Notes under the pieces: model-generated | Database searches by the model: none | The model's input: the letters and a program-made list of their open reading frames with translations, nothing else | Told to the model about the DNA's origin: nothing | Source: Neorhizobium galegae bv. orientalis str. HAMBI 540 | GTDB lineage: Bacteria; Pseudomonadota; Alphaproteobacteria; Rhizobiales; Rhizobiaceae | DNA length: 64,000 nt | Reading direction: 5' to 3' | Assembly (NCBI RefSeq): GCF_000731315.1 | Contig: NZ_HG938353.1 | Span: 124,001-188,000, forward strand | Shown here: piece after piece, positions 1-64,000 of the stretch | Position numbering within the stretch: position 1 is the stretch's first letter | Layout of the letters: every line of letters begins with the position of its first letter | Made by a program: the position numbers and the translations under genes

Positions 1-285
1 CATCTGTCGCGCGAGTCGGGCGTCGAGATTTTGAACGACGTCGACCTAAACCAGGTGATCTGCCGCTTCGGCTCGGATCTCTCGGCAACCGATGCCGAAG
101 ATATAACGAGACGAACTATCGCGCGGCTACAGCGCGAAGGAACGATTTTCGTGACAGGAGCCAAGTGGAGAGGGATCGACGTCATGCGGATTTCTGTAAG
201 CAACTATCAGACTGACGCAAACACGGCGATGCTGGCTGCGGAGACGGTGTCGGCAGCGTTCCGGAATGAGCGGTTGGACAACTAA
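1..285 (+). CDS. C-terminal fragment of a PLP-dependent decarboxylase / aspartate aminotransferase-family protein
   Basis: The reading frame is open from the first base of the window, so the 5' end and the PLP-binding lysine lie outside. It stops with TAA at 283-285. The visible ~94 residues read GVEILNDVDLNQVICRFG, then a segment with TGAKWRG and MRISVSNYQT. This is the typical C-terminal small domain of group II (DOPA/tyrosine/glutamate-type) PLP decarboxylases, where a beta-strand 'T.W.G...MRiSv.N..T' closes the fold. An internal TTG at 31 is not a credible start. Substrate cannot be told from this fragment. It converges on the glycerol operon, with a strong hairpin in the gap. Family assignment is by recalled motif and is fairly secure; the specific product is not. 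Confidence 0.6.
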   Translation, partial: HLSRESGVEILNDVDLNQVICRFGSDLSATDAEDITRRTIARLQREGTIFVTGAKWRGIDVMRISVSNYQTDANTAMLAAETVSAAFRNERLDN

Positions 286-349
286 ACTGCGGCAGGCACT
301 CCGCCCAGCAGCAGGTGCGCTGGCGGACGGAGACTTTGCAGTCGGTGGT

Positions 350-374
350 CGCCGGGCGCCCTGAGCGCCCGGCG
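350..374. terminator. Hairpin between convergent genes (end of glp operon)
   Basis: A perfect 10-bp stem, CGCCGGGCGC paired with GCGCCCGGCG, encloses a 5-nt loop. It lies between the stop of the plus-strand decarboxylase fragment and the stop of glpV on the minus strand. There is no clear T-tract on either side, so it may be a weak bidirectional terminator or an mRNA 3'-end stabilising hairpin. Confidence 0.5.
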
Positions 375-381
375 AACCGGC

Positions 382-2112
382 TTACTTCTTGGTGTCAGCC
401 CAGCTCTTTACAAGTTCGTCGTAGTTGACGGTAACGGGCTTCTCTTTCTCGGCTGCGATCTTGAGCTGCGGAGCGAGGTTGCCTTTCGCGACGGCATCCT
501 TGTTCCAATACGCGAGATCGTGTTCTTCGGCGAGCTTCGGTCCGATGTCGCCCTGGACCTTGGCGCGCTCCAGGCGCTGCAGGACCTTTTCCTGCTCGGA
601 GCAAAGCGAGTCCATGGCCGCCTGGGCGGTCTTGGCGCCCGACGACGCATCGCCGATTGCCTGCCACCAGAGCTGCGCGAGCTTCGGATAGTCAGGCACG
701 TTCGTGCCGGTCGGCGACCACTGGACGCGAGCCGGGGAACGGTAGAACTCGATCAGACCACCGAGTTTAGGCGCGCGATCCGTGAAGCTCTTGTGGCGGA
801 TGGTGCTCTCGCGGATCAATGTCAGACCGACATGGCTCTTCTTGACGTCCACCGTCTTCGAGGTGACGAACTGGGCATAGAGCCAGGCCGCCTTGGCGCG
901 GTTGGTGGGCGTGGACTTCATCAGCGTCCAGGAGCCGACGTCCTGATAGCCGAGCTTCATGCCGTCCTTCCAGTAGACCCCGTGCGGAGACGGTGCGAAA
1001 CGCCATTTTGGCGTGCCGTCCTGATTCATGACAGGCAGGCCTGCCTTGACCATGTCGGCGGTGAAGGCCGTGTACATGAACATCTGCTGGGCAATCTCGC
1101 CCTGAGCCGGCACCGGTCCGGATTCCGAGAAGGTCATGCCCTGGGCGGCGGCCGGTGCGTAGGCCTTCAGCCAGTCGAGGTATTTCTGGATGGAGTAGAC
1201 GGCCGCCGGGCCGTTCGTATCGCCGCCGCGCGCGACGCAGGAGCCGACCGGACGGGATTTCTCGTCGACCTTGATACCCCATTCGTCGACGGGCAGGCCG
1301 TTCGGCAGGCCTTTGTCGCCGTTGCCCGCCATGGACAGCCACGCATCGGTGAAGCGCCATCCGAGCGAGGGGTCCTTCTTGCCGTAGTCCATGTGACCAT
1401 AGACCTTCTTGCCTCCGACCTCGCGGCCGGTGAAGAAGGCGGCGATGTCCTCATAGGCGGACCAGTTCACCGGAACACCGAGATCGTAGCCGTATTTCGC
1501 CTTGAAATCGGCCTTGTTCTTTTCGTCGTTGAACCAGTCGTAGCGGAACCAGTAGAGGTTGGCGAACTGCTGGTCCGGCAGCTGGTAGAGCTTCTTGTCC
1601 GGCGCCGTGGTGAACTTGAGGCCGATGAAGTCCTCAAGATCGAGGCCGGGATTGGTGACGTCCTTGCCTTCTCCCGCCATCCAGTCGGTGAGCGAGCGGG
1701 CCTGCTGATAACGCCAATGCGTGCCGATCAGGTCGGAGTCGTTGACGTAGGCGTCGTAGATGTTCTCGCCCGACTGCATCTGCGTCTGCAGCTTTTCGAC
1801 GACGTCGCCTTCACCGATCAGGTCGTGGCTGACCTTGATGCCGGTGATTGCGGCAAAGGCTTGCGCCAGAACCTTCGATTCATACTCGTGCGTCGTCAGG
1901 GTTTCGGAAACGACCTTGATGTCCATGCCGGCAAAAGGTTTCGCCGCATCGATGAACCACTGCATTTCCTTTTCTTGTTCGGCACGGGAAAGCGTCGAAA
2001 GTTCGCCGACTTCTTTGTCCAGGAATTGCTTTGCCTCATCCATGCCGGCATAGGCGGAACCGGTCAGAGCCAGCAGCATTGCCGCTGTCGTTGTCATAAG
2101 ATGCCGTCGCAT
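382..2112 (-). CDS. glpV: Glycerol ABC transporter, periplasmic substrate-binding protein GlpV
   Basis: A 576-residue extracytoplasmic solute-binding protein, last gene of the glpRDSTPQUV operon. Start chosen at ATG 2112 because GGAGG lies 6 nt upstream and the protein then opens with a Sec signal peptide (RRH, hydrophobic stretch, SAYA cleavage near residue 22). The frame is open for another ~345 bases upstream, but that stretch overlaps glpU. Mature protein has the aromatic-rich, two-lobe character of carbohydrate-type binding proteins (YWFRYDWF, WRFTDAWLSMAG, QMFMYTAF). The family is known from Rhizobium leguminosarum as the glycerol-binding component. Function is inferred from its fixed neighbours: two permeases, two ATPases, a DUF2160 membrane protein, glpD and glpR. 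Confidence 0.85.
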   Translation of the reverse strand: MRRHLMTTTAAMLLALTGSAYAGMDEAKQFLDKEVGELSTLSRAEQEKEMQWFIDAAKPFAGMDIKVVSETLTTHEYESKVLAQAFAAITGIKVSHDLIGEGDVVEKLQTQMQSGENIYDAYVNDSDLIGTHWRYQQARSLTDWMAGEGKDVTNPGLDLEDFIGLKFTTAPDKKLYQLPDQQFANLYWFRYDWFNDEKNKADFKAKYGYDLGVPVNWSAYEDIAAFFTGREVGGKKVYGHMDYGKKDPSLGWRFTDAWLSMAGNGDKGLPNGLPVDEWGIKVDEKSRPVGSCVARGGDTNGPAAVYSIQKYLDWLKAYAPAAAQGMTFSESGPVPAQGEIAQQMFMYTAFTADMVKAGLPVMNQDGTPKWRFAPSPHGVYWKDGMKLGYQDVGSWTLMKSTPTNRAKAAWLYAQFVTSKTVDVKKSHVGLTLIRESTIRHKSFTDRAPKLGGLIEFYRSPARVQWSPTGTNVPDYPKLAQLWWQAIGDASSGAKTAQAAMDSLCSEQEKVLQRLERAKVQGDIGPKLAEEHDLAYWNKDAVAKGNLAPQLKIAAEKEKPVTVNYDELVKSWADTKK

Positions 2113-2186
2113 TTTATCCTCCCAGAGTTTTGCGATTGCAATTTCCGTATCGGGCGGCGGTTTTCCCGCCACCTTTTCAGCTTGCC

Positions 2187-2468
2187 TTAAACGAAGCGGA
2201 AGACGCCGATGGCGTAGGCCACTGCGAGGGCAAGAGCCCACCACAGGTTGGGGCCGATCAGCCCCAGCCATGCAAGATGAATGAATGCTGCGCCGAGCAG
2301 CGAGATGAAGAGCCGGTCTCCCCGCGTCGTCTCGAAACGCAGGATGCCGATCCTGGGCGAACCGCCCGGCGCAAAATATTCCCAGATGCTCATGCCGACG
2401 AGCAGAGCGAGGATCGTCAGAAAGAACAGCGCCGTGGGAAGCGTCCAGGCCATCCATGAAAAGTTCAT
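2187..2468 (-). CDS. glpU: Small membrane protein GlpU (DUF2160) of the glycerol ABC transporter
   Basis: 93 residues starting MNFSWMAWTLPT at ATG 2468, with AGGAGG about 8 nt upstream (GGAGGAACCACAC-ATG on the minus strand). Three hydrophobic segments are visible: residues ~5-27, ~50-68 and ~73-92. The conserved motif W-x-Y-x-APGG-x-PR-x-G lies between the first two. This matches the DUF2160 family that accompanies rhizobial glycerol transporters. It sits between glpQ and glpV and is co-directional with both. Its biochemical role is not known to me; an accessory subunit of the membrane complex is the usual inference. Confidence 0.75.
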   Translation of the reverse strand: MNFSWMAWTLPTALFFLTILALLVGMSIWEYFAPGGSPRIGILRFETTRGDRLFISLLGAAFIHLAWLGLIGPNLWWALALAVAYAIGVFRFV

Positions 2469-2484
2469 GTGTGGTTCCTCCTTG

Positions 2485-3312
2485 TCAGACCCGCCCGAGG
2501 GCAAAGCCCTTGGCGATGTAGTTGCGGACGAAATAGATGACGAGCGCGCCGGGAACGATCGTCAGCACGCCGGCCGCTGCCAGCACGCCCCAGTCCATGC
2601 CGGAGGCGGAAACGGTGCGCGTCATGATGGCGGAAATGGGCTTGGCGGCAGTCGTCGTCAGCGTACGGGCGAGCAGCAGTTCCACCCAGGAAAACATGAA
2701 GCAGAAGAAGGCGGCGACCCCGATGCCCGAGGCGATCAGCGGCATGAAGATCTTCACGAAGAACCGCGGGAACGAATAGCCGTCGATATAGGCGGTCTCG
2801 TCGATTTCCTTCGGTACGCCCGACATGAAGCCTTCCAGGATCCAGACGGCAAGCGGCACGTTGAACAGGCAATGGGCGAGGGCGACCGCGATATGCGTGT
2901 CGATGAGGCCGAAGGCGGAATAGAGCTGGAAGAAGGGCAGGGCGAAGACGGCGGGCGGCGCCATGCGGTTGGTGAGCAGCCAGAAGAACAGATGTTTGTC
3001 GCCGAGGAACCTATAGCGCGAAAAGGCATAGGCAGCCGGCAATGCCGCCAGCACCGAAATCAAGGTGTTCAGGACCACATAGATGATGGAATTGATGTAG
3101 CCGTTGTACCAGGACGGATCTGTGAAGATCACCATGTAGTTCCTGAGCGTCGGGTTCTGCGGCCAGAGCGAGAATGCACCGGTGATCTCGGCATTCTCCT
3201 TGAAGCTCATGTTGACGAGCCAGTAGATCGGCAGGAGCAGGAAGATGATGTAGATCGTCGAGACCAGCCAGGAGAGATTGCCTGCAGGCTTGTATTTGAT
3301 TGTCTTCGCCAT
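2485..3312 (-). CDS. glpQ: Glycerol ABC transporter permease GlpQ
   Basis: 275-residue inner-membrane permease of the binding-protein-dependent (MalG-like) type. Six hydrophobic helices are apparent. The cytoplasmic EAA-type loop is seen as DETAYIDGYSFPRFFVKIFMP near residues 165-185, where it contacts the ATPase. It starts 16 bp after glpP stops and is followed by glpU. Length and the final helix ending FVRNYIAKGFALGRV are typical. It pairs with GlpP to form the heterodimeric channel for glycerol. Confidence 0.85.
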   Translation of the reverse strand: MAKTIKYKPAGNLSWLVSTIYIIFLLLPIYWLVNMSFKENAEITGAFSLWPQNPTLRNYMVIFTDPSWYNGYINSIIYVVLNTLISVLAALPAAYAFSRYRFLGDKHLFFWLLTNRMAPPAVFALPFFQLYSAFGLIDTHIAVALAHCLFNVPLAVWILEGFMSGVPKEIDETAYIDGYSFPRFFVKIFMPLIASGIGVAAFFCFMFSWVELLLARTLTTTAAKPISAIMTRTVSASGMDWGVLAAAGVLTIVPGALVIYFVRNYIAKGFALGRV

Positions 3313-3328
3313 GGTTTTCCTCCCTCCT

Positions 3329-4195
3329 TCAGGTGTCTGCGTCGCTGCTGGTCATCACGGTGTAGAAGATCCATGACAGCAGCAGGATGATGAGGAAGTA
3401 GACGATCGACATGGCGGCGGCCGGCCCGAGGTCGAACTGCCCGACCGCCGTCTTGACGAGATCGATCGACAGGAAGGTCGTCGAGTTTCCCGGGCCGCCA
3501 CCGGTCACCACGAAAGGCTCCGTATAGATCATGAAACTATCCATGAAGCGCAGCAGGACGGCGATCAGCAGCACCCGCTTCATCTTCGGCAGCTGGATGT
3601 AGCGGAAGACCGACCACCTGGAAGCGCCATCGATCTTGGCCGCCTGATAATAGGCATCCGGAATGGAGACGAGACCGGCGTAGCACAAGAGCACGACGAG
3701 GCTCGTCCAGTGCCAGACGTCCATGACGATGACGGTGATCCAGGCATCGAGAGGATCGCGCACGTAATTGTAGTCTACGCCGAGCGCCGCCAGCGTGTGG
3801 CCGAGGAGCCCGATATCGACGCGGCCGAAAACCTGCCAGATCGTGCCGACGACGTTCCACGGGATAAGAAGCGGAAGAGCCATCAGCACTAGGCAGACCG
3901 GAACGCCAATACCCTTCTTCGGCATGTTCAGGGCAATGAAGATGCCGAGCGGAATTTCGAGCGCAAGGATGATGAAGGAGAAAAGCAGATTGCGCTGCAG
4001 AGCTTCCCAGAAACGGGCAGAATGCAGGATCTCGTCGAACCAGTCGGTACCGGCCCAGAAGAACGCGTTGTTGCCGAACGTATCCTGGACCGAATAATTC
4101 ACCACGGTCATCAGCGGAATGGCCGCCGAAAAGGCGACGAGCAGGAGCACGGGAAGCACCAGAAACCAGGCCTTGTTGTTCCACGTCTTTTCCAT
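3329..4195 (-). CDS. glpP: Glycerol ABC transporter permease GlpP
   Basis: 288-residue inner-membrane permease (MalF-like). The N-terminal helix is residues ~10-32. The EAA loop reads DAYYQAAKIDGASRWSVFRY, with the strictly conserved G after ID. It begins 3 bp after the glpT stop, implying translational coupling, and is followed by glpQ. The region around VVTGGGPGNSTTF is the usual loop before the last helices in this family. Specificity for glycerol is inferred from the operon, not from the permease itself. Confidence 0.85.
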   Translation of the reverse strand: MEKTWNNKAWFLVLPVLLLVAFSAAIPLMTVVNYSVQDTFGNNAFFWAGTDWFDEILHSARFWEALQRNLLFSFIILALEIPLGIFIALNMPKKGIGVPVCLVLMALPLLIPWNVVGTIWQVFGRVDIGLLGHTLAALGVDYNYVRDPLDAWITVIVMDVWHWTSLVVLLCYAGLVSIPDAYYQAAKIDGASRWSVFRYIQLPKMKRVLLIAVLLRFMDSFMIYTEPFVVTGGGPGNSTTFLSIDLVKTAVGQFDLGPAAAMSIVYFLIILLLSWIFYTVMTSSDADT

Positions 4196-4198
4196 GGT

Positions 4199-5269
4199 TC
4201 AGGCCTCCCTGCCAACGCGCCACGAATTGGCATAGATATTCAGCGCAGCGGGATCGAAGGTGACGCGAGCCTCAGCCGGAATCTCTGCATCCTCGGAAAC
4301 GACAATCGCCATCGGTTGCCCCGCAAGGCTCGCGCGGACGATCCTGCGCCGGCCGATATCTTCGATGCGCGTTATCGTGACAGGCATTCCCTCCCGGCCG
4401 ATGCGAATGAATTCCGGTCGAATGCCGAGCTCGACCCGGTCTCCCGCAGTAATCTTCGGTGCATGGTCGAGGGCGATTGTCTCACCCCCGAGCGTGATCG
4501 TGCTGCCATGGACCTCGGCGGGCATCACGTTCATGCCGGGGGAGCCGATGAAATAACCAACGAACGTATGGCTCGGTCTCTCGAAGAGCTCGGCCGGCGT
4601 TCCGATCTGAACGATTTGCCCGTCGTACATCACGACAACTTTGTCCGCGAAGGTGAGCGCCTCCGTCTGATCATGGGTGACATAGACCATGGTGAAGCCG
4701 AATTGCTTGTGGAAGCGCTTCAACTGGGAGCGGAGCACCCATTTCATGTGCGGATCGATGACCGTCAGGGGTTCATCGAAAAGGATCGCGTTGACGTCGT
4801 TGCGGACGAGACCTCTCCCGAGCGAAATCTTCTGCTTCTGATCGGCCGTGAGCCGCTGGGCCTTGCGGTTCGACCAGTCGGAGAGATCGATGATGTCAAG
4901 CATCTCGCGGACGCGGCGATTGACATCCGGCTCGGCGATGCCCCGGTTGCGCAAGGGAAATGCCAGGTTGTCGTAAACGGTCATCGTGTCGTAGATCACC
5001 GGAAACTGGAAAACCTGGGCAATGTTGCGTTCCTGCGTGGAAAGATTGGTGACGTCGTTGCCATCGAACAGAATACGACCGTGGGACGGCTGCAGCAGGC
5101 CGGAAATGATGTTCAGCAGGGTGGTCTTGCCGCAGCCGGAGGGGCCGAGCAGGGCATAAGCGCCACCATCGGCCCATTCGTGATCGACTTCGCGCAGCGC
5201 GTAAGCCACGTCGGATTTCGGATTGGGACCGTAGGCGTGGCGGATGTGATCGAGCGTGATGCGTGCCAT
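4199..5269 (-). CDS. glpT: Glycerol ABC transporter ATP-binding protein GlpT
   Basis: 356-residue ATPase of the MalK/UgpC group. Start at ATG 5269 (MARITLDHI) is set by GGAGGGG just upstream. Walker A is GPSGCGKTT (42-50), the Walker B acidic pair is D165-E166, and the switch histidine is H199 (VTHDQTEA). The ABC signature is abnormal: the usual LSGGQ reads LTADQ at 140-144. The C-terminal ~110 residues form the TOBE/MOP-type regulatory domain. It is encoded immediately downstream of glpS and is expected to form an asymmetric heterodimer with GlpS, whose signature is intact. Confidence 0.85.
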   Translation of the reverse strand: MARITLDHIRHAYGPNPKSDVAYALREVDHEWADGGAYALLGPSGCGKTTLLNIISGLLQPSHGRILFDGNDVTNLSTQERNIAQVFQFPVIYDTMTVYDNLAFPLRNRGIAEPDVNRRVREMLDIIDLSDWSNRKAQRLTADQKQKISLGRGLVRNDVNAILFDEPLTVIDPHMKWVLRSQLKRFHKQFGFTMVYVTHDQTEALTFADKVVVMYDGQIVQIGTPAELFERPSHTFVGYFIGSPGMNVMPAEVHGSTITLGGETIALDHAPKITAGDRVELGIRPEFIRIGREGMPVTITRIEDIGRRRIVRASLAGQPMAIVVSEDAEIPAEARVTFDPAALNIYANSWRVGREA

Positions 5270-5280
5270 GTTCCCCTCCT

Positions 5281-6351
5281 TCAAGCCGCCGCCGCGATGG
5301 CGCGGCCGTCTGTTCCGAAAGCCATCAGATGACGGGTATCCAGGAAGAGCTCGATTTCCGTATCCGGGTCGATATCGTGGATGCCGGGAGCGAGCATGAC
5401 CCAGCGCACACCGTTATAGTGCATATGGACGAAGCTTTCGGAGCCGGTGATTTCCGAGATCTGCGTTTGAGCCTTGAGCCTCGCTGCGTTGCCTGTCTGC
5501 GCCGTGAGCCCCAGGTGATGGGGATGAAAGGCGATCGTCACCGGGCCGTCCGGCACACTGGAGAGATGCGATGGCACGGCAAGGCTGTCTGTTCCCAGAT
5601 ACTGGAATGAGCCGCCGGACTTGACTACATCGATGAAGTTGAGTGGGGGATCGGCAAATGTCTTGGCAGTCACGAGGTCTGCCGGGCGACGATAGACCTC
5701 GATCGTCGGCCCGAACTGGGTGATCCGTCCTTCCGAGAGCGTTGCCGTATTGCCGCCGAGCAGCAAGGCTTCGGACGGTTCGGTCGTCGCATAAACGAAG
5801 ATGGCGCCGGATTGCGCGAAGATCTTCGGCAGTTCCTCGCGCAGTTCCTCGCGAAGTTTGTAGTCGAGATTGGCGAGCGGCTCGTCCATCAGCACCAGGC
5901 TGGCATTCTTGACGAGGGCGCGGGCGAGCGCCGTACGCTGCTGCTGCCCACCCGAAAGATTGAGCGGCGTCCGATCGAGATAAGGCGTCAATCTCAAAAG
6001 TTCCGCCGCCTTGCGGACTTCCCGGTCGATCGTCGTTGCGTCCTTGCCGGCGATACGCATCGGCGAAGCGATGTTTTCGTAGACGGTCAAGGCCGGATAG
6101 TTGATGAACTGCTGATAGACCATCGCGACATTGCGTTTTTGCACCGCAACCCCGGTGACATCGGCGCCGTCGAAATACACGGAGCCGCTGGTGGGACGGT
6201 CAAGCCCAGCCATCAATCGCATGAGTGACGTCTTGCCCGAGAGCGTCGGGCCAAGCAATACGTTCAGCGAGCCGCGATCCAGTGCAAGATTGGTCGGATG
6301 AATATGATATTCACCACCCACCATCTTGGCGACGTTGCGCATTTCCAGCAT
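5281..6351 (-). CDS. glpS: Glycerol ABC transporter ATP-binding protein GlpS
   Basis: 356-residue ATPase. Walker A GPTLSGKTS spans 34-42, LSGGQ is canonical at 132-136, and Walker B DE is at 156-157. The H-loop is abnormal: the position equivalent to the switch histidine is T190 in VYATTEPSEA. A C-terminal TOBE-like region follows. It lies 40 bp downstream of glpD and 11 bp upstream of glpT. The defects in GlpS (H-loop) and GlpT (signature) fall in the same composite ATP site, leaving the other site complete. Confidence 0.85.
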   Translation of the reverse strand: MLEMRNVAKMVGGEYHIHPTNLALDRGSLNVLLGPTLSGKTSLMRLMAGLDRPTSGSVYFDGADVTGVAVQKRNVAMVYQQFINYPALTVYENIASPMRIAGKDATTIDREVRKAAELLRLTPYLDRTPLNLSGGQQQRTALARALVKNASLVLMDEPLANLDYKLREELREELPKIFAQSGAIFVYATTEPSEALLLGGNTATLSEGRITQFGPTIEVYRRPADLVTAKTFADPPLNFIDVVKSGGSFQYLGTDSLAVPSHLSSVPDGPVTIAFHPHHLGLTAQTGNAARLKAQTQISEITGSESFVHMHYNGVRWVMLAPGIHDIDPDTEIELFLDTRHLMAFGTDGRAIAAAA

Positions 6352-6391
6352 TCGAGTTCCCGTGCCTCCTCACACCGGGAACACATGCCGC

Positions 6392-7909
6392 TTATCCGGC
6401 CATTTTTGCCGGGACAGCAGCCATGTACTCCTCCAGATACTCTTTCTCAGTTTCGCTCAGCCGCAAACCGTCTTTGGTTCTCCGCCAGAGCACGTCCTGC
6501 GCACTCATGGCCCATTCACGGTCGATAAGATATTTGACCTCGGCCTCGTAGAGATCGCCGCCGAAGTGGTGACCAAGATCCTCCATCTTGGCCGCCCTGT
6601 CGAGGATCATCCCGGCGCGGGTTCCATACCGGCGCACCAGTCGCCGCGCATGCCGTTCCTCCAGAAATGGATAGCGGGCCTTGAGTTTCGCTACTTCTTG
6701 CTCGTAACCTTGGGCCGCAAAATCGCCGCCCGGCAGGTGGCTCTTCGCCGTCCAGGGCCGGCCCTTTGCTCCGATCGCTTCGGCGATCTTCTCGAGCGCA
6801 TGTTCCGAAAGCCGGCGATAGGTGGTCAGCTTGCCGCCGAACACGTTGAGCAACGGCGCACCCTGGGTGTCGTCGAGCTTCAGCACATAGTCGCGCGTTG
6901 CTTCCTGCGCCTTTGAGGCACCGTCGTCGAAAAGCGGGCGAACCGCCGAATAGGTCCAGACAATGTCTGCCGGCCGGACCGACTCCCGAAAATACTCGCT
7001 CGCAGCATTGCAGAGATAGGTCGTCTCCTCTTCGGAGATTTTCACGTCTTTCGGATTGCCGGAATAGTCCCGGTCGGTCGTACCGATAAGGGTGAAGTCG
7101 TTTTCGTAAGGGATCGCGAAAATGATGCGATTGTCCCGGTTCTGAAAGAAATAGGCCCGGGATCCTTCGAACTTCTTTTTCACCACGATATGGCTGCCCT
7201 GGACAAGGCGCACATGGCGGGCGTCATTGTTGCCGAGCGCCTCGCGGATTACCTGATCCACCCAGGGACCTGCAGCATTCACCAGCATGCGGGCCTTGTA
7301 GGTCTCTGCCCGTCCCGTGCTGGTGCCGACTGTTTCGATCATCCAGAGGCCGCCTTCCCGACGAGCGGCAACCACCCGGGTGCGCGGCAGGATCAAAGCA
7401 CCGCGATCGGCTGCATCCCGGGCGTTCAGCACCACCATCCGGGCATCGTCGACCCAGCCGTCGGAATATTCGAATGCCTTGGTGAAAAGCGGCTTCAGAG
7501 GCTTCCCGGCCGGGTCGGTGCGCATGTCCAGCACGGCGGTCGGCGGCAGCAGCTTTCGACCGCCGAGATGGTCGTAGAGAAACAGGCCCAGCCGGATCAG
7601 CCATGCCGGGCGGATGCCGCCCTTGTGGTATGGCAGGACGAAGCGCAGCGGCCAAATGATGTGCGGTGCCATCGCCCAGAGGGTTTCGCGCTCCATCAGC
7701 GATTCCCGCACCAGCCTGAATTCGTAATGTTCGAGATAACGCAGGCCGCCATGGATGAGTTTGGTGGCGCCGGAAGAGGTGCCCGAGGCAAAATCGTCCA
7801 TCTCCGCAAGCGCAACGGAATAACCGCGCCCGGCCGCATCACGTGCAATGCCGCAGCCGTTGATGCCGCCGCCGATCACGAAGATGTCGTGGATTTCCTC
7901 GCCCATCAT
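6392..7909 (-). CDS. glpD: FAD-dependent glycerol-3-phosphate dehydrogenase
   Basis: 505 residues; oxidises sn-glycerol-3-phosphate to dihydroxyacetone phosphate and passes electrons to quinone at the inner membrane. Start set at ATG 7909 (MMGEEIHDIF) with GAGGGG upstream. The N-terminal dinucleotide fold is evident: VIGGGINGCGIARDAAGRG near residues 10-28. The DAO-family FASGTSSGATKLIHGGLRYLE motif and the C-terminal GlpD domain follow. It is second in the operon after glpR. No glycerol kinase gene is visible here, so phosphorylation must be encoded elsewhere. Confidence 0.93.
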   Translation of the reverse strand: MMGEEIHDIFVIGGGINGCGIARDAAGRGYSVALAEMDDFASGTSSGATKLIHGGLRYLEHYEFRLVRESLMERETLWAMAPHIIWPLRFVLPYHKGGIRPAWLIRLGLFLYDHLGGRKLLPPTAVLDMRTDPAGKPLKPLFTKAFEYSDGWVDDARMVVLNARDAADRGALILPRTRVVAARREGGLWMIETVGTSTGRAETYKARMLVNAAGPWVDQVIREALGNNDARHVRLVQGSHIVVKKKFEGSRAYFFQNRDNRIIFAIPYENDFTLIGTTDRDYSGNPKDVKISEEETTYLCNAASEYFRESVRPADIVWTYSAVRPLFDDGASKAQEATRDYVLKLDDTQGAPLLNVFGGKLTTYRRLSEHALEKIAEAIGAKGRPWTAKSHLPGGDFAAQGYEQEVAKLKARYPFLEERHARRLVRRYGTRAGMILDRAAKMEDLGHHFGGDLYEAEVKYLIDREWAMSAQDVLWRRTKDGLRLSETEKEYLEEYMAAVPAKMAG

Positions 7910-8007
7910 TCCCCTCGCCGAACCGAAATGGACAGCAATCCACAAACGTTGTGAACCTGAAACGGATTAAATCGAAAATATTCCGAATGTCAAATGAAAC
8001 TCCGGGG
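7910..8007 (-). promoter_or_regulatory. glpR-glpD gap with a possible GlpR half-palindrome
   Basis: The 98-bp gap holds an A+T-rich stretch. TCGAAAATATTCCGA near 7972-7986 is an imperfect inverted repeat (TCGaaA / TtcCGA) of the kind bound by DeoR-family regulators. It could be an internal promoter or operator for glpD onward. This is inference from symmetry and position only. Confidence 0.25.
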
Positions 8008-8790
8008 CTATAAATCCAATTCCTCGTCTTTCGAAGTTTCCACGAGCGCCACACCGTTCACAAGGCATACATCTCGGATCGACGGCGAAGGGCAATGGTC
8101 GGTGATAAAGGTTTGGACCTGTGAGATCTGGCCGATGCGCACGGGCGCAGTGCGCTCGAATTTTGTCGAGTCGGCGACCAAAATCACGTGTCTGGCATTG
8201 GCGATGATTGCCTGGGCAACTTTCACTTCGCGAAAATCATAATCGAGAAGGGCGCCATCCGGATCGATCGCCGAAACGCCGATAATCGCATAGTCGACCT
8301 TGAACTGGCGGATGAAGTCGACTGCGGCTTCACCCACAATGCCACCGTCTGACTGACGAACGACACCGCCGGCAATGACCACCTCGATTTCGTCCAGAAG
8401 GCGCAACCTATTGGCCACATTGATATTATTGGTGATTACCATCAGTTCGCGATGATTGACCAGCGCCTCGCTGACCGCCTCCGTGGTGGTGCCGATATTG
8501 ATGAAGAGCGAAGCGTTGTCCGGAATAAGATTGGCGGCGGCGACGCCGATCGCCTGCTTTTCCGCAGCGGCGATCTGCCGGCGTGCGTCGTAACGGACAT
8601 TCTCGTTACTGCGGGGAAGGGTAGCGCCGCCGTGGATACGCGTGAGAATTTGCTTGTCGCATAGATCATTCAGATCTTTGCGGATCGTCTGCGAGGTCAC
8701 CGAAAACATTGCCGCCAAGTCGTCGACGAGGACCCGGCCCGCAGTTTTCGCGCGTTCGACAATCTTGGCCTGACGATCCGTAATAAACAT
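8008..8790 (-). CDS. glpR: DeoR-family glycerol regulon repressor GlpR
   Basis: 260 residues. An N-terminal DeoR winged helix-turn-helix is visible (DDLAAMFSVTSQTIRKDLND, residues ~22-41) followed by the family hallmark RIHGGA. The C-terminal DeoRC sugar-phosphate sensor domain contains INIGTTTEAVSEAL and GVSAIDPDGALLDYD. The gene is first in the operon and preceded by GGAGGGG. By family knowledge it represses the operon and is relieved by glycerol-3-phosphate. Confidence 0.9.
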   Translation of the reverse strand: MFITDRQAKIVERAKTAGRVLVDDLAAMFSVTSQTIRKDLNDLCDKQILTRIHGGATLPRSNENVRYDARRQIAAAEKQAIGVAAANLIPDNASLFINIGTTTEAVSEALVNHRELMVITNNINVANRLRLLDEIEVVIAGGVVRQSDGGIVGEAAVDFIRQFKVDYAIIGVSAIDPDGALLDYDFREVKVAQAIIANARHVILVADSTKFERTAPVRIGQISQVQTFITDHCPSPSIRDVCLVNGVALVETSKDEELDL

Positions 8791-8896
8791 CCGACCCCTC
8801 CGTTTCGCTTTTCTTTCACTTCTAACGAAAGCGCGCGTGAAGGCAAAGGCCGTAGACCGATTTTTCGGGGTCGGATGCGAGTGCTATCAGAAGTCT
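8791..8896 (-). promoter_or_regulatory. glpR: Probable glp operon promoter/operator region
   Basis: The 106 bases upstream of glpR hold repeated TTTCGC / TTTCA elements (8803-8818) and an inverted CGAAA at 8826-8830. TTTCG-type repeats are common in DeoR-family operators, so autoregulation by GlpR is plausible. No -35/-10 pair was assigned. Confidence 0.3.
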
Positions 8897-9775
8897 TCAG
8901 TCGGCGAGGACGCCGGATACGCCTTCGAGCTCCGTCATCACGGTGTCCGACAGCTGCAGTTCAGCCGCGGCGAGATTTTCACGCAGGTGGGGCACGGACG
9001 AGGTTCCCGGGATAAGCAGAATATTCGGTGCCCGACGCAGCAACCAGGCAAGTGCGACCTGCATCGGCGTCGCGTCCAGGCGCTGGGCAACGTCCGACAG
9101 GATCGACGACTGTAGCGGGCTGAAGCCTCCGAGCGGGAAGAACGGCACATAGGCGATGCCATCGCGAGCGAGATCGTCGATCATGGCATCGTCTTGCCGG
9201 TGAGCGAGATTATACTGGTTCTGCACACAGACGATCTTGGCGATCCGTTGACCCTCCGCTACCTGTGTCGGCGTCACGTTGCTGAGCCCGATATGGCGAA
9301 CAAGCCCCTTGCGCTGCAGTTCGGCCAGAGCCGTCAGGGGCGCTTCGATCGAGCCTTCTGCCGGGCCGTGAACATCGAACATGATACGCAGGTTGACGAC
9401 GTCCATGGCGTCGAGACCAAGATTGCGCAGGTTGTCGTGGACGGCCTGAGTCAGCTGGTTAGCTGAAAATGCCGGGTTCCATGAACCGTCATCCCCGCGT
9501 ACGGCGCCGATCTTCGTGACGATCACCAGATCTTCGGGATACGGATGAAGCGCCTCCCGGATGATCTGATTGGTCACGTGCGGACCATAAAAATCGCTGG
9601 TATCGATATGATCGACGCCAGCCGCGACCGCCTCGCGCAGCACCGCCACTGCTGCGTCGTGATCTTTCGGCGGCCCGAAGACACCCTTGCCCGCAAGCTG
9701 CATGGCGCCATAGCCGAGCCGTTTCACGCTGCGGTCGCCGAGGATAAATGTGCCTGCCTGATCTATATTCGACAT
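8897..9775 (-). CDS. Aldo/keto reductase
   Basis: 292-residue (beta/alpha)8 NADPH-dependent oxidoreductase. Catalytic D58 and Y63 are seen in HIDTSDFYG, and K88 in VIVTKIG. The position of the usual catalytic histidine reads VVNLR (R130), as in a subgroup of AKRs resembling E. coli YdbC. The C-terminal cofactor-binding segment LLIPGTSSVPHLREN is intact. It is transcribed divergently from a LysR gene 96 bp away, which probably regulates it. Substrate unknown. Confidence 0.85.
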   Translation of the reverse strand: MSNIDQAGTFILGDRSVKRLGYGAMQLAGKGVFGPPKDHDAAVAVLREAVAAGVDHIDTSDFYGPHVTNQIIREALHPYPEDLVIVTKIGAVRGDDGSWNPAFSANQLTQAVHDNLRNLGLDAMDVVNLRIMFDVHGPAEGSIEAPLTALAELQRKGLVRHIGLSNVTPTQVAEGQRIAKIVCVQNQYNLAHRQDDAMIDDLARDGIAYVPFFPLGGFSPLQSSILSDVAQRLDATPMQVALAWLLRRAPNILLIPGTSSVPHLRENLAAAELQLSDTVMTELEGVSGVLAD

Positions 9776-9871
9776 GGGAATATCTCCTGTTCAAGATGAT
9801 GTGGATATAGGCCTTGAGAGGCCGCACGAAAATCCGGTACAATCGGCACAGGCCGTGCGGAATTTCGAACG

Positions 9872-10780
9872 ATGAAAATCGACCTGGGTGATCTGAATGC
9901 TTTTGTGGCGGTGGCGCGCGCTGGTGGGTTTCGCGAGGGTGCGCGCGCCACGGGTAGCAGCGCATCGGGATTGAGCGAGGCGGTGCGGCGGGTCGAGGCC
10001 CAACTTGGGGTGCGGCTCCTCAATCGCACGACACGCAGCGTGGTGCCGACGGAGGCAGGGGCAGGTCTCCTGGCTCGACTGACCCCAGCGCTTACCGAGG
10101 TCGATGCTGCCCTCGACGTGATCAACAGGTTTCGCGACAAGCCTGCCGGCGCGCTACGTCTCAATGTACCGGTCAGCGCCGCCCGATTGGTGCTCCCGGC
10201 GATCATCCCGGCGTTCCTCGCGGCCTATCCCGACATACGGCTCGAAATCGTCGCCGATGACAATTTCGTCGACGTGCTGGCTGCCGGATGCGACGCCGGC
10301 ATCCGCTACGACGAGCGGTTGGAGCAGGACATGATTGCGGTGCCGATCGGTCCGCGGCTGCAGCGCTTCGCGGCCGCGGCATCCCCGGCATATCTCGATC
10401 GCCATGGCCGCCCCGATCATCCCCGCGATCTGCTTGGCCATGCCTGTATACGCGGGCGTTTTGCGAGCGGCGCAATGATACTCTGGGAATTCGAGCGGGA
10501 CGGCGAAGTGGTGCGGGTCGATCCGACAGGACCGCTGATCGTGCAGGTGGGTGCGGCAACCGATCTTGCCGTCGATGCAGCGATTGCCGGCACCGGTATC
10601 ATGTCGCTGTTCGAGGACTGGCTGCGGCCCCATCTCGACAACGGCTCACTCGAACCCGTGCTCGAGCCATGGTGGCAGCAATTCTCCGGTCCATTTCTCT
10701 ATTACCCCGGCCGGCGGCTCGTACCAGCGCCGCTGCGGGCCTTCATCGATTTCGTTAAGGTTTCGTCCAATCAACGGTGA
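9872..10780 (+). CDS. LysR-family transcriptional regulator
   Basis: 302 residues. The N-terminal winged HTH (LNAFVAVARAGGFREGARATG, then SEAVRRVEAQLGVRLLNRTTR) is diagnostic. The C-terminal periplasmic-binding-protein-like effector domain includes LRLNVPVSAARLVLP. It starts MKIDLGDL at ATG 9872, divergent from the aldo/keto reductase. By the usual LysR arrangement it likely controls that neighbour and itself. Effector unknown. Confidence 0.9.
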   Translation: MKIDLGDLNAFVAVARAGGFREGARATGSSASGLSEAVRRVEAQLGVRLLNRTTRSVVPTEAGAGLLARLTPALTEVDAALDVINRFRDKPAGALRLNVPVSAARLVLPAIIPAFLAAYPDIRLEIVADDNFVDVLAAGCDAGIRYDERLEQDMIAVPIGPRLQRFAAAASPAYLDRHGRPDHPRDLLGHACIRGRFASGAMILWEFERDGEVVRVDPTGPLIVQVGAATDLAVDAAIAGTGIMSLFEDWLRPHLDNGSLEPVLEPWWQQFSGPFLYYPGRRLVPAPLRAFIDFVKVSSNQR

Positions 10781-10919
10781 CGGGCGGGGCGCGTATTTAG
10801 CGTCAATCGCGCGCCATTTCCGATATCGAATTTCCGTCCGTCGGCATCAGATCCTGCTGCCAGTCGCCGATAGGAACCACGTTCCCGATCGGGCGTTGAG
10901 GAGGCGCGCGGAGAATGAA

Positions 10920-11495
10920 ATGGTTGGTAATTGGATTCATCTTTGCATCGACATGCAGCGGATGTTCGCTGAAGACACCCCATGGCACGTGCCCTGGATG
11001 CGCGAAGTATCGCCGCAGATCCAGGAGCTATCCGGCCGCCATCCTGAGAATACCATCTTTACGAGGTTCGTGACGCCGACGCGCCCCGAAACGACGGAGG
11101 GGATGTGGCGTGTGTATTATGAAAAGTGGCGGATGATGACACGCGAGCATCTTGATCCCGGCCTTGTCGACCTGATCCCCTCATTGAAGCTCCTTGTCCC
11201 TCCTGCGGGCATATTTGACAAGATGACTTATTCTCCCTGGGTAAGCGGAGAGTTGCACCGAATGCTGCTGAAAAAGCGTATCGAAACCGTGGTCCTGACC
11301 GGTGGTGAGACCGACGTTTGCGTCCTCGCCACAGCGCTTGGCGCCATCGATCTTGGGTACGGCGTGGTCGTGCTGAAGGATGCCGTCTGCAGCGGAGCCG
11401 ATGACACACATGATGCGTCGCTCGAACTTCTGGGAGACCGCTTCTCTGTTCAGTTGCGTCTGACAACCACGGAAGAGTTCCTGCGGGAGCTTTAG
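10920..11495 (+). CDS. Cysteine hydrolase of the isochorismatase superfamily
   Basis: 191 residues starting MVGNWIHLCIDMQ. ATG 10920 chosen because the fold begins exactly there and GGAG sits ~7 nt upstream. The frame extends farther upstream but overlaps the LysR gene. The catalytic triad is visible: D11 in CIDMQ, a lysine in IFDKMTYSPW, and the nucleophile cysteine in GGETDVCVLATA. Superfamily members hydrolyse amides such as nicotinamide, carbamoylsarcosine or biuret. Specificity is not evident. Confidence 0.8.
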   Translation: MVGNWIHLCIDMQRMFAEDTPWHVPWMREVSPQIQELSGRHPENTIFTRFVTPTRPETTEGMWRVYYEKWRMMTREHLDPGLVDLIPSLKLLVPPAGIFDKMTYSPWVSGELHRMLLKKRIETVVLTGGETDVCVLATALGAIDLGYGVVVLKDAVCSGADDTHDASLELLGDRFSVQLRLTTTEEFLREL

Positions 11496-11676
11496 AATGC
11501 TGGTCCGACTGAATTGGTCGTGACTTAGGGGTTCGCTCTGCGGAACTCTCCAGCCTGTTCGTACCCGAACGGCCTGCCCTGTTTCATTATCCGGGATCCG
11601 CTCTCTGTCGAGATATTAACGAGTCGTTGACTAAGTACTTTAGTGATTTTTAATATTCGTACATGCTATTTGATGC

Positions 11677-13866
11677 GTGCAGCGCAACGCGGACATGACG
11701 TCTTCTGCAGCCTTGGGCAATTCAATAAAGCTGGGATCTGTCATGCTCGCACGCCGACCGAAGGAGAGCCGTGAAGGCTACTCCGTTTTCATTGCCACGT
11801 CGCTACTCCTTCTTGTCGCCGTGATCCTTGGCGGGATGGGTGCTCATGTCGTTGACCGCATGCGCAGTTCCGCAAACGCGCTCGATGACAACAGAGCCAT
11901 ATTGGCGGCAGAGGCTGCCGTCTCGTCGTTCAAGGGAAAACTTGCGGCAACGGTGCGGGACAATGCCGTTTGGGATGAGGCCTACAAGGCGATAACGCAA
12001 GGGGATCGCGACGCTTGGACTTATGAGAATTGGGGCAAGACCAGCGCGGACTACGCGCTCTATGACGGGGTCGTGCTGACAGCCCCGGCAGGCGGTAAGA
12101 GCATCGCCTATCTTAAAGCCAATATAATAGATCCGCACGAATATCTTGGTGCAAAATTTCTGGGGCAAACGGAATCAGCCGCGCGGCCTGGTATGGACCC
12201 CACCGTCAACTTCTTCAGAAGCGGCGACGATATCATTGCAGTCGCGTCGGAAGCGGTTCAGCCGTTCGGATCACAGGTTGAGGATTCGCAGTACTATATC
12301 CTCAGCTTCTTCAAGACCCTGACTTCCGAAGTCGTGGCCGAGATGGCCAAAGATCATCAGCTCCCGGAACTCCACATAACCTACAGGCCAGCAGCCGATC
12401 TCCTGAATTTGCCGCTGACGGATATCGACAGAATTGAAGTCGCGCGTTTGGCTTGGCCAAGTGCCGCTCCCGGGAATACGATTTTCGACGAGGTGCGCCC
12501 CTTTATTGCCGCCGCGATCGCAGTCCTCGGCGTTTATCTGGTCGGTGTCCTGTATGCAGGCTGGTCGGAAACGCGCCGCTTGAAGAGCTTGGCTGATCGC
12601 GCCCGGCACGAGGCCACCCATGATAGTCTCAGCGGTCTCTTGAACAGGCTCGGTCTGATTGAGGGAATGGACCGGCTGATGCAGGCTAACAAGAGCCGAA
12701 TGCTGGTTTTGCACCTTATCGATCTCGACGGCTTCAAGGCTGTCAACGATGCCTGGGGACATGCGATCGGCGATCAGCTGATCAGGCTGGTGGCGGAAGC
12801 CCTGCGTGATATTCATCCCGACGCGGCTGGTGTCGCGCGGTTGGGCGGTGATGAATTCGCTCTTATCCAGCTGGGCTCCGCCAACCTCGCCGAGCTTGAC
12901 GACCAACTTCTTGAACGTCTCAAAAAGCCGTTTTTCATCGAAGGCCGTACGATCGAAATCGGGGCGAGCATTGGGGTAGCTTCCCGTGATGACGCAGAGG
13001 ATGCGCACGAACTCCTTCGTCGGGCGGATATGGCCCTTTATGAAGCGAAGGAAACGGGCAGGGGATGCGCGATCATCTACCATCCAGATCTTGACCGCCA
13101 GCGCGAGAAGATCGCGGCGTTGGAAAGCGAGCTTCGGCGCGCACTTCAGAAGGATGAGATCCAGCCGGTCTTCCAGCCTCTGGCTTCGGCGGCCTCCGGA
13201 GACATCACAGGTGTGGAGGCGCTGGCAAGATGGAGGCGCGCCGAAGGAGCAATCGGCCCGGACGCCTTCATACCGCTGGCGGAGAAATGTGGATTGATCG
13301 ATATCCTGGGCCTCCAGATGCTTCGAAAGTCCATCGTGGCGTCGAAGGCGTGGGCTCCGCTCTCCTTGTCGGTCAATGTCTCTCCGATCCAGCTGTGCAA
13401 CCTCAACTTTGCGGGGGATGTGCTCGCCGTTCTGGAAGAGGAGGGTTTTGACCCTTCTCGACTGACACTGGAGATCACCGAAGCGGTTCTGATGTCTAAC
13501 CCCGAGCAGGCGCGACGCTCCATCACCGCCCTGAAATCAGCCGGCATCCGTTTTGCCCTCGATGATTTTGGCGCCGGTTATGCCAGTATCGGCACGCTTC
13601 GTGAATTCGGCTTTGACCGGATGAAGATCGATCGCTCCTTGGTACAAGCCATGGATGATGGGAGCACTGGCCGGAACGTCCTGACGGCCACGATCTCCTT
13701 GGCTATGGCGCTCGGAATTCCGGTCACGGCGGAAGGCATCGAATCCGCCGATCAAGCGGACGCCCTTCGAGTTGCCGGTTGCGATCAGCTGCAAGGCTAC
13801 CTGGTGGGCAGGCCCATGGGACGAGACGAACTTGTATCCTGGCTCGCTTCATCGATTGCCGCATAA
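11677..13866 (+). CDS. Membrane-bound GGDEF-EAL cyclic-di-GMP enzyme with CHASE4 sensor
   Basis: 729 residues from GTG 11677; in-frame ATGs at 11695 and 11743 are alternative starts and none has a strong RBS. TM1 is ~36-56, then a periplasmic CHASE4-like sensor (VRDNAVWDEAYKAI) and TM2 ~275-295. The GGDEF domain has the intact RLGGDEF motif at ~388-394. No RxxD inhibitory site sits at the normal spacing before it. The EAL domain has E514-A-L, the SVNVSP asparagine, LEITEAVL, DDFGAGYAS, KIDRSL and TAEGIE, so phosphodiesterase residues look complete. It could make or degrade c-di-GMP. Position near motility genes suggests a role in the motile/sessile switch, an inference only. Confidence 0.88.
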   Translation: MQRNADMTSSAALGNSIKLGSVMLARRPKESREGYSVFIATSLLLLVAVILGGMGAHVVDRMRSSANALDDNRAILAAEAAVSSFKGKLAATVRDNAVWDEAYKAITQGDRDAWTYENWGKTSADYALYDGVVLTAPAGGKSIAYLKANIIDPHEYLGAKFLGQTESAARPGMDPTVNFFRSGDDIIAVASEAVQPFGSQVEDSQYYILSFFKTLTSEVVAEMAKDHQLPELHITYRPAADLLNLPLTDIDRIEVARLAWPSAAPGNTIFDEVRPFIAAAIAVLGVYLVGVLYAGWSETRRLKSLADRARHEATHDSLSGLLNRLGLIEGMDRLMQANKSRMLVLHLIDLDGFKAVNDAWGHAIGDQLIRLVAEALRDIHPDAAGVARLGGDEFALIQLGSANLAELDDQLLERLKKPFFIEGRTIEIGASIGVASRDDAEDAHELLRRADMALYEAKETGRGCAIIYHPDLDRQREKIAALESELRRALQKDEIQPVFQPLASAASGDITGVEALARWRRAEGAIGPDAFIPLAEKCGLIDILGLQMLRKSIVASKAWAPLSLSVNVSPIQLCNLNFAGDVLAVLEEEGFDPSRLTLEITEAVLMSNPEQARRSITALKSAGIRFALDDFGAGYASIGTLREFGFDRMKIDRSLVQAMDDGSTGRNVLTATISLAMALGIPVTAEGIESADQADALRVAGCDQLQGYLVGRPMGRDELVSWLASSIAA

Positions 13867-13891
13867 AGAGCTCTTCTCGTGACGCGAAGCC

Positions 13892-15514
13892 CTACGCCGA
13901 CTGCTGTTGCCTGACTTCTTCGAACGGCAGCTCGACCGTGAAGGTCGTACCTCGTCCCAGAATGCTCCGGACCGAGATCGCCCCTCCGTGCAATTCGACA
14001 ATTTCCTTGACGATATTGAGACCGATCCCCGTTCCCGCGATTCCGGTGGCGCTGCGGGCGCGAAAGTAGGGTTCGAACAGTTTCGGCAGGTCGTCGGCAT
14101 CCATGCCGATGCCGGAGTCGCTGACGCCGACAATAACTCGCCCACCGTCCTTCCCTCCGCTGACATGAATGTTGGAACCGGCGGGTGAATATTTGACCGC
14201 GTTCGACAGCAGATTGGAAAAAACCCGCTCTATTGCGTCCCTGTCGATCATCTGCAGCGCTGGGATTGCATCCAGATTGTGGCTGATCGTGTGGCTTTTG
14301 CTGAGCTCGGCTCGGCTTGCAATGCATTGACGAAGTATAGCGCTGAGCGAACTGGCTTGTTTGTTGATGGCAATGGTCCCGGTCTCCAACCGCCCGGCGG
14401 CGAGGATGCTTTCCATCAGCTCGACCATGCGGGCGACTGCGCCCTTGATCTGCAGGGCCTTGCCCTCCAGGAATTGCGGAGTCACAGCCGTCTTTGTCCG
14501 CGTGAGCCGCTGGGCCGCTCCGTCGATCACGGCCAAAGGCGTCCTGAACTCGTGCGATATCATCCCGACGAAACGGCGCTGCAGCGCATTGATACCCCGT
14601 TCGTGCTGGAGAAGGCGGTCCAGCTCGATATTCTTTTCCTGAACTTCCGCCGTTCGGTCGAGAACGATCTTTTCGAGCTCGTCCCGATGCTGGCGCAGTC
14701 TCCGCTCGCTGGACTGAAGCGCCTTGAGGGCAAGTTGCCGGTCATGGACGTCCTCAAGGAGCCCATACCAGCGGACGACCCCGCCGTTGCCGTCGAGCCG
14801 AGCTGCCGCGCGGTTCCGATACCACCGATACCGCCCCCTCGCTGTCCCGATTCTGTAGATCATGTCGAACGGTGCGCCGGTCTTGACCGAGAACTCCCAT
14901 TTGGCAATGACCTCAGGCAGGTCCTTCGGATGCAAGGTCTTCTCCCACCCGCGCCCCAGGGCTTCGCCGACTTCCCGTCCGGAGGCGTTCTGCCACCCGG
15001 GGCCGACTTCGACGACATTGCCCAGCGCGTCGGCTAACCACGGTGTCTGGGGATGCAGCTCAATGAGAGACCGATAATGTTCCTCACTTGCCCGCAGGAC
15101 CTTCTCGGCATGGCGGAGCTCCGTAATGTCGGAAATGACGGCGATCACGATCGGCTTCTTCCCCGCAGCCGTTGGTAAGAAGGACCGCCGCTTGTGTGTC
15201 AGAAGCGTCCGGGCCGAACCATCCGGACCGGTGACATTCTCCTCGAACAGCAGCTCCTCACCGGTAGCCAGCACTCCCGCATCCATCTCTCGGATCCGTT
15301 CGGCTTCGCCTGCGGGCAAGAAGTCACGGTCGGTGCGGCCAAGTATGTCGCCGAGGCCGACGCCGAACATCTCGCACGCCGTGCTGTTGAGGAACAGGAA
15401 GCGTGACTCTTCGTCCTTGATGATTGTGGGTCTCGGGGCGCCTTCGAAAAGGTCTTCCAAAAGTTCGCGATGGGATGTGTGCAGATCAGGTCCGATGGCG
15501 GAGTCTTGGTTCAT
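13892..15514 (-). CDS. PAS-domain sensor histidine kinase
   Basis: 540 residues from ATG 15514 (MNQDSAIG); a longer frame with a TTG start at 15565 is less likely. No transmembrane segment is seen, so it is predicted cytoplasmic. There are two PAS domains (~17-130 and ~145-260), the second with a PAC-like YRWYRNR strand. A coiled linker (~265-312) follows, then HisKA with phospho-acceptor H321 in GMISHEFRTPL. The HATPase has N box FSNLLSNAVKYSP and G boxes SDSGIGM and GTGIGLNIV. No response regulator is adjacent, so it is an orphan kinase. It converges on the GGDEF-EAL gene, 25 bp between stops. Confidence 0.9.
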   Translation of the reverse strand: MNQDSAIGPDLHTSHRELLEDLFEGAPRPTIIKDEESRFLFLNSTACEMFGVGLGDILGRTDRDFLPAGEAERIREMDAGVLATGEELLFEENVTGPDGSARTLLTHKRRSFLPTAAGKKPIVIAVISDITELRHAEKVLRASEEHYRSLIELHPQTPWLADALGNVVEVGPGWQNASGREVGEALGRGWEKTLHPKDLPEVIAKWEFSVKTGAPFDMIYRIGTARGRYRWYRNRAAARLDGNGGVVRWYGLLEDVHDRQLALKALQSSERRLRQHRDELEKIVLDRTAEVQEKNIELDRLLQHERGINALQRRFVGMISHEFRTPLAVIDGAAQRLTRTKTAVTPQFLEGKALQIKGAVARMVELMESILAAGRLETGTIAINKQASSLSAILRQCIASRAELSKSHTISHNLDAIPALQMIDRDAIERVFSNLLSNAVKYSPAGSNIHVSGGKDGGRVIVGVSDSGIGMDADDLPKLFEPYFRARSATGIAGTGIGLNIVKEIVELHGGAISVRSILGRGTTFTVELPFEEVRQQQSA

Positions 15515-15696
15515 TCGCAAGGGTCCAGGTCTACTCGCGTAATTTGATCGGTGCCTAATGTACAATCGGAGCGTTACCGAATGCTGAAACCAAGGGGGGC
15601 TGTTTTAGCCGAAGAGAAATCGAAGAGAGACCTGTATATGGCGGGTTTTTCGCCCATGCCGAATTGCTGAGGACGTGCTTGTCGGGGCACCCAAAA

Positions 15697-16452
15697 TCAT
15701 TCCTTGACCCAATAGGAAGTCGTATTCTCGATGACTTTTTTGATCTTGCGGTTGTCTCTCCATTCTCGTCCGGTGTCCCGGATGACCGGTGTCTGCCGGG
15801 GAGAAAAAATATAGTTCTTATGCGGCGCCGCCAACTGCTCCAGCTCTGCGTTGACGCCGGAATAGAATTGTTTTTCTGGATCCCGCGAGGCGTCCATCAG
15901 GCTGGAAGCCTGCCGGGCGAACGAACCGCGAAGAATGGAAGGTGACGTCGTGAATTTCGGAAAAGTCCGAAACAGCGGGATTTTTATGCCGAGAAACCGA
16001 GTATATTCGTTTCTCTCGTGAAGATGGCCGTCTTTTGCGATGTTCCAGTTCTGGTCAGCCGTGTGAAAGGATACCTGCATTACGGCCGGATCTGCAAACG
16101 GGGCAAAAATCTCCTCGCCGAGGTCCGTCAGCGCGATCCAGTCGTCTTCGAGGTGGAACACGTAATCCGAATGCGTATTGGACCAGAGACGCTTGACCGC
16201 GGCGCCAAAGCCCGGCTCGGCGGGCCTAAAGAAGGAAGCGGACGGCAGGTAGTTCGAGACGACCCGCAGGCACTCGGCCTCATCTTCTTCGGTTCCGAAG
16301 ATCGGATCCATGTTGACGAGGACATTCGAGACGGAGAAATGAGCAAAGCAGCGCTTCGAGAAACTTTCCAATGTCTGCTCAAGCAAATCCGGCCTTCTGC
16401 CGGCAACGATGCACAAATCCAGACTAAAATTCGCCAACGCAGCATATCCCAC
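15697..16452 (-). CDS. Glycosyltransferase-like protein (GT-A fold)
   Basis: 251 residues with an N-terminal GT-A-like strand (LDLCIVAGRRPDLLEQTL). An acidic metal/nucleotide motif HLEDDW (E102, D103, D104) is placed as the DxD of GT-A enzymes. Later parts (TRFLGIKIPLF, PSILRGSFAR) resemble small family-2-like transferases, with no transmembrane segment. It has no operon partner; a 12-bp palindrome CTCTCTAGAGAG lies just upstream at 16464-16475. Acceptor and donor unknown. It might act in cell-surface polysaccharide synthesis. Confidence 0.55.
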   Translation of the reverse strand: MGYAALANFSLDLCIVAGRRPDLLEQTLESFSKRCFAHFSVSNVLVNMDPIFGTEEDEAECLRVVSNYLPSASFFRPAEPGFGAAVKRLWSNTHSDYVFHLEDDWIALTDLGEEIFAPFADPAVMQVSFHTADQNWNIAKDGHLHERNEYTRFLGIKIPLFRTFPKFTTSPSILRGSFARQASSLMDASRDPEKQFYSGVNAELEQLAAPHKNYIFSPRQTPVIRDTGREWRDNRKIKKVIENTTSYWVKE

Positions 16453-16750
16453 TGAAACCGGAGCTCTCTAGAGAGTTCGGTCCAAATACCATAGTGGCGG
16501 CAAGGTCGCCACCTTCTGGGGGACATGCAATCCTCTCGCCCACAACGGTGTGGGTTACGACACGAACTGTTCTCGCCGCGCGTGGCCGCCGCGGTCAAAA
16601 TGGACCGGCAAAGGCCGCATCGGGTCGCCTCGAGCTTTCAGAACGCGGCATCAACCATCGGCCGTTCCCGCAACGGTAAGCGGCAACGCCGAGGTATCGG
16701 GCAATCGCCCGGCAAGGCGCAGTCTGATCGTGTTCGACGAAGCGACAAGG
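16453..16750. other. Intergenic stretch without a recognisable gene
   Basis: 298 bases. Seen here: the palindrome CTCTCTAGAGAG (16464-16475) and a short hairpin GTGGCG/CGCCAC (16494-16512). No conserved coding frame, RNA gene or IS end was recognised. The promoter of the minus-strand glycosyltransferase-like gene should lie at its left end. Confidence 0.4.
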
Positions 16751-17188
16751 CTACCTTCTGAAGAAAGAAGCCAGGTATGCAAGGGGACCGCTGGATCTGC
16801 GGGTGGCGATGGACCGCACCTGATGGGCGACTGTGCTTGCGCTTACATGCGCTCCGAAGTGGCAGAAGCAGACCAGTTTGTGGATCTGTCGGTCTGACAG
16901 TTCAAAAAACCGCCTGGCTTCCCCATAGGTGTCGTCTCTCATCCCCGCGGCGCGCAGCACGGGATCCCCGAACGCGACAGCAATCGCCGTCCCGTCGCCG
17001 CGCATGGCGGCCCTTATTTCATCTGGCTGATATTCGGTTTCCCGAAATGTCGAAAGGGATCGGTCGGGGTTGAGCTCAAGAATCTCGGCCCACCGTTCGA
17101 GCCGTTCGCTGCTGGACATCTGGAAGTCGGGATAGCTGCGGTTTATCCTGGCGATAGTCTTCAGCTGATCGACTGCACGTTGCTCCAT
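16751..17188 (-). CDS. Hypothetical protein
   Basis: 145 residues, starting MEQRAVDQLKTIARINRSYP. I do not recognise the family. The sequence is soluble in character, with regular charged helices in the first two thirds (SSERLERWAEILELNPDRSLSTF). A Cys/His-containing hydrophobic patch (KLVCFCHFGAH) is followed by a basic tail. A plausible RBS (AGGAGGCC) precedes the ATG on the minus strand. Amino-acid composition looks like real coding sequence. It stands alone, with ~200-300 bp gaps on both sides. Function unknown. Confidence 0.5.
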   Translation of the reverse strand: MEQRAVDQLKTIARINRSYPDFQMSSSERLERWAEILELNPDRSLSTFRETEYQPDEIRAAMRGDGTAIAVAFGDPVLRAAGMRDDTYGEARRFFELSDRQIHKLVCFCHFGAHVSASTVAHQVRSIATRRSSGPLAYLASFFRR

Positions 17189-17396
17189 TACGGCCTCCTA
17201 TTTGAACAAAATAGATGCCCGTCGCCCAACCGTTATTTTGATCCTGACCGCTTTTGATGTCCAATCACGATTGGCCATCGGCAGGAGATCCGGCCGTTCC
17301 TGTAATCAAAATTGATGAGCGGGGATCAACGTCGCCATGGCGTCCCGCCGCGCCTGGAGTTGCCGGATCGGCAGAGACCTGCCTCGTGCGCTGTCG

Positions 17397-18965
17397 TCAG
17401 GAGAAAAGGTCACCCTTATGAAGGATTTCGCGGGGATGGGCGGCATGTTCCTTCACCACCTTCTCGGCGCTGTCGATTTCCTGCAGCATGACGTCGTATC
17501 CCCACAGATCCGCCAGATGTTGCAGAACCTGCCGGGTCTCGCTGTCCTCGAGAACCCAGTCGTTCGGCGCCCGGTGCTGCAGCAGAAGGCGGCGGTCGCC
17601 GGCGAGATCGACATCGATGATGTCGATCCTCGGGTCGGTCCAGCCAATATCGTATTCGCGCGCCAGCTGGCGGCGGACGCGCTTGTAGCCGCGCTCGTCG
17701 TGGATCGCCGAAACCAGGATCCCTTCGCTCATCTGCGGATCGTCGTAGAGCTGGAAAAGGCGCCACTTGCGGATCAGGTGCGGGCTCAGGAACTGGCTGA
17801 TAAAGCTCTCGTCGCGGTAGTCGGCCCAGATGCCCCGCAGGACCTGCATCGGATCTCCGCGGCCGGCGATATCGGGGAACCATTCGCGATCCTCGTCGGT
17901 CGGCTTGGTCACGATCCGCTCGATATCCTGCATCATGGCGAAGCCGATGGCATAGGGATTGAAGCCGGAGAAACGCCGATCGTCATAGGTCGGCTGGAAC
18001 ACGACATTGGTATGTGATTTCAGGAATTCGAAATAGTTGCCGTCGCTGATCTGCCCGCGGTCGTGCAGCCTTTCCATGATCTGGTAATGGACGTAGGTCG
18101 CCGTCCCCTCGTTCATCACCTTGGTCTGGCGCTGCGGATGGAAATATTGTGCGACGTGGCGAACGATGCGCAGGATCTCCCGTTGCCACGGTTGCAGCCG
18201 GGGTGAGGATTTTTCGAGGAAGTAGAGCAGATTGTCCTGCGGCAGGCCGAGCGCCGCGCGCCGTCTTTCGAGATCGACGTCGGCCGCGTCGCGCTTGCGG
18301 CCCGTCGGCACAGTGCGCCAGAGGTCGTTGAACATCTGCTCTTCATGGGCGCGCCGTTCCTGCTGGCGTTTTTCCTCCTGGCGCAGGTCGAGTCTCGTCT
18401 TGCCGGCATAACGGTGTACGCCATGTGACATCAGCGCATGGGCCGCGTCGAGGGTCCGCTCGACGGCTGTTTCGCCGTAACGCTCCTCGCAGCGGGCGAT
18501 ATAACCCTTGGCGAAATCGAGATAATCGAGAATGCCCTCGGCATCCGTCCACAGCTTGAACAGGTAGTTGTTCTTGAAGAAATGGTTATGGCCGAAGGCC
18601 GCATGGGCGATCACCAGGGTCTGCATCGTCGCGGTGTTCTCCTCCATCAGGTAGGAGATACAGGGTGACGAGTTGATGACGATCTCATAGGCGAGATCCC
18701 GCATGCCGCGGCGGTAGAAGGCTTCGTGGTGGGCGAAGTGTTTGCCGAACGACCAGTGGCGGTAAAACAGCGGCATGCCCGTCGACGAATAGGCATCCAG
18801 CATCTGTTCGGCGGTGATCACCTCGATCTGGTTTGGATAGACATCGAGCCCGAGTTCCCCGATCGCGATTTCCTCGCACGCATCGTGGATGCGCTGGAGC
18901 GTCGTGAAATCCCAGTCCGCGCCTTCGAAGAGCAGTCGATCCTTCTGCATAGCCGCCTGAGTCAT
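17397..18965 (-). CDS. SpoVR family protein (YcgB-like)
   Basis: 522 residues starting MTQAAMQKDRLLFEGADWDF. Hallmarks include YPNQIEVITAEQMLDAY, HWSFGKHFAHHE, the ELVINSSP-like EIVINSSPCISYLMEEN, HAAFGHNHFFKNN, and NEGTATYVHYQIMERLHD, all conserved in SpoVR/YcgB. Its ATG overlaps the yeaH stop by 4 bases (ATGA), so the two are translationally coupled. Third member of the prkA-yeaH-spoVR set found widely in proteobacteria and linked to stationary phase and stress. The biochemical activity is unknown, and despite the name it has no sporulation role here. Confidence 0.9.
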   Translation of the reverse strand: MTQAAMQKDRLLFEGADWDFTTLQRIHDACEEIAIGELGLDVYPNQIEVITAEQMLDAYSSTGMPLFYRHWSFGKHFAHHEAFYRRGMRDLAYEIVINSSPCISYLMEENTATMQTLVIAHAAFGHNHFFKNNYLFKLWTDAEGILDYLDFAKGYIARCEERYGETAVERTLDAAHALMSHGVHRYAGKTRLDLRQEEKRQQERRAHEEQMFNDLWRTVPTGRKRDAADVDLERRRAALGLPQDNLLYFLEKSSPRLQPWQREILRIVRHVAQYFHPQRQTKVMNEGTATYVHYQIMERLHDRGQISDGNYFEFLKSHTNVVFQPTYDDRRFSGFNPYAIGFAMMQDIERIVTKPTDEDREWFPDIAGRGDPMQVLRGIWADYRDESFISQFLSPHLIRKWRLFQLYDDPQMSEGILVSAIHDERGYKRVRRQLAREYDIGWTDPRIDIIDVDLAGDRRLLLQHRAPNDWVLEDSETRQVLQHLADLWGYDVMLQEIDSAEKVVKEHAAHPREILHKGDLFS

Positions 18966-20239
18966 GGCACCGCCTTCGTCTGTGTCGAACGCTTCTGGAA
19001 GAGATCGTGGAAGACCGGGAAGATCTCGTTCTTGCGGCAGACCTTGCGCATCGCAAGCGTTGCCGAACCGGACCGGATGCTTTCATAAAGGCGCCAGAGG
19101 GGGGAATTGGATACCGAGGAATCGCCACCCTCCTCATCGACTTCGATATAGGCGAAATACTGGCAGAGCGGCAAAATCTCGTGCTTCAGCAGATGGCCGG
19201 TCGGAGCTTCGTCCCGATAGGAATTGTCGCCATCCGAGGCCTGTGCGGCATAGATGTTCCATTCGGTGGGATCGAAGCGTGCGGCAATGATGGAGCGCAT
19301 CGCTGCAAGCGCGCTCGATACCAGCGTGCCGCCGGTCGCCTGGCCGTAGAAGAAGGTGTCCTCGTCGACCTCCTCGGCCTTCTCGGTGTGGCGGATGAAG
19401 ACGATCTCGACCTTTTCGTAACGCTGCGAAAGAAACAGATAGAGCAGCAGATAGAAGCGCTTGGCCAAATCCTTCATATGCTCCGACATCGATCCAGACA
19501 CGTCCATCAGGCAGAACATCACCGCCTTCGCAACCGGTTTCGGTTCGTTGTCGAAACGACGGTAGCGCACGTCGAGCGGATCGACGTATGGAATGCGCCG
19601 GATCCGGTCCGTCAGCGACTTGAGTTCCGCCTCCAGCGACAGGCGCGTCTCCTCGTTCTCAGATTCGTCGATCTGGCGTTGTAGTGCCTCGATTTCGGCA
19701 GGCTTGGGGCGCTTGAGAGCGATGCGGCGCATCATGGCGAGCCGCGTCGTCCGGTCGATGGAGAGATTGGAAGGGGAACCCGAAATGGAGTAACCGGCCC
19801 GCACCGGGCTCATCTCCTCGGTTTCGCTAAGCCGCCGCTTGGCGAGTTCGGGCAGTTCGAGGTCATCCAGAAAAACTGAGAGGAATTCTTCGCGCGTCAG
19901 AACGAAGCGGAAGCCGTCTTCACCATCGCCCTGGCCGGCCTCCTTGGGTCTGCCGGCGCCTTGGCCCGGAGGGCGGGGAATGATATCGCCTTCGACGAAG
20001 GCCCGGTTGCCGGGCAGGACATGATCCGTAATCCCGCCTTCGGCCCGGCGAAAACTCGGCTCGCCCATGCCGCCGATCGGGAGGCTGACTTCGCCGCCAT
20101 CGAGTACATCACGGATACTGCGGCTTTGCAGGGATCGCCTGACTGCTTGCTGCACGGCGTCCTTTGCGCGCCGCAGAAACCGCTGTCGATTTTCCAAACT
20201 TTTACCGCGCGGGTTCAGCCGCCGGTCGATGATGTGCAT
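18962..20239 (-). CDS. yeaH: YeaH/YhbH family protein (DUF444, von Willebrand A-like)
   Basis: 425 residues from ATG 20239 (MHIIDRRLNPRGKSL), with CAGGAG 6 nt upstream; the frame runs 12 codons farther but without an RBS. The N-terminal part is basic and includes the family signature IDRRLNPRGKS. The C-terminal half is a VWA-like fold with an intact MIDAS motif (DVSGSMSEHM), RYEKVEIVFIRH and GGTLVSSAL. It lies between prkA and spoVR, and a probable MITE separates it from prkA. By comparison with E. coli yeaGH the pair is co-induced in stress. A partner or adaptor of the PrkA kinase is the usual inference. Confidence 0.9.
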   Translation of the reverse strand: MHIIDRRLNPRGKSLENRQRFLRRAKDAVQQAVRRSLQSRSIRDVLDGGEVSLPIGGMGEPSFRRAEGGITDHVLPGNRAFVEGDIIPRPPGQGAGRPKEAGQGDGEDGFRFVLTREEFLSVFLDDLELPELAKRRLSETEEMSPVRAGYSISGSPSNLSIDRTTRLAMMRRIALKRPKPAEIEALQRQIDESENEETRLSLEAELKSLTDRIRRIPYVDPLDVRYRRFDNEPKPVAKAVMFCLMDVSGSMSEHMKDLAKRFYLLLYLFLSQRYEKVEIVFIRHTEKAEEVDEDTFFYGQATGGTLVSSALAAMRSIIAARFDPTEWNIYAAQASDGDNSYRDEAPTGHLLKHEILPLCQYFAYIEVDEEGGDSSVSNSPLWRLYESIRSGSATLAMRKVCRKNEIFPVFHDLFQKRSTQTKAVP

Positions 20240-20261
20240 GTTGGCTCCTGCATGAGCATTA

Positions 20262-20426
20262 GGGTCTGTACTCAACTAGGTTTCGGACGCCGCACAACCC
20301 AGTATGCCACAATCCTACGTCCTGTCGTCACACACAATGACGGAGATGACGTCCACCTTTGTGTGTTTAAGGAACTGAACGGTTTTCTTGCATGCTGCGT
20401 TCCAAATCCTAATTGAGTACAGACGC
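20262..20426. mobile_element. Candidate MITE (about 165 bp, long imperfect terminal inverted repeats, TA target)
   Basis: The two ends are inverted copies of each other. GTCTGTACTCAA at 20264-20275 pairs exactly with TTGAGTACAGAC at 20413-20424. Similarity continues inward (TAGG-TTTCGGA-CGC against TAGGATTTGGAACGC) for roughly 35 bases per end. Both ends abut a TA (20260-20261 and 20427-20428), as expected for TA-targeting elements such as the IS630/Tc1 group. The interior has no transposase frame. It fills nearly the whole prkA-yeaH gap, and the right-hand TA is part of the prkA stop codon TAG. The family is not identified. Confidence 0.6.
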
Positions 20427-22369
20427 TAACCTGCCTGTTTGACCCGCATGTACCACTCCACCAGACGGCGAACCTGTCTTTCGGTGTAGCCGCGCCCCGT
20501 CATGCGCGACACGAACTCGCTGTGTTTCTTTTCTGTTTCGCCGTCCTTTTTCGATCCGAAGGAGATCACCGGCAGAAGGTCCTCCACCTGGGAGAACATT
20601 CTTTTCTCGATCACTTCCCGGATCTTCTCGTAGCTCGCCCAGGACGGGTTCTTGCCGCCGTTGTTGGCGCGCGAGCGCAGGCAGAACTTGACGATCTCGT
20701 TGCGGAAATCTTTCGGATTGGCGATTCCCGCCGGCTTTTCGATCTTGGTCAGTTCCTGGTTCAGGAGTTCGCGATCGAGAAGCTGTCCGGTATCCGGATC
20801 CTTGAAATCGACGTCCTCGATCCAGGCGTCGGCATAGTCGACGTAACGATCGAAAAGATTCTGGCCATAATCCGAATAGGATTCCAGATAGGCCTTCTGG
20901 ATCTCGTTGCCGATGAACTCCGCATAACGCGGGGCAAGGTCTGCCTTGATGAACTCGATATACCGCTTCTCGGTTTCCTCCTGAAACTGTTCGCGGCGGA
21001 TGGCCTGTTCCAGCACATACATCAGGTGAACCGGATCGGCGCCGATATCCGTCGTATCGTGATTGAAGGTCGAAGCTAGAACCTTAAAGGCAAAACGTGT
21101 CGATATTCCGTCCATGCCTTCGTCGACGCCGGCCGCGTCCCGATATTCCTGAACACTGCGGGCGCGCGGATCGGTTTCCTTGAGGCTCTCGCCGTCATAG
21201 GCACGCATCTTGGAGAAGAAGGTAGAGTTTTCGTGCTTGCGTAGCCGCGAGAGCACGGAAAACCGTGCCAGCATCTCAAGCGTCGCCGGTGCGCAGGAGG
21301 CATCCGCAAGCTCCGAACCTTCGATCAGCTTTTCATAGATATGCTGTTCTTCCATCACCCGCAGGCAATAAGGAACCTTGATGACGCAGATGCGGTCGAT
21401 GAACGCCTCGTTGTTCTTGTTCGCCTTGAAGCTCTGCCATTCCGCCTCGTTCGAATGGGCGAGGATGACGCCGGAGAAGGGAATGGCGCCGATATTCTCG
21501 GTGCCCATGTAATTGCCTTCCTGCGTCGCCGTCAGCAGCGGATGCAGCATCTTGATCGGCGCCTTGAACATCTCGACGAATTCGAGCACGCCCTGATTGG
21601 CGCGGTTGAGCCCGCCGGAATAGCTGTAGGCATCCGAGTCGTTCTGGGAATAGTTTTCGAGCTTGCGGATATCGACCTTGCCGACCAGCGACGAGACGTC
21701 TTGGTTGTTCTCGTCGCCCGGTTCGGTCTTGGCGATCCCGATCTGGCGCAGCCGCGAGGGCTGCAGCCTCACCACCCGGAAACGAGTTATGTCGCCTCCG
21801 AATTCATCGAGCCGCTTCAGGCACCAGGGGCTCATCAGCCCGCTGAGGCGCCGGGTCGGAACGCCGTATTGCTCGAGCAGCATCGGCCCCATCGCCACCG
21901 GATCGAAGAGGTTGAGCGGGCTTTCGAAGACTGGACTGATATCGTCGCCGGCCTTCAGCACGTAGATCGGATTGGCCTCCATCAGCAGCTTCAGCCGCTC
22001 GGCAAGCGAAGATTTGCCGCCGCCGACCGGTCCGAGCAGATAGAGAATCTGCTTTCGCTCCTCGAGGCCCTGCGCCGCGTGCCGGAAGAAGGAAACGATC
22101 CGCTCGATCGTCTCTTCCATGCCGAAGAAACCGGCAAAAGCCGGATAGGCCCGGATGGTGCGGTTCATGAAGATCCGGCCGAGCCTGGCATCCTTGGCCG
22201 TGTCGACCATCTGCGGCTCGCCGATCGCCGCCAGCAGCCGCTCGGCGGCGTTGGCATAGGCCATCGGATCTTTTTTACAAATCGCCAGATACTCGGCGAT
22301 CGACATGTCTGTCTCGCGCCGCGCTTCGTAGTTCCTGGTGAAGGCATCGAACAAGGATTCACTCGGCAT
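20426..22369 (-). CDS. prkA: PrkA family serine protein kinase
   Basis: 647 residues, the usual length for PrkA/YeaG. The N-terminal AAA-like module has Walker A GPVGGGKS (113-120) and HSNEAEW. The C-terminal PrkA kinase domain includes FIDRICVIKVPYCLRV and the terminal TERQVRRLVEWYMRV motif. First gene of the prkA-yeaH-spoVR operon. The last codons are GCA-GGT-TAG, and the TAG lies at the edge of the candidate MITE, so the extreme C-terminus may have been set by that insertion. Family members phosphorylate target proteins under nutrient and acid stress; the substrate here is unknown. Confidence 0.92.
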   Translation of the reverse strand: MPSESLFDAFTRNYEARRETDMSIAEYLAICKKDPMAYANAAERLLAAIGEPQMVDTAKDARLGRIFMNRTIRAYPAFAGFFGMEETIERIVSFFRHAAQGLEERKQILYLLGPVGGGKSSLAERLKLLMEANPIYVLKAGDDISPVFESPLNLFDPVAMGPMLLEQYGVPTRRLSGLMSPWCLKRLDEFGGDITRFRVVRLQPSRLRQIGIAKTEPGDENNQDVSSLVGKVDIRKLENYSQNDSDAYSYSGGLNRANQGVLEFVEMFKAPIKMLHPLLTATQEGNYMGTENIGAIPFSGVILAHSNEAEWQSFKANKNNEAFIDRICVIKVPYCLRVMEEQHIYEKLIEGSELADASCAPATLEMLARFSVLSRLRKHENSTFFSKMRAYDGESLKETDPRARSVQEYRDAAGVDEGMDGISTRFAFKVLASTFNHDTTDIGADPVHLMYVLEQAIRREQFQEETEKRYIEFIKADLAPRYAEFIGNEIQKAYLESYSDYGQNLFDRYVDYADAWIEDVDFKDPDTGQLLDRELLNQELTKIEKPAGIANPKDFRNEIVKFCLRSRANNGGKNPSWASYEKIREVIEKRMFSQVEDLLPVISFGSKKDGETEKKHSEFVSRMTGRGYTERQVRRLVEWYMRVKQAG

Positions 22370-22659
22370 AGGCTACTCCAGTCAGGGTTGCGCTACTGCT
22401 CGACTGCCGCAAAGATTGAAAACGCTGCGGCAATCTATTGAGAATCAAGATGTTTCTAAACCTAATACGACACCCGGAGCGTTTTCATGGCAATGCACAA
22501 AAATGTGCGTCCACAAATCCGTGCTGACTTGGCAAACAGCAAGTGTGGGCTTGTCTGGTCGGCCGCAATCGGCCTCCTACGGTTCCGGTGGGTAGGGAAG
22601 ACAAGTCGTGTTTTGCCGTTTATGGATGCCCATACCAGGTGGCCGAAACGGGCTTTTTT
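22370..22659. promoter_or_regulatory. Divergent intergenic region between prkA and the DNA glycosylase gene
   Basis: 290 bases that must hold the prkA promoter (minus strand) and that of the glycosylase (plus strand). No convincing -35/-10 or operator was assigned. The plus-strand frame entering the glycosylase is open from ~22543 but is low in conserved character before ATG 22660. Confidence 0.35.
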
Positions 22660-23226
22660 ATGGACCAACAGTTTTTCGACAGAGGCTCCGTGGAGGTGGC
22701 GCGTGATCTGATCGGCGTCGAACTCGACGTCTCCGGTGCAGGCGGCGTGATCGTCGAGACGGAAGCTTATGAGCCGGACGAGCCGGCCTCCCACAGTTTT
22801 CGCGGGCCCACGCAGAGAAACGCGGTGATGTTCGGCCCACCGGGACACGCTTATGTCTACCGTTCCTACGGCATTCACTGGTGCCTGAATTTTGTCTGCC
22901 GGCCCGGTAGCGCCGTGCTGATCAGGGCCTTACAGCCGGTCAGCGGCCTTCAGGAAATGGAGAAAAGGCGCGGTCTTGCCGATCCGCTGCTCCTCTGCTC
23001 CGGTCCGGGCCGCCTCTGCCAGGCGCTCGGCATCACCATCGAGCACAACGGCCTGCCGCTGTTTGCGTCACCGTTCGAGTTCACTTTGCCGAAAACACCA
23101 CCGCTGATCGTCACCGGTCGGCGGATCGGCATCTCCCAGGCTATCGATCTGCCCTGGCGTTTCGGTCTTTCCGGCTCGTTGCATATCAGCAAGAAGTTCA
23201 CCGGCAAGGGTGGCATGGCGCTTTGA
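22660..23226 (+). CDS. 3-methyladenine DNA glycosylase (AAG/MPG family)
   Basis: 188 residues from ATG 22660 ([19 protein letters not shown]). It removes alkylated purines (3-methyladenine, hypoxanthine) from DNA in base-excision repair. Family motifs are clear: VIVETEAY with the catalytic glutamate, [23 protein letters not shown], and the [10 protein letters not shown] strand. The RIGI..A.dlPWRF C-terminal signature is also present. The RBS is weak, and a GTG at 22639 is an alternative start. Monocistronic. Confidence 0.9.
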
Positions 23227-23682
23227 GTTAAAGCTTATCCGTTGCAGCCGCTCGCTGATATGGGAGACAAGGCGGGTTGGCCGACGTTCAAGCGGCGATT
23301 TGAGAAAAACCGTAACCACCGAGCAATGCCGAAGCGAATACCCTGATAGCGGGTAATATGCGCCTGCCTGAAGCAAAACAGGCATGCTTCCACCTTCCAT
23401 TAACCTTCAGGCAAGGAATTAACCATACATATTAGAGACCACGGCGAAATGGGATGACTGCGGTCCCCCACCAGGCATGAAGCCGCAAAGCCGTACCGGT
23501 CCAATCCGGTATCCGCTCATGAAAATCCAGCAAAGCCCGTGGTGACCGCGTTGCCCATGCCCGACGGATATCGAATCCGGTCTGGCGAGCATCCCCCGTT
23601 CATCCAGGCGCTGGCTGACAGCAGCTTGCATGCCGCTGATCCTCTCCGGGGATTGGCTTAAATAATTTTGGGGACGGTTTTG
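23227..23682 (+). promoter_or_regulatory. Upstream region of the chemotaxis operon
   Basis: About 455 bases without a gene. Seen in it: a hairpin TGCCTG/CAGGCA (23365-23384), two direct ATTAACC copies (23399-23405 and 23418-23424), and an inverted repeat TACCGG/CCGGTA (23494-23511). The chemotaxis promoter must lie here. TTAACC half-sites resemble CtrA-type half-sites, but the spacing does not match the full consensus, so no regulator is claimed. Confidence 0.4.
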
Positions 23683-25299
23683 GTGCAGGAAATGCCATCG
23701 GATCAGGCGCGACGTGGCCAGGCAGGCAGCCTGGGCGAGAGACTGGCATTTGCCGGCCTCGACGGCGAACTGCGCGATCTGCTGCGCCGCTGCCGCCCGC
23801 AGCTCGACCGGCATCTGAAGACCGGCCTGCGCGACCTCTTCCACCGCTTTCAATCCTTTCCGGAAGCCGCCCGCAATTTCGAGAGCGAGCAGCAGATCGA
23901 ACGGCTGCACGACCTGCAGGCTTCCCATTGGGGCGTGTTGACCGATGCCCGTTTCGACGCGCTTTATGCCGAGCGGGTGAAGGTTCTGTCCGATGCCGAG
24001 AGCCGCATGGGCCTCGACCCGCGCTGGCACGTCGCCGGCCACGCGGTCATGCTCGAACATCTGATCGCCGGCGCGATCGTCGACCTTGCTCCGAAGTCGC
24101 TGCTGCCGGGCGGCCGCAAACGGGAGCAGGAGCTGCTCGATCTCGTCGGCGCGATCACCCGCCTGGTGATGGTCGATGTCGAGATTGCCGTCTCGCTCCG
24201 CTTCAACGAACAGCGCCAGAAGCACCAGCGCGCGCTCGCCGAACAGCGCGAAGCCGATCATGCGCAAGCGATCGAAACTTTTACCGACGTCATCACGGCA
24301 CTTGCCGACCGCGACCTGACGGCAGGTCTTGCCGACGACGTGCCGGATGCCTATCGCGAACTCGCCGATCTGCTCAATCAGGCAGTCGCCGGCATGCGCT
24401 CGTCGGTCGAGAGGGTCGATGGCCATGGCCAGAAGGCCGGGGCGCTGACGCAGGCCCTCACTGAGGGGGCTCGCTCTTTTGCCACCGCTTCGGAAGAACA
24501 GTCCGCCCGCCTCAGGGAGGCGGCACGCGTGCTCCTCGACGTGACCGCCAGGGTCAAGGGCAGCGCCGCCGAGACGGCCGCCGCCGAAAAGGCCGCCGCC
24601 GAGACGCGTCGTTCGGTCGAGGCAAGCGGCGAGGTTGTCGGCCGCGCGATCAACGCCATGGCCGATATCGAATCCTCGGCTGAAAAGATCGGCGAGATCA
24701 TCGGCGTCATCGATGACATCGCGTTCCAGACCAATCTGCTGGCGCTGAACGCCGGTATCGAAGCGGCCCGCGCCGGGGAGACCGGCCGCGGATTTGCCGT
24801 CGTTGCCCAGGAAGTGCGCGCGCTCGCCCAGCGCTCCGCCGACGCAGCACGCGAGATCAAGGCGCTCGTCAACGGCACCAAGGCCCAGGTGGATGCCGGG
24901 GTCGACATGGTTCACCGCACCCAGGACGCGATCGGCGGCATCGTTCGCCAGGTGTCCGACATCAACGACGCGATCGCCGGTATTGCCCGCGACACCGGCG
25001 AACAGGCCGTCGGCCTCGACCGGCTGACCGCTGAGATCGGTTCGGTCAGCGAACACGTCGCCTCGAACGCCAGCCTCGCGTCCCGCGCGGGCGAGGGCGC
25101 CGACGAACTCCATACCGTTATTCTGGAACTCGGCCGCACGGTCCGCGAGTTCCGGATCGAGCGGCAGAACCGCTATGCGGATGCGCGCCGCCCTGCAGTT
25201 CCAAGACCTCAGCCGACTTTGGTCCCGATCGCGCCGATGGCGACCGAGCGGCCGGATGACGGCGAATACCTCTTTCAGAAACGACAAGGAATAAGCTGA
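23683..25299 (+). CDS. icpA: Cytoplasmic chemoreceptor IcpA (globin-fold N-terminus, MCP signalling domain)
   Basis: About 538 residues. The start is ambiguous: GTG 23683 has GGGGA 8 nt upstream, ATG 23692 lacks spacing, and TTG 23668 is possible. No transmembrane helix, so a soluble receptor. The N-terminal ~170 residues match the protoglobin sensor fold (RMGLDPRW follows the F helix). The proximal heme histidine position carries glutamate (E103 counted from ATG 23692). The MCP hairpin tip is canonical: [33 protein letters not shown]. It heads the chemotaxis operon and overlaps cheS by one base (TGATG). What it senses is unknown. Confidence 0.88.
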
Positions 25300-25592
25300 T
25301 GGCAGCAAAGAAGGCTGGAGCTGGAAGTTTGAAGCTGGCCGCGGTGTTGGACCTCAACGAGGCCTCGAACCTGCACGGCAAGCTGGTCTCCATGCGGGGC
25401 AGCGATCTCAAGATCGACGCCTCGGGCGTCGAGCGGGTCGGTGTCCAGTGCGCCCAGGTTCTGGTCGCTGGCGTCAAGGCTTGGGAAGAAGACAAGAAGT
25501 CCTTTCTCGTCGAGAAGGCTTCGGATGCATTTCAGAAGACGATGCAACTCATCGGCATTAATAACGAAAATTTGGTTGCTAAGGAGATCTAG
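25299..25592 (+). CDS. cheS: STAS-domain chemotaxis protein CheS
   Basis: 97 residues, single STAS-like fold (LKLAAVLDLNEASNLHGKL, DLKIDASGVERVGVQCAQVL). The ATG overlaps the icpA stop (TGATG) and cheY1 follows after 2 bp. In Sinorhizobium meliloti the protein at this position binds CheA and speeds loss of phosphate from CheY1, replacing the missing CheZ. Assignment rests on position, size and fold. Confidence 0.85.
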   Translation: MAAKKAGAGSLKLAAVLDLNEASNLHGKLVSMRGSDLKIDASGVERVGVQCAQVLVAGVKAWEEDKKSFLVEKASDAFQKTMQLIGINNENLVAKEI

Positions 25593-25594
25593 CA

Positions 25595-25960
25595 ATGAAG
25601 AAGAAAGTACTGACCGTGGATGACTCACGGACGATCCGGAACATGCTTCTGGTGACCCTGAATAACGCAGGCTTTGAGACAATTCAGGCGGAAGACGGCA
25701 TTGAAGGCCTCGAAGTCCTCGAGGGCTGCAATCCGGACGTCATCGTCACGGATATCAATATGCCGCGCCTCGACGGCTTCGGTTTCATCGAAGGCGTTCG
25801 CCGCAACGAAAAATATCGCGCCGTTCCGATCCTCGTCCTGACGACGGAAAGCGATGCCGAGAAGAAGAACCGGGCCCGGCAGGCCGGCGCGACGGGCTGG
25901 ATCGTCAAGCCCTTCGATCCTGCCAAACTGATTGATGCGATCGAGCGTGTAACCGCCTGA
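25595..25960 (+). CDS. cheY1: Chemotaxis response regulator CheY1
   Basis: 121-residue single receiver domain. Acidic pocket D9-D10, phospho-acceptor D53 (VIVTDINMP), threonine in LVLTTES, and lysine in WIVKPFDP are all present. In rhizobia CheY1 acts as a phosphate sink that drains CheA-P and CheY2-P, rather than as the motor-binding regulator. It is first of the two cheY genes in this operon, directly upstream of cheA. Confidence 0.93.
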   Translation: MKKKVLTVDDSRTIRNMLLVTLNNAGFETIQAEDGIEGLEVLEGCNPDVIVTDINMPRLDGFGFIEGVRRNEKYRAVPILVLTTESDAEKKNRARQAGATGWIVKPFDPAKLIDAIERVTA

Positions 25961-25976
25961 GCCAGGAATTCCCCCG

Positions 25977-28253
25977 ATGGATATGAACGAAATCAAAGAG
26001 ATCTTCTTTCAGGAATGCGAAGAGCAACTCGCAGAACTGGAGTCGGGTCTTCTCAAGCTGAACGACGGGGATCGCGACCCCGAAACGGTGAACGCCGTTT
26101 TCCGTGCCGTTCATTCCATCAAGGGGGGTGCTGGCGCCTTCGGTCTGGACGACCTGGTTTCCTTCGCCCACGTCTTCGAGACGACGCTCGATTGCGTACG
26201 CTCCAACAAGCTCGAGCCGACGCAGGACGTCCTGAAGGTCATGCTGAAGTCGGCAGACGTGCTGGCCGATCTCGTCAGCGCATCGCGTGACGGCGGCGGC
26301 GTCGACGAATCGAGAAGCCGCAGCCTCGTCAAGGAACTTGAGGCGCTCGCCCATGGCGGGTCACCCTCTTCCTCCGGCCACGACGCCCCGAAACCGGCCG
26401 CAAAGGCTGCCCCGGCTCCCGTGGCGAAAGTTGACCTTCCCAAACCGAGCGACGACAGCGGCTTTCAGCCGGTCCCCTTTTCGTTCGACGGTTTCGGCGA
26501 GGACGATGAGCCGGCAATTGAAGGCTCGGTCTACGAAGTCTCCTTCAAGCCGCGTCGCGAACTTTATTCCAAGGGCAACGAGGCAGCGCTCCTGCTGCGC
26601 GATCTGTCCCGTCTGGGAGAGATGAGCATCAATTGCGACACGGACGATCTGCCGACCCTCGACAAGATGGATCCGGAGGCCTCCTATTTCAGCTGGAAGA
26701 TCTCGATCCGGACCACCAGGAGCGAAGACGACATCCGTGCCGTCTTCGAATTCGCGGAATGGGATTGCGACCTCGAAGTGAAGCTTGCCGAAGAGGCATC
26801 TTCCAACGAGGAACTGCCGATGGTCCCGGTTCCGTTCGATCTGTCGATCCTTGATGACTCCGCTGGTGGGGAAGACGAGGAAAAGGCCGCTGAACGGGGC
26901 GTTTCGGAAGAAGCCGTCGCTGCGGCCGTATCCGCTGCCGAGACCGCAAGCAACGTCTCGAGGACGGCCCGTGCCGCCGAGAGGAAGGAATCGGCTGCCG
27001 CAGCAGCTGCCGCCCAGAACAATGCCGCTGCCGCAGCAGCCGGTGCTGGCCAGACGATCCGTGTCGATCTCGACCGCGTCGACCGTCTCATCAATCTCGT
27101 CGGCGAACTCGTCATCAACCAGGCGATGCTCTCCCAGAGCGTCGTCGAGAACGACGCGACCGGTACATCGGCCGTCAACATGGGCCTCGAAGAGCTGCAG
27201 CAGCTCACCCGCGAGATCCAGGACTCGGTCATGGCGATCCGCGCGCAGCCGGTAAAGCCGGTCTTCCAGCGCATGTCGCGTATCGTCCGCGAAGTGGCCG
27301 ACATGGTCGGCAAGTCGATCCGCCTGGTCACCGAAGGTGAAAACACCGAAGTCGACAAGACGGTCATCGACAAGATCGCCGAACCGCTGACCCACATGAT
27401 CCGCAACGCCGTCGACCACGGCATCGAGTCGCCCGAAAAGCGCGAGGCCGCCGGCAAGGATCCGGAAGGCACGATCAAGCTGACCGCAAAACATCGTTCG
27501 GGCCGCATCCTGATCGAACTTGCCGACGACGGCGCCGGCATCAACCGCGAACGCGTCCGCCAGAAGGCGATCGACAACGACATCATCGCAGCCGACGCCA
27601 ACCTGTCGGATGACGAGATCGACAACCTGATCTTCATGGCGGGTTTCTCGACCGCCGATAAGATCTCCGACATTTCCGGTCGCGGCGTCGGTATGGACGT
27701 CGTCAAGCGCTCGATCCAGGCGCTCGGCGGCCGTATCTCGATCTCTTCTCGGCCGGGCTACGGCTCGACCTTCACCATGAGCCTGCCGCTGACGCTTGCC
27801 GTTCTGGACGGAATGGTTGTCACGGTCGCCGGCCAGACGCTGGTGGTGCCGCTCACCGCCATCGTCGAGACGCTGCAGCCGGAGGCTGCCGCCATCCATT
27901 CCTTCGGCGCCAATCAGCGGCTTATCTCGATCCGCAACTCGTTCTGCCCGCTGGTCGATGTGGGCCGGGTCCTCAACTACCGCGCCACCCAGGCCAATCC
28001 GGTCGAAGGTGTCGCGCTGCTGGTCGAATCGGAAGGCGGCGGCCAGCGCGCCCTGATGGTCGATGCCATCCAGGGCCAACGCCAGGTCGTCATCAAGTCG
28101 CTCGAGGCAAACTACACTCACGTTCCGGGCATTGCCGCAGCCACCATTCTCGGTGACGGTCGCGTCGCTCTCATCCTCGACGTCGATGCGGTCGTCGCAG
28201 CGTCTCGAGGCCAGTCCATGAAACCTGAAATGTCGTTAGCCGCCACGGGTTGA
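25977..28253 (+). CDS. cheA: Chemotaxis histidine kinase CheA
   Basis: 758 residues. The P1 Hpt domain has phospho-acceptor H46 in RAVHSIKGGAGAFG. The P2-like region (~150-290) is acidic and rich in F and D. A long Ala-rich linker (~300-355) precedes P3. The P3 dimerisation helix starts at ~359 (DRVDRLINLVGELV). The HATPase has N box HMIRNAVDHGIE (~470) and G boxes DDGAGI and GRGVGMDVV. The CheW-like P5 spans ~605-750. It receives receptor input and phosphorylates CheY1, CheY2 and CheB. Confidence 0.96.
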   Translation: MDMNEIKEIFFQECEEQLAELESGLLKLNDGDRDPETVNAVFRAVHSIKGGAGAFGLDDLVSFAHVFETTLDCVRSNKLEPTQDVLKVMLKSADVLADLVSASRDGGGVDESRSRSLVKELEALAHGGSPSSSGHDAPKPAAKAAPAPVAKVDLPKPSDDSGFQPVPFSFDGFGEDDEPAIEGSVYEVSFKPRRELYSKGNEAALLLRDLSRLGEMSINCDTDDLPTLDKMDPEASYFSWKISIRTTRSEDDIRAVFEFAEWDCDLEVKLAEEASSNEELPMVPVPFDLSILDDSAGGEDEEKAAERGVSEEAVAAAVSAAETASNVSRTARAAERKESAAAAAAAQNNAAAAAAGAGQTIRVDLDRVDRLINLVGELVINQAMLSQSVVENDATGTSAVNMGLEELQQLTREIQDSVMAIRAQPVKPVFQRMSRIVREVADMVGKSIRLVTEGENTEVDKTVIDKIAEPLTHMIRNAVDHGIESPEKREAAGKDPEGTIKLTAKHRSGRILIELADDGAGINRERVRQKAIDNDIIAADANLSDDEIDNLIFMAGFSTADKISDISGRGVGMDVVKRSIQALGGRISISSRPGYGSTFTMSLPLTLAVLDGMVVTVAGQTLVVPLTAIVETLQPEAAAIHSFGANQRLISIRNSFCPLVDVGRVLNYRATQANPVEGVALLVESEGGGQRALMVDAIQGQRQVVIKSLEANYTHVPGIAAATILGDGRVALILDVDAVVAASRGQSMKPEMSLAATG

Positions 28254-28259
28254 GTTATT

Positions 28260-28727
28260 ATGTCGTATGCCGTGAAAAATCTGGTCCCGGGAAGCAAGGA
28301 GCTGATCGCTTTTCGCATCAGCGATCAGGAATTTTGCGTGAACATCATGTCCGTCCGCGAAATTCGCGGATGGACCCAGGCAACCCCGCTGCCGCATGCG
28401 CCCGCCTATGTCATGGGTGTTATCAATCTGCGCGGCGCGGTCCTGCCGATTATCGACCTTTCGGCCCGGCTTGGCATGAAGGATGCCGAGCCGACGGCGC
28501 GCCATGTGATTATCGTGGCGCAGATGAAGGCCAAGATTGTTGGTCTCCTCGTCGAGGCCGTTTCCGATATCCTTACGATTACCGACGAGAATATCCAGCC
28601 AGTACCGGAAGTCTCCTCCGATCTGGAGAGACAATATGCCCGGGGGATTCTCGCCATCGATAAGCGGATGATCTGCATGATCGAGTTGGACGCCCTCTTC
28701 CCCGACCAGGAAAGCGACGCTGCATGA
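28260..28727 (+). CDS. cheW: Chemotaxis coupling protein CheW
   Basis: 155 residues with the CheW fold: FRISDQEFCVNIMSVREI, the conserved NLRGAVLPIIDL strand, and IVGLLVEAVSDI. It links receptors to CheA P5. It lies 6 bp after cheA and overlaps cheR by 4 bp (ATGA), so translation is coupled. It is probably the main CheW of the operon. Confidence 0.94.
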   Translation: MSYAVKNLVPGSKELIAFRISDQEFCVNIMSVREIRGWTQATPLPHAPAYVMGVINLRGAVLPIIDLSARLGMKDAEPTARHVIIVAQMKAKIVGLLVEAVSDILTITDENIQPVPEVSSDLERQYARGILAIDKRMICMIELDALFPDQESDAA

Positions 28728-29632
28728 AGCCCTTGGGCGCCATCGAAAGCCGACAATCACCGGATGAGGTGCTCGCAAGCGGAGAATATCCGCTGACGCG
28801 CCGCGACCTCACCGACATTTCGGCGATGATCTACGCGGATGCCGGAATCTATCTCAATGATTCCAAGGCCTCGCTCGTCTATTCCCGCCTTTCCAAGCAT
28901 ATCCGGGCCTTGGGTCTGCGCGGCTTCAAGGACTATTGCGTTCTGGTGGCCTCGCCCGAAGGTGCTGCCGCCCGCCGCGAGATGCTGTCGCATCTGACGA
29001 CCAACTTCACCCGCTTCTTCCGCGAAAACCATCATTTCGAGCACCTGCGCGACGAGGTTCTGCCGGGTCTTATCAACCGCGCCAAGAGCGGCGGTCGCGT
29101 GCGCATCTGGTCGGCCGCCTGTTCGGATGGGCAGGAGCCCTATTCGATTGCGCTGACCGTATTGTCGCTGCTTCCCAACGCGGCCGATCTCGATTTCCGT
29201 ATCCTGGCGACCGATATCGACCCGAAGATCCTGGCCGCGGCCCGTGCCGGTCTCTACGACGAGAACGCCCTCGAAACCATGACGCCAGCCATGCGCAAGC
29301 AATGGTTCCGCGAGGTCGATGCCGGCGGGCGCCGCAGGTTCCAGATTGACGAACGCGTCAAGAAACTGATTACCTTCAACGAATTGAACCTGATGGCGCA
29401 GTGGCCCTTCAAGGGTAATTTCGACATCATCTTCTGCCGCAACGTCGTTATCTATTTCGATGAACCGACGCAGGTGAAAATCTGGTCCCGCTTCGCGTCG
29501 CTGCTGCCCGAAGGCGGACATCTCTATATAGGCCATTCCGAGCGTGTTTCCGGCGACGCCAAGAACCTGTTCGATAACATCGGTATCACCACCTATCGGT
29601 ATACCGGTAAGAACGCAGGGAGAAAAGCATGA
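28724..29632 (+). CDS. cheR: Chemotaxis protein methyltransferase CheR
   Basis: 302 residues. The N-terminal helical domain has [15 protein letters not shown]. The SAM-binding domain has [17 protein letters not shown] and [27 protein letters not shown] and [10 protein letters not shown] close the fold. It methylates glutamates of chemoreceptors for adaptation. It overlaps cheW upstream and cheB downstream by 4 bp each. No C-terminal pentapeptide-binding extension is evident. Confidence 0.95.
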
Positions 29633-30669
29633 GCGCTCCGGCACGAGTCCTGGTCGTTGACGATTCACCCACCATGCGCGGCCTGATTACGGCCATTCTG
29701 AATTCCGACCCGGAAGTGAACGTCGTCGGCCAGGCCGGCGATGCGCTGGAAGCACGCGTCGCGATCAAGCAACTCAACCCCGATGTCGTTACCCTTGATA
29801 TCGAGATGCCCAACATGAATGGGCTGGAATTTCTCGAAAAGATCATGCGCCTGCGTCCGATGCCGGTAATCATGGTCTCGGCAATGACCCATCAGGGTGC
29901 CAATGCGACGTTGGCTGCTCTTGAGATCGGCGCCTTCGATTGCGTCGGCAAACCGGCTCCCGGCGATGTCCGCCCGTTCATGGATCTTGCTGAAAAGGTG
30001 AAGGCTGCAGCCCGGTCCGGACCCCGCCGGAATGGACCGACGCCTTTCATCGCCGCCTCTCCCGCTGCGGAATACCGGGTGGGCCGGAAGGTTGTGGCTA
30101 TAGGGTCGTCAACTGGAGGTGTTGAAGCTCTTATCGCGGTATTGCAAAAGTTTCCGCAAAATTGTCCGCCGACCGTAATTACTCAACATATGCCTTCCAC
30201 GTTTACCAAAAGTTTTGCCGAACGCCTTAATCGTATCTGCGCTCCTGTGGTGCAGGAAGCCACCGATGGCGCGCGGCTGGAGATCGGCAGGATCTATCTG
30301 GCGCCCGGTGGCGAACGACACTTGCAGGTGGTCAATCCGTCGGCGCCATGTTGCCGGCTGATCGAAAAGGAGCCGGTAAACGGCCACAGGCCCTCCGTGG
30401 ACGTCCTTTTCGACTCGGTCGCCGACCTGGCAGGTCGTAATGCGGTCGGGGTCATCCTGACGGGCATGGGCCGCGATGGAGCTGCAGGTTTGCTCAGAAT
30501 GCGTAGCGCGGGCGCACGCACGATCGGGCAGAACGAAAAGACCTGTGTGGTCTACGGCATGCCGAGGGTTGCCCATGAAATGGGGGCTGTCGAGCAGCAA
30601 CTGCCGTTAGGCTCCATAGGAGAAGAAGTGTTGAAGTTAACTGCTGCCCGAAAAGAAGGTACCGAATAA
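29629..30669 (+). CDS. cheB: Chemotaxis response regulator / protein-glutamate methylesterase CheB
   Basis: 346 residues. Receiver domain with phospho-acceptor D57 ([13 protein letters not shown]), a linker, then the methylesterase. Catalytic S161 (GSSTGG) and H187 (TQHMP) are present, and the aspartate is in GMGRDGA. It demethylates receptors when phosphorylated by CheA. The stop is immediately followed by the cheY2 start. Confidence 0.95.
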
Positions 30670-31059
30670 ATGTCTATCGCTGAAAAAATCAAAGTTCTGA
30701 TCGTCGACGATCAGGTCACCAGCCGCCTGCTGCTCAGCGACGCCCTGACACAGCTCGGCTTCAAACAGATCACTTCTGCCGGCGATGGCGAGCAGGGCAT
30801 GAAGATCATGGCCGAGCAGCCGCACCATCTCGTCATTTCGGACTTCAACATGCCGAAAATGGACGGGATCGGTTTCCTGCAGGCCGTTCGCGCCAATCCG
30901 AACACGAAGAAGGCCGCGTTCATCATCCTGACGGCCCAGGGCGACCGTGCCCTGGTTCAGAAGGCTGCGTCGCTCGGCGCCAACAACGTTCTGGCCAAGC
31001 CGTTCACGATCGAAAAGATGAAGGCCGCTATCGAAGCGGTGTTTGGAGCATTGAAATGA
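30670..31059 (+). CDS. cheY2: Chemotaxis response regulator CheY2 (motor-binding)
   Basis: 129-residue receiver domain with acidic D13-D14, phospho-acceptor D58 ([13 protein letters not shown]), T in IILTAQG and K in VLAKPF. By position and sequence this is the CheY2 type that binds the motor and controls flagellar rotary speed in rhizobia. It overlaps cheD by 4 bases. Confidence 0.93.
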
Positions 31060-31613
31060 ATGACGCCGCTGCAGTCAGGCGTGTCCATATCATTCAGGGG
31101 GAATATAAGGTCCTAAACGACCCGAACGCTGTTCTCTCCACGATTCTGGGCTCATGCGTGGCTGCGTGTCTTCGCGATCCTGTCGCCGGTATCGGCGGCA
31201 TGAACCACTTCCTGCTTCCGGGATCCGCCGGTTCCATGGCCTCGGGCGGCGATGCGACGCGTTATGGCGTGCATCTGATGGAACTGTTGATCAATGGTCT
31301 TTTGAAGCAGGGAGCCCGGCGAGACCGGTTGGAAGCGAAGATTTTTGGCGGCGCCAAGACAATTGCCAGCTTTTCGAATGTCGGCGAACAGAATGCTGCA
31401 TTTGCTATGGAATTTCTAAAGGATGAAGGTATCCCGGTGGTCGGCTCCTCAACGGGCGGGGAGCACGGGCGCAAGCTGGAGTTCTGGCCGGTAAGCGGTC
31501 GGGCGCGTCAGTATCCGCTGACCGGCGCCGAAACTCAACGGACCGTGGCGATGGAGCAGCGTCCGGTACGCATGCCGACGAAGCCGGTCGAGAGCTCAAT
31601 CGAGTTCTTTTAA
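31056..31613 (+). CDS. cheD: Chemoreceptor glutamine deamidase CheD
   Basis: 185 residues. The deamidase cysteine is C34 in [10 protein letters not shown] and the histidine H51 is in GGMNHFLLP. The KIFGGA motif and [16 protein letters not shown], conserved in CheD, are present. It deamidates receptor glutamines and tunes adaptation. Coupled to cheY2 upstream. Confidence 0.93.
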
Positions 31614-31641
31614 AAAATCATTTCTCGGGGCGAAGATAGCC

Positions 31642-32031
31642 ATGAACGACATCGTCAAGACGCCAATCGCTCCGTTTGAGGAATCTCTTCCAGAAGTCCT
31701 GATGCGTCTGGTCTCGGAGCTTCATGACGTGGCATACCTGATCGAACGGGTCGAGCCGCAGCTTCTGGAACTCGGCGGAGAAACAATCCTGCAGTCGCCG
31801 GACAGCCTGAAAGTCCTGCAGGGCATTGACCTTGCCGTGCAGAAGACGCGCGGCCTTGCGGAATTCGTCGACACCATCACCGGCGGCATTCCGAGCGAAT
31901 GGATGGTCGATGTCTCGACCGCGCTCAATCTCGTCAAGCTTGCCGACATGCAGAAGGCGCTGACCAACGGCATGCGCCACGGCCATTCCCAGCCTTTGAG
32001 CAAGGCAGCCGGCGATTTCGATTTCTTCTGA
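31642..32031 (+). CDS. cheT: Rhizobial chemotaxis protein CheT
   Basis: 129 residues, almost wholly helical, last gene of the chemotaxis operon. It carries D63-L-A-V-Q67, a DxxxQ pattern of the CheZ phosphatase type, in a helix (GIDLAVQKTRGLAEF). In S. meliloti the protein at this position has been linked to signal termination and adaptation. Assignment here is by position, size and that motif. A short near-palindrome, CGGCCAT-G-ATGGCCG (32056-32070), follows the stop. Confidence 0.8.
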   Translation: MNDIVKTPIAPFEESLPEVLMRLVSELHDVAYLIERVEPQLLELGGETILQSPDSLKVLQGIDLAVQKTRGLAEFVDTITGGIPSEWMVDVSTALNLVKLADMQKALTNGMRHGHSQPLSKAAGDFDFF

Positions 32032-32194
32032 TCGCCAGCCCTGACATGCATGTTTCGGCCATGATGGCCGATTACCCCGCCCGCCCTCCATAGTCGCCAG
32101 AATCCCTGTGCACGCGAAACGCTCGCACAAGCTTCGCTTTCTAAGGTGCGACTGGGCATGGGCTCGAATACCTAGTTGGCGATGTGGGAACAGA

Positions 32195-33865
32195 ATGAAT
32201 CTGTTGGCTCAATTTTCACAAGTCTTTAGAAATCTGGCCGGTTTAGGCCAGACGAGACTTATTGCTTTAGGCGCTGTCGGCGTCATTTCAGTTGCGATCG
32301 TTATTGCGGCGGCCCTCTTCGTTAACAAGCCGGCTTACGAAACGCTCTATGTCGGGCTTGATAAGGCCGACCTTAACCAGGTGAGTATTGCGCTGGCGGA
32401 GGCTAACATGCCTTTCCAGGTCGGTACGGACGGTTCGAGCCTTCAGGTTCCGGCCGGCTCGACGAGCAAGGCGCGGCTTCTGCTGGCCGAGCGCGGTCTG
32501 CCGAACAGCTCCAACGCCGGTTATGAACTCTTCGACAACGTCGGCTCGCTCGGCCTGACCTCCTTCATGCAGGAAGTCACCCGGGTTCGGGCCCTGGAAG
32601 GCGAGATCGGCCGGTCGATCCAGCAGATCAACGGCGTCAACGCCGCTCGCGTCCATATCGTGATGCCGGATGTCGGCAACTTCCGCAGGGGTGAACAGAA
32701 GCCGACCGCATCGGTGATGATCCGGGCCAGCTCGACGACGGGCCGCAAGGCGACCTCGTCCATTCGTCACCTTGTCGCTTCCGCAGTCCCCGGCCTCGAC
32801 GTCGATGACGTCACAATTCTCGACTCCACCGGTCAGTTGCTTGCATCGGGCGACGAATACGGCGGCAGCGAAATGAACAAATCGCTGAGCATCGTCCAGA
32901 ACGTTCAGCAGGAAATCGAGAACAATATCGACAAGGCGCTGGCGCCTTTCCTCGGCATGGACAATTTCCGTTCGAGCGTCACGGCGTCTTTGAACACGGA
33001 CAGCCAGCAGATCAACGAGACGGTCTTCGATCCGAACTCCCGCGTCGAACGTTCGGTCCGGACCACCAAGGAAGCGTCCAAGTCGCAGCAGACCCAGGAT
33101 GACAACGCTACGACCGTCGAGCAGAACGTGCCGCAGGCCGCTCCGCCTCCGGGTGGTGCCAATGGTCCGAAATCGACTGATCAGTCCGACAAGAAGGAAG
33201 AACAGACCAACTACGAAATCAATCAGAAAACGGTCGCCACGACGCGCAACAGCTATCAGATCGAGAAAGTCTCGGTTGCGGTGGTCGTCAACAAGGGTCG
33301 CGTCGCCAAAATGATCGGCGAGCCGGCCGACCAGGCCAAGGTCGATGCCTATCTCGCCGAGATGCAGAAGATCGTGGCATCCGCGGCCGGCATCAACTCG
33401 GGCCGCGGCGATGTCGTCACGCTGACGGCCATGGACTTCCTGGAGAACCAGCTTCTGAGCGAGGCCTCCAGCGGTCCGGGCATGATGGACATGCTGAGCC
33501 GGAATGTCGGAGGCATCATCAACTCGCTCGCCTTCGTCCTGGTTGCTTTCCTGGTGGTCTGGCTCGGTCTTCGCCCGCTCATCCGCACCGTCAGCGGCAC
33601 CAATGTCGCCGGCGAAGCGGCAGAGGGTGCAGGTCTCGAACTTCCCGACTTCTCGCCTACGACCGGCAGCCCGGCACTCATGGACGGCTTCGGTTCCGAT
33701 TTCGGTTTCGACAGCTCGAACGACATGCTGGGCGGTGGCGACGACGAGGGCTTCAACCGCCGCGTCAAGGAAGGCCCCGAAAAGCGGCTTGCCCGGATGG
33801 TCGAAATCTCCGAAGAGCGCGCCGCGAAGATTCTCCGCAAGTGGGCGCTCGAAAAGGCAGCGTGA
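32195..33865 (+). CDS. fliF: Flagellar MS-ring protein FliF
   Basis: 556 residues from ATG 32195 (MNLLAQFSQVFRNL), with GGGA upstream; the frame is open farther back but without conserved sequence. TM1 is ~24-46, followed by the ring-building motifs NKPAYETLYVGL and RALEGEIGRSIQ (YscJ/FliF domain). A charged low-complexity region (~300-360) is visible, then TM2 ~435-458. The acidic C-terminal tail (AEERAAKILRKW-type) binds FliG. It is the assembly base of the basal body. A strong terminator follows. Confidence 0.95.
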   Translation: MNLLAQFSQVFRNLAGLGQTRLIALGAVGVISVAIVIAAALFVNKPAYETLYVGLDKADLNQVSIALAEANMPFQVGTDGSSLQVPAGSTSKARLLLAERGLPNSSNAGYELFDNVGSLGLTSFMQEVTRVRALEGEIGRSIQQINGVNAARVHIVMPDVGNFRRGEQKPTASVMIRASSTTGRKATSSIRHLVASAVPGLDVDDVTILDSTGQLLASGDEYGGSEMNKSLSIVQNVQQEIENNIDKALAPFLGMDNFRSSVTASLNTDSQQINETVFDPNSRVERSVRTTKEASKSQQTQDDNATTVEQNVPQAAPPPGGANGPKSTDQSDKKEEQTNYEINQKTVATTRNSYQIEKVSVAVVVNKGRVAKMIGEPADQAKVDAYLAEMQKIVASAAGINSGRGDVVTLTAMDFLENQLLSEASSGPGMMDMLSRNVGGIINSLAFVLVAFLVVWLGLRPLIRTVSGTNVAGEAAEGAGLELPDFSPTTGSPALMDGFGSDFGFDSSNDMLGGGDDEGFNRRVKEGPEKRLARMVEISEERAAKILRKWALEKAA

Positions 33866-33891
33866 CAAGGTATCACGAAAATATGATTGCC

Positions 33892-33923
33892 ATGGGCCGG
33901 ACCTTGTCCGGCCCATTTCTTTT
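33892..33923 (+). terminator. Rho-independent terminator after fliF
   Basis: An 11-bp perfect stem, ATGGGCCGGAC paired with GTCCGGCCCAT, has a 3-base loop and is followed by TTCTTTTC. It lies 26 bp after the fliF stop, closing the chemotaxis-fliF transcript before visN. Confidence 0.8.
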
Positions 33924-34277
33924 CAGCCCCGCCGCACACTTGGCGGATTTATCCATTAGCGAATCAGTGAACAATATGGCGCAACTGGGGAAATCCGGTG
34001 TCGAGGCGATGGTAATTCGTAGTGCGTCTCCTACAATGGCCTTGATTCGTACAATGGCTTCCGAGGTCCCGTGGAGGGTGGGGCTGGCTGGAAATTCCGG
34101 TGTGGACGACGAATGAGAGCGGCTACCAACAGTATTCCTTGAAGAATTCGTCTAACTCGGGATCGTTTCGGCCCAAGAGGGGTTGTATGAAATCGCAGCA
34201 TGCCGCGGCGCGCGCATTCATGATGGATGCGCCACGTGGCGGGGAGCAGATCGCGAATGGAGTTGTCGGGGGTAGAA
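33924..34277 (+). promoter_or_regulatory. visN: visN upstream region
   Basis: About 350 bases with no convincing gene. Two interleaved direct repeats are visible: ATTCGTA at 34015-34021 and 34045-34051, and TACAATGGC at 34032-34040 and 34050-34058. They could be regulator sites for the visNR promoter. No regulator is assigned. Confidence 0.35.
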
Positions 34278-34994
34278 ATGATGACGGAGGGGCGCTCCTA
34301 TACGGAGTCTGCCAGCTCCCGGGGACTATCGCGTGAGCAATTGGTTCGCCGTCTTTCTGTTCTGGCGGGATCCAACAACGTCCAGGCAGTCATGCGCCTG
34401 CTTGCCGATTACGTCGGCGCTTCTCATTTTCTGCTGGCCCGCTACGACCTTATCCAGGAGCAGGGCCTCGATTTTATCGTAGCGTCCAACTGGCCGTTCG
34501 ATCTCGTGCGGCGCCTCGGCTCGGAACTTGCGAGCGGTTATGCCCGTTCCACCGAACTCGAAAAATGTCTCTCGCTGCTGACACCGAGCTTTGCGCTGTT
34601 GCCGGACGACATCGTGCCGCCGGACGACATCAGCAGGCAGTATTGCGCGCTGACGTTCTGTGTCGGCCGGACGCGCTTCTCGCTGATGCTGCTGTTTCTG
34701 GACGGCATCATCCTCTCGCAGGAACGGTTGAGGGAAGTAGGGCTGTTCGCCGCCTACGGCTCCAGTTTCGGAGAGAATGCCGACGCCAGGACAGAACGTG
34801 ATTTCGAACTGACCGAACGCGAGCTGGAATGCCTCTTCTGGATTGCCGAGGGCAAGACCAGCGACGAGATCGCCGTGATCCTCGGGATATCTCGCAACAC
34901 GATCAACAATTACATTACCAGCGTGATGCGCAAGACGGCAACCAAGACGCGTTCCGAGGCGATTGCCTACGCCGTTCGCAACAATCTAGTTTAG
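34278..34994 (+). CDS. visN: LuxR-family motility regulator VisN
   Basis: 238 residues from ATG 34278 (preceded by a G-rich RBS); ATG 34257 and 34281 are alternatives. The N-terminal autoinducer-binding-like domain contains VGASHFLLARYDLIQ. The C-terminal LuxR HTH is ELTERELECLFWIAEGKTSDEIAVIL and SRNTINNYI. With VisR, encoded 13 bp downstream, it forms the top-level activator of flagellar, motility and chemotaxis genes in Sinorhizobium and Agrobacterium. Confidence 0.9.
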   Translation: MMTEGRSYTESASSRGLSREQLVRRLSVLAGSNNVQAVMRLLADYVGASHFLLARYDLIQEQGLDFIVASNWPFDLVRRLGSELASGYARSTELEKCLSLLTPSFALLPDDIVPPDDISRQYCALTFCVGRTRFSLMLLFLDGIILSQERLREVGLFAAYGSSFGENADARTERDFELTERELECLFWIAEGKTSDEIAVILGISRNTINNYITSVMRKTATKTRSEAIAYAVRNNLV

Positions 34995-35007
34995 GAAAAT
35001 AATTTCA

Positions 35008-35754
35008 ATGGGTTATTCGCGCAGCGGCACGGCAGATGGACCTGGAAGCATCCAGTATCTGCGCCTCCAGCGCGCATCGAGCAGGTCGGATATCTTCCCG
35101 AAGCTCATCGCCATGCAGAAAAACCTGAAGGCGCGGAATTTCGCGGTTTTCCGCATCGCCGGCGCCGGGCTGCCCAACAAGCGCAAGCTCGTATGCGAGC
35201 TTGAAAACTGGGGAGCAGGCGCACTCGAAAGCAGCAACCAGCTCATCAGCGCTTATGGCGAGGCGCTGCTGGACCACATCGAGACGTCACTCCTGCCGCT
35301 GATCTGGAACGGTTCGGAGAACACGAGTTTTGCCGATGCCGGCGAATTTTCGCCATTGACGCATCGTCTGGATGCCGGCGCCGTTCCCTTTTCGGGGATC
35401 GCATTCCCCGTACGCCTGGGCGCCCTCGGCAATGGTTATGTTGCTTTCTTCGGGACATCGATGGAGCTGGTGAGCGATGTCATCATCGACCAGCATGTCA
35501 GGAGCTGCCAGGTGGTCATGGACCTGCTGGCGCTCGACGAACGCCGGAGCGTACCGGCGGAATCACTGAGCGAACGCGAGATTGCCTGCCTCCAACTGGC
35601 CGGCGACGGTCGCATCAGCGAAGAGATCGCCGAAAAACTCGGCCTCTCCGTCCACACCGTCAACGCCTATCTCGGCTCTGCTACCGTCAAGCTCGATTCG
35701 GTCAACCGCATCCAGGCGATCGCCAAGGCGATCAGGCTCGGTTATATCCACTGA
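35008..35754 (+). CDS. visR: LuxR-family motility regulator VisR
   Basis: 248 residues. N-terminal sensor-like domain (KNLKARNFAVFRIAGAG) and C-terminal LuxR HTH (SLSEREIACLQLAGDGRISEEIAEKL, then SVHTVNAYLGSATVKL). Partner of VisN. The ATG follows AAAATAATTTCA, without a strong RBS; translational coupling to visN is likely. It converges on the next gene, with no terminator seen in the 43-bp gap. Confidence 0.9.
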   Translation: MGYSRSGTADGPGSIQYLRLQRASSRSDIFPKLIAMQKNLKARNFAVFRIAGAGLPNKRKLVCELENWGAGALESSNQLISAYGEALLDHIETSLLPLIWNGSENTSFADAGEFSPLTHRLDAGAVPFSGIAFPVRLGALGNGYVAFFGTSMELVSDVIIDQHVRSCQVVMDLLALDERRSVPAESLSEREIACLQLAGDGRISEEIAEKLGLSVHTVNAYLGSATVKLDSVNRIQAIAKAIRLGYIH

Positions 35755-35797
35755 CTAATCCGGCCAGGAACGCGTCTCTTACGCTTCGGCGGCAGCC

Positions 35798-36232
35798 TCA
35801 CATCTGCGAGTTGCTGGTCTTTACGAATTTGGCTTCCTGAAGGCTTTGTGCAAGGAACGCGGTGTTGTCGTGCGGGTCCTCGAAAGGGGCCTGGAATGCA
35901 ATGTGGTCGATCTCAAGCGCCGCCAGTTGGTCCGCCAGCGTCAGGCGCGCATAGACCGAAACGCCGCGTGGCTTAATTTCGAGGTCGAGGACGACTTCCG
36001 GCTTGCCGTTCCATTCGAGCTTGTAATCGCCGCCAGCACCGAAACTGACGGTCCCAGGGTGGAAATAAAGCTCCGCTGCCGAAGATACGAGGTCGGCGAG
36101 GCTGCTGTGGCACTCTAGACGGAGAAGCGAGATGAGGTCACCGGCATCGAGCAGGCGAAGTTCCGAAGCCACCGGGCTGATTGCTTGTGCGACGATTTCT
36201 TCTCGTTCGGTGGAGTAGGTGCATTTCTTCAT
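35798..36232 (-). CDS. Conserved hypothetical protein downstream of flhB
   Basis: 144 residues starting MKKCTYSTEREEIVAQ. I do not recognise a named domain. The sequence is a soluble alpha/beta type (ELYFHPGTVSFGAGGDYKLEWNG, VVLDLEIKPRGVSVYARL). It starts 5 bp after flhB ends, so it is almost certainly co-transcribed with flhB, and a motility-related role is a reasonable guess. Function unknown. Confidence 0.65.
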   Translation of the reverse strand: MKKCTYSTEREEIVAQAISPVASELRLLDAGDLISLLRLECHSSLADLVSSAAELYFHPGTVSFGAGGDYKLEWNGKPEVVLDLEIKPRGVSVYARLTLADQLAALEIDHIAFQAPFEDPHDNTAFLAQSLQEAKFVKTSNSQM

Positions 36233-36237
36233 GACGC

Positions 36238-37317
36238 TCAGCGTGTCCGTTTTTTTTGCGACCGAGAGGCGTAGACCCGGTGCACGAGTTCTGCCACAGC
36301 CTTATAAAAGACTGGCGGAATGACACTATCCACCGAGACTTGCGCAAACATGGAGCGTGCCATGGGCGGATCTTCAAAAACGGGGATGCCGTTTTCCTCT
36401 GCAATTTCGCGGATCTTGAGCGCAATCAGGTCCTGCCCCTTGGCGACGACGACCGGGGCGTCGTTTTCTTCGCGCACGTATCGCAGCGCCACCGCAAAGT
36501 GAGTCGGGTTGGCGATCACCAGCGTCGCACGGGGGACGTTGTTGATCATGCGCCGGCGGGCACGGTCGCGCGCCACCGATTTCTGGCGCTGCTTGACGAT
36601 CGGGTCGCCCTGCGCCTGCTTATATTCGTCCTTAACCTCCTGCTTGGTCATCTTCAGTTCGTTGTACCAGTGATACCGCGTCCAGAGCACGTCGACGACG
36701 GCAAGGATGCCCGCCGACATGACGACAACGATCACCATTCGGCGGATAATTGCGTCCAGTTTGACGAGAATGATCTGGGGATCCGAGAACATTGCGTCGA
36801 GTGAGGCGAAATATTCGCTGCGCAGCGCGAAATACATGATCACCGCCACGATCAGGATCTTGAAGATCGACTTTGCGAATTCGACGAAGCCGGGGACGCT
36901 GTAAATCCGTCCGAAGCCCTTGGTCGGTGAAACACGGGCAATCTGCGGCCGCACGCGCTCAAGGACCAGCGACGGCATGTTCTGCGCGAACGAGGAGCCA
37001 AGCCCGAAAATGATGAAGAGCAGCATCACCGGAATCAGGAATGCGGCGATGGCCCAGCCAAGATGGACGCTCAGCGAGACGACATCCGTCGAATTTTCGA
37101 GCCGCCACTGATCCGGCTGCTCGAAAAGGTCTTTCAGCGTCTCGGCCATCTTTGCGATGCCGGAGGGGAGGAAGAAGACGAGGTACACATAGAAAGCCAG
37201 GATCGAGGCGAAAAGCGGTACTTCGCGGGAGACCGGGACGTTACCCTTGTCTGCCGCTTCCGACATTCGTTTGGCGGTCGGGTTTTCTGTTTTACTGTCT
37301 TTATCGTCGTCGGACAC
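36238..37317 (-). CDS. flhB: Flagellar export gate protein FlhB
   Basis: 359 residues. Four membrane helices (~35-55, ~86-108, ~148-166, ~193-213) and a cytoplasmic C-terminal domain. The autocleavage site N270-P271-T-H is intact and followed by FAVALRY. Cleavage switches export from rod/hook to filament substrates. The N-terminal [13 protein letters not shown] region is typical. A terminator-like hairpin separates it from the upstream fliG gene, so it may have its own promoter. Confidence 0.95.
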
Positions 37318-37478
37318 GGCTTTGAACCAATCGGTCTTCCGGTTGCGAGGACGTGGCTCAAACGAATCGGCCGCCGCCGCTCGCGATGTTACCGCATCGC
37401 CTGCTAGTCGCTAATCGAGTCAACAAAAAGACTGTGGGTGGCCGGAGAATAACAGCGAAAGGTGGCTTGAAACGAAAA

Positions 37479-37502
37479 CGGAGCGAGATGTTTCCCGCTC
37501 CG
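37479..37502 (-). terminator. Hairpin with U-tract between fliG and flhB
   Basis: CGGAGCG pairs with CGCTCCG across a 10-base loop. On the minus strand, in the direction of fliG transcription, it is followed by TTTTCGTTTC; on the plus strand by CTTCTTTT. It lies 29 bp after the fliG stop and 162 bp before the flhB start, so it should reduce readthrough into flhB. Confidence 0.65.
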
Positions 37503-37530
37503 CTTCTTTTGTGGTGTCTCAATAGGCAGC

Positions 37531-38583
37531 TCAGGCCGCCTCGGCCGGCTTGTCGCCATCCTTCTTTTCTTCCTTGAGGAAGATTTGGCCGGAATTGGCG
37601 AGCCGGATCGCTTCCTGTGCGATCGCGCGGCGGGCAATCGCCACTTCGCGCGGATTGAGGTTCATGTTCTGGACCGCCAGATCGCTTTCGATCATGCGGC
37701 GCTGGCGCGGGCTGATCGCCGAGAGGACACATTCCTTGATCTCGTTGGTCGCACCGCGCAGCGCCATCGTGAGGATGTCGCCTGCGACGTCGTTGAGCAG
37801 CATGACGCGGCTGCGCTGCGGCATGAACATGAGGTCTTCGAAGAGGAAGATCTTCGGGCGGACCTTGTTGACGGACTCCTTGCTGATCGTCTCGAGGGAG
37901 CTGAGCAGGGTATCGACCTGGTTCTTGTCGAGCTCGTTCATGAGCTCGGCGACCTTGTTCGAGCCGTTCGAATTGCGCTCCGCTTCGATTGCCGCGATCA
38001 GTTCCATCACCCGGTTCTCGATGATCTGTGCTGCCTTGGGGCTGACTTCCTTCATGTTGACGGCGCGGTTCATGATATCGGCGCGGCGGCTGTCGGGAAG
38101 CTGAAGCAGGACCTTCGCGCCGAAGATCGACGGCATCTGCGAAAGAATGTAGGCGACGGTCTGAGGATGTTCACGCGACAGGAATTTGCCCACGAATGCC
38201 GGATCGGCATCCTGCAGGCGGTCCCAGATATTGGCCTGGTAATCGTCGAACGCAGTGCGGCGGCCGAGCAGGCCGTCGACTTCTTCCGGTGTCAGGCCCG
38301 CTTCGAGAATGCCCTCGATCGCTGCGGCATTGTCCATAAGGCCGGTGCCCTCGGTGAACAGGTCCTCGAACTCGTTGACGAGTTCGAGGAGTTCGTCCGG
38401 CGGGATCGCGCGCAGCGTCTGAGCACAGGCAATGATATTCTGCAGCTCGCTCTGGGTGAAATACTTGAGAAGCTTGCCAGCGACGCCCTTGCCCATAGCC
38501 AGGAGCACCGCCGCGGCCTTTTCGGCCTTGGACAGCGGTTTCGTAGATAAGGCGCTGCCACCGAAATCCTCAAAGTCCATCAT
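37531..38583 (-). CDS. fliG: Flagellar motor switch protein FliG
   Basis: 350 residues from ATG 38583 (MMDFEDFGG). N-terminal domain begins LSKAEKAAAVLLAMGKGVAGKLLKYF. The middle domain carries the EHPQ motif (SREHPQTVAYILSQM). The C-terminal torque helix reads LMFMPQRSRVMLLNDV with surrounding charged residues. It binds FliF and FliM and contacts MotA. Order on the minus strand is motA-fliM-fliN-fliG-flhB. Confidence 0.95.
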   Translation of the reverse strand: MMDFEDFGGSALSTKPLSKAEKAAAVLLAMGKGVAGKLLKYFTQSELQNIIACAQTLRAIPPDELLELVNEFEDLFTEGTGLMDNAAAIEGILEAGLTPEEVDGLLGRRTAFDDYQANIWDRLQDADPAFVGKFLSREHPQTVAYILSQMPSIFGAKVLLQLPDSRRADIMNRAVNMKEVSPKAAQIIENRVMELIAAIEAERNSNGSNKVAELMNELDKNQVDTLLSSLETISKESVNKVRPKIFLFEDLMFMPQRSRVMLLNDVAGDILTMALRGATNEIKECVLSAISPRQRRMIESDLAVQNMNLNPREVAIARRAIAQEAIRLANSGQIFLKEEKKDGDKPAEAA

Positions 38584-38611
38584 GGTCTTCCTTTTCTGTC
38601 CCAAACAGGGA

Positions 38612-39214
38612 TCAGGTTCTTCTCGTGCTCAGTACTTCCGTCAGTCTCACACCGAAGCGCGTGTCATCATTTTCCAGCACAGTGATCTCACCTTTGCCGA
38701 TGCGGCGTCCGTTGACCACGATCTCAACCGGCTCGCCGATCTTCTTGTCGAGCGCGATCGTCGCACCCTCTTCGAGCGTCATCAGGCCCGAAACCTGCAT
38801 GCGGCTGGTTCCGAGCACGATCTCGACGTCGATCGGGATATCCATGATCAGGTCGAGATTGGCATTGAGCGCGCTGCCCGGCTCCTGATAGGCGGCGCTG
38901 CTGGATGTCGAGCTGCCGAAATCGTTGCCGCCGAAGCTTTTTGCACCGCCAAGGCCAGCGCTACCGCCGCCGAAGCTTCCTCCGCCGCCGAACGTATCGG
39001 CCGGGGCTTCGAAGCCGCCTCCGAACGATGGGGCATCGGACGAAAAGTCGCTGGTTGCGGATGCGCCGAAATCAGCATCGAAGCCAGGCACGCCGCCGTC
39101 GGCGTCCGTCTTCAAGACGCCGCGCAGATCGTCGATAGCCTGATCCAGATCAGCATCATTGCCGAGGGGCATCAGTGAATCGTCATCGGTGAGAGGTGTC
39201 TTCTTCGTAGCCAT
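38612..39214 (-). CDS. fliN: Flagellar motor switch protein FliN
   Basis: 200 residues. A long low-complexity Gly/Ser/Phe-rich N-terminal part (~45-110, repeated FGGG-like units) leads into the conserved SpoA/FliN domain: [26 protein letters not shown] and [13 protein letters not shown]. The C-ring component, with FliM and FliG. The extended flexible N-terminus is longer than in enterobacterial FliN (~137 residues). Confidence 0.93.
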
Positions 39215-39287
39215 GCGGTGATTATTCCCGTTGAAACTTGCGTCAGCCTGCCTTTGCGAAAACGCCGGCGGCAGGCTCGCCGCGGAT

Positions 39288-40241
39288 CTAGCCTATCAGG
39301 TGCTGGAGGATCTCGTCGTCCGTGCTGATGTTATCCTTTACGCGGACTGTATACCGCTCGCCGGACCGCCCGAATTCGCAAGAGTACATATCCCGGCCGT
39401 TGGCACTGACCTGAACCTGGACATCGCGCTTGTCCTGGAAAGCGATCACGTCGCCGGCGGCGAGCCGCGAGATCGTCCCGAGCGTCAGCTTCTGCAACCG
39501 GATACGGGCCTCGAGGGTCACATGCGAACGGCGGACTTGGTCATTCATGCGGTCCGTCCATTCTTGCTTGGCCTTGACTTGAGCCTTCGCCCGCGGAGCG
39601 GTGACTTTGGTCTTCAGGAAGGCACGTTGAGGGATGACCAGGGCAAATTCGGACATGACCGAGCCGAGCTCGAATGCCATACGGATGGAGACCCCGAATT
39701 CCGGGCGTGCCAGATCATCCGATTTCGGCCTGTCCTCGGCGTTATGGGGTCGTTCAAGGTTTGCTTCGAACCCTCCCTGCGAATTGACGCCGGAGCGCAG
39801 CACGTTGGCGATCCGCTCGAAAACCATCGCCGCGAGGTCGAGCTCGATATCCGAGAGCGGACGTTCGATCGGCTGCATGATCGTGTCGGCTGCCGAGCCC
39901 AGCATCAATTCCATGAGTGCAATCACGAAGCTGTTGCCGCAACCGAGCACGAAATTCGGGGACCAGTTGCGCAAGGATCCGTCGGAAAGCGCAAACCCAT
40001 CGCCCAGATCGGTGATGAGGTCGGTCATCAGGCCGGACGTGCAGCTCACATAAGAGACGCCGATCCGGATGCCCGTTTCGCTGTGGAAGACGTCTGGCAG
40101 GAATTCCGCGTAGAGTTGCGCGAATTCGCTGCTGATCTTCTCGACGGTTTTCTTGTCGCCGAGACCCCCGGTCAGTTTTGCGAGGAGCGCCAGGTCCATG
40201 CCCGACGCCGGTGATTGGTTTGCTTGGTTCGACGTCATCAT
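39288..40241 (-). CDS. fliM: Flagellar motor switch protein FliM
   Basis: 317 residues. The central CheC-like domain includes [14 protein letters not shown] [14 protein letters not shown] and [16 protein letters not shown]. The C-terminal SpoA domain includes [20 protein letters not shown]. It is divergent, as expected of rhizobial FliM. The ATG overlaps the motA stop (ATGA). N-terminal CheY-binding motif is not obvious. Confidence 0.88.
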
Positions 40242-41107
40242 GCCGCCTTTTCTCCACCAGGATTCATCATTTCCTGCTCGACCGAGTCGATCGAGGGCCG
40301 TTCTTTGTTGGAAATAGTCTTACGTCCGTATTCGAGCGCAACCTGCGGCACGGAGCCGTTCATGTAGGCAAGCAGGGTCTGCTTGACGATGATGTACAGG
40401 CGGTGCTGCTTGGTGCGGACGATCTTGATCTGCGAGGTCAGCGGGTTGCAGACCGAATAGGACAGGAAGATACCGAGCATCGTGCCGACGAGAGCCGCAC
40501 CGATGAGACCGCCGAGAACTTCCGGCGATTCGTTGATCTTGCCCATCGCCTTGATAACCCCGAGAACGGCGGCGACGATACCGATGGCCGGGAAGGAATC
40601 CCCCATCGCGGTGATCGCATGATAAGGCTTCATCTTGTCGGAGAGCATCGTGTTGATTTCTTCGTCCATCAGCGCCTCGATCTCGTGGGAGCGGGCGTTG
40701 CCGATGATGATGAGGCGCACGTAGTCGCAGATGAAGGCGGTCAGTTCCTTGTTCTTCAGGACCGTCGGAGCAGTCTGGAAGATCGGCGATTCATCCGGAT
40801 TGTCGATATGGGCTTCGATTTCGTTGCGCGACTTGGTTCTGAGGTCGCGCATCAGTGAATAGAGCACGCCGAGAACGTCGAGGTAGTTGCGCTCCTTCGG
40901 TACGGCATTCTTGAAGGCTTCTCCAAGCGCCTTGCCGCTATCCTTCACCACCTTCATCGGGTTGGCCATGATGAAGCCGCCAAGACCGGCGCCGCCGATG
41001 ATCATGAGCTCGAAAGGCTGGATGAGAACGTTGATATGGCCACCCATGGCCATGAAGCCGCCGAGAATACAGCCAACGGTGATGACAAAGCCGATAATAA
41101 TATTCAT
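40238..41107 (-). CDS. motA: Flagellar stator protein MotA
   Basis: 289 residues from ATG 41107 ([17 protein letters not shown]). Four helices: ~1-22, ~33-50, ~168-190 ([21 protein letters not shown]) and ~200-225. A large cytoplasmic loop (~55-165) carries the conserved charged residues contacting FliG. The stator MotA/MotB conducts protons; motB lies outside the window. First gene of the minus-strand operon. Confidence 0.95.
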
Positions 41108-41307
41108 CGCGTACCTGTGCCCGATCGTTTTCGTTTGTCTTGGGGATAAGGCTTCTGGCTTGCGTGAGGCTGGCTGTGAAGACGGTAATAAAAGCGGGTG
41201 CCGAACAGCTTCGCACAAGTCTTCAGGCCTAGTTCTGCCTAGGATCGGACCGGATTGCCGGCTCCGCAGCGACGTTCGCCGCTTCCGCGGACTTAGGTAG
41301 AGCTACC
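41108..41307. promoter_or_regulatory. Divergent promoter region between motA and the DUF1217 gene
   Basis: 200 bases serving motA (minus) and the fliI/flg operon (plus). Visible features are a direct GCCTAG repeat around 41226-41241 and a perfect 12-bp palindrome GGTAGAGCTACC at 41296-41307, abutting the GTG of the plus-strand gene. It is a good candidate for VisNR/Rem-dependent control. No site was assigned with confidence. Confidence 0.4.
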
Positions 41308-42087
41308 GTGATCACGACCTACACCAGCTACGCAATGATCAGTCGCGACATGTCGAAGTCGCTGGAGCGTGTCGCCGAAAAGCCGGAAGTTGCGCGCGAG
41401 ACCGAATATTATCTCTCCAAGATCGGCAGTATCAAAAACATCGACGACTTCATGGCCGATACGCGTCTCTATAATTACGCGCTGAAGGCACACGGTCTCG
41501 AGGATATGGGCTACGCGAAGGCATTGATCCGCAAGGTCCTGACGGAAGGCACCGACAACAAGGCCGATTTCGCCAACCAGCTGTCCGACAGCCGTTATGC
41601 GCAACTGGTCGAATCCCTGAACTTCGCAGCTTTCGGTACGACCGCCACGTCGTTCGACAAGGCCCAGAAAGGCGTCGTCGACAAGTTCCAGCGCCAGACG
41701 CTGGAAGAGGATGCCGGTGCCGACAATATGGGCGTTCGGCTGGCTCTCTACTTTGAGCGCACTGCGCCGACGATCAAGTCCGGCATGGAAGTCCTGGCCG
41801 ACGACGCGCTTTCGGAAGTCATGCGCACCGCGCTTGGCATGCCGGATGAGATGATCGGCGCCGACCTCGACCGTCAGGCCAAGTACATCGAAGACATGGT
41901 CAAGATCGAGGATTTCCAGGATCCGACCAAGGTCAACAAGTTCCTCGAGCGGTTCACGGCCATGTGGGAGATCAGCAATCCCACCGACACTTATGACCCG
42001 CTCGCCGTCTTCAATTCCCCCGCGTCGAGCGGGATTTCAACAGATCTTCTGATCTCGATCAACAATCTGAAACTCGGAGGCAAATGA
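41308..42087 (+). CDS. DUF1217 protein of the flagellar cluster
   Basis: 259 residues, GTG start at 41308 (MITTYTSYAMISRDM). The sequence is helical and hydrophilic, with repeated short motifs (DDFMADTRLYNYALKAHGLEDM, KALIRKVL). This matches the DUF1217 family found in alphaproteobacterial flagellar loci. It sits directly ahead of flgF, with GGAGG for flgF inside its last codons. A role in rod/hook assembly has been suggested by context only. Confidence 0.75.
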   Translation: MITTYTSYAMISRDMSKSLERVAEKPEVARETEYYLSKIGSIKNIDDFMADTRLYNYALKAHGLEDMGYAKALIRKVLTEGTDNKADFANQLSDSRYAQLVESLNFAAFGTTATSFDKAQKGVVDKFQRQTLEEDAGADNMGVRLALYFERTAPTIKSGMEVLADDALSEVMRTALGMPDEMIGADLDRQAKYIEDMVKIEDFQDPTKVNKFLERFTAMWEISNPTDTYDPLAVFNSPASSGISTDLLISINNLKLGGK

Positions 42088-42088
42088 T

Positions 42089-42826
42089 ATGCAGTCCGGA
42101 CTTTACGTCGGCATCTCTTCCCAGATCGCGCTTGAGCGTCGCTTGAACACGATCGCCGACAACATGGCCAACATGAACACCGTCGGCTTCCGCTCCACGG
42201 AGGTCAAGTTCGACGAGGTTCTGAGCAAGACCCAGAACGATATCGGCGCAAAGGTCGCGTTCGTCACCCAAGGCAACGACTATCTGTCGACGCGTACGGG
42301 TGAAATGCAGCGCACGGGCAACCCGCTCGACTTTGCGATCAAGGGTGATGCCTGGTTCTCGATCGACACGCCTGCCGGCAAGGTATTGACCCGTGACGGC
42401 CGTTTCACCATGGATGAGCTCGGCCAGCTCCGCTCGATCCGCGGTTATGCGGTCCTCGATGCAGGCGGCGCGCCGATCCAGCTCAACCGTGACGGCGGTC
42501 CTCCGACCGTCGGCTCCGACGGCATCATTCGTCAGAACGAACAACCAGTGGCCAGCCTCGGTCTGTTCACGGCTGATGTCACCAAGGGCTTCGTTCGTCA
42601 CGACAACTCCGGCGTCATCACTGTAGACACCCCGCAGCCGGTTCTCGAGGGCATCAAGAATTCCGTCGTCCAGGGCTATATCGAAGGGGCCAACGTCAAC
42701 GGCATCAGCGAGATGACCCAGCTCATCCAGGTCAATCGCGCTTTTGAAAGCATTTCGTCGCTGATGCGCGACAGCGAGACTTCGCTGGACGCTGCGATCA
42801 AGACGCTCGGTGGTTCCAACGCTTAA
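42089..42826 (+). CDS. flgF: Flagellar proximal rod protein FlgF
   Basis: 245 residues. N-terminal rod-protein motif LERRLNTIADNMANMNTVGFRSTEVKF, the central beta domain, and a C-terminal helix with QLIQVNRAFESISSLMRDSE. These are hallmarks of the FlgBCFG family; shorter than FlgG and without its distal-rod insert. It follows the DUF1217 gene after 1 bp. Confidence 0.9.
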   Translation: MQSGLYVGISSQIALERRLNTIADNMANMNTVGFRSTEVKFDEVLSKTQNDIGAKVAFVTQGNDYLSTRTGEMQRTGNPLDFAIKGDAWFSIDTPAGKVLTRDGRFTMDELGQLRSIRGYAVLDAGGAPIQLNRDGGPPTVGSDGIIRQNEQPVASLGLFTADVTKGFVRHDNSGVITVDTPQPVLEGIKNSVVQGYIEGANVNGISEMTQLIQVNRAFESISSLMRDSETSLDAAIKTLGGSNA

Positions 42827-42848
42827 ACGATAGGAAAGAGGGCCCACC

Positions 42849-44246
42849 ATGATGGAAGCGGCTATCCTCGATGCAATCAACGGCGGCAAGCTGGGCCAGC
42901 TTGCCGGGCTTTCGGCGCGTTACTCCGATCCGGCCTTCTCTGTCGCCCATGGTGGTCATGTCAGGACCATTGCTGCAGGGCATTATACGGTCGCGGGCTT
43001 GTCGAAACATGTGCGGCTCGGCGAATTCGTCGCCCATCGCAGCGCGACCGGCATCCATCTCGGCGAAGTGGTTCGCGTCGAGCCGGACATCATCTATGTC
43101 TGCCCCATCGAACCCGGCGAGCCGATCGGCATCGGCGATACTGTCATTCGCAAGGGTGCCTTTCGTGTCGCTCCCGACGAGAGCTGGTGCGGGCGCACGA
43201 TCAATTCGCTCGGTGAGCCAATCGACGGCAAGGGGCCGATCGCGCGCGGCCTTCATCCCCGTTCGATCGCCAATACGGCGCCACCCTCCATGACGCGCAG
43301 CCGCGTTGAAAAGGGTTTCAGGACCGGCGTCCGGGCAATCGACATCTTCTCGCCGCTCTGCCTCGGCCAGCGTCTTGGCATTTTCGCCGGTTCCGGCGTC
43401 GGCAAATCCACGCTTCTGTCGATGCTCGCCAGAGCCGACGCGTTCGACAAGGTGGTAATCGCGCTGGTCGGCGAACGCGGCCGCGAAGTGCGCGAATTCA
43501 TCGAGGATACACTCGGCGAGCATATGTCGAAGTCAATCGCTATCGTCGCGACCAGCGACGAAAGCCCGATGCTCCGCAAGATGGCGCCACTGGTGGCGAT
43601 CACCGTCGCCGAACATTTCCGCGACCAGGGCGACAACGTCCTGTTCATCGCCGACAGCGTCACCCGTTTTGCCCATGCGATCCGCGAGGTCGCGGTCGCG
43701 GCCGGAGAACCGCCGATCGCACGTGGGTATCCGGCATCCGTCTTCACCGAGCTGCCGCGCCTGCTCGAACGTGCCGGCCCGGGCGTCGAGGGCACGGGCA
43801 CGATCACCGCGATCATCTCGATCCTGGTCGATGGCGACAACCACAACGACCCGATCGCCGACTCGACCCGCGGCATTCTCGACGGCCACATCGTTCTCGA
43901 CCGTTCGCTTGCCGAAGAGGGCCGCTATCCGCCGATCAATCCGCTCGCCTCGATCTCGCGTCTCGCCCGCAAGGCCTGGACCGAGGATCAGGAAAAGCTG
44001 GTCTCGCGCCTGAAATCACTGGTCCACCGCTACGAAGAAACCCGCGATCTGCGCCTGATCGGCGGTTATCGCGCCGGCAGCGATCCGGATCTCGACATGG
44101 CGATCAAGCAGGTGCCGGTCATCTACGAAGTCCTGAAGCAGACGCCGGGAGAAAAGCCGACGCTTGATGCCTACGCGGATCTGGCCAATGCGCTCCGGGC
44201 GGCGGCGGGGCAGGGCAATCCGCAGTCGGCCATAGCAAGAAGGTGA
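42849..44246 (+). CDS. fliI: Flagellum-specific export ATPase FliI
   Basis: 465 residues. Walker A AGSGVGKST at 180-188, preceded by RTGVRAIDIFSPLCLGQRLGIF. Walker B region NVLFIADSVTRFAHAIREVA, and GSGSITA-like GTGTITAIISILVDGDN, are typical of F1-beta-like secretion ATPases. It energises loading of flagellar export substrates. Tandem ATGs at 42849 and 42852. Confidence 0.96.
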   Translation: MMEAAILDAINGGKLGQLAGLSARYSDPAFSVAHGGHVRTIAAGHYTVAGLSKHVRLGEFVAHRSATGIHLGEVVRVEPDIIYVCPIEPGEPIGIGDTVIRKGAFRVAPDESWCGRTINSLGEPIDGKGPIARGLHPRSIANTAPPSMTRSRVEKGFRTGVRAIDIFSPLCLGQRLGIFAGSGVGKSTLLSMLARADAFDKVVIALVGERGREVREFIEDTLGEHMSKSIAIVATSDESPMLRKMAPLVAITVAEHFRDQGDNVLFIADSVTRFAHAIREVAVAAGEPPIARGYPASVFTELPRLLERAGPGVEGTGTITAIISILVDGDNHNDPIADSTRGILDGHIVLDRSLAEEGRYPPINPLASISRLARKAWTEDQEKLVSRLKSLVHRYEETRDLRLIGGYRAGSDPDLDMAIKQVPVIYEVLKQTPGEKPTLDAYADLANALRAAAGQGNPQSAIARR

Positions 44247-44253
44247 TTATTCG

Positions 44254-44826
44254 ATGAGCGACAAGAACAATCAGGACGCGGCGGCTCAATCGAAGTCGGA
44301 AGAGGCACAGTCGCGATTGGGGGACAAGATCCTCGTCGCGACGGGCATCACGCTGGCCGCCGCCTCTGCCTTTTTTCCCTGGTACGTCTTCCTGAATGCC
44401 GACAAGTTCGGCATCCGCACGGAAGCACTCGGCCGCACCCGCGATCTGCCCCCCGGCGTTGCCCGCTCGGTCGTCACGGTATCGCCTCTCGCCATGACCG
44501 ACAGTTCCAAGGACGACTGGCCGAAGCCCGTCGAGCCGACAGACGCGCTGACCACCGCCACCGCCTCGTCGCTCGGCGAGACCCGCAACACCGGTAGTGT
44601 CCGGGAAGAGCAACCCTTTCCGGGCAAAGGCAATTTCCGGCTGCTTCATGTCGCCAATGGCCGCGCGCTCATCGAAGACGGCTCCGGCATGTACATGGTC
44701 CGGGTAGGCTCGATCCTGCCCAACAACAGCAGGCTCGCCACGCTCGAACAACGGGACGGCAAGTGGGTGATCATTACTTCGAGCGGAGAAGTTTATCGTG
44801 ACACCGGCGGCAGCGCGCGTCCGTAA
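44254..44826 (+). CDS. Conserved hypothetical protein between fliI and flgB
   Basis: 190 residues. A polar N-terminus (~1-24), one membrane helix (~26-47, ILVATGITLAAASAFFPWYVFLN), a flexible Thr/Pro-rich segment, then a compact C-terminal region (FRLLHVANGRALIEDGSGMYMV, TLEQRDGKWVIITS). That region looks like a small beta-barrel/SH3-like fold. It starts 7 bp after fliI, so it belongs to the flagellar operon, and the same position is occupied in other rhizobia. Function unknown; a periplasmic basal-body accessory protein is possible. Confidence 0.65.
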   Translation: MSDKNNQDAAAQSKSEEAQSRLGDKILVATGITLAAASAFFPWYVFLNADKFGIRTEALGRTRDLPPGVARSVVTVSPLAMTDSSKDDWPKPVEPTDALTTATASSLGETRNTGSVREEQPFPGKGNFRLLHVANGRALIEDGSGMYMVRVGSILPNNSRLATLEQRDGKWVIITSSGEVYRDTGGSARP

Positions 44827-44879
44827 GTCCGACGCAAGCTTACCGGCATAGTCTCCGGACAGAAGATGGAGACAGGCCC

Positions 44880-45266
44880 ATGCAACCGATTCAATTGTTC
44901 GAAATGGCATCCCGGCAGGCCGATTGGCTCTCGGTGCGTCAGGAAGTTGTTGCGGGCAATATCGCGAATGCCAACACGCCGAAGTTCAAGGCGAAGGATA
45001 TCACGCCTTTCAACTCGGTGCTGGACCGCACGCATGTTCCGATGGCTCGCACCAATCCGGGCCATTTCGCGAGCAACGACCTCAGCGATGAGATCGACAT
45101 CAAGCCATCGGAACTGAACGACGAAGTCGGCGTCCAGGAATCCGGCAATACCGTCTCGCTGGCCGACGAGCTGACGAAGACGGGCGAAATCAAACGCCAA
45201 TACGAATTGAGCACAGGACTAGTGAAATCGTTTCACAGCATGATGCTGACGTTAGTGAAGAGGTAA
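44880..45266 (+). CDS. flgB: Flagellar proximal rod protein FlgB
   Basis: 128 residues. The rod-protein N-terminal motif is present ([31 protein letters not shown], partial quote of a longer conserved helix), and the C-terminal helix holds [16 protein letters not shown]. Length is usual for FlgB. Upstream AGATGGAGACAGGCCC supplies the RBS. Followed by flgC after 4 bp. Confidence 0.92.
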
Positions 45267-45270
45267 GCAA

Positions 45271-45690
45271 ATGGATCCGCTTTCAGCCTCCTTGAAGATC
45301 GCTGGATCGGGAATGGAGGCGCAGTCGACACGTCTGCGCATCGTTTCCGAAAACATTGCCAACGCCCGCTCCACCGGCGACACGCCCGGCGCGGAGCCCT
45401 ATCGCCGCAAGACGATTACCTTCGGCTCCGAGCTCGACAGGGCGAGCGGCGTAGACGTGGTGCAGGTGAAGAAGCTCGGCAACGACAGCTCGAAGTTCAT
45501 CGAGGAGTATGATCCGGACCATCCGGCAGCCGACGCGAAGGGCATGGTCAAGCTGCCCAACGTCAACATGCTGATCGAAATGGCCGACATGCGTGAAGCC
45601 AATCGCTCCTACGACGCAAACATCCAGACCATCAAACAGACGCGCGAACTGATCGCTGCGACGATTGACCTTCTGAAGGCCGGACAATGA
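45271..45690 (+). CDS. flgC: Flagellar proximal rod protein FlgC
   Basis: 139 residues. [21 protein letters not shown] and [19 protein letters not shown] are typical FlgC. The C-terminal [21 protein letters not shown] repeat-type helix packs with FlgB. Overlaps fliE by 4 bases. Confidence 0.93.
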
Positions 45691-46025
45691 TCGATAAAAT
45701 TCAAAATGTTAGTTCTCTTTCGCTGTCGAACGGCATCGATGAGGTCGGTTCCACAAACAGCTCCGTGCTCGCCGGCGGCATCGCGACGACGCCCGGCCAA
45801 AACACCGGCATGGATTTCGGCAGCGTCATGGCCAACATGGCGACGGACACGATGAACAGCCTGAAGGGCGCGGAATCGATGTCGTTCAAGGCCATTCAGG
45901 GCAAGGCCAACACCCGTGAAGTCGTAGACGCGGTCCTTGAAGCGCAGCAGTCGCTTCAGACCGCCATGGCACTGCGCGACAAGATCGTGTCGGCCTATCT
46001 CGAAGTCACGAAAATGCAGATCTAG
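45687..46025 (+). CDS. fliE: Flagellar hook-basal body complex protein FliE
   Basis: 112 residues. The C-terminal half carries the FliE helix ([25 protein letters not shown] and [21 protein letters not shown]). It joins the MS ring to the rod. The start codon is embedded in the flgC stop (ATGA). Confidence 0.92.
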
Positions 46026-46042
46026 AGTTTGAGGACGAAGAC

Positions 46043-46831
46043 ATGAGAGCGCTTTCCGTCGCAGCAACGGGCATGGATGCCCAACAGACCAACCTCGAAG
46101 TCATCGCGAACAATATCGCGAACATCAACACGACAGGTTATAAGCGCGCCCGCGCCGAGTTCTCTGATCTGCTCTATCAGAGTGAGCGTGCCCAGGGCGT
46201 GCCGAACCGGGCCAACCAGGCGATCGTGCCGGAAGGTGCCAATATCGGCCTCGGCGTACAGACGTCCGCCGTGCGCAACATCCATACGCAGGGTGAACTG
46301 ACCCACACTGAGAACGATCTCGACGTCGCGATCGTCGGCCGCGGCTGGTATCAGATCCAGACCCCGGATGGCCAGACGCTCTATAGCCGCGCCGGCGCCT
46401 TCAACAAGAATGCCCAGGGCCAGCTGGTCACGATCGACGGTTATGCGGTCGTGCCGAACATCACCTTCCCGGCAGATGTCAGCGAAACGCAGATCACCCG
46501 CACCGGCCAGGTCATGGTCCGCGTCGGCAAATCCGCGGATTTCACGGAAATCGGCCAGCTCACCACGGCCAACTTCGTCAACGAAGCCGGCCTGCAGCCG
46601 CTCGGCGACAACCTGTTTGCGCAGACCGCCGCATCCGGCGAGCCGATCGTCGCAGCCCCCGAGGATCCGGGCTTCGGTTACCTGAAGCAGGGCTATCTGG
46701 AAAGTTCCAACGTCGACGCCGTCCGCGAGATTACCGATCTGATCTCCGCCCAGCGCGCCTACGAAATGAACTCCAAGGTCATCACCACTGCCGATGAGAT
46801 GGCTACGATCGTCAGCAAAAACCTGAAATAA
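46043..46831 (+). CDS. flgG: Flagellar distal rod protein FlgG
   Basis: 262 residues. N-terminal [21 protein letters not shown] and [19 protein letters not shown] match FlgG, including the extra YQ-containing segment that distinguishes it from FlgF. The C-terminal helix is [18 protein letters not shown]. Followed by flgA. Confidence 0.95.
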
Positions 46832-46851
46832 TAAACAGGAGACGGGCAGAC

Positions 46852-47334
46852 ATGAAGTTTCGCCGGAAAAATGCGATTGGCGCCAGGCTGGCCTTGCGGC
46901 TCCTGGCAGCTCTTCTCGCCGCAACGGGCTCGCCGGTTCTGGCCGGCATGGGGACGGCCGTCGTGCCGACCCAGACGATCTATCCCGGCGAAGAGATCAC
47001 CGAGGGCAAGGTCGATGAGGTTCAGGTAACCAATCCGAATCTGGCCGGCGACTATGCCCGCAAGACCAGGGAAGTCGTGGGCATGGTGGCAAAGCGCACG
47101 CTGTTGGCCGGGCGTACCGTTCCGGTCTCGGCGCTACGCGAAGCCTTCGCGGTCACCCGCGGCAAGGCTGTTCGCCTGACCTTCACCATCGGCAGCATGA
47201 CGATTTCGGCCTCCGGCTCGCCGCTTGAGAATGCGGCTGTCGGGGACGTCATTCGCGCGCGCAACATCGATTCAGGCGTCACGGTCAGCGGCACCGTCAT
47301 GGCTGACGGGACAATCCAGGTGATGACGAAATGA
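46852..47334 (+). CDS. flgA: Flagellar P-ring assembly chaperone FlgA
   Basis: 160 residues. A long, Arg-rich Sec signal peptide with cleavage near residue 31 (SPVLA), then a SAF-type beta domain (TIYPGEEITEGKVDEV; TLLAGRTVPVSALRE). The C-terminal AVGDVIRARNIDSGVTVSGTV pattern is classical. A periplasmic chaperone for FlgI, which is encoded immediately downstream with a 4-bp overlap. Confidence 0.92.
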   Translation: MKFRRKNAIGARLALRLLAALLAATGSPVLAGMGTAVVPTQTIYPGEEITEGKVDEVQVTNPNLAGDYARKTREVVGMVAKRTLLAGRTVPVSALREAFAVTRGKAVRLTFTIGSMTISASGSPLENAAVGDVIRARNIDSGVTVSGTVMADGTIQVMTK

Positions 47335-48461
47335 GAACTCGTTTCTTCCTCACGACGCTCGCCGTGATAGGCTCCCTGCTGGGGAGCGTGCCGGCGTCCG
47401 CCGATGGCCCCTACATCGTCTCCGCCCGCATCAAGGATATCGCATCCCTGCAGGCTGGCCGCGACAACCAGTTGATCGGCTACGGTCTCGTCGTCGGCCT
47501 CCAGGGCACGGGCGACAGCCTGCGCTCGTCTCCCTTCACCGACCAGTCCATGAAAGCGATGCTGCAGAACCTCGGCATCTCGACGCAGGGCAGCCAGTCC
47601 AATGCCAAGAACGTCGCGGCCGTCATGGTCACGGCCAACCTGCCTCCTTTCGCTAGTCCCGGCAGCCGCATCGACGTCACGACCAGCTCGCTCGGCGACG
47701 CGACCTCGCTGCGCGGCGGCACTCTGGTGATGACCTCGCTTTCCGGCGCCGACGGCCAGATCTATGCTGTGGCCCAGGGCGCACTGGTCGTATCCGGGTT
47801 TTCGGCACAGGGCCAGGCGGCGACGCTGACCGAAGGCGTAACGACTGCGGCCCGGGTGCCGAACGGCGCAATTATCGAGCGCGAGCTGCCGTCCAAGTTC
47901 AAGGATTCGGTGAACCTCGTCCTGCAGCTCCGCAATCCGGATTTCTCGACCGCGGTGCGCGTCTCGGACATCGTCAACAGTTTCGCGGCACGCCGCTACG
48001 GTGGTCCGATCGCCGAGCCCCGCGATAGCCAGGAAGTGGTGATCGAGAAGCCGAAGAGCGCTGATCTGACGCGGCTGATGGCCGAGATCGAGAATCTCGT
48101 GGTTGAAACCGACACGCCGGCCAAGGTTGTCGTCAACGAACGGACCGGCACGATCGTCATCGGTGCGGATGTGAAGATCTCGCGTGTCGCGGTCAGCTAC
48201 GGCACGCTCACGGTGCAGGTCACCGAGACCCCGCAGGTGATCCAGCCTGAACCGTTCTCGCGCGGCGAGACGGCGGTTCAGCCCCAGACGGACATCATGG
48301 CGATGAAGAACGGCGGCCAGGTCGCGCTCCTCAACGGTCCGGATCTCAGGACCCTGGTCGCCGGCCTCAACAGCATCGGCGTGAAGCCGGACGGCATCAT
48401 CGCTATCCTGCAAGGCATCAAGTCCGCTGGTGCCCTTCAAGCGGAGCTCGTCCTGCAATGA
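47331..48461 (+). CDS. flgI: Flagellar P-ring protein FlgI
   Basis: 376 residues. Signal peptide to ~24 (SVPASA). Characteristic blocks: RIKDIASLQAGRDNQLIGYG, VVGLQGTGDSLRSSPFT, NAKNVAAVMVTANLPPFASPG, and C-terminal LVAGLNSIGVKPDGIIAILQ. Periplasmic peptidoglycan ring. Overlaps flgA and motE by 4 bases. Confidence 0.96.
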   Translation: MRTRFFLTTLAVIGSLLGSVPASADGPYIVSARIKDIASLQAGRDNQLIGYGLVVGLQGTGDSLRSSPFTDQSMKAMLQNLGISTQGSQSNAKNVAAVMVTANLPPFASPGSRIDVTTSSLGDATSLRGGTLVMTSLSGADGQIYAVAQGALVVSGFSAQGQAATLTEGVTTAARVPNGAIIERELPSKFKDSVNLVLQLRNPDFSTAVRVSDIVNSFAARRYGGPIAEPRDSQEVVIEKPKSADLTRLMAEIENLVVETDTPAKVVVNERTGTIVIGADVKISRVAVSYGTLTVQVTETPQVIQPEPFSRGETAVQPQTDIMAMKNGGQVALLNGPDLRTLVAGLNSIGVKPDGIIAILQGIKSAGALQAELVLQ

Positions 48462-49018
48462 CCGAGACCCTGTTCACCATTTCCATATCGAAGAAGCTGG
48501 CGCGTCGGGTGCTTGCCGCTGCTGCTGTCCTGACGTTGGTTTCCCAGGTCGGAGCGCAGCAGCCGGCTCCGGTCAACGAAGCGTCGACCAGCGACGAGAT
48601 CCAGAAGTTCTGCACCAATATCGCCGATGCCGCGCGAGACCAGCGTTATCTCCTGCAGAAGCAGGAGCTTGAAAAGCTGCAGGCGGACGTCGACGACCGC
48701 ATCAAGGCCCTCCAGGACCGGACCGCCGAATATCAGGACTGGTTGAAGCGCCGCAACGACTTCCTGGCACGCGCCCAGGCCGGCCTGGTCGACATCTTCA
48801 AGACGATGAAACCGGATGCGGCCGCGCCGCAGCTGGGAGAAATGAACATGGAGGTCGCGGCCGCGATCATCATGCAGCTTCCGGCCCGTCAATCGGCCCT
48901 TTTCCTTGCGGAAATGGATCCGCATAAGGCCGGCATGATCTCGACGATCATCTCTAGCGCTTCCGACCCGCACACGTCGAAAGCACGCGCTCCCAATGTT
49001 CCGAAAGTACCCTCATGA
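48458..49018 (+). CDS. motE: Periplasmic motility protein MotE
   Basis: 186 residues. N-terminal signal/anchor (~15-32, VLAAAAVLTLVSQVGA), a central coiled coil (~58-95, RYLLQKQELEKLQADVDDRI), and a C-terminal MgtE-N/FliG-like helical part (AAAIIMQLPARQSALFLAEM). This is the MotE arrangement known from Sinorhizobium, where it chaperones the periplasmic motor protein MotC. Coupled to flgI and flgH by 4-bp overlaps. Confidence 0.85.
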   Translation: MTETLFTISISKKLARRVLAAAAVLTLVSQVGAQQPAPVNEASTSDEIQKFCTNIADAARDQRYLLQKQELEKLQADVDDRIKALQDRTAEYQDWLKRRNDFLARAQAGLVDIFKTMKPDAAAPQLGEMNMEVAAAIIMQLPARQSALFLAEMDPHKAGMISTIISSASDPHTSKARAPNVPKVPS

Positions 49019-49734
49019 CGAAACGCATTCCCGCAATCCTCGCTGTTCTCCTTCTGGCCGGTTGTTCCAGCCAGACGATCAAGGAAATCGGCAATGCGCC
49101 GGCGATGAGCCCGATCGGGAGCGGCCTGCAATATGCGCAGGCGCCGCAGATGTCGTCCTATCCGAAGCAGCCGCGGCAGATGGCCAGCGGCTATTCGCTG
49201 TGGAGCGACAACCAGGCCGCGCTTTTCAAGGATTCGCGTGCCCTCAATGTCGGCGACATCCTGACCGTCGACATCAAGATCAACGACAAGGCGTCGTTCG
49301 ACAACGAGACGGAGCGCAACCGCAAGAATTCGACCAGCCTGACCTGGGGCGCCAACTTGAGCAATCTGTTCGGTTGGACTCCCAAGGCGGGCACGACCGG
49401 CGATCTGGGCACGGATTCGAACACGGATTCGCAGGGCAAGGGAACGACCAAGCGTGCCGAAAGCCTGAAGCTGCTCGTGGCTGCCGTCGTCACCGGTATT
49501 CTCGAAAACGGCAATCTCCTGATCAGTGGCTCACAGGAAGTGCGCGTCAACCACGAAATCCGCATTCTGAACGTTGCCGGTATCGTCCGGCCGCAGGATG
49601 TCGATTCCACCAATATGATCTCCTATGACAAGATCGCCGAAGCCCGCATCTCCTACGGTGGCCGCGGCCGCCTGACGGAAGTCCAGCAGCCGCCGGTCGG
49701 TCAGCAGGTCGTCGATATGTTCTCGCCCTTCTGA
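49015..49734 (+). CDS. flgH: Flagellar L-ring lipoprotein FlgH
   Basis: 239 residues. Lipoprotein signal with lipobox LLAGC and lipidated C17. The conserved SLWSDNQAALFKDSRALNVGDILTV, VDIKINDKASFDNET, VVTGILENGNLLISGSQEVRVN, and GIVRPQDVD blocks are present. Forms the outer-membrane ring. The start overlaps the motE stop. Confidence 0.95.
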   Translation: MTKRIPAILAVLLLAGCSSQTIKEIGNAPAMSPIGSGLQYAQAPQMSSYPKQPRQMASGYSLWSDNQAALFKDSRALNVGDILTVDIKINDKASFDNETERNRKNSTSLTWGANLSNLFGWTPKAGTTGDLGTDSNTDSQGKGTTKRAESLKLLVAAVVTGILENGNLLISGSQEVRVNHEIRILNVAGIVRPQDVDSTNMISYDKIAEARISYGGRGRLTEVQQPPVGQQVVDMFSPF

Positions 49735-49776
49735 CGGACCCGGGCGAAGGTCTCTTGATGTGAAGGTTTGAAGATC

Positions 49777-50292
49777 ATGGCGGATGAAGCACAGGCGGCC
49801 GACGCTAAGAAAAAGAAGAACGGCACCATCATGGTCATTGCGGGCGTCGCGATCCTGACCGTGATCGGCGCCGGTGGCGGCTGGGTTGTCGGCGGCATGA
49901 TCGCGCCGAAGGATCCGAACGCGCAGGCACATCAGGCGGAACCTGCGGCCGGCGAACACGGCGAAGCCGGCAAGAAGGAAGAGGGCCTTCCCCATATTTC
50001 CACCGAGGCCAACGGCGTCGTTCTCCTCGAGCCGATCACCACCAATCTCGCCTATCCGTCCGAGAACTGGATCCGGCTCGAAGTCGCGCTTGCATTCAAG
50101 GGGCCGCCGGAACTGACGCTTGCCGAAAATATCCACCAGGATATTCTCGCCTATATGCGGACGGTCTCGCTACAGCAGATCGAGGGTCCGCGAGGCTTCC
50201 AGTATCTCAAGGACGACATCAAGGAACGCGTCGATCTTCGCTCGCAGGGCAAGGTCGCCAAGGTGATGTTCCGCTCCTTCGTGATCGAATAG
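49777..50292 (+). CDS. fliL: Flagellar basal-body protein FliL
   Basis: 171 residues from ATG 49777 (MADEAQAADAKKKKNG); a TTG at 49768 is possible. One N-terminal membrane helix (~17-38), then the periplasmic stomatin-like domain (LEPITTNLAYPSENWIRLEV) that surrounds the stator. It ends KVMFRSFVIE-TAG. In related genomes fliP follows directly. Here a terminator and an eight-gene antisense island intervene, and a decayed second copy of this gene's end lies in front of fliP. Confidence 0.92.
   Translation: MADEAQAADAKKKKNGTIMVIAGVAILTVIGAGGGWVVGGMIAPKDPNAQAHQAEPAAGEHGEAGKKEEGLPHISTEANGVVLLEPITTNLAYPSENWIRLEVALAFKGPPELTLAENIHQDILAYMRTVSLQQIEGPRGFQYLKDDIKERVDLRSQGKVAKVMFRSFVIE
50260..50288 (+). 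repeat. Left copy of the fliL 3'-end repeat flanking the island
   Basis: 21 of 29 positions match 58334-58362 in an ungapped alignment. The two copies share AAGGTGA at the start and the perfect 12-mer CCTTCGTGATCG (50276-50287 and 58350-58361). This copy is the functional end of fliL. Confidence 0.7.
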
Positions 50293-50320
50293 CGGTCGTC
50301 TCAACGACAAATCACAAAAA

Positions 50321-50352
50321 AAGCGGCCTGTAAGCGGCCGCTTTGTTCGTTT
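50321..50352. terminator. Terminator after fliL
   Basis: AAGCGGCC (50321-50328) pairs with GGCCGCTT (50336-50343) over a 7-base loop. An A-tract (ACAAAAAA) lies on the left and TGTTCGTTT on the right, so it can work in both directions: for fliL on the plus strand and for the sugar island on the minus strand. Confidence 0.7.
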
Positions 50353-50379
50353 GGGTCGGATCTCTGTCCGATCGTGACT

Positions 50380-50403
50380 GCTCCTTCGGTTTACCGAAGG
50401 AGC
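50380..50403. terminator. Perfect hairpin at the end of the sugar island
   Basis: GCTCCTTCGGT (50380-50390) and ACCGAAGGAGC (50393-50403) form an 11-bp perfect inverted repeat with only two bases between arms. It is 10 bp from the stop of the last island gene and followed by ATCCTTTCGTTT on the plus strand. With the fliL hairpin it makes a double terminator at this convergent junction. Confidence 0.6.
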
Positions 50404-50413
50404 ATCCTTTCGT

Positions 50414-51184
50414 TTAGCGGACCCGCTTCAGGAAGCCGTCGGGGGCGACGGTAATCAGCAGCTTGTTCTCGACCGACTTGTCGATCTCGAATTCCGGATG
50501 GGTTTTCAGGTATTCGAAGACGGCGGTTTTCGGATTGTCGCCTGGTCCCCAGGGGCGATCGCCCGCCAGTTCCTTCGGAAGGTCCTCGACGACGGTGTCG
50601 AACACGACGCAATAGCTGCCGACGCTGGTGAGCGGGGCATAGAGCTTGAGTTCCTCGAGAACGTGCTCGTGCGTGTGGTTGCTGTCGAGGCTGATCAGGA
50701 TGCGCGAGTAGCCGGCAGCGACCTTGCGGACCTGGTCCATGATCTCGGGCGCGATGCTGGAGCCCTGGATCATCTCGATCCGCGATGCCATCGGGTGGGC
50801 CTCGATCGCGTCCTTGTTGTGGGGGCGGATGTCGATGTCGATGCCGAGAACCTTGCGCTTCGGCTTGGCGGGATCGACGACTTCGCCCTTTTCCGCCGCT
50901 TCCGACAGTTCCAGCAGCGCCAGCATCGAGGCGCTGAGGATGAGGGAGCCGCCATGGGCGATGCCGGTCTCGATGATCAGGTCGGGTTTTACCGTCCAGA
51001 TCAGCTCCTGCATGGCGACCATGTCCTGCGGATACTGGATGATCGGCCGGCCGAGCCAGAAATAGTTGTAGGAATATTGCGAGGCGATCGACGTGCGCAT
51101 GAACTGCGCGGCGCTGTCGGTAAGTTCCTTGTTTCCAGGGACGGCAGCGACGCGGGCTTCAACTTCCTTGGTGAAATCACTCAT
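50414..51184 (-). CDS. CmcI-like SAM-dependent O-methyltransferase (cephalosporin hydroxylase family)
   Basis: 256 residues from ATG 51184 (MSDFTKEVEARV), with GGGGA upstream. The family name is historical; known members are sugar or rhamnosyl O-methyltransferases. Seen: FWLGRPIIQYPQDMVAMQEL, the SAM loop LIIETGIAHGGSLI (E72), the acidic GIDIDIRPHN and SLDSNHTHEHVLEEL metal-binding-like motifs, and VVFDTVVEDLP. Last gene of the island operon, overlapping the previous gene by 8 bp. Likely O-methylates the island's deoxysugar; target position unknown. Confidence 0.75.
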   Translation of the reverse strand: MSDFTKEVEARVAAVPGNKELTDSAAQFMRTSIASQYSYNYFWLGRPIIQYPQDMVAMQELIWTVKPDLIIETGIAHGGSLILSASMLALLELSEAAEKGEVVDPAKPKRKVLGIDIDIRPHNKDAIEAHPMASRIEMIQGSSIAPEIMDQVRKVAAGYSRILISLDSNHTHEHVLEELKLYAPLTSVGSYCVVFDTVVEDLPKELAGDRPWGPGDNPKTAVFEYLKTHPEFEIDKSVENKLLITVAPDGFLKRVR

Positions 51185-52238
51185 TGTCGATCCCCACATA
51201 GGTATAGGCGTTGTGAGACAGCATTCGAATTTCCTCGAGATAATTGGAGTTCATGACGTAGATGGTCGAGCCGTGGGGAAGCTTCGCCAGGGCCTGGTCC
51301 GGCGATTGCACCATCAGGCCGGTCGCCGGCAGGAATTTGCCCTGTTTGGCGGGATTGATGTCGATGACCATGTCGACCGGCTGCCCCTGACGGGATTTCA
51401 GCAGCGAGAAGGTCACCCCTTTCGACGCGCCGCCCCAGATCGCCGAACTGTCGCCCGCTGCAATTCGATCGCCCAGTGTGCGGGTAAAGTCGGCGGGAAA
51501 CGCGACGCGATCGGTTTCTTCGCGCACCGGCGGCTGCAACGAGTCCAGCTCGGCCACCACGTAAAGGTACTGCCCGCCGAAAATCCGGCCGCTTTCGATG
51601 ACATTGCCGAAGATCCGGTGGAAATCGGCCAGGCGGAAATAATTGACGTGCTCGTAGAATACGTCGAACCAGGCACGGTGTTCCATGATCCAGTCGAAGC
51701 AGGGTACTTCGATATAGATACGGCCCTTGCCGCCGTTCGCCTTGCAGAGCTCGACGAGGAAATCATACGGGCTCTGGATATGCTCCAGCACATGGCGAAG
51801 GATCAGTCCGTCGCCTTGAACGTCGACGCCGGCCTCGAAATAATGCCGTTTCACGCGCGGGTTCGTGCCCTCGTAGGTGGGGTCGAAACCGGTGAGGTCG
51901 AAGCCTTTTTCGAGCAGCATTTCGAGGAAGAGGCCCTTGCCGCAGCCAACCTCCACCAGGTTCTCGCGGCCCATCGTCCGCTCGACGATGCCGGCCACCA
52001 TTTCCAGATGCTGGTGAAAATGCCGGCTGACACCCTGTTCGTTATTGTAATTGCCGTCGTAGTCCATGAGCTTCGGGTCGAACGCATCGTTGTAGACGAG
52101 GCCCGTGTTCATGTCCTGCACCAGGCGGATGTCGCCCTTGGCGCAGTTCTTAGCTTCCGCCGCCGTGGGATAAACGCGGTTCTGGAAGGTCGGTAACTGC
52201 GGCTGTTCGTAAAGCAGCAGGGTATCTTTCGTTGTCAT
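51177..52238 (-). CDS. SAM-dependent methyltransferase, C-methyltransferase-like, with reduced N-terminus
   Basis: 353 residues. SAM motif LVEVGCGKGLFLEMLLEKGF is intact. The C-terminal third (IWGGASKGVTFSLL, INPAKQGKFLPATG, IYVMNSNYLEEI) parallels the C-terminal domain of the neighbouring NDP-hexose C-methyltransferase (AYGAAAKGNTLL, AAAKQNKFMPGS). However, the paired CxxC zinc ligands of that family are missing (a single C is seen in KNCAKGD). The active-site YHEH becomes FYEH. It may be a diverged second sugar methyltransferase. Fourth from the 5' end after the SDR, 4 bp gap. Confidence 0.65.
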   Translation of the reverse strand: MTTKDTLLLYEQPQLPTFQNRVYPTAAEAKNCAKGDIRLVQDMNTGLVYNDAFDPKLMDYDGNYNNEQGVSRHFHQHLEMVAGIVERTMGRENLVEVGCGKGLFLEMLLEKGFDLTGFDPTYEGTNPRVKRHYFEAGVDVQGDGLILRHVLEHIQSPYDFLVELCKANGGKGRIYIEVPCFDWIMEHRAWFDVFYEHVNYFRLADFHRIFGNVIESGRIFGGQYLYVVAELDSLQPPVREETDRVAFPADFTRTLGDRIAAGDSSAIWGGASKGVTFSLLKSRQGQPVDMVIDINPAKQGKFLPATGLMVQSPDQALAKLPHGSTIYVMNSNYLEEIRMLSHNAYTYVGIDNE

Positions 52239-52242
52239 GTCA

Positions 52243-53076
52243 TCACCTCGTTAATCCTACAACGCAGGGAGGATCCACCAGATTGTCGGGACGGGCGCCG
52301 AATCGCAGAAGATCGCGTCGACCATACTCGTCGGCCAATCGCTCGGCTATCTGCCGCACGGTGACCGGAATTCCGGAACAGATGTTGGCTGCTCCCGTTC
52401 TATCGCCAAGCCCGATATCAGCAATCTGCCTTCCTGCTTCGCGAACGTCCAGGAAGTCGCGGATCTGGTTGCCGCTGGTCAAATCCACCGGTTTGCCTGC
52501 GGCGAGCTGCGCGCGAAGGTAGGGAAACAGCCGTCGCTCGTCTTCACCTTCGCCGAAAAGATAAAAGAGTCGGCACCAGGCAAAGCTGATCCGGTGCAGC
52601 GGCAGCCATTGCGACAGAGCCATAAATACTGCGGCTTTCGCGCCGGCATAGGGGCTGATCGGGCGCAGCGGCGTGTCGGTGGCGAGCATGCCCACCGAGA
52701 CGTCATATTCGAAACACGTGCCCACGCCGACGAACCGTTTGACGCCGGCGAGAGCCGCGCCCTGCGCCATCCGTAACGTGCCTTCGAGGCAGACGATATT
52801 TTCCGCCGACTGCAGATATTTGCCAGGCTCCGCATACCAGGCGACATGTGCGACCGTATCGACGCCTTCGAGGGTCTTCGCCCACCACTCGACCGGCTCG
52901 CGAAACAGGTCCGGCGTCCGCACGATGCTCTCGACAGCGGAGAGATCGCCAAGCCGGCTTTCCGCTGATCCTTCGCGTAAAATCACCCGGACGCGCACAC
53001 CGGATTCGGTCAGCGCCCGCAGTACCTGCCGGCCGACAAAACCTGTTCCTCCGGTGAGCAGGACGAGTGGCGTCAT
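52243..53076 (-). CDS. NAD(P)-dependent sugar epimerase/reductase (extended SDR)
   Basis: 277 residues. Dinucleotide motif LLTGGTGFVG (G9-G15), catalytic T120 (GVGTCFEYD), Y143 and K147 (SPYAGAK). Shorter than dehydratases of this superfamily, so a 4-ketoreductase that finishes the deoxysugar is the best guess; a 4-epimerase is the alternative. Overlaps the C-methyltransferase stop by 4 bp (ATGA). Confidence 0.75.
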   Translation of the reverse strand: MTPLVLLTGGTGFVGRQVLRALTESGVRVRVILREGSAESRLGDLSAVESIVRTPDLFREPVEWWAKTLEGVDTVAHVAWYAEPGKYLQSAENIVCLEGTLRMAQGAALAGVKRFVGVGTCFEYDVSVGMLATDTPLRPISPYAGAKAAVFMALSQWLPLHRISFAWCRLFYLFGEGEDERRLFPYLRAQLAAGKPVDLTSGNQIRDFLDVREAGRQIADIGLGDRTGAANICSGIPVTVRQIAERLADEYGRRDLLRFGARPDNLVDPPCVVGLTR

Positions 53077-54296
53077 ATGACCTTCAATTCCGGCACGGCG
53101 GTTACGAACCTGGTGCCCTGATCGGCAAGCGAAGCCAGCTGCTGACGGACTTCGGTCGCGATGTTCCAGGGCAGGATCATCACATAGTCCGGCCGGCGCG
53201 CGACGATCTCGTCCGGATGCAGGATCGGAATGTGGCTGCCCGGCATGAACTTGTTCTGCTTGGCGGCTGCGGCATCGCAGACATAGGGCAGCAGGTCCGG
53301 CTTGACGCCGGCGAAGTTGAGGAGCGTGTTGCCCTTGGCCGCGGCGCCATAGGCTGCCACCGTCTTGCCCTCGCGCTTTGCGTCCAGCAGGAAGGCGAGC
53401 GCGTCGTTCTTGACCTTTTCGGCCTTGGCCTGGAAATCGGCATAGGTGGCCGAGGTCTGAAGACCACGGCGCTGCTCTTCGCCGAGAAGTGCGGCAACCG
53501 CCTCTGTCGTCTGCCGCGGATCACCCGCATGGCATCCGTAGACGCGCAGGCTGCCGCCATGGGTCGGCAATTCCTCGACGTCGAAGATACGTAAGCCCGC
53601 CGCTTCGAAGATCTTTCCGACCGTGAAGAGGGAAAGATAGGAGAAGTGCTCGTGATAGACCGTATCGAACTGATTGTACTCGATGAGCCGCATCACATGC
53701 GGAAATTCGAGCGTGACGGTGCCGCCGGCCTTCAGCACCGCCTTCAGGCCGCGCGTGAAATCGTTGATATCTGGAACATGCGCATAGACGTTGTTGCCGA
53801 GGATGAGATCGGCACCCTTGCCTTCCTCAGCCAGCATTTTGCCGAGCGCTTCGCCAAAGAATTCTCGGCGGACCGGAATGCCGAGCGCCTCGGCAGCTTC
53901 GGCGGTGCTGGCCGTCGGCTCGACGCCGAGGCAGGGTATGCCGGCCTTGACGAAGTTCTTGAGGAGATAACCGTCGTTCGAGGCGACCTCGATGACCATG
54001 CTGTCCCGGCCGAGACCGAGACGGGAGGTGATCATCTCGACATAACGGGCTGCATGGGCGAGCCAGCTCGTCGATGCGCTGGAAAAATACGCATATTCGG
54101 CACTGAAGAGCGATTCGGCCGAGGCATAGTCCTCGGTCTGGACCAGCCAGCATTCCTCGCAGACCTGTAGCCGCAAGGGAAAATAGACTTCCGGCTTTAC
54201 CAGATCTTCGGCGGTGAGATACGCGTTGGATGGCGGCGCGAAGCCGAGGTCCAGGAAATCGCAGCGAAGTGCGGTCCCGCAGTGGCGGCAGTTCAT
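53073..54296 (-). CDS. NDP-hexose C-methyltransferase (class I SAM, zinc-binding)
   Basis: 407 residues in the three-part layout of TylC3/TcaB9-like enzymes. N-terminal zinc ligands C3, C6, C46 and C49 (NCRHCG; VCEECW). SAM domain has VIEVASNDGYLLKNFV and the active-site motif VYHEHFSY. The C-terminal half has VAAYGAAAKGNTLL. It adds a methyl group to the carbon next to a keto group of an NDP-4-keto-6-deoxyhexose, usually C3. Overlaps the epimerase gene by 4 bp. It strongly implies a branched-chain sugar. Confidence 0.85.
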   Translation of the reverse strand: MNCRHCGTALRCDFLDLGFAPPSNAYLTAEDLVKPEVYFPLRLQVCEECWLVQTEDYASAESLFSAEYAYFSSASTSWLAHAARYVEMITSRLGLGRDSMVIEVASNDGYLLKNFVKAGIPCLGVEPTASTAEAAEALGIPVRREFFGEALGKMLAEEGKGADLILGNNVYAHVPDINDFTRGLKAVLKAGGTVTLEFPHVMRLIEYNQFDTVYHEHFSYLSLFTVGKIFEAAGLRIFDVEELPTHGGSLRVYGCHAGDPRQTTEAVAALLGEEQRRGLQTSATYADFQAKAEKVKNDALAFLLDAKREGKTVAAYGAAAKGNTLLNFAGVKPDLLPYVCDAAAAKQNKFMPGSHIPILHPDEIVARRPDYVMILPWNIATEVRQQLASLADQGTRFVTAVPELKVI

Positions 54297-54853
54297 GGCG
54301 TCAGTCCCGTGAATTGTGATGTCAGGAAGGAATGACCGCGATCACGATCCGACATTTCGGTGATCTCCAGCGGCCAGGCGATGGCGAGTGCGGGATCCAG
54401 CGCGTTCAGCGCACCTTCCGAACCGGCCGCGTAGGGCATCGAATGGAAATAGAGAAGCTCGCAGTCGTCGGTGAGTGCTTGGAAGCCATGCGCGAACCCT
54501 TCCGGGATCAGCAGCGAGCGGCGGTTCTCGGCGGAAAGCTCCTGGGCATGCCATCTCAGGAAGGTTGGCGAATCGCGTCTGAGATCCACTGCGACGTCGA
54601 AGACCGCGCCGCGCAGGCAATTGACCAGTTTCATCTCGGCATGGGGAGGGCGTTGGAAATGCATGCCGCGCACGGTGCCCTGGCGGGCCGTCATTGTCAG
54701 GTTGATCTGGGCGATCGGCTTTTCCCAACCCACCGGCGCCAGTTCGTCTGCGCAGAACATGCGCGACAGGAAGCCGCGCGAATCACCGAGGTTCTGGCGT
54801 TCGACGAGCTTCAGGCCGGCAAGCGGCAGATCGGTGACGGTGAAGCGGCTCAA
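54293..54853 (-). CDS. RmlC-like NDP-4-keto-6-deoxyhexose 3,5-epimerase
   Basis: 186 residues from TTG 54853, chosen because TTGA overlaps the rfbG stop (TGA) and GAGG lies ~8 nt upstream; the frame continues farther but overlaps rfbG. Cupin fold: ERQNLGDSRGFLSRMF, VRGMHFQ with catalytic H65, VFDVAVDLRRDSPTF, and LLIPEGFAHGFQAL. The C-terminal 'WnDP' motif of true RmlC is altered to ALDP. It may act as a 3- or 5-epimerase on the CDP-linked intermediate. Confidence 0.8.
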   Translation of the reverse strand: MSRFTVTDLPLAGLKLVERQNLGDSRGFLSRMFCADELAPVGWEKPIAQINLTMTARQGTVRGMHFQRPPHAEMKLVNCLRGAVFDVAVDLRRDSPTFLRWHAQELSAENRRSLLIPEGFAHGFQALTDDCELLYFHSMPYAAGSEGALNALDPALAIAWPLEITEMSDRDRGHSFLTSQFTGLTP

Positions 54854-55932
54854 GGGCGTGCCTCGTATTCGTCGATTTCGGCCTCGCAAAGGGCGCGGGC
54901 GTCGGCGCCGTCATTCTGCGCACGATACCATTTCATCGTCCGGTCGACAGCCTCCGCCAGCGACCAGCGCGGTTCGATACCCAGCATATGCCGCGCCTTG
55001 GCCGTTTCCAAGGCAAGCCAGCCCGCTTCGTGCGGTCCCTCGGTGCCGTCGCCGTATTCTACATCGCCGCGGCCGTAGGAGGCGCGGGCGATTTCGATCA
55101 CCTGGCGCACCGGTGCAGCTTCATGGCTGATCGGGCCGAAATTGAAGGCGTCGCCAATCGAGGGATCGCTCCACAGCCGTTCGGCAAGCACGAGATAGGC
55201 TGAGAGCGGTTCGAGCACGTGCTGCCAAGGGCGCTTGGCTTCCGGCCGCCGGACGCTGAGGGAATTGCCGGACTGCCAGGCGCGCACCGCATCCGGCAGC
55301 AGACGGTCGGCCGACCAGTCGCCGCCGCCGATCACGTTGCCCGCCCGGGCGCTGGCAACCGCCACGCCTTTTTCGCGCAGAAATGAATCGCGGTAGCTCG
55401 CAATGATAATCTCGGATGCGGCCTTGCTGGCGCTGTAGGGATCGTGCCCGCCGAGATGATCGGTCTCCCGGTAGGGAAAGGCGTGTTCGAGGTTGCGGTA
55501 GACCTTGTCCGTGGTGATCGCGACGACCACGCGCGCGGACGGCACCGAGCGGACCGCCTCCAGCAGGTTGGCGGTTCCGAGCACGTTGGTCGCGAACGTG
55601 CCAAGCGGATCCTGGTAGCTCGGGCGCACCAGGGCCTGAGCGCCGAGATGCATGACGATGTCGGGGGAGGCGGAGCGTACCAGTTCGGCGAGCCTGGCCG
55701 CATCGCGGATATCCTGGAAATGACTTTCCCTGAGATCGGGCCGCGCGAGCGCAAAGAGGCTGGGCTGCGTTTCGGGCAGCAGGGCAATGCCGGTGACTTC
55801 GGCGCCGAGGCGACCGAGCCAGATGGAGAGCCAGGCTCCCTTGAAGCCTGTATGCCCTGTCAAAAGGACGCGTTTACCTTCCCAGAAACCGCGGCTCGGC
55901 TGGGCTCCTCCGCTCACGGCCAGATTTTCCAT
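54850..55932 (-). CDS. rfbG: CDP-glucose 4,6-dehydratase
   Basis: 360 residues from ATG 55932 (MENLAVSGG). NAD-binding [12 protein letters not shown] (G26, G29, G32), followed by [11 protein letters not shown]. Catalytic ITTDKVYRN and [11 protein letters not shown], and [18 protein letters not shown], distinguish this family from RmlB. It converts CDP-glucose to CDP-4-keto-6-deoxyglucose. Its start lies 19 bp inside rfbF. Confidence 0.9.
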
Positions 55933-56687
55933 GGCGCTTTTCCGGAAGCCCAGAGGTCTTCGAGCAGGTTCTTTTCGCGCAGCGTGTCCATCGGCTGCCA
56001 GAAGCCTTCGTGCTCGTAGGCCATCAGTTCGCCCATCGTGGCAAGGTCCGCCATCGGCGCAGACTCCCACGGAATGTTGTCGCCCTCGATGAGGTCGATG
56101 CATTTCGGCGAAAGTACGAAGAAACCGCCATTGATCATGCCGCCATCGCCGCGCGGCTTCTCCACAAAGCCGGTAACCTGGTTGCCGGAGCGTTCGAGCG
56201 CGCCGTAACGGCCCGGCGGATGCACCGCGGTAACCGTCGCGTTCCTGCCGTGCGAACGATGGAACTTGACGAGCTCGGTTATATTCACGTCGCTCAGGCC
56301 GTCGCCATAGGTGAAGCAGAAGCTTTCCTCGTTGCGCAGGTAGTCCGAGACGCGCTTCAGGCGGCCGCCGGTCATTGTCGCTTCGCCGGTATCGATCAGC
56401 GTCACCTTCCAGGGCTCGGCGCTGCGGCGATGGACCTGCTTTTCGTTATAAGCCATGTCGAAGGTGACGTCCGACATATGCAGGAAGTAATTCGCGAAAT
56501 ACTCCTTGATGACGTAGCCCTTGTATCCGCAGCAGATGATGAACTCATTCACGCCATGGGCGGAATAGAGTTTCATGATGTGCCAGAGGATCGGCCGTCC
56601 GCCGATCTCGATCATCGGCTTCGGCTTGAGATGCGTCTCCTCGGAGATACGGGTTCCCAATCCACCGGCGAGAATTACAGCTTTCAA
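55914..56687 (-). CDS. rfbF: Glucose-1-phosphate cytidylyltransferase
   Basis: 257 residues. The nucleotidyltransferase signature [20 protein letters not shown] is unmistakable, followed by [18 protein letters not shown] and [28 protein letters not shown] carries the metal-binding D. Makes CDP-glucose from CTP and glucose-1-phosphate, the entry step of the CDP-deoxysugar route. Second gene of the island operon, 101 bp after the glycosyltransferase. Confidence 0.93.
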
Positions 56688-56788
56688 TTCCGTCTCTCCG
56701 TAACTGACGCGCTATCCATTGAAACGACGACCGTCAGCAAGCCATGCAAGGGAGGCTTTCAAGCGATCGGGCAAAACGCCTTCGTCCG

Positions 56789-58036
56789 TTAGAGCAAAAT
56801 GGTCTTGATCAGATCGTCCTGGCTGAACACGAGGTTCGGCAGATAGCCCATTTCCACGAAACGGTCGCGCTCTTCCGGCAGGTGCACGAGGACTGCCGTA
56901 TTATCAAGTTGCTGCGGCGTGGGGGCGGCCGGCTCGTCGATCATCTGCAGCCGCAAGGGGAAATCGACCCTGAAAAGCCGTTCCTTGATGGTGTCGATGT
57001 CATGAAACCCGTGGATGACGAGATTTTCGATGCCGGCGGTGACGCTCACCTGCCACACGAGGATCTGCAGCGCCGTTGCCAGCAATCCGCCATCCTTGAA
57101 GGACTGAACTTCCGGATGCTCGTCGAAGCCTCCGAAGACCATTCTCGTATAGACTTCATACGCCTTCACGTATTCGCGCATGCCGACGAGCAGTCGCATC
57201 GAGACGGCCATTCGCTGCAGCGTGAAGTTTCTGCAAAGATGCTCCTGGGTCGCGCGCTCGTCGGGCGAAGTGCCGACCTTGCCGCGTTTGGATGCGAAAT
57301 AGAGGAAATATTCCAGACCGCCGCGGTACTGGTCCCATCCGGTTGCCGCGATCTGAGCGCCTCCCTGAACGCGATCGCGTTCGACGCCGGATACGATGAC
57401 CTGGCGATAGAAGGGCGTCTTGCGGAAAGCGATGTCGCCCTGGTCCAGGAAGTGGGCGAGCATGGGGAACGGGTAGAAGCAGATATCTCTCGGAACCCAC
57501 GCGGCCCGGAAAGCGCTGCTGCGATAGATGCCGATTTCAGGGAAGATGTGGCCCCTGAACATATAGTTGAAGACTTCGGCGAAGCTTTTCTGCGGGAAAA
57601 CCTTGTCTTCGTTGACCGTGTAGAACAGTCCGCCCTCTACCTCGTTGATGCCGTCATACATCGCCCATGGTGCATGGCAGACCGTGATGTTCGGGTTTTC
57701 GTCGAGATAGGCAACGATATTGGCGACTTCCTGCGGGATCAGGCGATCGTCGTCCGCGAGATAGAGCATGTATTCGCCACGTCCCAGCCTGAGCGCGCTG
57801 TTCATGTTGGGGATCATCCCGACATTCTGCGCACCCCTGACGTAGCGGATAGGCATTCCCCGCTCGATGAATTCCTTGGCGACCGCGCCCGTATTGTCGG
57901 TGGAGGCGTTGTCGGAAATGACGATTTCATAGGGGAAATCGAAACGGAAATCGCGATGGCACCGTTCCAGGCAATCGTGCAGGTGTTTTTCACGGTTGTA
58001 GGTGGGGATGCAGATGCTGAGTTTAATGGAAGACAC
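56789..58036 (-). CDS. Family 2 glycosyltransferase
   Basis: 415 residues from GTG 58036, chosen because GAGGAAA lies ~7 nt upstream and the GT-A fold starts immediately (SIKLSICIPTYNREKHL). ISDNASTDNTG and the DxD-type LADDDRLI (D95-D97) are canonical. The C-terminal ~200 residues are helical with no recognisable motif. No membrane helix. First gene of the island operon; it could transfer the island's deoxysugar. The acceptor (flagellin, LPS or another polymer) is unknown. Confidence 0.85.
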   Translation of the reverse strand: MSSIKLSICIPTYNREKHLHDCLERCHRDFRFDFPYEIVISDNASTDNTGAVAKEFIERGMPIRYVRGAQNVGMIPNMNSALRLGRGEYMLYLADDDRLIPQEVANIVAYLDENPNITVCHAPWAMYDGINEVEGGLFYTVNEDKVFPQKSFAEVFNYMFRGHIFPEIGIYRSSAFRAAWVPRDICFYPFPMLAHFLDQGDIAFRKTPFYRQVIVSGVERDRVQGGAQIAATGWDQYRGGLEYFLYFASKRGKVGTSPDERATQEHLCRNFTLQRMAVSMRLLVGMREYVKAYEVYTRMVFGGFDEHPEVQSFKDGGLLATALQILVWQVSVTAGIENLVIHGFHDIDTIKERLFRVDFPLRLQMIDEPAAPTPQQLDNTAVLVHLPEERDRFVEMGYLPNLVFSQDDLIKTILL

Positions 58037-58303
58037 CGAATTTCCTCGATCTGATTTACTCGAACAAGCCCTTCCGGCTCGCCGCAGACGATTGACGTTC
58101 CGAAGCACCGGTGACTTGCCGAAGTGAGGAGCCCTCACATTGCTGTTGGGCCTCTTTGCGGCTTTGAGCCATTCATAAGCTCACGCTATTCAACCAGACT
58201 TGCGCCAAGCTGAATGAAGACCTCGTTCGGCAACCCAAGCCTTGTCGTTTGGTCAGGCTGGTGCGGCTTTCTGTGCACGAGCTTCAGGATGCGGGCTTGA
58301 GGT
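58037..58303. promoter_or_regulatory. Region between the island operon and fliP
   Basis: About 267 bases before the fliL remnant. It must now hold both the island promoter (minus strand) and a promoter for fliP, which lost its upstream operon partner. No clear promoter element was assigned. The leftmost boundary of the fliL-derived sequence could lie a little further left than 58304. Confidence 0.4.
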
Positions 58304-58366
58304 GTTGACCTGCATTGGTCGGGGTGACTATCGAAGGTGACGCAAAGGACCTTCGTGATCGCATGA
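58304..58366 (+). pseudogene. fliL: Decayed 3' end of a second fliL copy
   Basis: In the frame ending at TGA 58364-58366 the codons read VDLHWSG-stop-LSKVTQRTFVIA-stop. Intact FliL ends VDLRSQGKVAKVMFRSFVIE-stop: same spacing, and matches at V, D, L, G, K, V, R, F, V and I. An in-frame TGA at 58325-58327 shows decay. Its stop overlaps the fliP ATG (ATGA), the usual coupling in flagellar operons. It is best explained as the ancestral fliL end left attached to fliP when the island came in. Confidence 0.7.
58334..58362 (+). repeat. Right copy of the fliL 3'-end repeat flanking the island
   Basis: Partner of 50260-50288, in the same orientation, 8,074 bp away. The perfect core is CCTTCGTGATCG at 58350-58361. 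The island genes lie entirely between the two copies. Confidence 0.7.
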
Positions 58367-59100
58367 TTCGGCTGATCTTCCTGTTCGTCGCTCTGATGGC
58401 GGCACCCGGGCTCGCGCTCGCCCAGCAATCGCCCGCGGATCTTCTCAATCTGCCGGTCGATGGTTCCGCAGCCGCGTGGATCATCCGAACCTTTGGGCTG
58501 TTGACGATTCTTTCCGTCGCCCCCGGCATTCTGATCATGGTCACGAGCTTTCCGCGGTTCGTGATCGCCTTCTCGATCTTGCGCTCCGGCATGGGTCTGT
58601 CGACCGCGCCGTCGAACATGATATTGGTCTCGATGGCGCTGTTCATGACGTTTTATGTCATGTCGCCTACCTTCGACAGGGCCTGGAACGAGGGCGTCCA
58701 GCCGCTTCTTCAGAACAGGGTCACGGAGGCTGAGGCGGTTCAACGAATCGCGGAACCGTTCCGGGTTTTCATGTCGGCCAATACGCGCGACAAGGATTTG
58801 CAGCTTTTCGTCGAAATCGCCCGCGAACGAAACCAGTCGGTCGGGACGCCGCAGGCGATCGACTACCGCGTCCTGGTCCCCGCCTTCATGCTCTCGGAAA
58901 TCAGGCGCGGTTTCGAGATCGGCTTCCTGATCATCCTGCCGTTTCTGGTCATCGACATGATCGTCGCGGCAATCACCATGGCGATGGGCATGATGATGCT
59001 GCCGCCGACGTCGATCTCGCTGCCCTTCAAGATCCTTTTCTTTGTCCTGATCGACGGCTGGAATCTGCTGGTCGGCAGCCTGGTTCGTTCCTTCAATTGA
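58363..59100 (+). CDS. fliP: Flagellar export gate protein FliP
   Basis: 245 residues from ATG 58363 (MIRLIFLFVALMAAPGLALA, then Q), with a cleavable signal peptide as is normal for FliP. Motifs: LTILSVAPGILIMVTSFPRFVIAF, LRSGMGL, FMTFYVMSPTFDRAW, LVPAFMLSEIRRGFEIGFLI and MGMMMLPP. Forms the core of the type III export gate. The ATG overlaps the stop of a fliL remnant instead of an active gene, and no strong RBS precedes it. Confidence 0.95.
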   Translation: MIRLIFLFVALMAAPGLALAQQSPADLLNLPVDGSAAAWIIRTFGLLTILSVAPGILIMVTSFPRFVIAFSILRSGMGLSTAPSNMILVSMALFMTFYVMSPTFDRAWNEGVQPLLQNRVTEAEAVQRIAEPFRVFMSANTRDKDLQLFVEIARERNQSVGTPQAIDYRVLVPAFMLSEIRRGFEIGFLIILPFLVIDMIVAAITMAMGMMMLPPTSISLPFKILFFVLIDGWNLLVGSLVRSFN

Positions 59101-59119
59101 CTGGCAGCAGAGCTGCTGA

Positions 59120-59154
59120 AATGGAAACGGCGGGGGATCCCCGCCGTTTCCATT
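59120..59154. terminator. Bidirectional hairpin between fliP and the GT41-type gene
   Basis: A perfect 16-bp stem (59120-59135 with 59139-59154) is closed by a 3-base GAT loop. The arms begin AATGGAAACGGCGGGG. It lies 19 bp after the fliP stop and 6 bp from the stop of the convergent gene. There is no T-tract, but the stem is very stable. Confidence 0.65.
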
Positions 59155-59160
59155 CGCATA

Positions 59161-61101
59161 TCAGTTCTTGCGTGAGCTGAAGGGGCCTTCCCGCGGCGGG
59201 AGAGCAGGAACGCTGAAGTGGTCGGGCTTGATCTTGGCCTTGGCCTTCTCGGCCATCATCGTGTAGGCGGTTTCAAGATGCCGGCAATACCGTTCGGCGT
59301 CGAACAGCGGGTGCGTGAAGCGGTTTGCCTCGAGCCGTTTCCGGACCTCTTTGAGCTCCTCGCGGTTGTTGTAGTAGTGGACCGCGCGGCGAATGAAATC
59401 GTCCTGATCGTCGGCGACCATTTCCGGCAGGCCGAGCGCATTCAGCAGGCTTTCGCTGACCCGGGATGCAAAATTCTTGCCCTTGTGGGTCAGCATCGGA
59501 AGTCCGGCCCAGAGCTTTTCGGAGGTCGTCGTGTGGCCGTTATACGGATAGGTATCGAGACCGAGATCGGTCAGGCCGATACGGTTGATATAGGCCGCAT
59601 AATTGTTGACGCGATCGCCGAATATCAGGCGGCTTTCGGGTATGCCCGCCTCCGCGAAGGCCTTGATCAGGTTCTTTCTGGCGCCGAAACGCTCGCGGCA
59701 GATCAGGAACAGATAGCTCTCCGGCGTTTCCTTGAGGACGCGTATCCAGAGGTCGATCGTTGCAGGCGTGAATTTCCAGTGGCTGTGGAAGCACGAGAAG
59801 ATGAAGGCGTCCTGAGGCATGTCGCAGAGTGACCGATCGATCGGCTGCGGCATCGGGCGGTGGACTGCTTCGTTCGGGAAGAACGTCTCGGGCATCCAGA
59901 CAACCTTCTCGAAATAGTTCGGGAAGGAGCTTTCCGGCACCACCGTGCTGTCTGCGATGAGGTAGTCGATATCGACATTGACCACAGTGCCCGGATAGCC
60001 GAGCCAGGTCGCATGGACTGGCGCGGTCTGGCGGTTCATTACGAATACCCGGTTTTCGGCAGTATGACCCTGCAGGTCGACCAGGATGTCGATATTCTCG
60101 GCCTTGATCGCTTCGGCCGCCTCGTCATCCGTCATGCCGCGGATTCGGACGACCCTACCCCATTCCTCGCGGATGGCGTTGTTGTCGTTGCGTAGCCGCT
60201 CGGCAGGCGCGTTACAAAAGAGCGTGATGTCGAAACGGCTCTTGTCGTGCGATTCCAATATGCCGCGAAGCGCCTTCATAACGGCGTGTTCGGTCCAAAG
60301 GTCGGCGGAGAGATAGCCAACGCGCAATTTGCTGCCCCAGCGATGCGGCATGGCAAGCCTTTTCGAGGCGCTGTTCTTGGGCTTTCGTTCGCCCATTCTG
60401 GCGCCCGCAATGGCGTTCGTCTTTTCATCGTCGCACCAGCGCAGATTGAAGAGCGATACCTCGTCGGAAATCGCTTCGAATTCGCCTCTGGCGATTTCCT
60501 CGAATTGGATAGGCTCGTATTTGCGGATGATCTCGTAATCGAGGGCGTCTCTCATGGCTGAGAGATAGAAATTGCGCACGATGCGATCTTCGGGATCCTT
60601 TTCAAAGATCTCGAGAATGCACTTGTTCTCTTCGTCGCTCCGATCCTGCAGCCGGATCGAGCGGGCCGCAAGCTGGCGGTGTGTCGGCTCTTCGCTTCTT
60701 GCCAGCGTATTGCGGAAGGCTTCGGCGCCCTCCAGTTCCTGGCGCATCAGGGCGCCGGACATCAGGACGGCCATGTCGGGATCGGCGATCGCTTCCTTGA
60801 GGAAGCGCGCACCCAGACGAAGGACGTTGATGTCGTCGTTATTGGAAAAATGAAGCCGCATGGCTTCGCGCATGTATTTCATCTTGTGGGGGGATTCCAT
60901 GCCCCCGGCAAGCTGGAACGCCTGGGCGGCCTCGGTCTTCATCTTGAGCTTCAACAGAGTGGCGCCCAGGAGTGCGTAGTGCCTCGGGTCCTTGTGAACA
61001 TCCAGCAGCTTGTTCAGGATGCCCAATACATCGTGATATTCTTTTTTGTCGAAGTGATTTTGTGCTGCGACGTATTGCCGTTGTATCTTCAGGGGTTTCA
61101 A
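59161..61101 (-). CDS. SPINDLY/O-GlcNAc transferase-like glycosyltransferase (GT41 type) next to flagellins
   Basis: About 646 residues from TTG 61101 (GGAG upstream); TTG 61167 gives 668. No ATG start is available near the N-terminus. Residues ~1-220 are TPR-like helices (LGILNKLLDVHKDPRHYALLG). The C-terminal ~370 residues follow the OGT/SPY catalytic domain: RVGYLSADL, ILVDLQGHTAENR, ATWLGYPGTVVNVDIDYLIAD, CFHSHWKFTPATIDLW, LDTYPYNGHTTTSEKLWAGLPML, and ASRVSESLL. FlmG of Caulobacter has similar parts and glycosylates flagellin. Cytoplasmic. It faces away from the flagellin genes with a shared 328-bp upstream region. Flagellin is the likely acceptor; donor unknown. Confidence 0.82.
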   Translation of the reverse strand: MKPLKIQRQYVAAQNHFDKKEYHDVLGILNKLLDVHKDPRHYALLGATLLKLKMKTEAAQAFQLAGGMESPHKMKYMREAMRLHFSNNDDINVLRLGARFLKEAIADPDMAVLMSGALMRQELEGAEAFRNTLARSEEPTHRQLAARSIRLQDRSDEENKCILEIFEKDPEDRIVRNFYLSAMRDALDYEIIRKYEPIQFEEIARGEFEAISDEVSLFNLRWCDDEKTNAIAGARMGERKPKNSASKRLAMPHRWGSKLRVGYLSADLWTEHAVMKALRGILESHDKSRFDITLFCNAPAERLRNDNNAIREEWGRVVRIRGMTDDEAAEAIKAENIDILVDLQGHTAENRVFVMNRQTAPVHATWLGYPGTVVNVDIDYLIADSTVVPESSFPNYFEKVVWMPETFFPNEAVHRPMPQPIDRSLCDMPQDAFIFSCFHSHWKFTPATIDLWIRVLKETPESYLFLICRERFGARKNLIKAFAEAGIPESRLIFGDRVNNYAAYINRIGLTDLGLDTYPYNGHTTTSEKLWAGLPMLTHKGKNFASRVSESLLNALGLPEMVADDQDDFIRRAVHYYNNREELKEVRKRLEANRFTHPLFDAERYCRHLETAYTMMAEKAKAKIKPDHFSVPALPPREGPFSSRKN

Positions 61102-61429
61102 GGCTTCCCGCTCCAGTAAAGTTGTGCCGGCGTCCCGGCAAATCGGCTTCCCCGACAATGGTGGCAAGTCAAGCTTGCATGAAGCCGACCTCGCTGAAGC
61201 GGAACTTTCGTCAATCTTCCGTTAATCATATCGGTCGAACGGCTTTTAGCTCCCATCGTTGTTTAAAGAACTTAGAAAGGAAATGCTGCGAGATTTGCCT
61301 CACACGACGGGTTTGGTGTTCCTTCAGATTGAAGAGACCGAGTTGGCATGATGCCGGACCGAAGTGCCGGTAAAATATACAGTCCGGTATGTCCCCCTCC
61401 AGGTATTTCGTTCAAAGGGACAATCAACT
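61102..61429. promoter_or_regulatory. Divergent region upstream of the first flagellin gene
   Basis: 328 bases between the GT41-type gene and flagellin 1. TTCC-G-TTAATCATAT at 61217-61231 recurs upstream of flagellin 2. AAAGGGAC provides the flagellin RBS. No sigma-28-type promoter was recognised. Confidence 0.4.
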
Positions 61430-62695
61430 ATGGCTAGCATTCTCACCAACGTGTCGGCGATGGCCGCGCTCCAGACGCTGCGCGGCATCAGCAACGATAT
61501 GGAATCCACGCAGAGCCGAGTTTCCTCGGGCCTGCGTGTCGGTTCTGCTTCCGACAACGCTGCCTACTGGTCGATCGCGACCACCATGCGTTCCGACAAG
61601 GGTTCGCTCTCGACCGTTCAGGACGCCCTCGGCCTCGGCGCTGCCAAGGTCGACACTGCCTATTCCGCCATGGAATCGGCCATCGACGTCGTCACCGAAA
61701 TCAAGAACAAGCTGGTTGCAGCTTCCGAACCGGGCGTCGACAAGTCCAAGGTCCAGGAAGAAATCACCCAGCTGCAGAGCCAGCTGAAGAGCATCGCTTC
61801 CTCCGCCTCGTTCTCCGGTGAAAACTGGCTGCAGGCCGAAGTCGGCGGCACTCAGAACGCCACCACCGGCATCATCCAGGCCGGCACCGAGATCACCAAG
61901 CAGCTCGTCGGTTCGTTCGTTCGTGACAGCGAGGGCAACGTTTCGGTCAAGACCGTCAACGTCGTTCTCGACGAAACCAACGTCCTGTTCGACCTGAGCG
62001 GCGGCCGCGGCGGCCTTCTCGACCAGAACGCCCTCAACGGTTTCCGCGCCATCAGCTTCGACGACGGCACGACCAACCACAAGGAATACTTCGGCAAGAT
62101 CAACACCTCGGCGATCTACTCGACCACTGCCCAGTGGAAGGATATCGGCGGCGGCGTGTTCATGAAGGGCGACACCAACGGCGTCTACTCTTCGGGCTCC
62201 AACGGCACCTACATGATCAAGGTCGGCGGCGCTTACATCGACGCTGTCTACACCACCAAGGGCTACGACTTCTCGGCTGGTGCGACCGCAACGTCCGGTA
62301 TCAAGTACGGAGCGGACATCTCGGTTTCCGACCTCGACATCACCAAGCTCGAAGATTATCGCGACTCCAGCGGTGTCAGCTATCTCGGCCTGGGTACAAA
62401 GGCCAGTGATGAAGACCTCATGGCGGCACTGACCTCGTTCGTCGACGGTCAGCTGGAAGCGATGGGCAGTGCTGCGGCCAAGCTCGGTGCCGTATCGAAG
62501 CGCATCGATATGCAGTCGGACTTCGTCTCCAAGCTCACCGACTCGATCGACAAGGGTGTCGGCCGACTGGTGGATGCGGACATGAACGAAGAGTCGACCA
62601 AGCTCAAGGCACTGCAGACCCAGCAGCAGCTGGCGATCCAGTCGCTCTCGATTGCCAACTCCGACTCGCAGAACATCCTGTCGCTCTTCCGTTAA
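61430..62695 (+). CDS. flaA: Flagellin (first copy)
   Basis: 421 residues from ATG 61430. N-terminal D0/D1 coiled coil: SILTNVSAMAALQTLRGIS, MESTQSRVSSGLRVGSASD and NAAYWSIATTMRSDKGSLS. The C-terminal D0 helix contains LKALQTQQQLAIQSLSIANS and ends ILSLFR. The variable middle (~150-340) is rich in S, T and G, consistent with rhizobial complex-type flagellins. It is followed by a strong terminator and a nearly identical second flagellin gene. Surface-exposed S/T and the adjacent GT41-type gene suggest O-glycosylation. The name flaA is by position. Confidence 0.95.
   Translation: MASILTNVSAMAALQTLRGISNDMESTQSRVSSGLRVGSASDNAAYWSIATTMRSDKGSLSTVQDALGLGAAKVDTAYSAMESAIDVVTEIKNKLVAASEPGVDKSKVQEEITQLQSQLKSIASSASFSGENWLQAEVGGTQNATTGIIQAGTEITKQLVGSFVRDSEGNVSVKTVNVVLDETNVLFDLSGGRGGLLDQNALNGFRAISFDDGTTNHKEYFGKINTSAIYSTTAQWKDIGGGVFMKGDTNGVYSSGSNGTYMIKVGGAYIDAVYTTKGYDFSAGATATSGIKYGADISVSDLDITKLEDYRDSSGVSYLGLGTKASDEDLMAALTSFVDGQLEAMGSAAAKLGAVSKRIDMQSDFVSKLTDSIDKGVGRLVDADMNEESTKLKALQTQQQLAIQSLSIANSDSQNILSLFR
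61495..61614. repeat. 120-bp block identical in both flagellin genes (copy 1)
   Basis: Base-for-base identical to 63016-63135, including third codon positions. Encodes part of the conserved D0/D1 N-terminal helix. Offset between copies is 1,521 bp. Confidence 0.9.
61682..61840. repeat. 159-bp block identical in both flagellin genes (copy 1)
   Basis: Identical to 63203-63361. It ends where a V/I difference (GTC/ATC) starts. The same 1,521-bp offset as the first block. Confidence 0.9.
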
Positions 62696-62710
62696 TCGAC
62701 ACAGGGAAAA

Positions 62711-62733
62711 TGGCGCGGCGGTTGACCGCGCCA
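62711..62733 (+). terminator. First hairpin after flagellin 1
   Basis: TGGCGCGG (62711-62718) pairs with CCGCGCCA (62726-62733) over a 7-base loop. It lies 16 bp after the stop and just before the main terminator, perhaps stabilising the abundant mRNA. Confidence 0.5.
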
Positions 62734-62749
62734 TCGACCTTCAAAAAGG

Positions 62750-62780
62750 GCCGCGTCCGAATTCGGACGCGGCTTTTTTT
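62750..62780 (+). terminator. Rho-independent terminator after flagellin 1
   Basis: A 24-base perfect palindrome (62750-62773, arms GCCGCGTCCG / CGGACGCGGC around AATT) is preceded by AAAAAGG and followed by seven T residues. Classical strong terminator, so each flagellin is probably its own transcript. Confidence 0.92.
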
Positions 62781-62950
62781 ATTCCATGGTTCGCTTCAAT
62801 GTTCCTTAATCATATTGCTGCATTCTTTGGCCATCGAAACGGTGAGTTAACCAAGAAAATTAAATGGTTAACAAGCATGACGCTGTCCGCTGTTCCCGGT
62901 GAATTCCGGAATGTCCCTTCCTGCAAATAGCCATTCAAGGGGCAATCAAT
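62781..62950 (+). promoter_or_regulatory. Promoter region of the second flagellin gene
   Basis: 170 bases. TTCC-TTAATCATAT at 62802-62815 matches the element upstream of flagellin 1. An inverted repeat GTTAACC (62846-62852) / GGTTAAC (62866-62872) could be an operator. AAGGGGC precedes the ATG as RBS. Confidence 0.45.
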
Positions 62951-64000
62951 ATGACTAGCATTCTTACCAACGTTGCAGCCATGGCCGCGCTTCAGACGCT
63001 GCGCGGCATCGGTTCCGATATGGAATCCACGCAGAGCCGAGTTTCCTCGGGCCTGCGTGTCGGTTCTGCTTCCGACAACGCTGCCTACTGGTCGATCGCG
63101 ACCACCATGCGTTCCGACAAGGGTTCGCTCTCGACGGTTCAGGACGCTCTCGGTCTTGGTGCGGCCAAGGTCGACACTGCCTATTCCGCCATGGAATCGG
63201 CAATCGACGTCGTCACCGAAATCAAGAACAAGCTGGTTGCAGCTTCCGAACCGGGCGTCGACAAGTCCAAGGTCCAGGAAGAAATCACCCAGCTGCAGAG
63301 CCAGCTGAAGAGCATCGCTTCCTCCGCCTCGTTCTCCGGTGAAAACTGGCTGCAGGCCGAAATCGGCGGCACTCAGAACGCCACCACCGGCATCATCCAG
63401 GCCGGCACCGAGATCACCAAACAGCTCGTCGGTTCGTTCATCCGCGATAGCGACGGCAATGTAGCTGTCAAGACCATCAACGTCCTCCTCGACGAACAGA
63501 ACGTCCTGTTCGACCTGAGCGGCGGCCGCGGCGGTCTTCTCGACAGCAACGCCCTCAACGGTTTCCGCGCCATCAGCTTCGATGACGGCACGACCAACCA
63601 CAAGGAATACTTCGGCAAGATCAACACCTCGGCGATCTACTCGACCACTGCCCAGTGGAAGGACATCGGCGGCGGCGTGTTCATGAAGGGCGACACCAAC
63701 GGCGTCTACTCTTCGGGCTCCAACGGCACCTACATGATCAAGGTCGGCGGCGCCTATATCGACGCAGTCTACACGACCAAGGGTTACGACTTCTCGGCTG
63801 GCGCAACCGCAACGACCGGTATCAAGTACGGCACGGACGTCTCGGTTTCCGACCTCGACATCACCAAGCTCAAGGACTATCGCGACTCCAGCGGTGTCAG
63901 CTATCTCGGCCTCGGCACCAAGGCCAGTGATGAAGACCTCATGGCCGCACTGACCTCATTCGTCGACGGTCAGCTGGAATCGATGAACAGCGCTGCCTCC
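62951..64000 (+). CDS. flaB: Flagellin (second copy), cut by the window end
   Basis: 350 codons from ATG 62951 (MTSILTNVAAMAALQTLRGIG); the C-terminal D0 helix lies beyond the window. It differs from the first flagellin by scattered substitutions (e.g. SN to GS near residue 21, VGG to IGG, VRDSEGNVS to IRDSDGNVA), with long identical blocks between. A recent tandem duplicate or homogenised pair. Confidence 0.95.
   Translation, partial: MTSILTNVAAMAALQTLRGIGSDMESTQSRVSSGLRVGSASDNAAYWSIATTMRSDKGSLSTVQDALGLGAAKVDTAYSAMESAIDVVTEIKNKLVAASEPGVDKSKVQEEITQLQSQLKSIASSASFSGENWLQAEIGGTQNATTGIIQAGTEITKQLVGSFIRDSDGNVAVKTINVLLDEQNVLFDLSGGRGGLLDSNALNGFRAISFDDGTTNHKEYFGKINTSAIYSTTAQWKDIGGGVFMKGDTNGVYSSGSNGTYMIKVGGAYIDAVYTTKGYDFSAGATATTGIKYGTDVSVSDLDITKLKDYRDSSGVSYLGLGTKASDEDLMAALTSFVDGQLESMNSAAS
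63016..63135. repeat. 120-bp block identical in both flagellin genes (copy 2)
   Basis: Identical to 61495-61614. Confidence 0.9.
63203..63361. repeat. 159-bp block identical in both flagellin genes (copy 2)
   Basis: Identical to 61682-61840. Confidence 0.9.

Follow-up and report, generated by a model that had tools for sequence, protein, structure and literature searches.

Flagellin glycosylation islands are known, e.g., from P. aeruginosa and P. syringae, TylC3/TcaB9-type sugar 3-C-methyltransferases have TDP-sugars of antibiotics as substrates, and duplication with subfunctionalisation is a general concept. Like the glycosylation islands, the flagellar cluster of Neorhizobium galegae contains sugar-nucleotide and glycosyltransferase genes of variable content; unlike them, the N. 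galegae module lies on the opposed strand between fliL and fliP, is split by fliP and would make a CDP-sugar with a C-methyltransferase. This also sets it apart from the TylC3/TcaB9 type, as the island genes point to a CDP-sugar. As in subfunctionalisation, two functions of one segment appear to be shared out between two copies, but the unit is a gene end of about 63 nt with a coding and a putative promoter job instead of the usual whole gene.

Sense transcription start sites within genes are known, e.g., in S. meliloti (PMC3616915), the main text of which contains neither fliP nor fliL. As with the internal promoters described there, the promoter-like motif reported here sits within an upstream gene, in this case in the coding part of fliL, from where it could feed the gene that follows; unlike those, as far as that source describes them, it is fixed by non-preferred codons that do not vary among 67 of 80 genomes, and it was probably split off later by duplication. 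The flagellins of R. leguminosarum stain as glycoproteins (PMC2936354), and FlmG of Caulobacter is a flagellin-linked glycosyltransferase with pseudaminic acid as donor (PMC7591256). By its description in the latter source, FlmG can be likened to the GT41-like protein of our locus: both are glycosyltransferases with a link to flagellin, and the TPR domain at the N-terminus of FlmG may have a counterpart in the weak TPR-like matches of our protein.

Results

We analysed a window of 64,000 nt, in which the fliL stop (50292) and the fliP start (58363) are separated by an 8.07-kb block of sugar genes comprising eight ORFs, all on the minus strand (Table 1).

Table 1 Features of the fliL-fliP region in the window
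Feature	Position	Strand	Remarks
fliL	49777..50292	+	Pfam FliL 4.8e-12; protein kept at 3' end, promoter motif gone
Terminator-like hairpin 3' of fliL	50320..50344	both	consensus scan only (6 matches in the region vs 6.8 in shuffles)
CmcI / rhamnosyl O-methyltransferase family protein	50414..51184	-	under NCBIfam cut-off; variable left part of island
SAM methyltransferase (Methyltransf_23/14)	51177..52238	-	present in 8/17 islands
NAD-dependent epimerase/reductase, candidate 4-ketoreductase	52243..53076	-	present in 11/17 islands
Sugar C-methyltransferase (TylC3/TcaB9-like)	53073..54296	-	present in 16/17 islands
RmlC-like sugar 3,5-epimerase, start uncertain	54293..54889	-	17/17 islands; 149.8 bits, just under NCBIfam rmlC cut-off of 155.75
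RfbG, CDP-glucose 4,6-dehydratase	54850..55932	-	TIGR02622 over cut-off; 17/17 islands
RfbF, glucose-1-phosphate cytidylyltransferase	55914..56687	-	TIGR02623 over cut-off; 17/17 islands
Family 2 glycosyltransferase (GT2), start uncertain	56789..58036	-	at least 59% in 17 island genomes only, of 57
Degenerate copy of relatives' conserved element ATCTTCCTGTTCACGAC, candidate activator site	58265..58281	+	
Second fliL end ('ghost')	58304..58366	+	copy of the final 63 nt of ancestral fliL, not translatable (in-frame stop 58325-58327)
Putative -35 TTGACC of fliP promoter	58305..58310	+	
Putative -10 TATCGA of fliP promoter	58329..58334	+	spacer 18 nt
fliP	58363..59100	+	Pfam FliP
GT41/OGT-like glycosyltransferase, start uncertain	59161..61167	-	module part on far side of fliP
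Flagellin, probable acceptor	61430..62695	+	

The second fliL end

An earlier note on this DNA had read the segment before fliP as a second fliL end, and the observations behind it hold: the window contains exactly two copies of the 12-mer CCTTCGTGATCG, at 50276 and 58350, both on the plus strand, and the frame ending at the TGA 58364-58366 reads VDLHWSG-stop-LSKVTQRTFVIA-stop, with the TGA overlapping the fliP ATG. The adjacency of fliL and fliP assumed there for relatives was likewise found, with an ATGA overlap scored by script in 28 of 57 genus genomes and 52 of 80 named loci; for six further named loci a gap of 7-8 nt was computed, yet CAATGATTCG is read at the junction. These junctions bear out an ancestral overlap at ATGA, retained at the right edge of the island.

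In exact register, the segment matches fliL ends of island-free relatives in up to 46 of 60 positions, while the best other ungapped 60-mer reaches 42/60 and none reaches 46 among 1,572,734 (from the 80 named loci, read on one strand and at a distance of over 80 nt from the site). Moreover, the consensus of 27 ghosts agrees with that of 16 close island-free fliL ends in 49/60 positions; background and consensus match together rule out a chance resemblance. Nine of the 27 ghosts score only 22-35/63 against the fliL consensus in fixed register (G053 scores 43); in eight of these nine, the distance from TTGAC to the ATG is shifted by one base, and in G028 it is not. Compared with the window's own fliL, the ghost shows 36/60 identities, or 37/63 over the full segment, the latter tied by one minus-strand site. 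Local alignment of ghosts to their own fliL, free of the register, is similarly weak: no more than 18 of 200 shuffles scored equally well for 16 genomes out of 28, and 24 or more did for the other 12; the strong signal appears against relatives whose fliL retains the motif described below. For G020, the best place in this alignment was not the fliL tail. The last ~15 nt 5' of fliP are also retained in most ghosts, and the end reads GCATGA in 23/27, in the Pseudorhizobium as well as the Neorhizobium group, vs GAATGA in 27/28 overlap genomes of the genus. Overall, the sequence comparisons confirm that 58304-58366 derives from a fliL end and that the right edge retains the ancestral ATGA junction.

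A promoter-like motif in intact fliL and its fate

The fliL coding end of 67 out of 80 overlap-type Rhizobiaceae contains TTGACC-N18-TA(T/A)C. Two valine codons form part of this motif and are GTT (67/67) and GTA (67/67) in all motif-bearing relatives, against a background of 13% and 3%, respectively. Among the 27 conserved valine columns of fliL+fliP in these relatives, one codon accounts for at least 95% in three; two of these three fall on the -35 and the -10, respectively, and use the non-preferred GTT and GTA. Over the last 20 fliL codons, the 16 close overlap genomes have about half the synonymous diversity seen further upstream (0.148 vs 0.317), with a small drop over all 67 (0.294 vs 0.340). 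Such promoter-like hexamers at fixed spacing, conserved beyond the need of the protein, are what an intragenic fliP promoter would leave; in addition, relatives conserve the element ATCTTCCTGTTCACGAC upstream of the -35, with little variation in its distance. Neither the 13 other overlap genomes, in which the first valine is A or I, nor the 10 loci examined from other families contain the motif, indicating that it is not essential for fliP everywhere. Before the other flagellar genes of the window, one-mismatch matches occur at about chance level, and the fliP site is the only one without mismatch. No earlier description of a fliP promoter inside fliL was found in the literature searched, which covered few subscription journals.

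After duplication, the two copies show complementary losses (G048, with a broken fliL and 6% contamination, was left out of class and codon counts, and G047, whose fliP start was misplaced by the script, also of last-codon and stop counts). In the resident fliL of the 27 duplicated genomes, the key valines are GTT in 0/27 and GTA in 1/27 (GTC and GTC in the window, with the stop TAG), the last 20 codons show no such halving of synonymous diversity (0.312 vs 0.352), and the stop is free (13 TAG, 8 TAA, 6 TGA), vs TGA in 28/28 overlap genomes of the genus. The ghosts carry an in-frame stop in 19/27, most of the remaining eight being shifted or diverged. Measured against the alphaproteobacterial sigma-70 type (TTGAC -35, TATA-type -10, 16-19 nt), they retain a clear -35 in 27/27, located 57-59 nt 5' of the fliP ATG, and TATCGA in 21/27, with a spacer of 18 nt in 19 and 19 nt in two; the -10 is changed in six. 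TATCGA is a weak -10, and a generic sigma-70 scan requiring a final T did not report the site. Modal identity is 80% for the -10, 67% for the spacer and 52% for the upstream stretch; the rows of this profile are script-anchored on TTGAC, and the 27/27 was for this reason counted from the sequences.

An upstream copy without GTT/GTA and a downstream copy with TTGAC plus stops correspond to a subfunctionalised duplicate segment. A functionless pseudogene decaying evenly was rejected in view of the invariant TTGAC and the graded retention of -10, spacer and upstream stretch. The description of the segment as simply decayed needs revision: TTGACC-N18-TATCGA and the translation start survive, and the motif is also present in the intact fliL of relatives; judged from these patterns, the ghost is probably the fliP promoter rather than a decay product.

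Order of events

A fliL-fliP gap of 104-161 bp without an island is present in 10 of the 57 genomes, most of them with a recognisable second fliL end. In a fliL+fliP tree without the tail, covering 43 of the 57 genus genomes and 12 of the 80 named loci, all 27 fall into one clade (94/95) with the gap-only genomes basal, and fliL alone, tail omitted, again unites island and gap-only genomes (support 0.892). An import of the resident fliL together with the island, as had been considered, finds no support in the latter tree. Other trees disagree or are less clear: the fliP-only tree has no ghost clade (0.329), the five-gene protein tree places Pseudorhizobium outside a group of seven overlap genomes (0.868), and the rpoBC tree (48 of 57 genomes; G037 without rpoB match) scatters ghost genomes among overlap genomes. 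As the island-free gaps are basal in the fliL+fliP tree, the duplication probably preceded the island.

As the source of the 10 gap-only spacers, neither a duplication extending over the 5' end of fliP nor one going further into fliL received a consistent signal. In local alignments to fliP, equally good shuffles numbered 3/300 for G002, 20/300 for G039 and 41-299 for the other eight; to fliL, they numbered 27/300 for G053, 35/300 for G002 and at least 90 for the rest. No foreign base composition of the island was seen, and the window contains no tRNA as a landing site.

The sugar island

Every island genome (17/17) possesses both the island GT2 and, 3' of fliP, the GT41-type transferase; elsewhere only remote relatives of the two occur, which in seven genomes lacking the island form a GT2+GT41 pair 4-13 kb 3' of fliP. 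The GT41 domain was recognised at 1e-63, its N-terminal TPR-like matches being weak (E 0.014 to 0.88, below Pfam cut-offs), and the gene adjoins the flagellin gene in the window. The matches of the C-methyltransferase to D-mycarose 3-C-methyltransferase and TcaB9 span almost its entire length. With genes for sugar nucleotides and for glycosyltransferases placed within its flagellar cluster, the locus has the make-up of a flagellin glycosylation island. Island and GT41-type transferase are thus probably a flagellin-glycosylation module, the glycan being deduced from its genes, with flagellin as the putative acceptor judged by genomic association only.

Discussion

We consider it likely that, as a whole, a dual-use fliL end was duplicated and split and that the spacer was later filled by a flagellin-sugar module. 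The final 63 nt of fliL would, in many Rhizobiaceae, combine the code for the FliL C-terminus with the promoter TTGACC-N18-TATCGA and the fliP start region, whereby motif and codon bias are observed and promoter activity is what we infer from them. The segment would have been duplicated in the ancestor of the Neorhizobium/Pseudorhizobium-type flagellar cluster, the upstream copy retaining the coding role and losing the promoter, the downstream copy retaining promoter and start and losing the coding role. The loss patterns of the copies are observed; a single duplication event is likely. fliP would thereby have been uncoupled from fliL, leaving a spacer in which an insertion may harm neither gene. 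Later, the minus-strand sugar module would have entered this spacer, with the GT41-type transferase beyond fliP, beside flagellin. Its product, as read from protein families, is probably a CDP-linked, C- and O-methylated deoxyhexose, made from glucose-1-P via CDP-glucose, 4,6-dehydration, 3/5-epimerisation, C-methylation, 4-keto reduction and O-methylation and transferred to flagellin by the glycosyltransferases. That the dual-use segment escaped a conflict by the 63-nt duplication, and that uncoupling opened a permissive slot which took the module, is a more specific reading that we only slightly favour.

The earlier note had proposed that the island entered at the fliL 3' end and itself duplicated or replaced it, the right copy merely decaying. 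The second fliL end and the ATGA junction at the right edge fit this proposal; the ten island-free gap genomes, basal in the fliL+fliP tree (other trees being less clear), and the loss that spares TTGAC and -10 over spacer and frame make it very unlikely. It is also improbable that the conserved bases work in RNA or translation, by pausing, leader structure or fliP-fliL coupling, instead of as a promoter. Retention of the last ~15 nt before fliP makes an additional role in starting translation likely, but two blocks that keep a nearly constant distance around a variable spacer, and are retained without translation across them, form a promoter pattern, and fliP readthrough from fliL in island genomes would have to cross 6-8 kb of mostly opposed genes.

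The conflict of the fliP-only, five-gene and rpoBC trees allows for at least two independent duplications, in the Pseudorhizobium and Neorhizobium lines, or for one that spread by transfer of the flagellar cluster. We regard this as possible, if doubtful, given the joint clade in the fliL+fliP and fliL trees and the GCATGA end common to the ghosts of both groups. Rather unlikely is a sugar made for surface polysaccharide (LPS/EPS), which would make the position of its genes among flagellar ones a coincidence. O-antigen loci indeed often contain RfbF/RfbG and GT2 families, and the 17/17 counts of RfbF, RfbG and the epimerase refer to the islands; the constant company of a GT41-type transferase directly 3' of fliP, beside flagellin in the window, and the GT2+GT41 pairs after fliP in island-free relatives speak for the flagellin module.

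Living relatives display three states, i.e., the dual-use overlap, the split without island and the split with island, which renders the general question of how a promoter buried in coding sequence is freed testable. In addition, a candidate flagellin-sugar module in nodule bacteria can now be named, and the locus cautions against dismissing the apparent remnant of a gene end next to an island, as it may be an active promoter. If the more specific reading above is true, one could observe here how a regulatory duplication prepared the site at which an island landed.

The fliL-fliP junction among relatives

The window (G000:C1:124001-188000) contains the single fliL of this two-contig 6.46 Mb genome, whose product is closest among named records to that of Neorhizobium sp. 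SHOUNA12A (98%), followed by N. galegae, N. vignae and relatives; the genome is probably that of N. galegae or a close sister. As the earlier note had claimed, eight minus-strand genes lie between fliL and fliP and the repeated 12-mer occurs exactly twice. The sequence directly before fliP aligns without gaps with a fliL end; the observation of a second fliL end at the right edge of the island, referred to here as the ghost, is confirmed.

Features at the fliL-fliP locus
Feature	Window position	Remark
fliL	49777-50292	
Ghost (second fliL end)	58304-58366	directly before fliP
fliP	58363-59100	
Conserved element ATCTTCCTGTTCACGAC, 0-3 mismatches	58265-58281	upstream of fliP -35 in Neorhizobium-type loci
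ATCTTCCTGTTCACGAC in loci L095-L098, L102, L103, L105, L129, L148		~97-99 nt upstream of fliP

Among 57 genomes of the genus, fliL and fliP were joined by an ATGA overlap in 28, separated by a spacer of 104-161 bp in 10 (gap-only) and by a block of 6.0-8.2 kb in 17 (island), the two genomes outside these classes being G047, where our script misplaced the fliP start, and G048, which has a broken fliL. In 80 named loci, 52 showed the overlap, seven the gap and 15 the block, and six had a computed gap of 7-8 nt, yet carry ATGATTCG at the junction. Given these three states in relatives, including the ATGA overlap, the proposed ancestral fliL-fliP junction is therefore real. In G048 (locus L087; excluded from the counts), a frameshift, perhaps a sequencing error, breaks fliL upstream of its last 22 codons; the assembly has 6% contamination.

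The ghost matches the window's own fliL at only 36 of 60 positions, and the 37/63 counted over 63 nt is equalled by one chance place. Against the best island-free relatives it reaches 46/60 in exact register, compared with a maximum of 42 among 1,572,734 other 60-mers, and the ghost consensus matches the relatives' fliL-end consensus at 49/60. In fixed register, nine of the 27 ghosts agree with the fliL consensus at only 22-35 of 63 positions; in eight of these, the distance from TTGAC to ATG is shifted by one base. The fliL reading frame is interrupted by an in-frame stop in 19/27 ghosts.

Gene content of the island

RfbF, RfbG, an RmlC-like epimerase and a GT2 protein were found in all 17 islands, as was a GT41-type transferase across fliP from the island, while a C-methyltransferase and a CmcI homologue occur in 16 each (two of the CmcI homologues at 42-43% and oppositely oriented), a reductase in 11 and a second methyltransferase in eight. 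The variable part of the island adjoins fliL; at L040, L041 and L047 this left end was swapped between lineages. Judged by eye and not by family search, the left end in G051 carries an apparent DegT-type aminotransferase, and G019 and G016 have an acetyltransferase-like and a hexapeptide-transferase-like protein, respectively; CmcI is inverted in G051 and G019.

Whole-genome searches across the 57 genomes covered the GT2 and GT41 proteins, the RfbF, RfbG and epimerase counts referring to the island locus. GT2 identity was at least 59% in the 17 island genomes and 33-36% in eight others; the GT41 protein reached at least 67% in these 17 and no more than 46% in the remaining genomes. In seven island-free relatives (G035, G036, G049, G033, G013, G007, G037) a remote GT2 (33-36%) and a remote GT41 (41-44%) are adjacent, ~4-13 kb past fliP, and may represent an alternative or earlier locus for flagellin glycosylation.

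D-mycarose 3-C-methyltransferase and TcaB9 both align with the C-methyltransferase along almost its entire length. For the GT41 protein, matches were obtained with structures of OGT and SPINDLY and a weak one with HMW1C; its TPR-like matches are weak and fall below the cut-off. Because of these gene families, the position of the GT41 gene beside flagellin, and the positive glycoprotein staining of R. leguminosarum flagellins described in PMC2936354, the block is probably a flagellin-sugar module; any naming of its sugar from the protein families is a guess.

Order of duplication and island

A DNA tree of fliP and fliL without its last 21 codons placed all 27 duplicated (ghost-bearing) genomes in one clade (94/95), within which Pseudorhizobium-type gap-only genomes and G026/G027 branch earliest, then G028 (island) with G039/G040 (gap-only), and then G053 (gap-only) adjoining 16 island genomes. 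This tree favours a duplication before the island, which would have been gained twice or lost secondarily in G039/G040 and G053; other trees conflict. The ghost clade was recovered from fliL by itself (0.892) and not from fliP by itself (0.329), and a five-gene protein tree places Pseudorhizobium outside a group of seven overlap genomes (0.868). The rpoBC tree (L168-L215) scatters the ghost genomes and disagrees with the fliL-fliP tree (L032-L087); therefore, either flagellar clusters or rpoBC have been transferred from lineage to lineage. A search for the left edge of the duplication, and for how it arose, found neither.

A promoter-like motif within fliL

The ghost retains TTGACC, 18 nt and TATCGA, the putative -35 and -10 of a fliP promoter, and the same words stand at the same spacing within the intact fliL of island-free relatives (GTT GAC CTG ... 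GTA TCG AAG). In an overlap-type set of 80 (29 genus genomes and 51 further named loci), the first motif place is a valine in 67, and these use GTT at the first (67/67) and GTA at the second (67/67). In the remaining fliL and fliP, GTT accounts for 13% and GTA for 3% of the valine codons. Because the genomes are related, the counts are not independent draws. One codon is used in at least 95% of genomes in 3/27 conserved valine columns of both genes, two of the three being the motif columns. The -35 is absent from the other 13 overlap genomes. Beyond the genus, in the same family, G079 has the motif and G125 lacks it, and it was not found in 10 loci of other families examined; the motif is a Rhizobiaceae feature, with exceptions.

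From its sequence the ghost resembles a promoter, and we infer this function for the motif, which a generic sigma-70 scan requiring the final T in the -10 did not report. A 17-nt element (window 58265-58281) precedes the -35 at an almost constant distance and is a candidate activator site. In Pseudorhizobium an inverted look-alike, CGATAACAGGGGATG, was noted by eye.

Our literature searches found no report of a fliP promoter within fliL. Start-site mapping in S. meliloti yielded 7,650 sense TSS within genes, fliP and fliL being absent from the main text (PMC3616915). A motility screen in A. fabrum places most motility genes in polycistronic operons (PMC9812332), and a fliP promoter is mentioned neither in its accessible text nor in that of a rhizobial motility review (PMC8429497).

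Complementary loss in the two copies

In the resident fliL of the 27 duplicated genomes, both motif codons have been lost (GTT in 0/27 at the first place, GTA in 1/27 at the second), and the stop codon is unconstrained, being TAG in 13, TAA in eight and TGA in six, compared with TGA in 28/28 overlap genomes. All 27 ghosts carry TTGAC 57-59 nt ahead of the fliP ATG (TTGACC in 25), with TATCGA 18 nt beyond the -35 in 19, 19 nt in two and an altered -10 in six; in rows anchored on TTGAC, conservation is 80% in the -10 columns, 67% in the spacer and 52% in the upstream stretch. Compared with the codons upstream, the final 20 codons of fliL show roughly half the synonymous variety in 16 close overlap genomes (0.148 vs 0.317), a near-normal level in duplicated genomes (0.312 vs 0.352) and a slight reduction across all 67 overlap genomes (0.294 vs 0.340).

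Division of a dual-use segment predicts complementary loss, and the losses in both copies fit: a fliL end serving both purposes would have been divided, the resident copy keeping the coding role and the downstream copy the promoter motif. The earlier interpretation is partly right: the ancestral junction stands, decay probably does not. Most striking is that the ghost, far from decaying, seems to be a fliL end retained for its second job.
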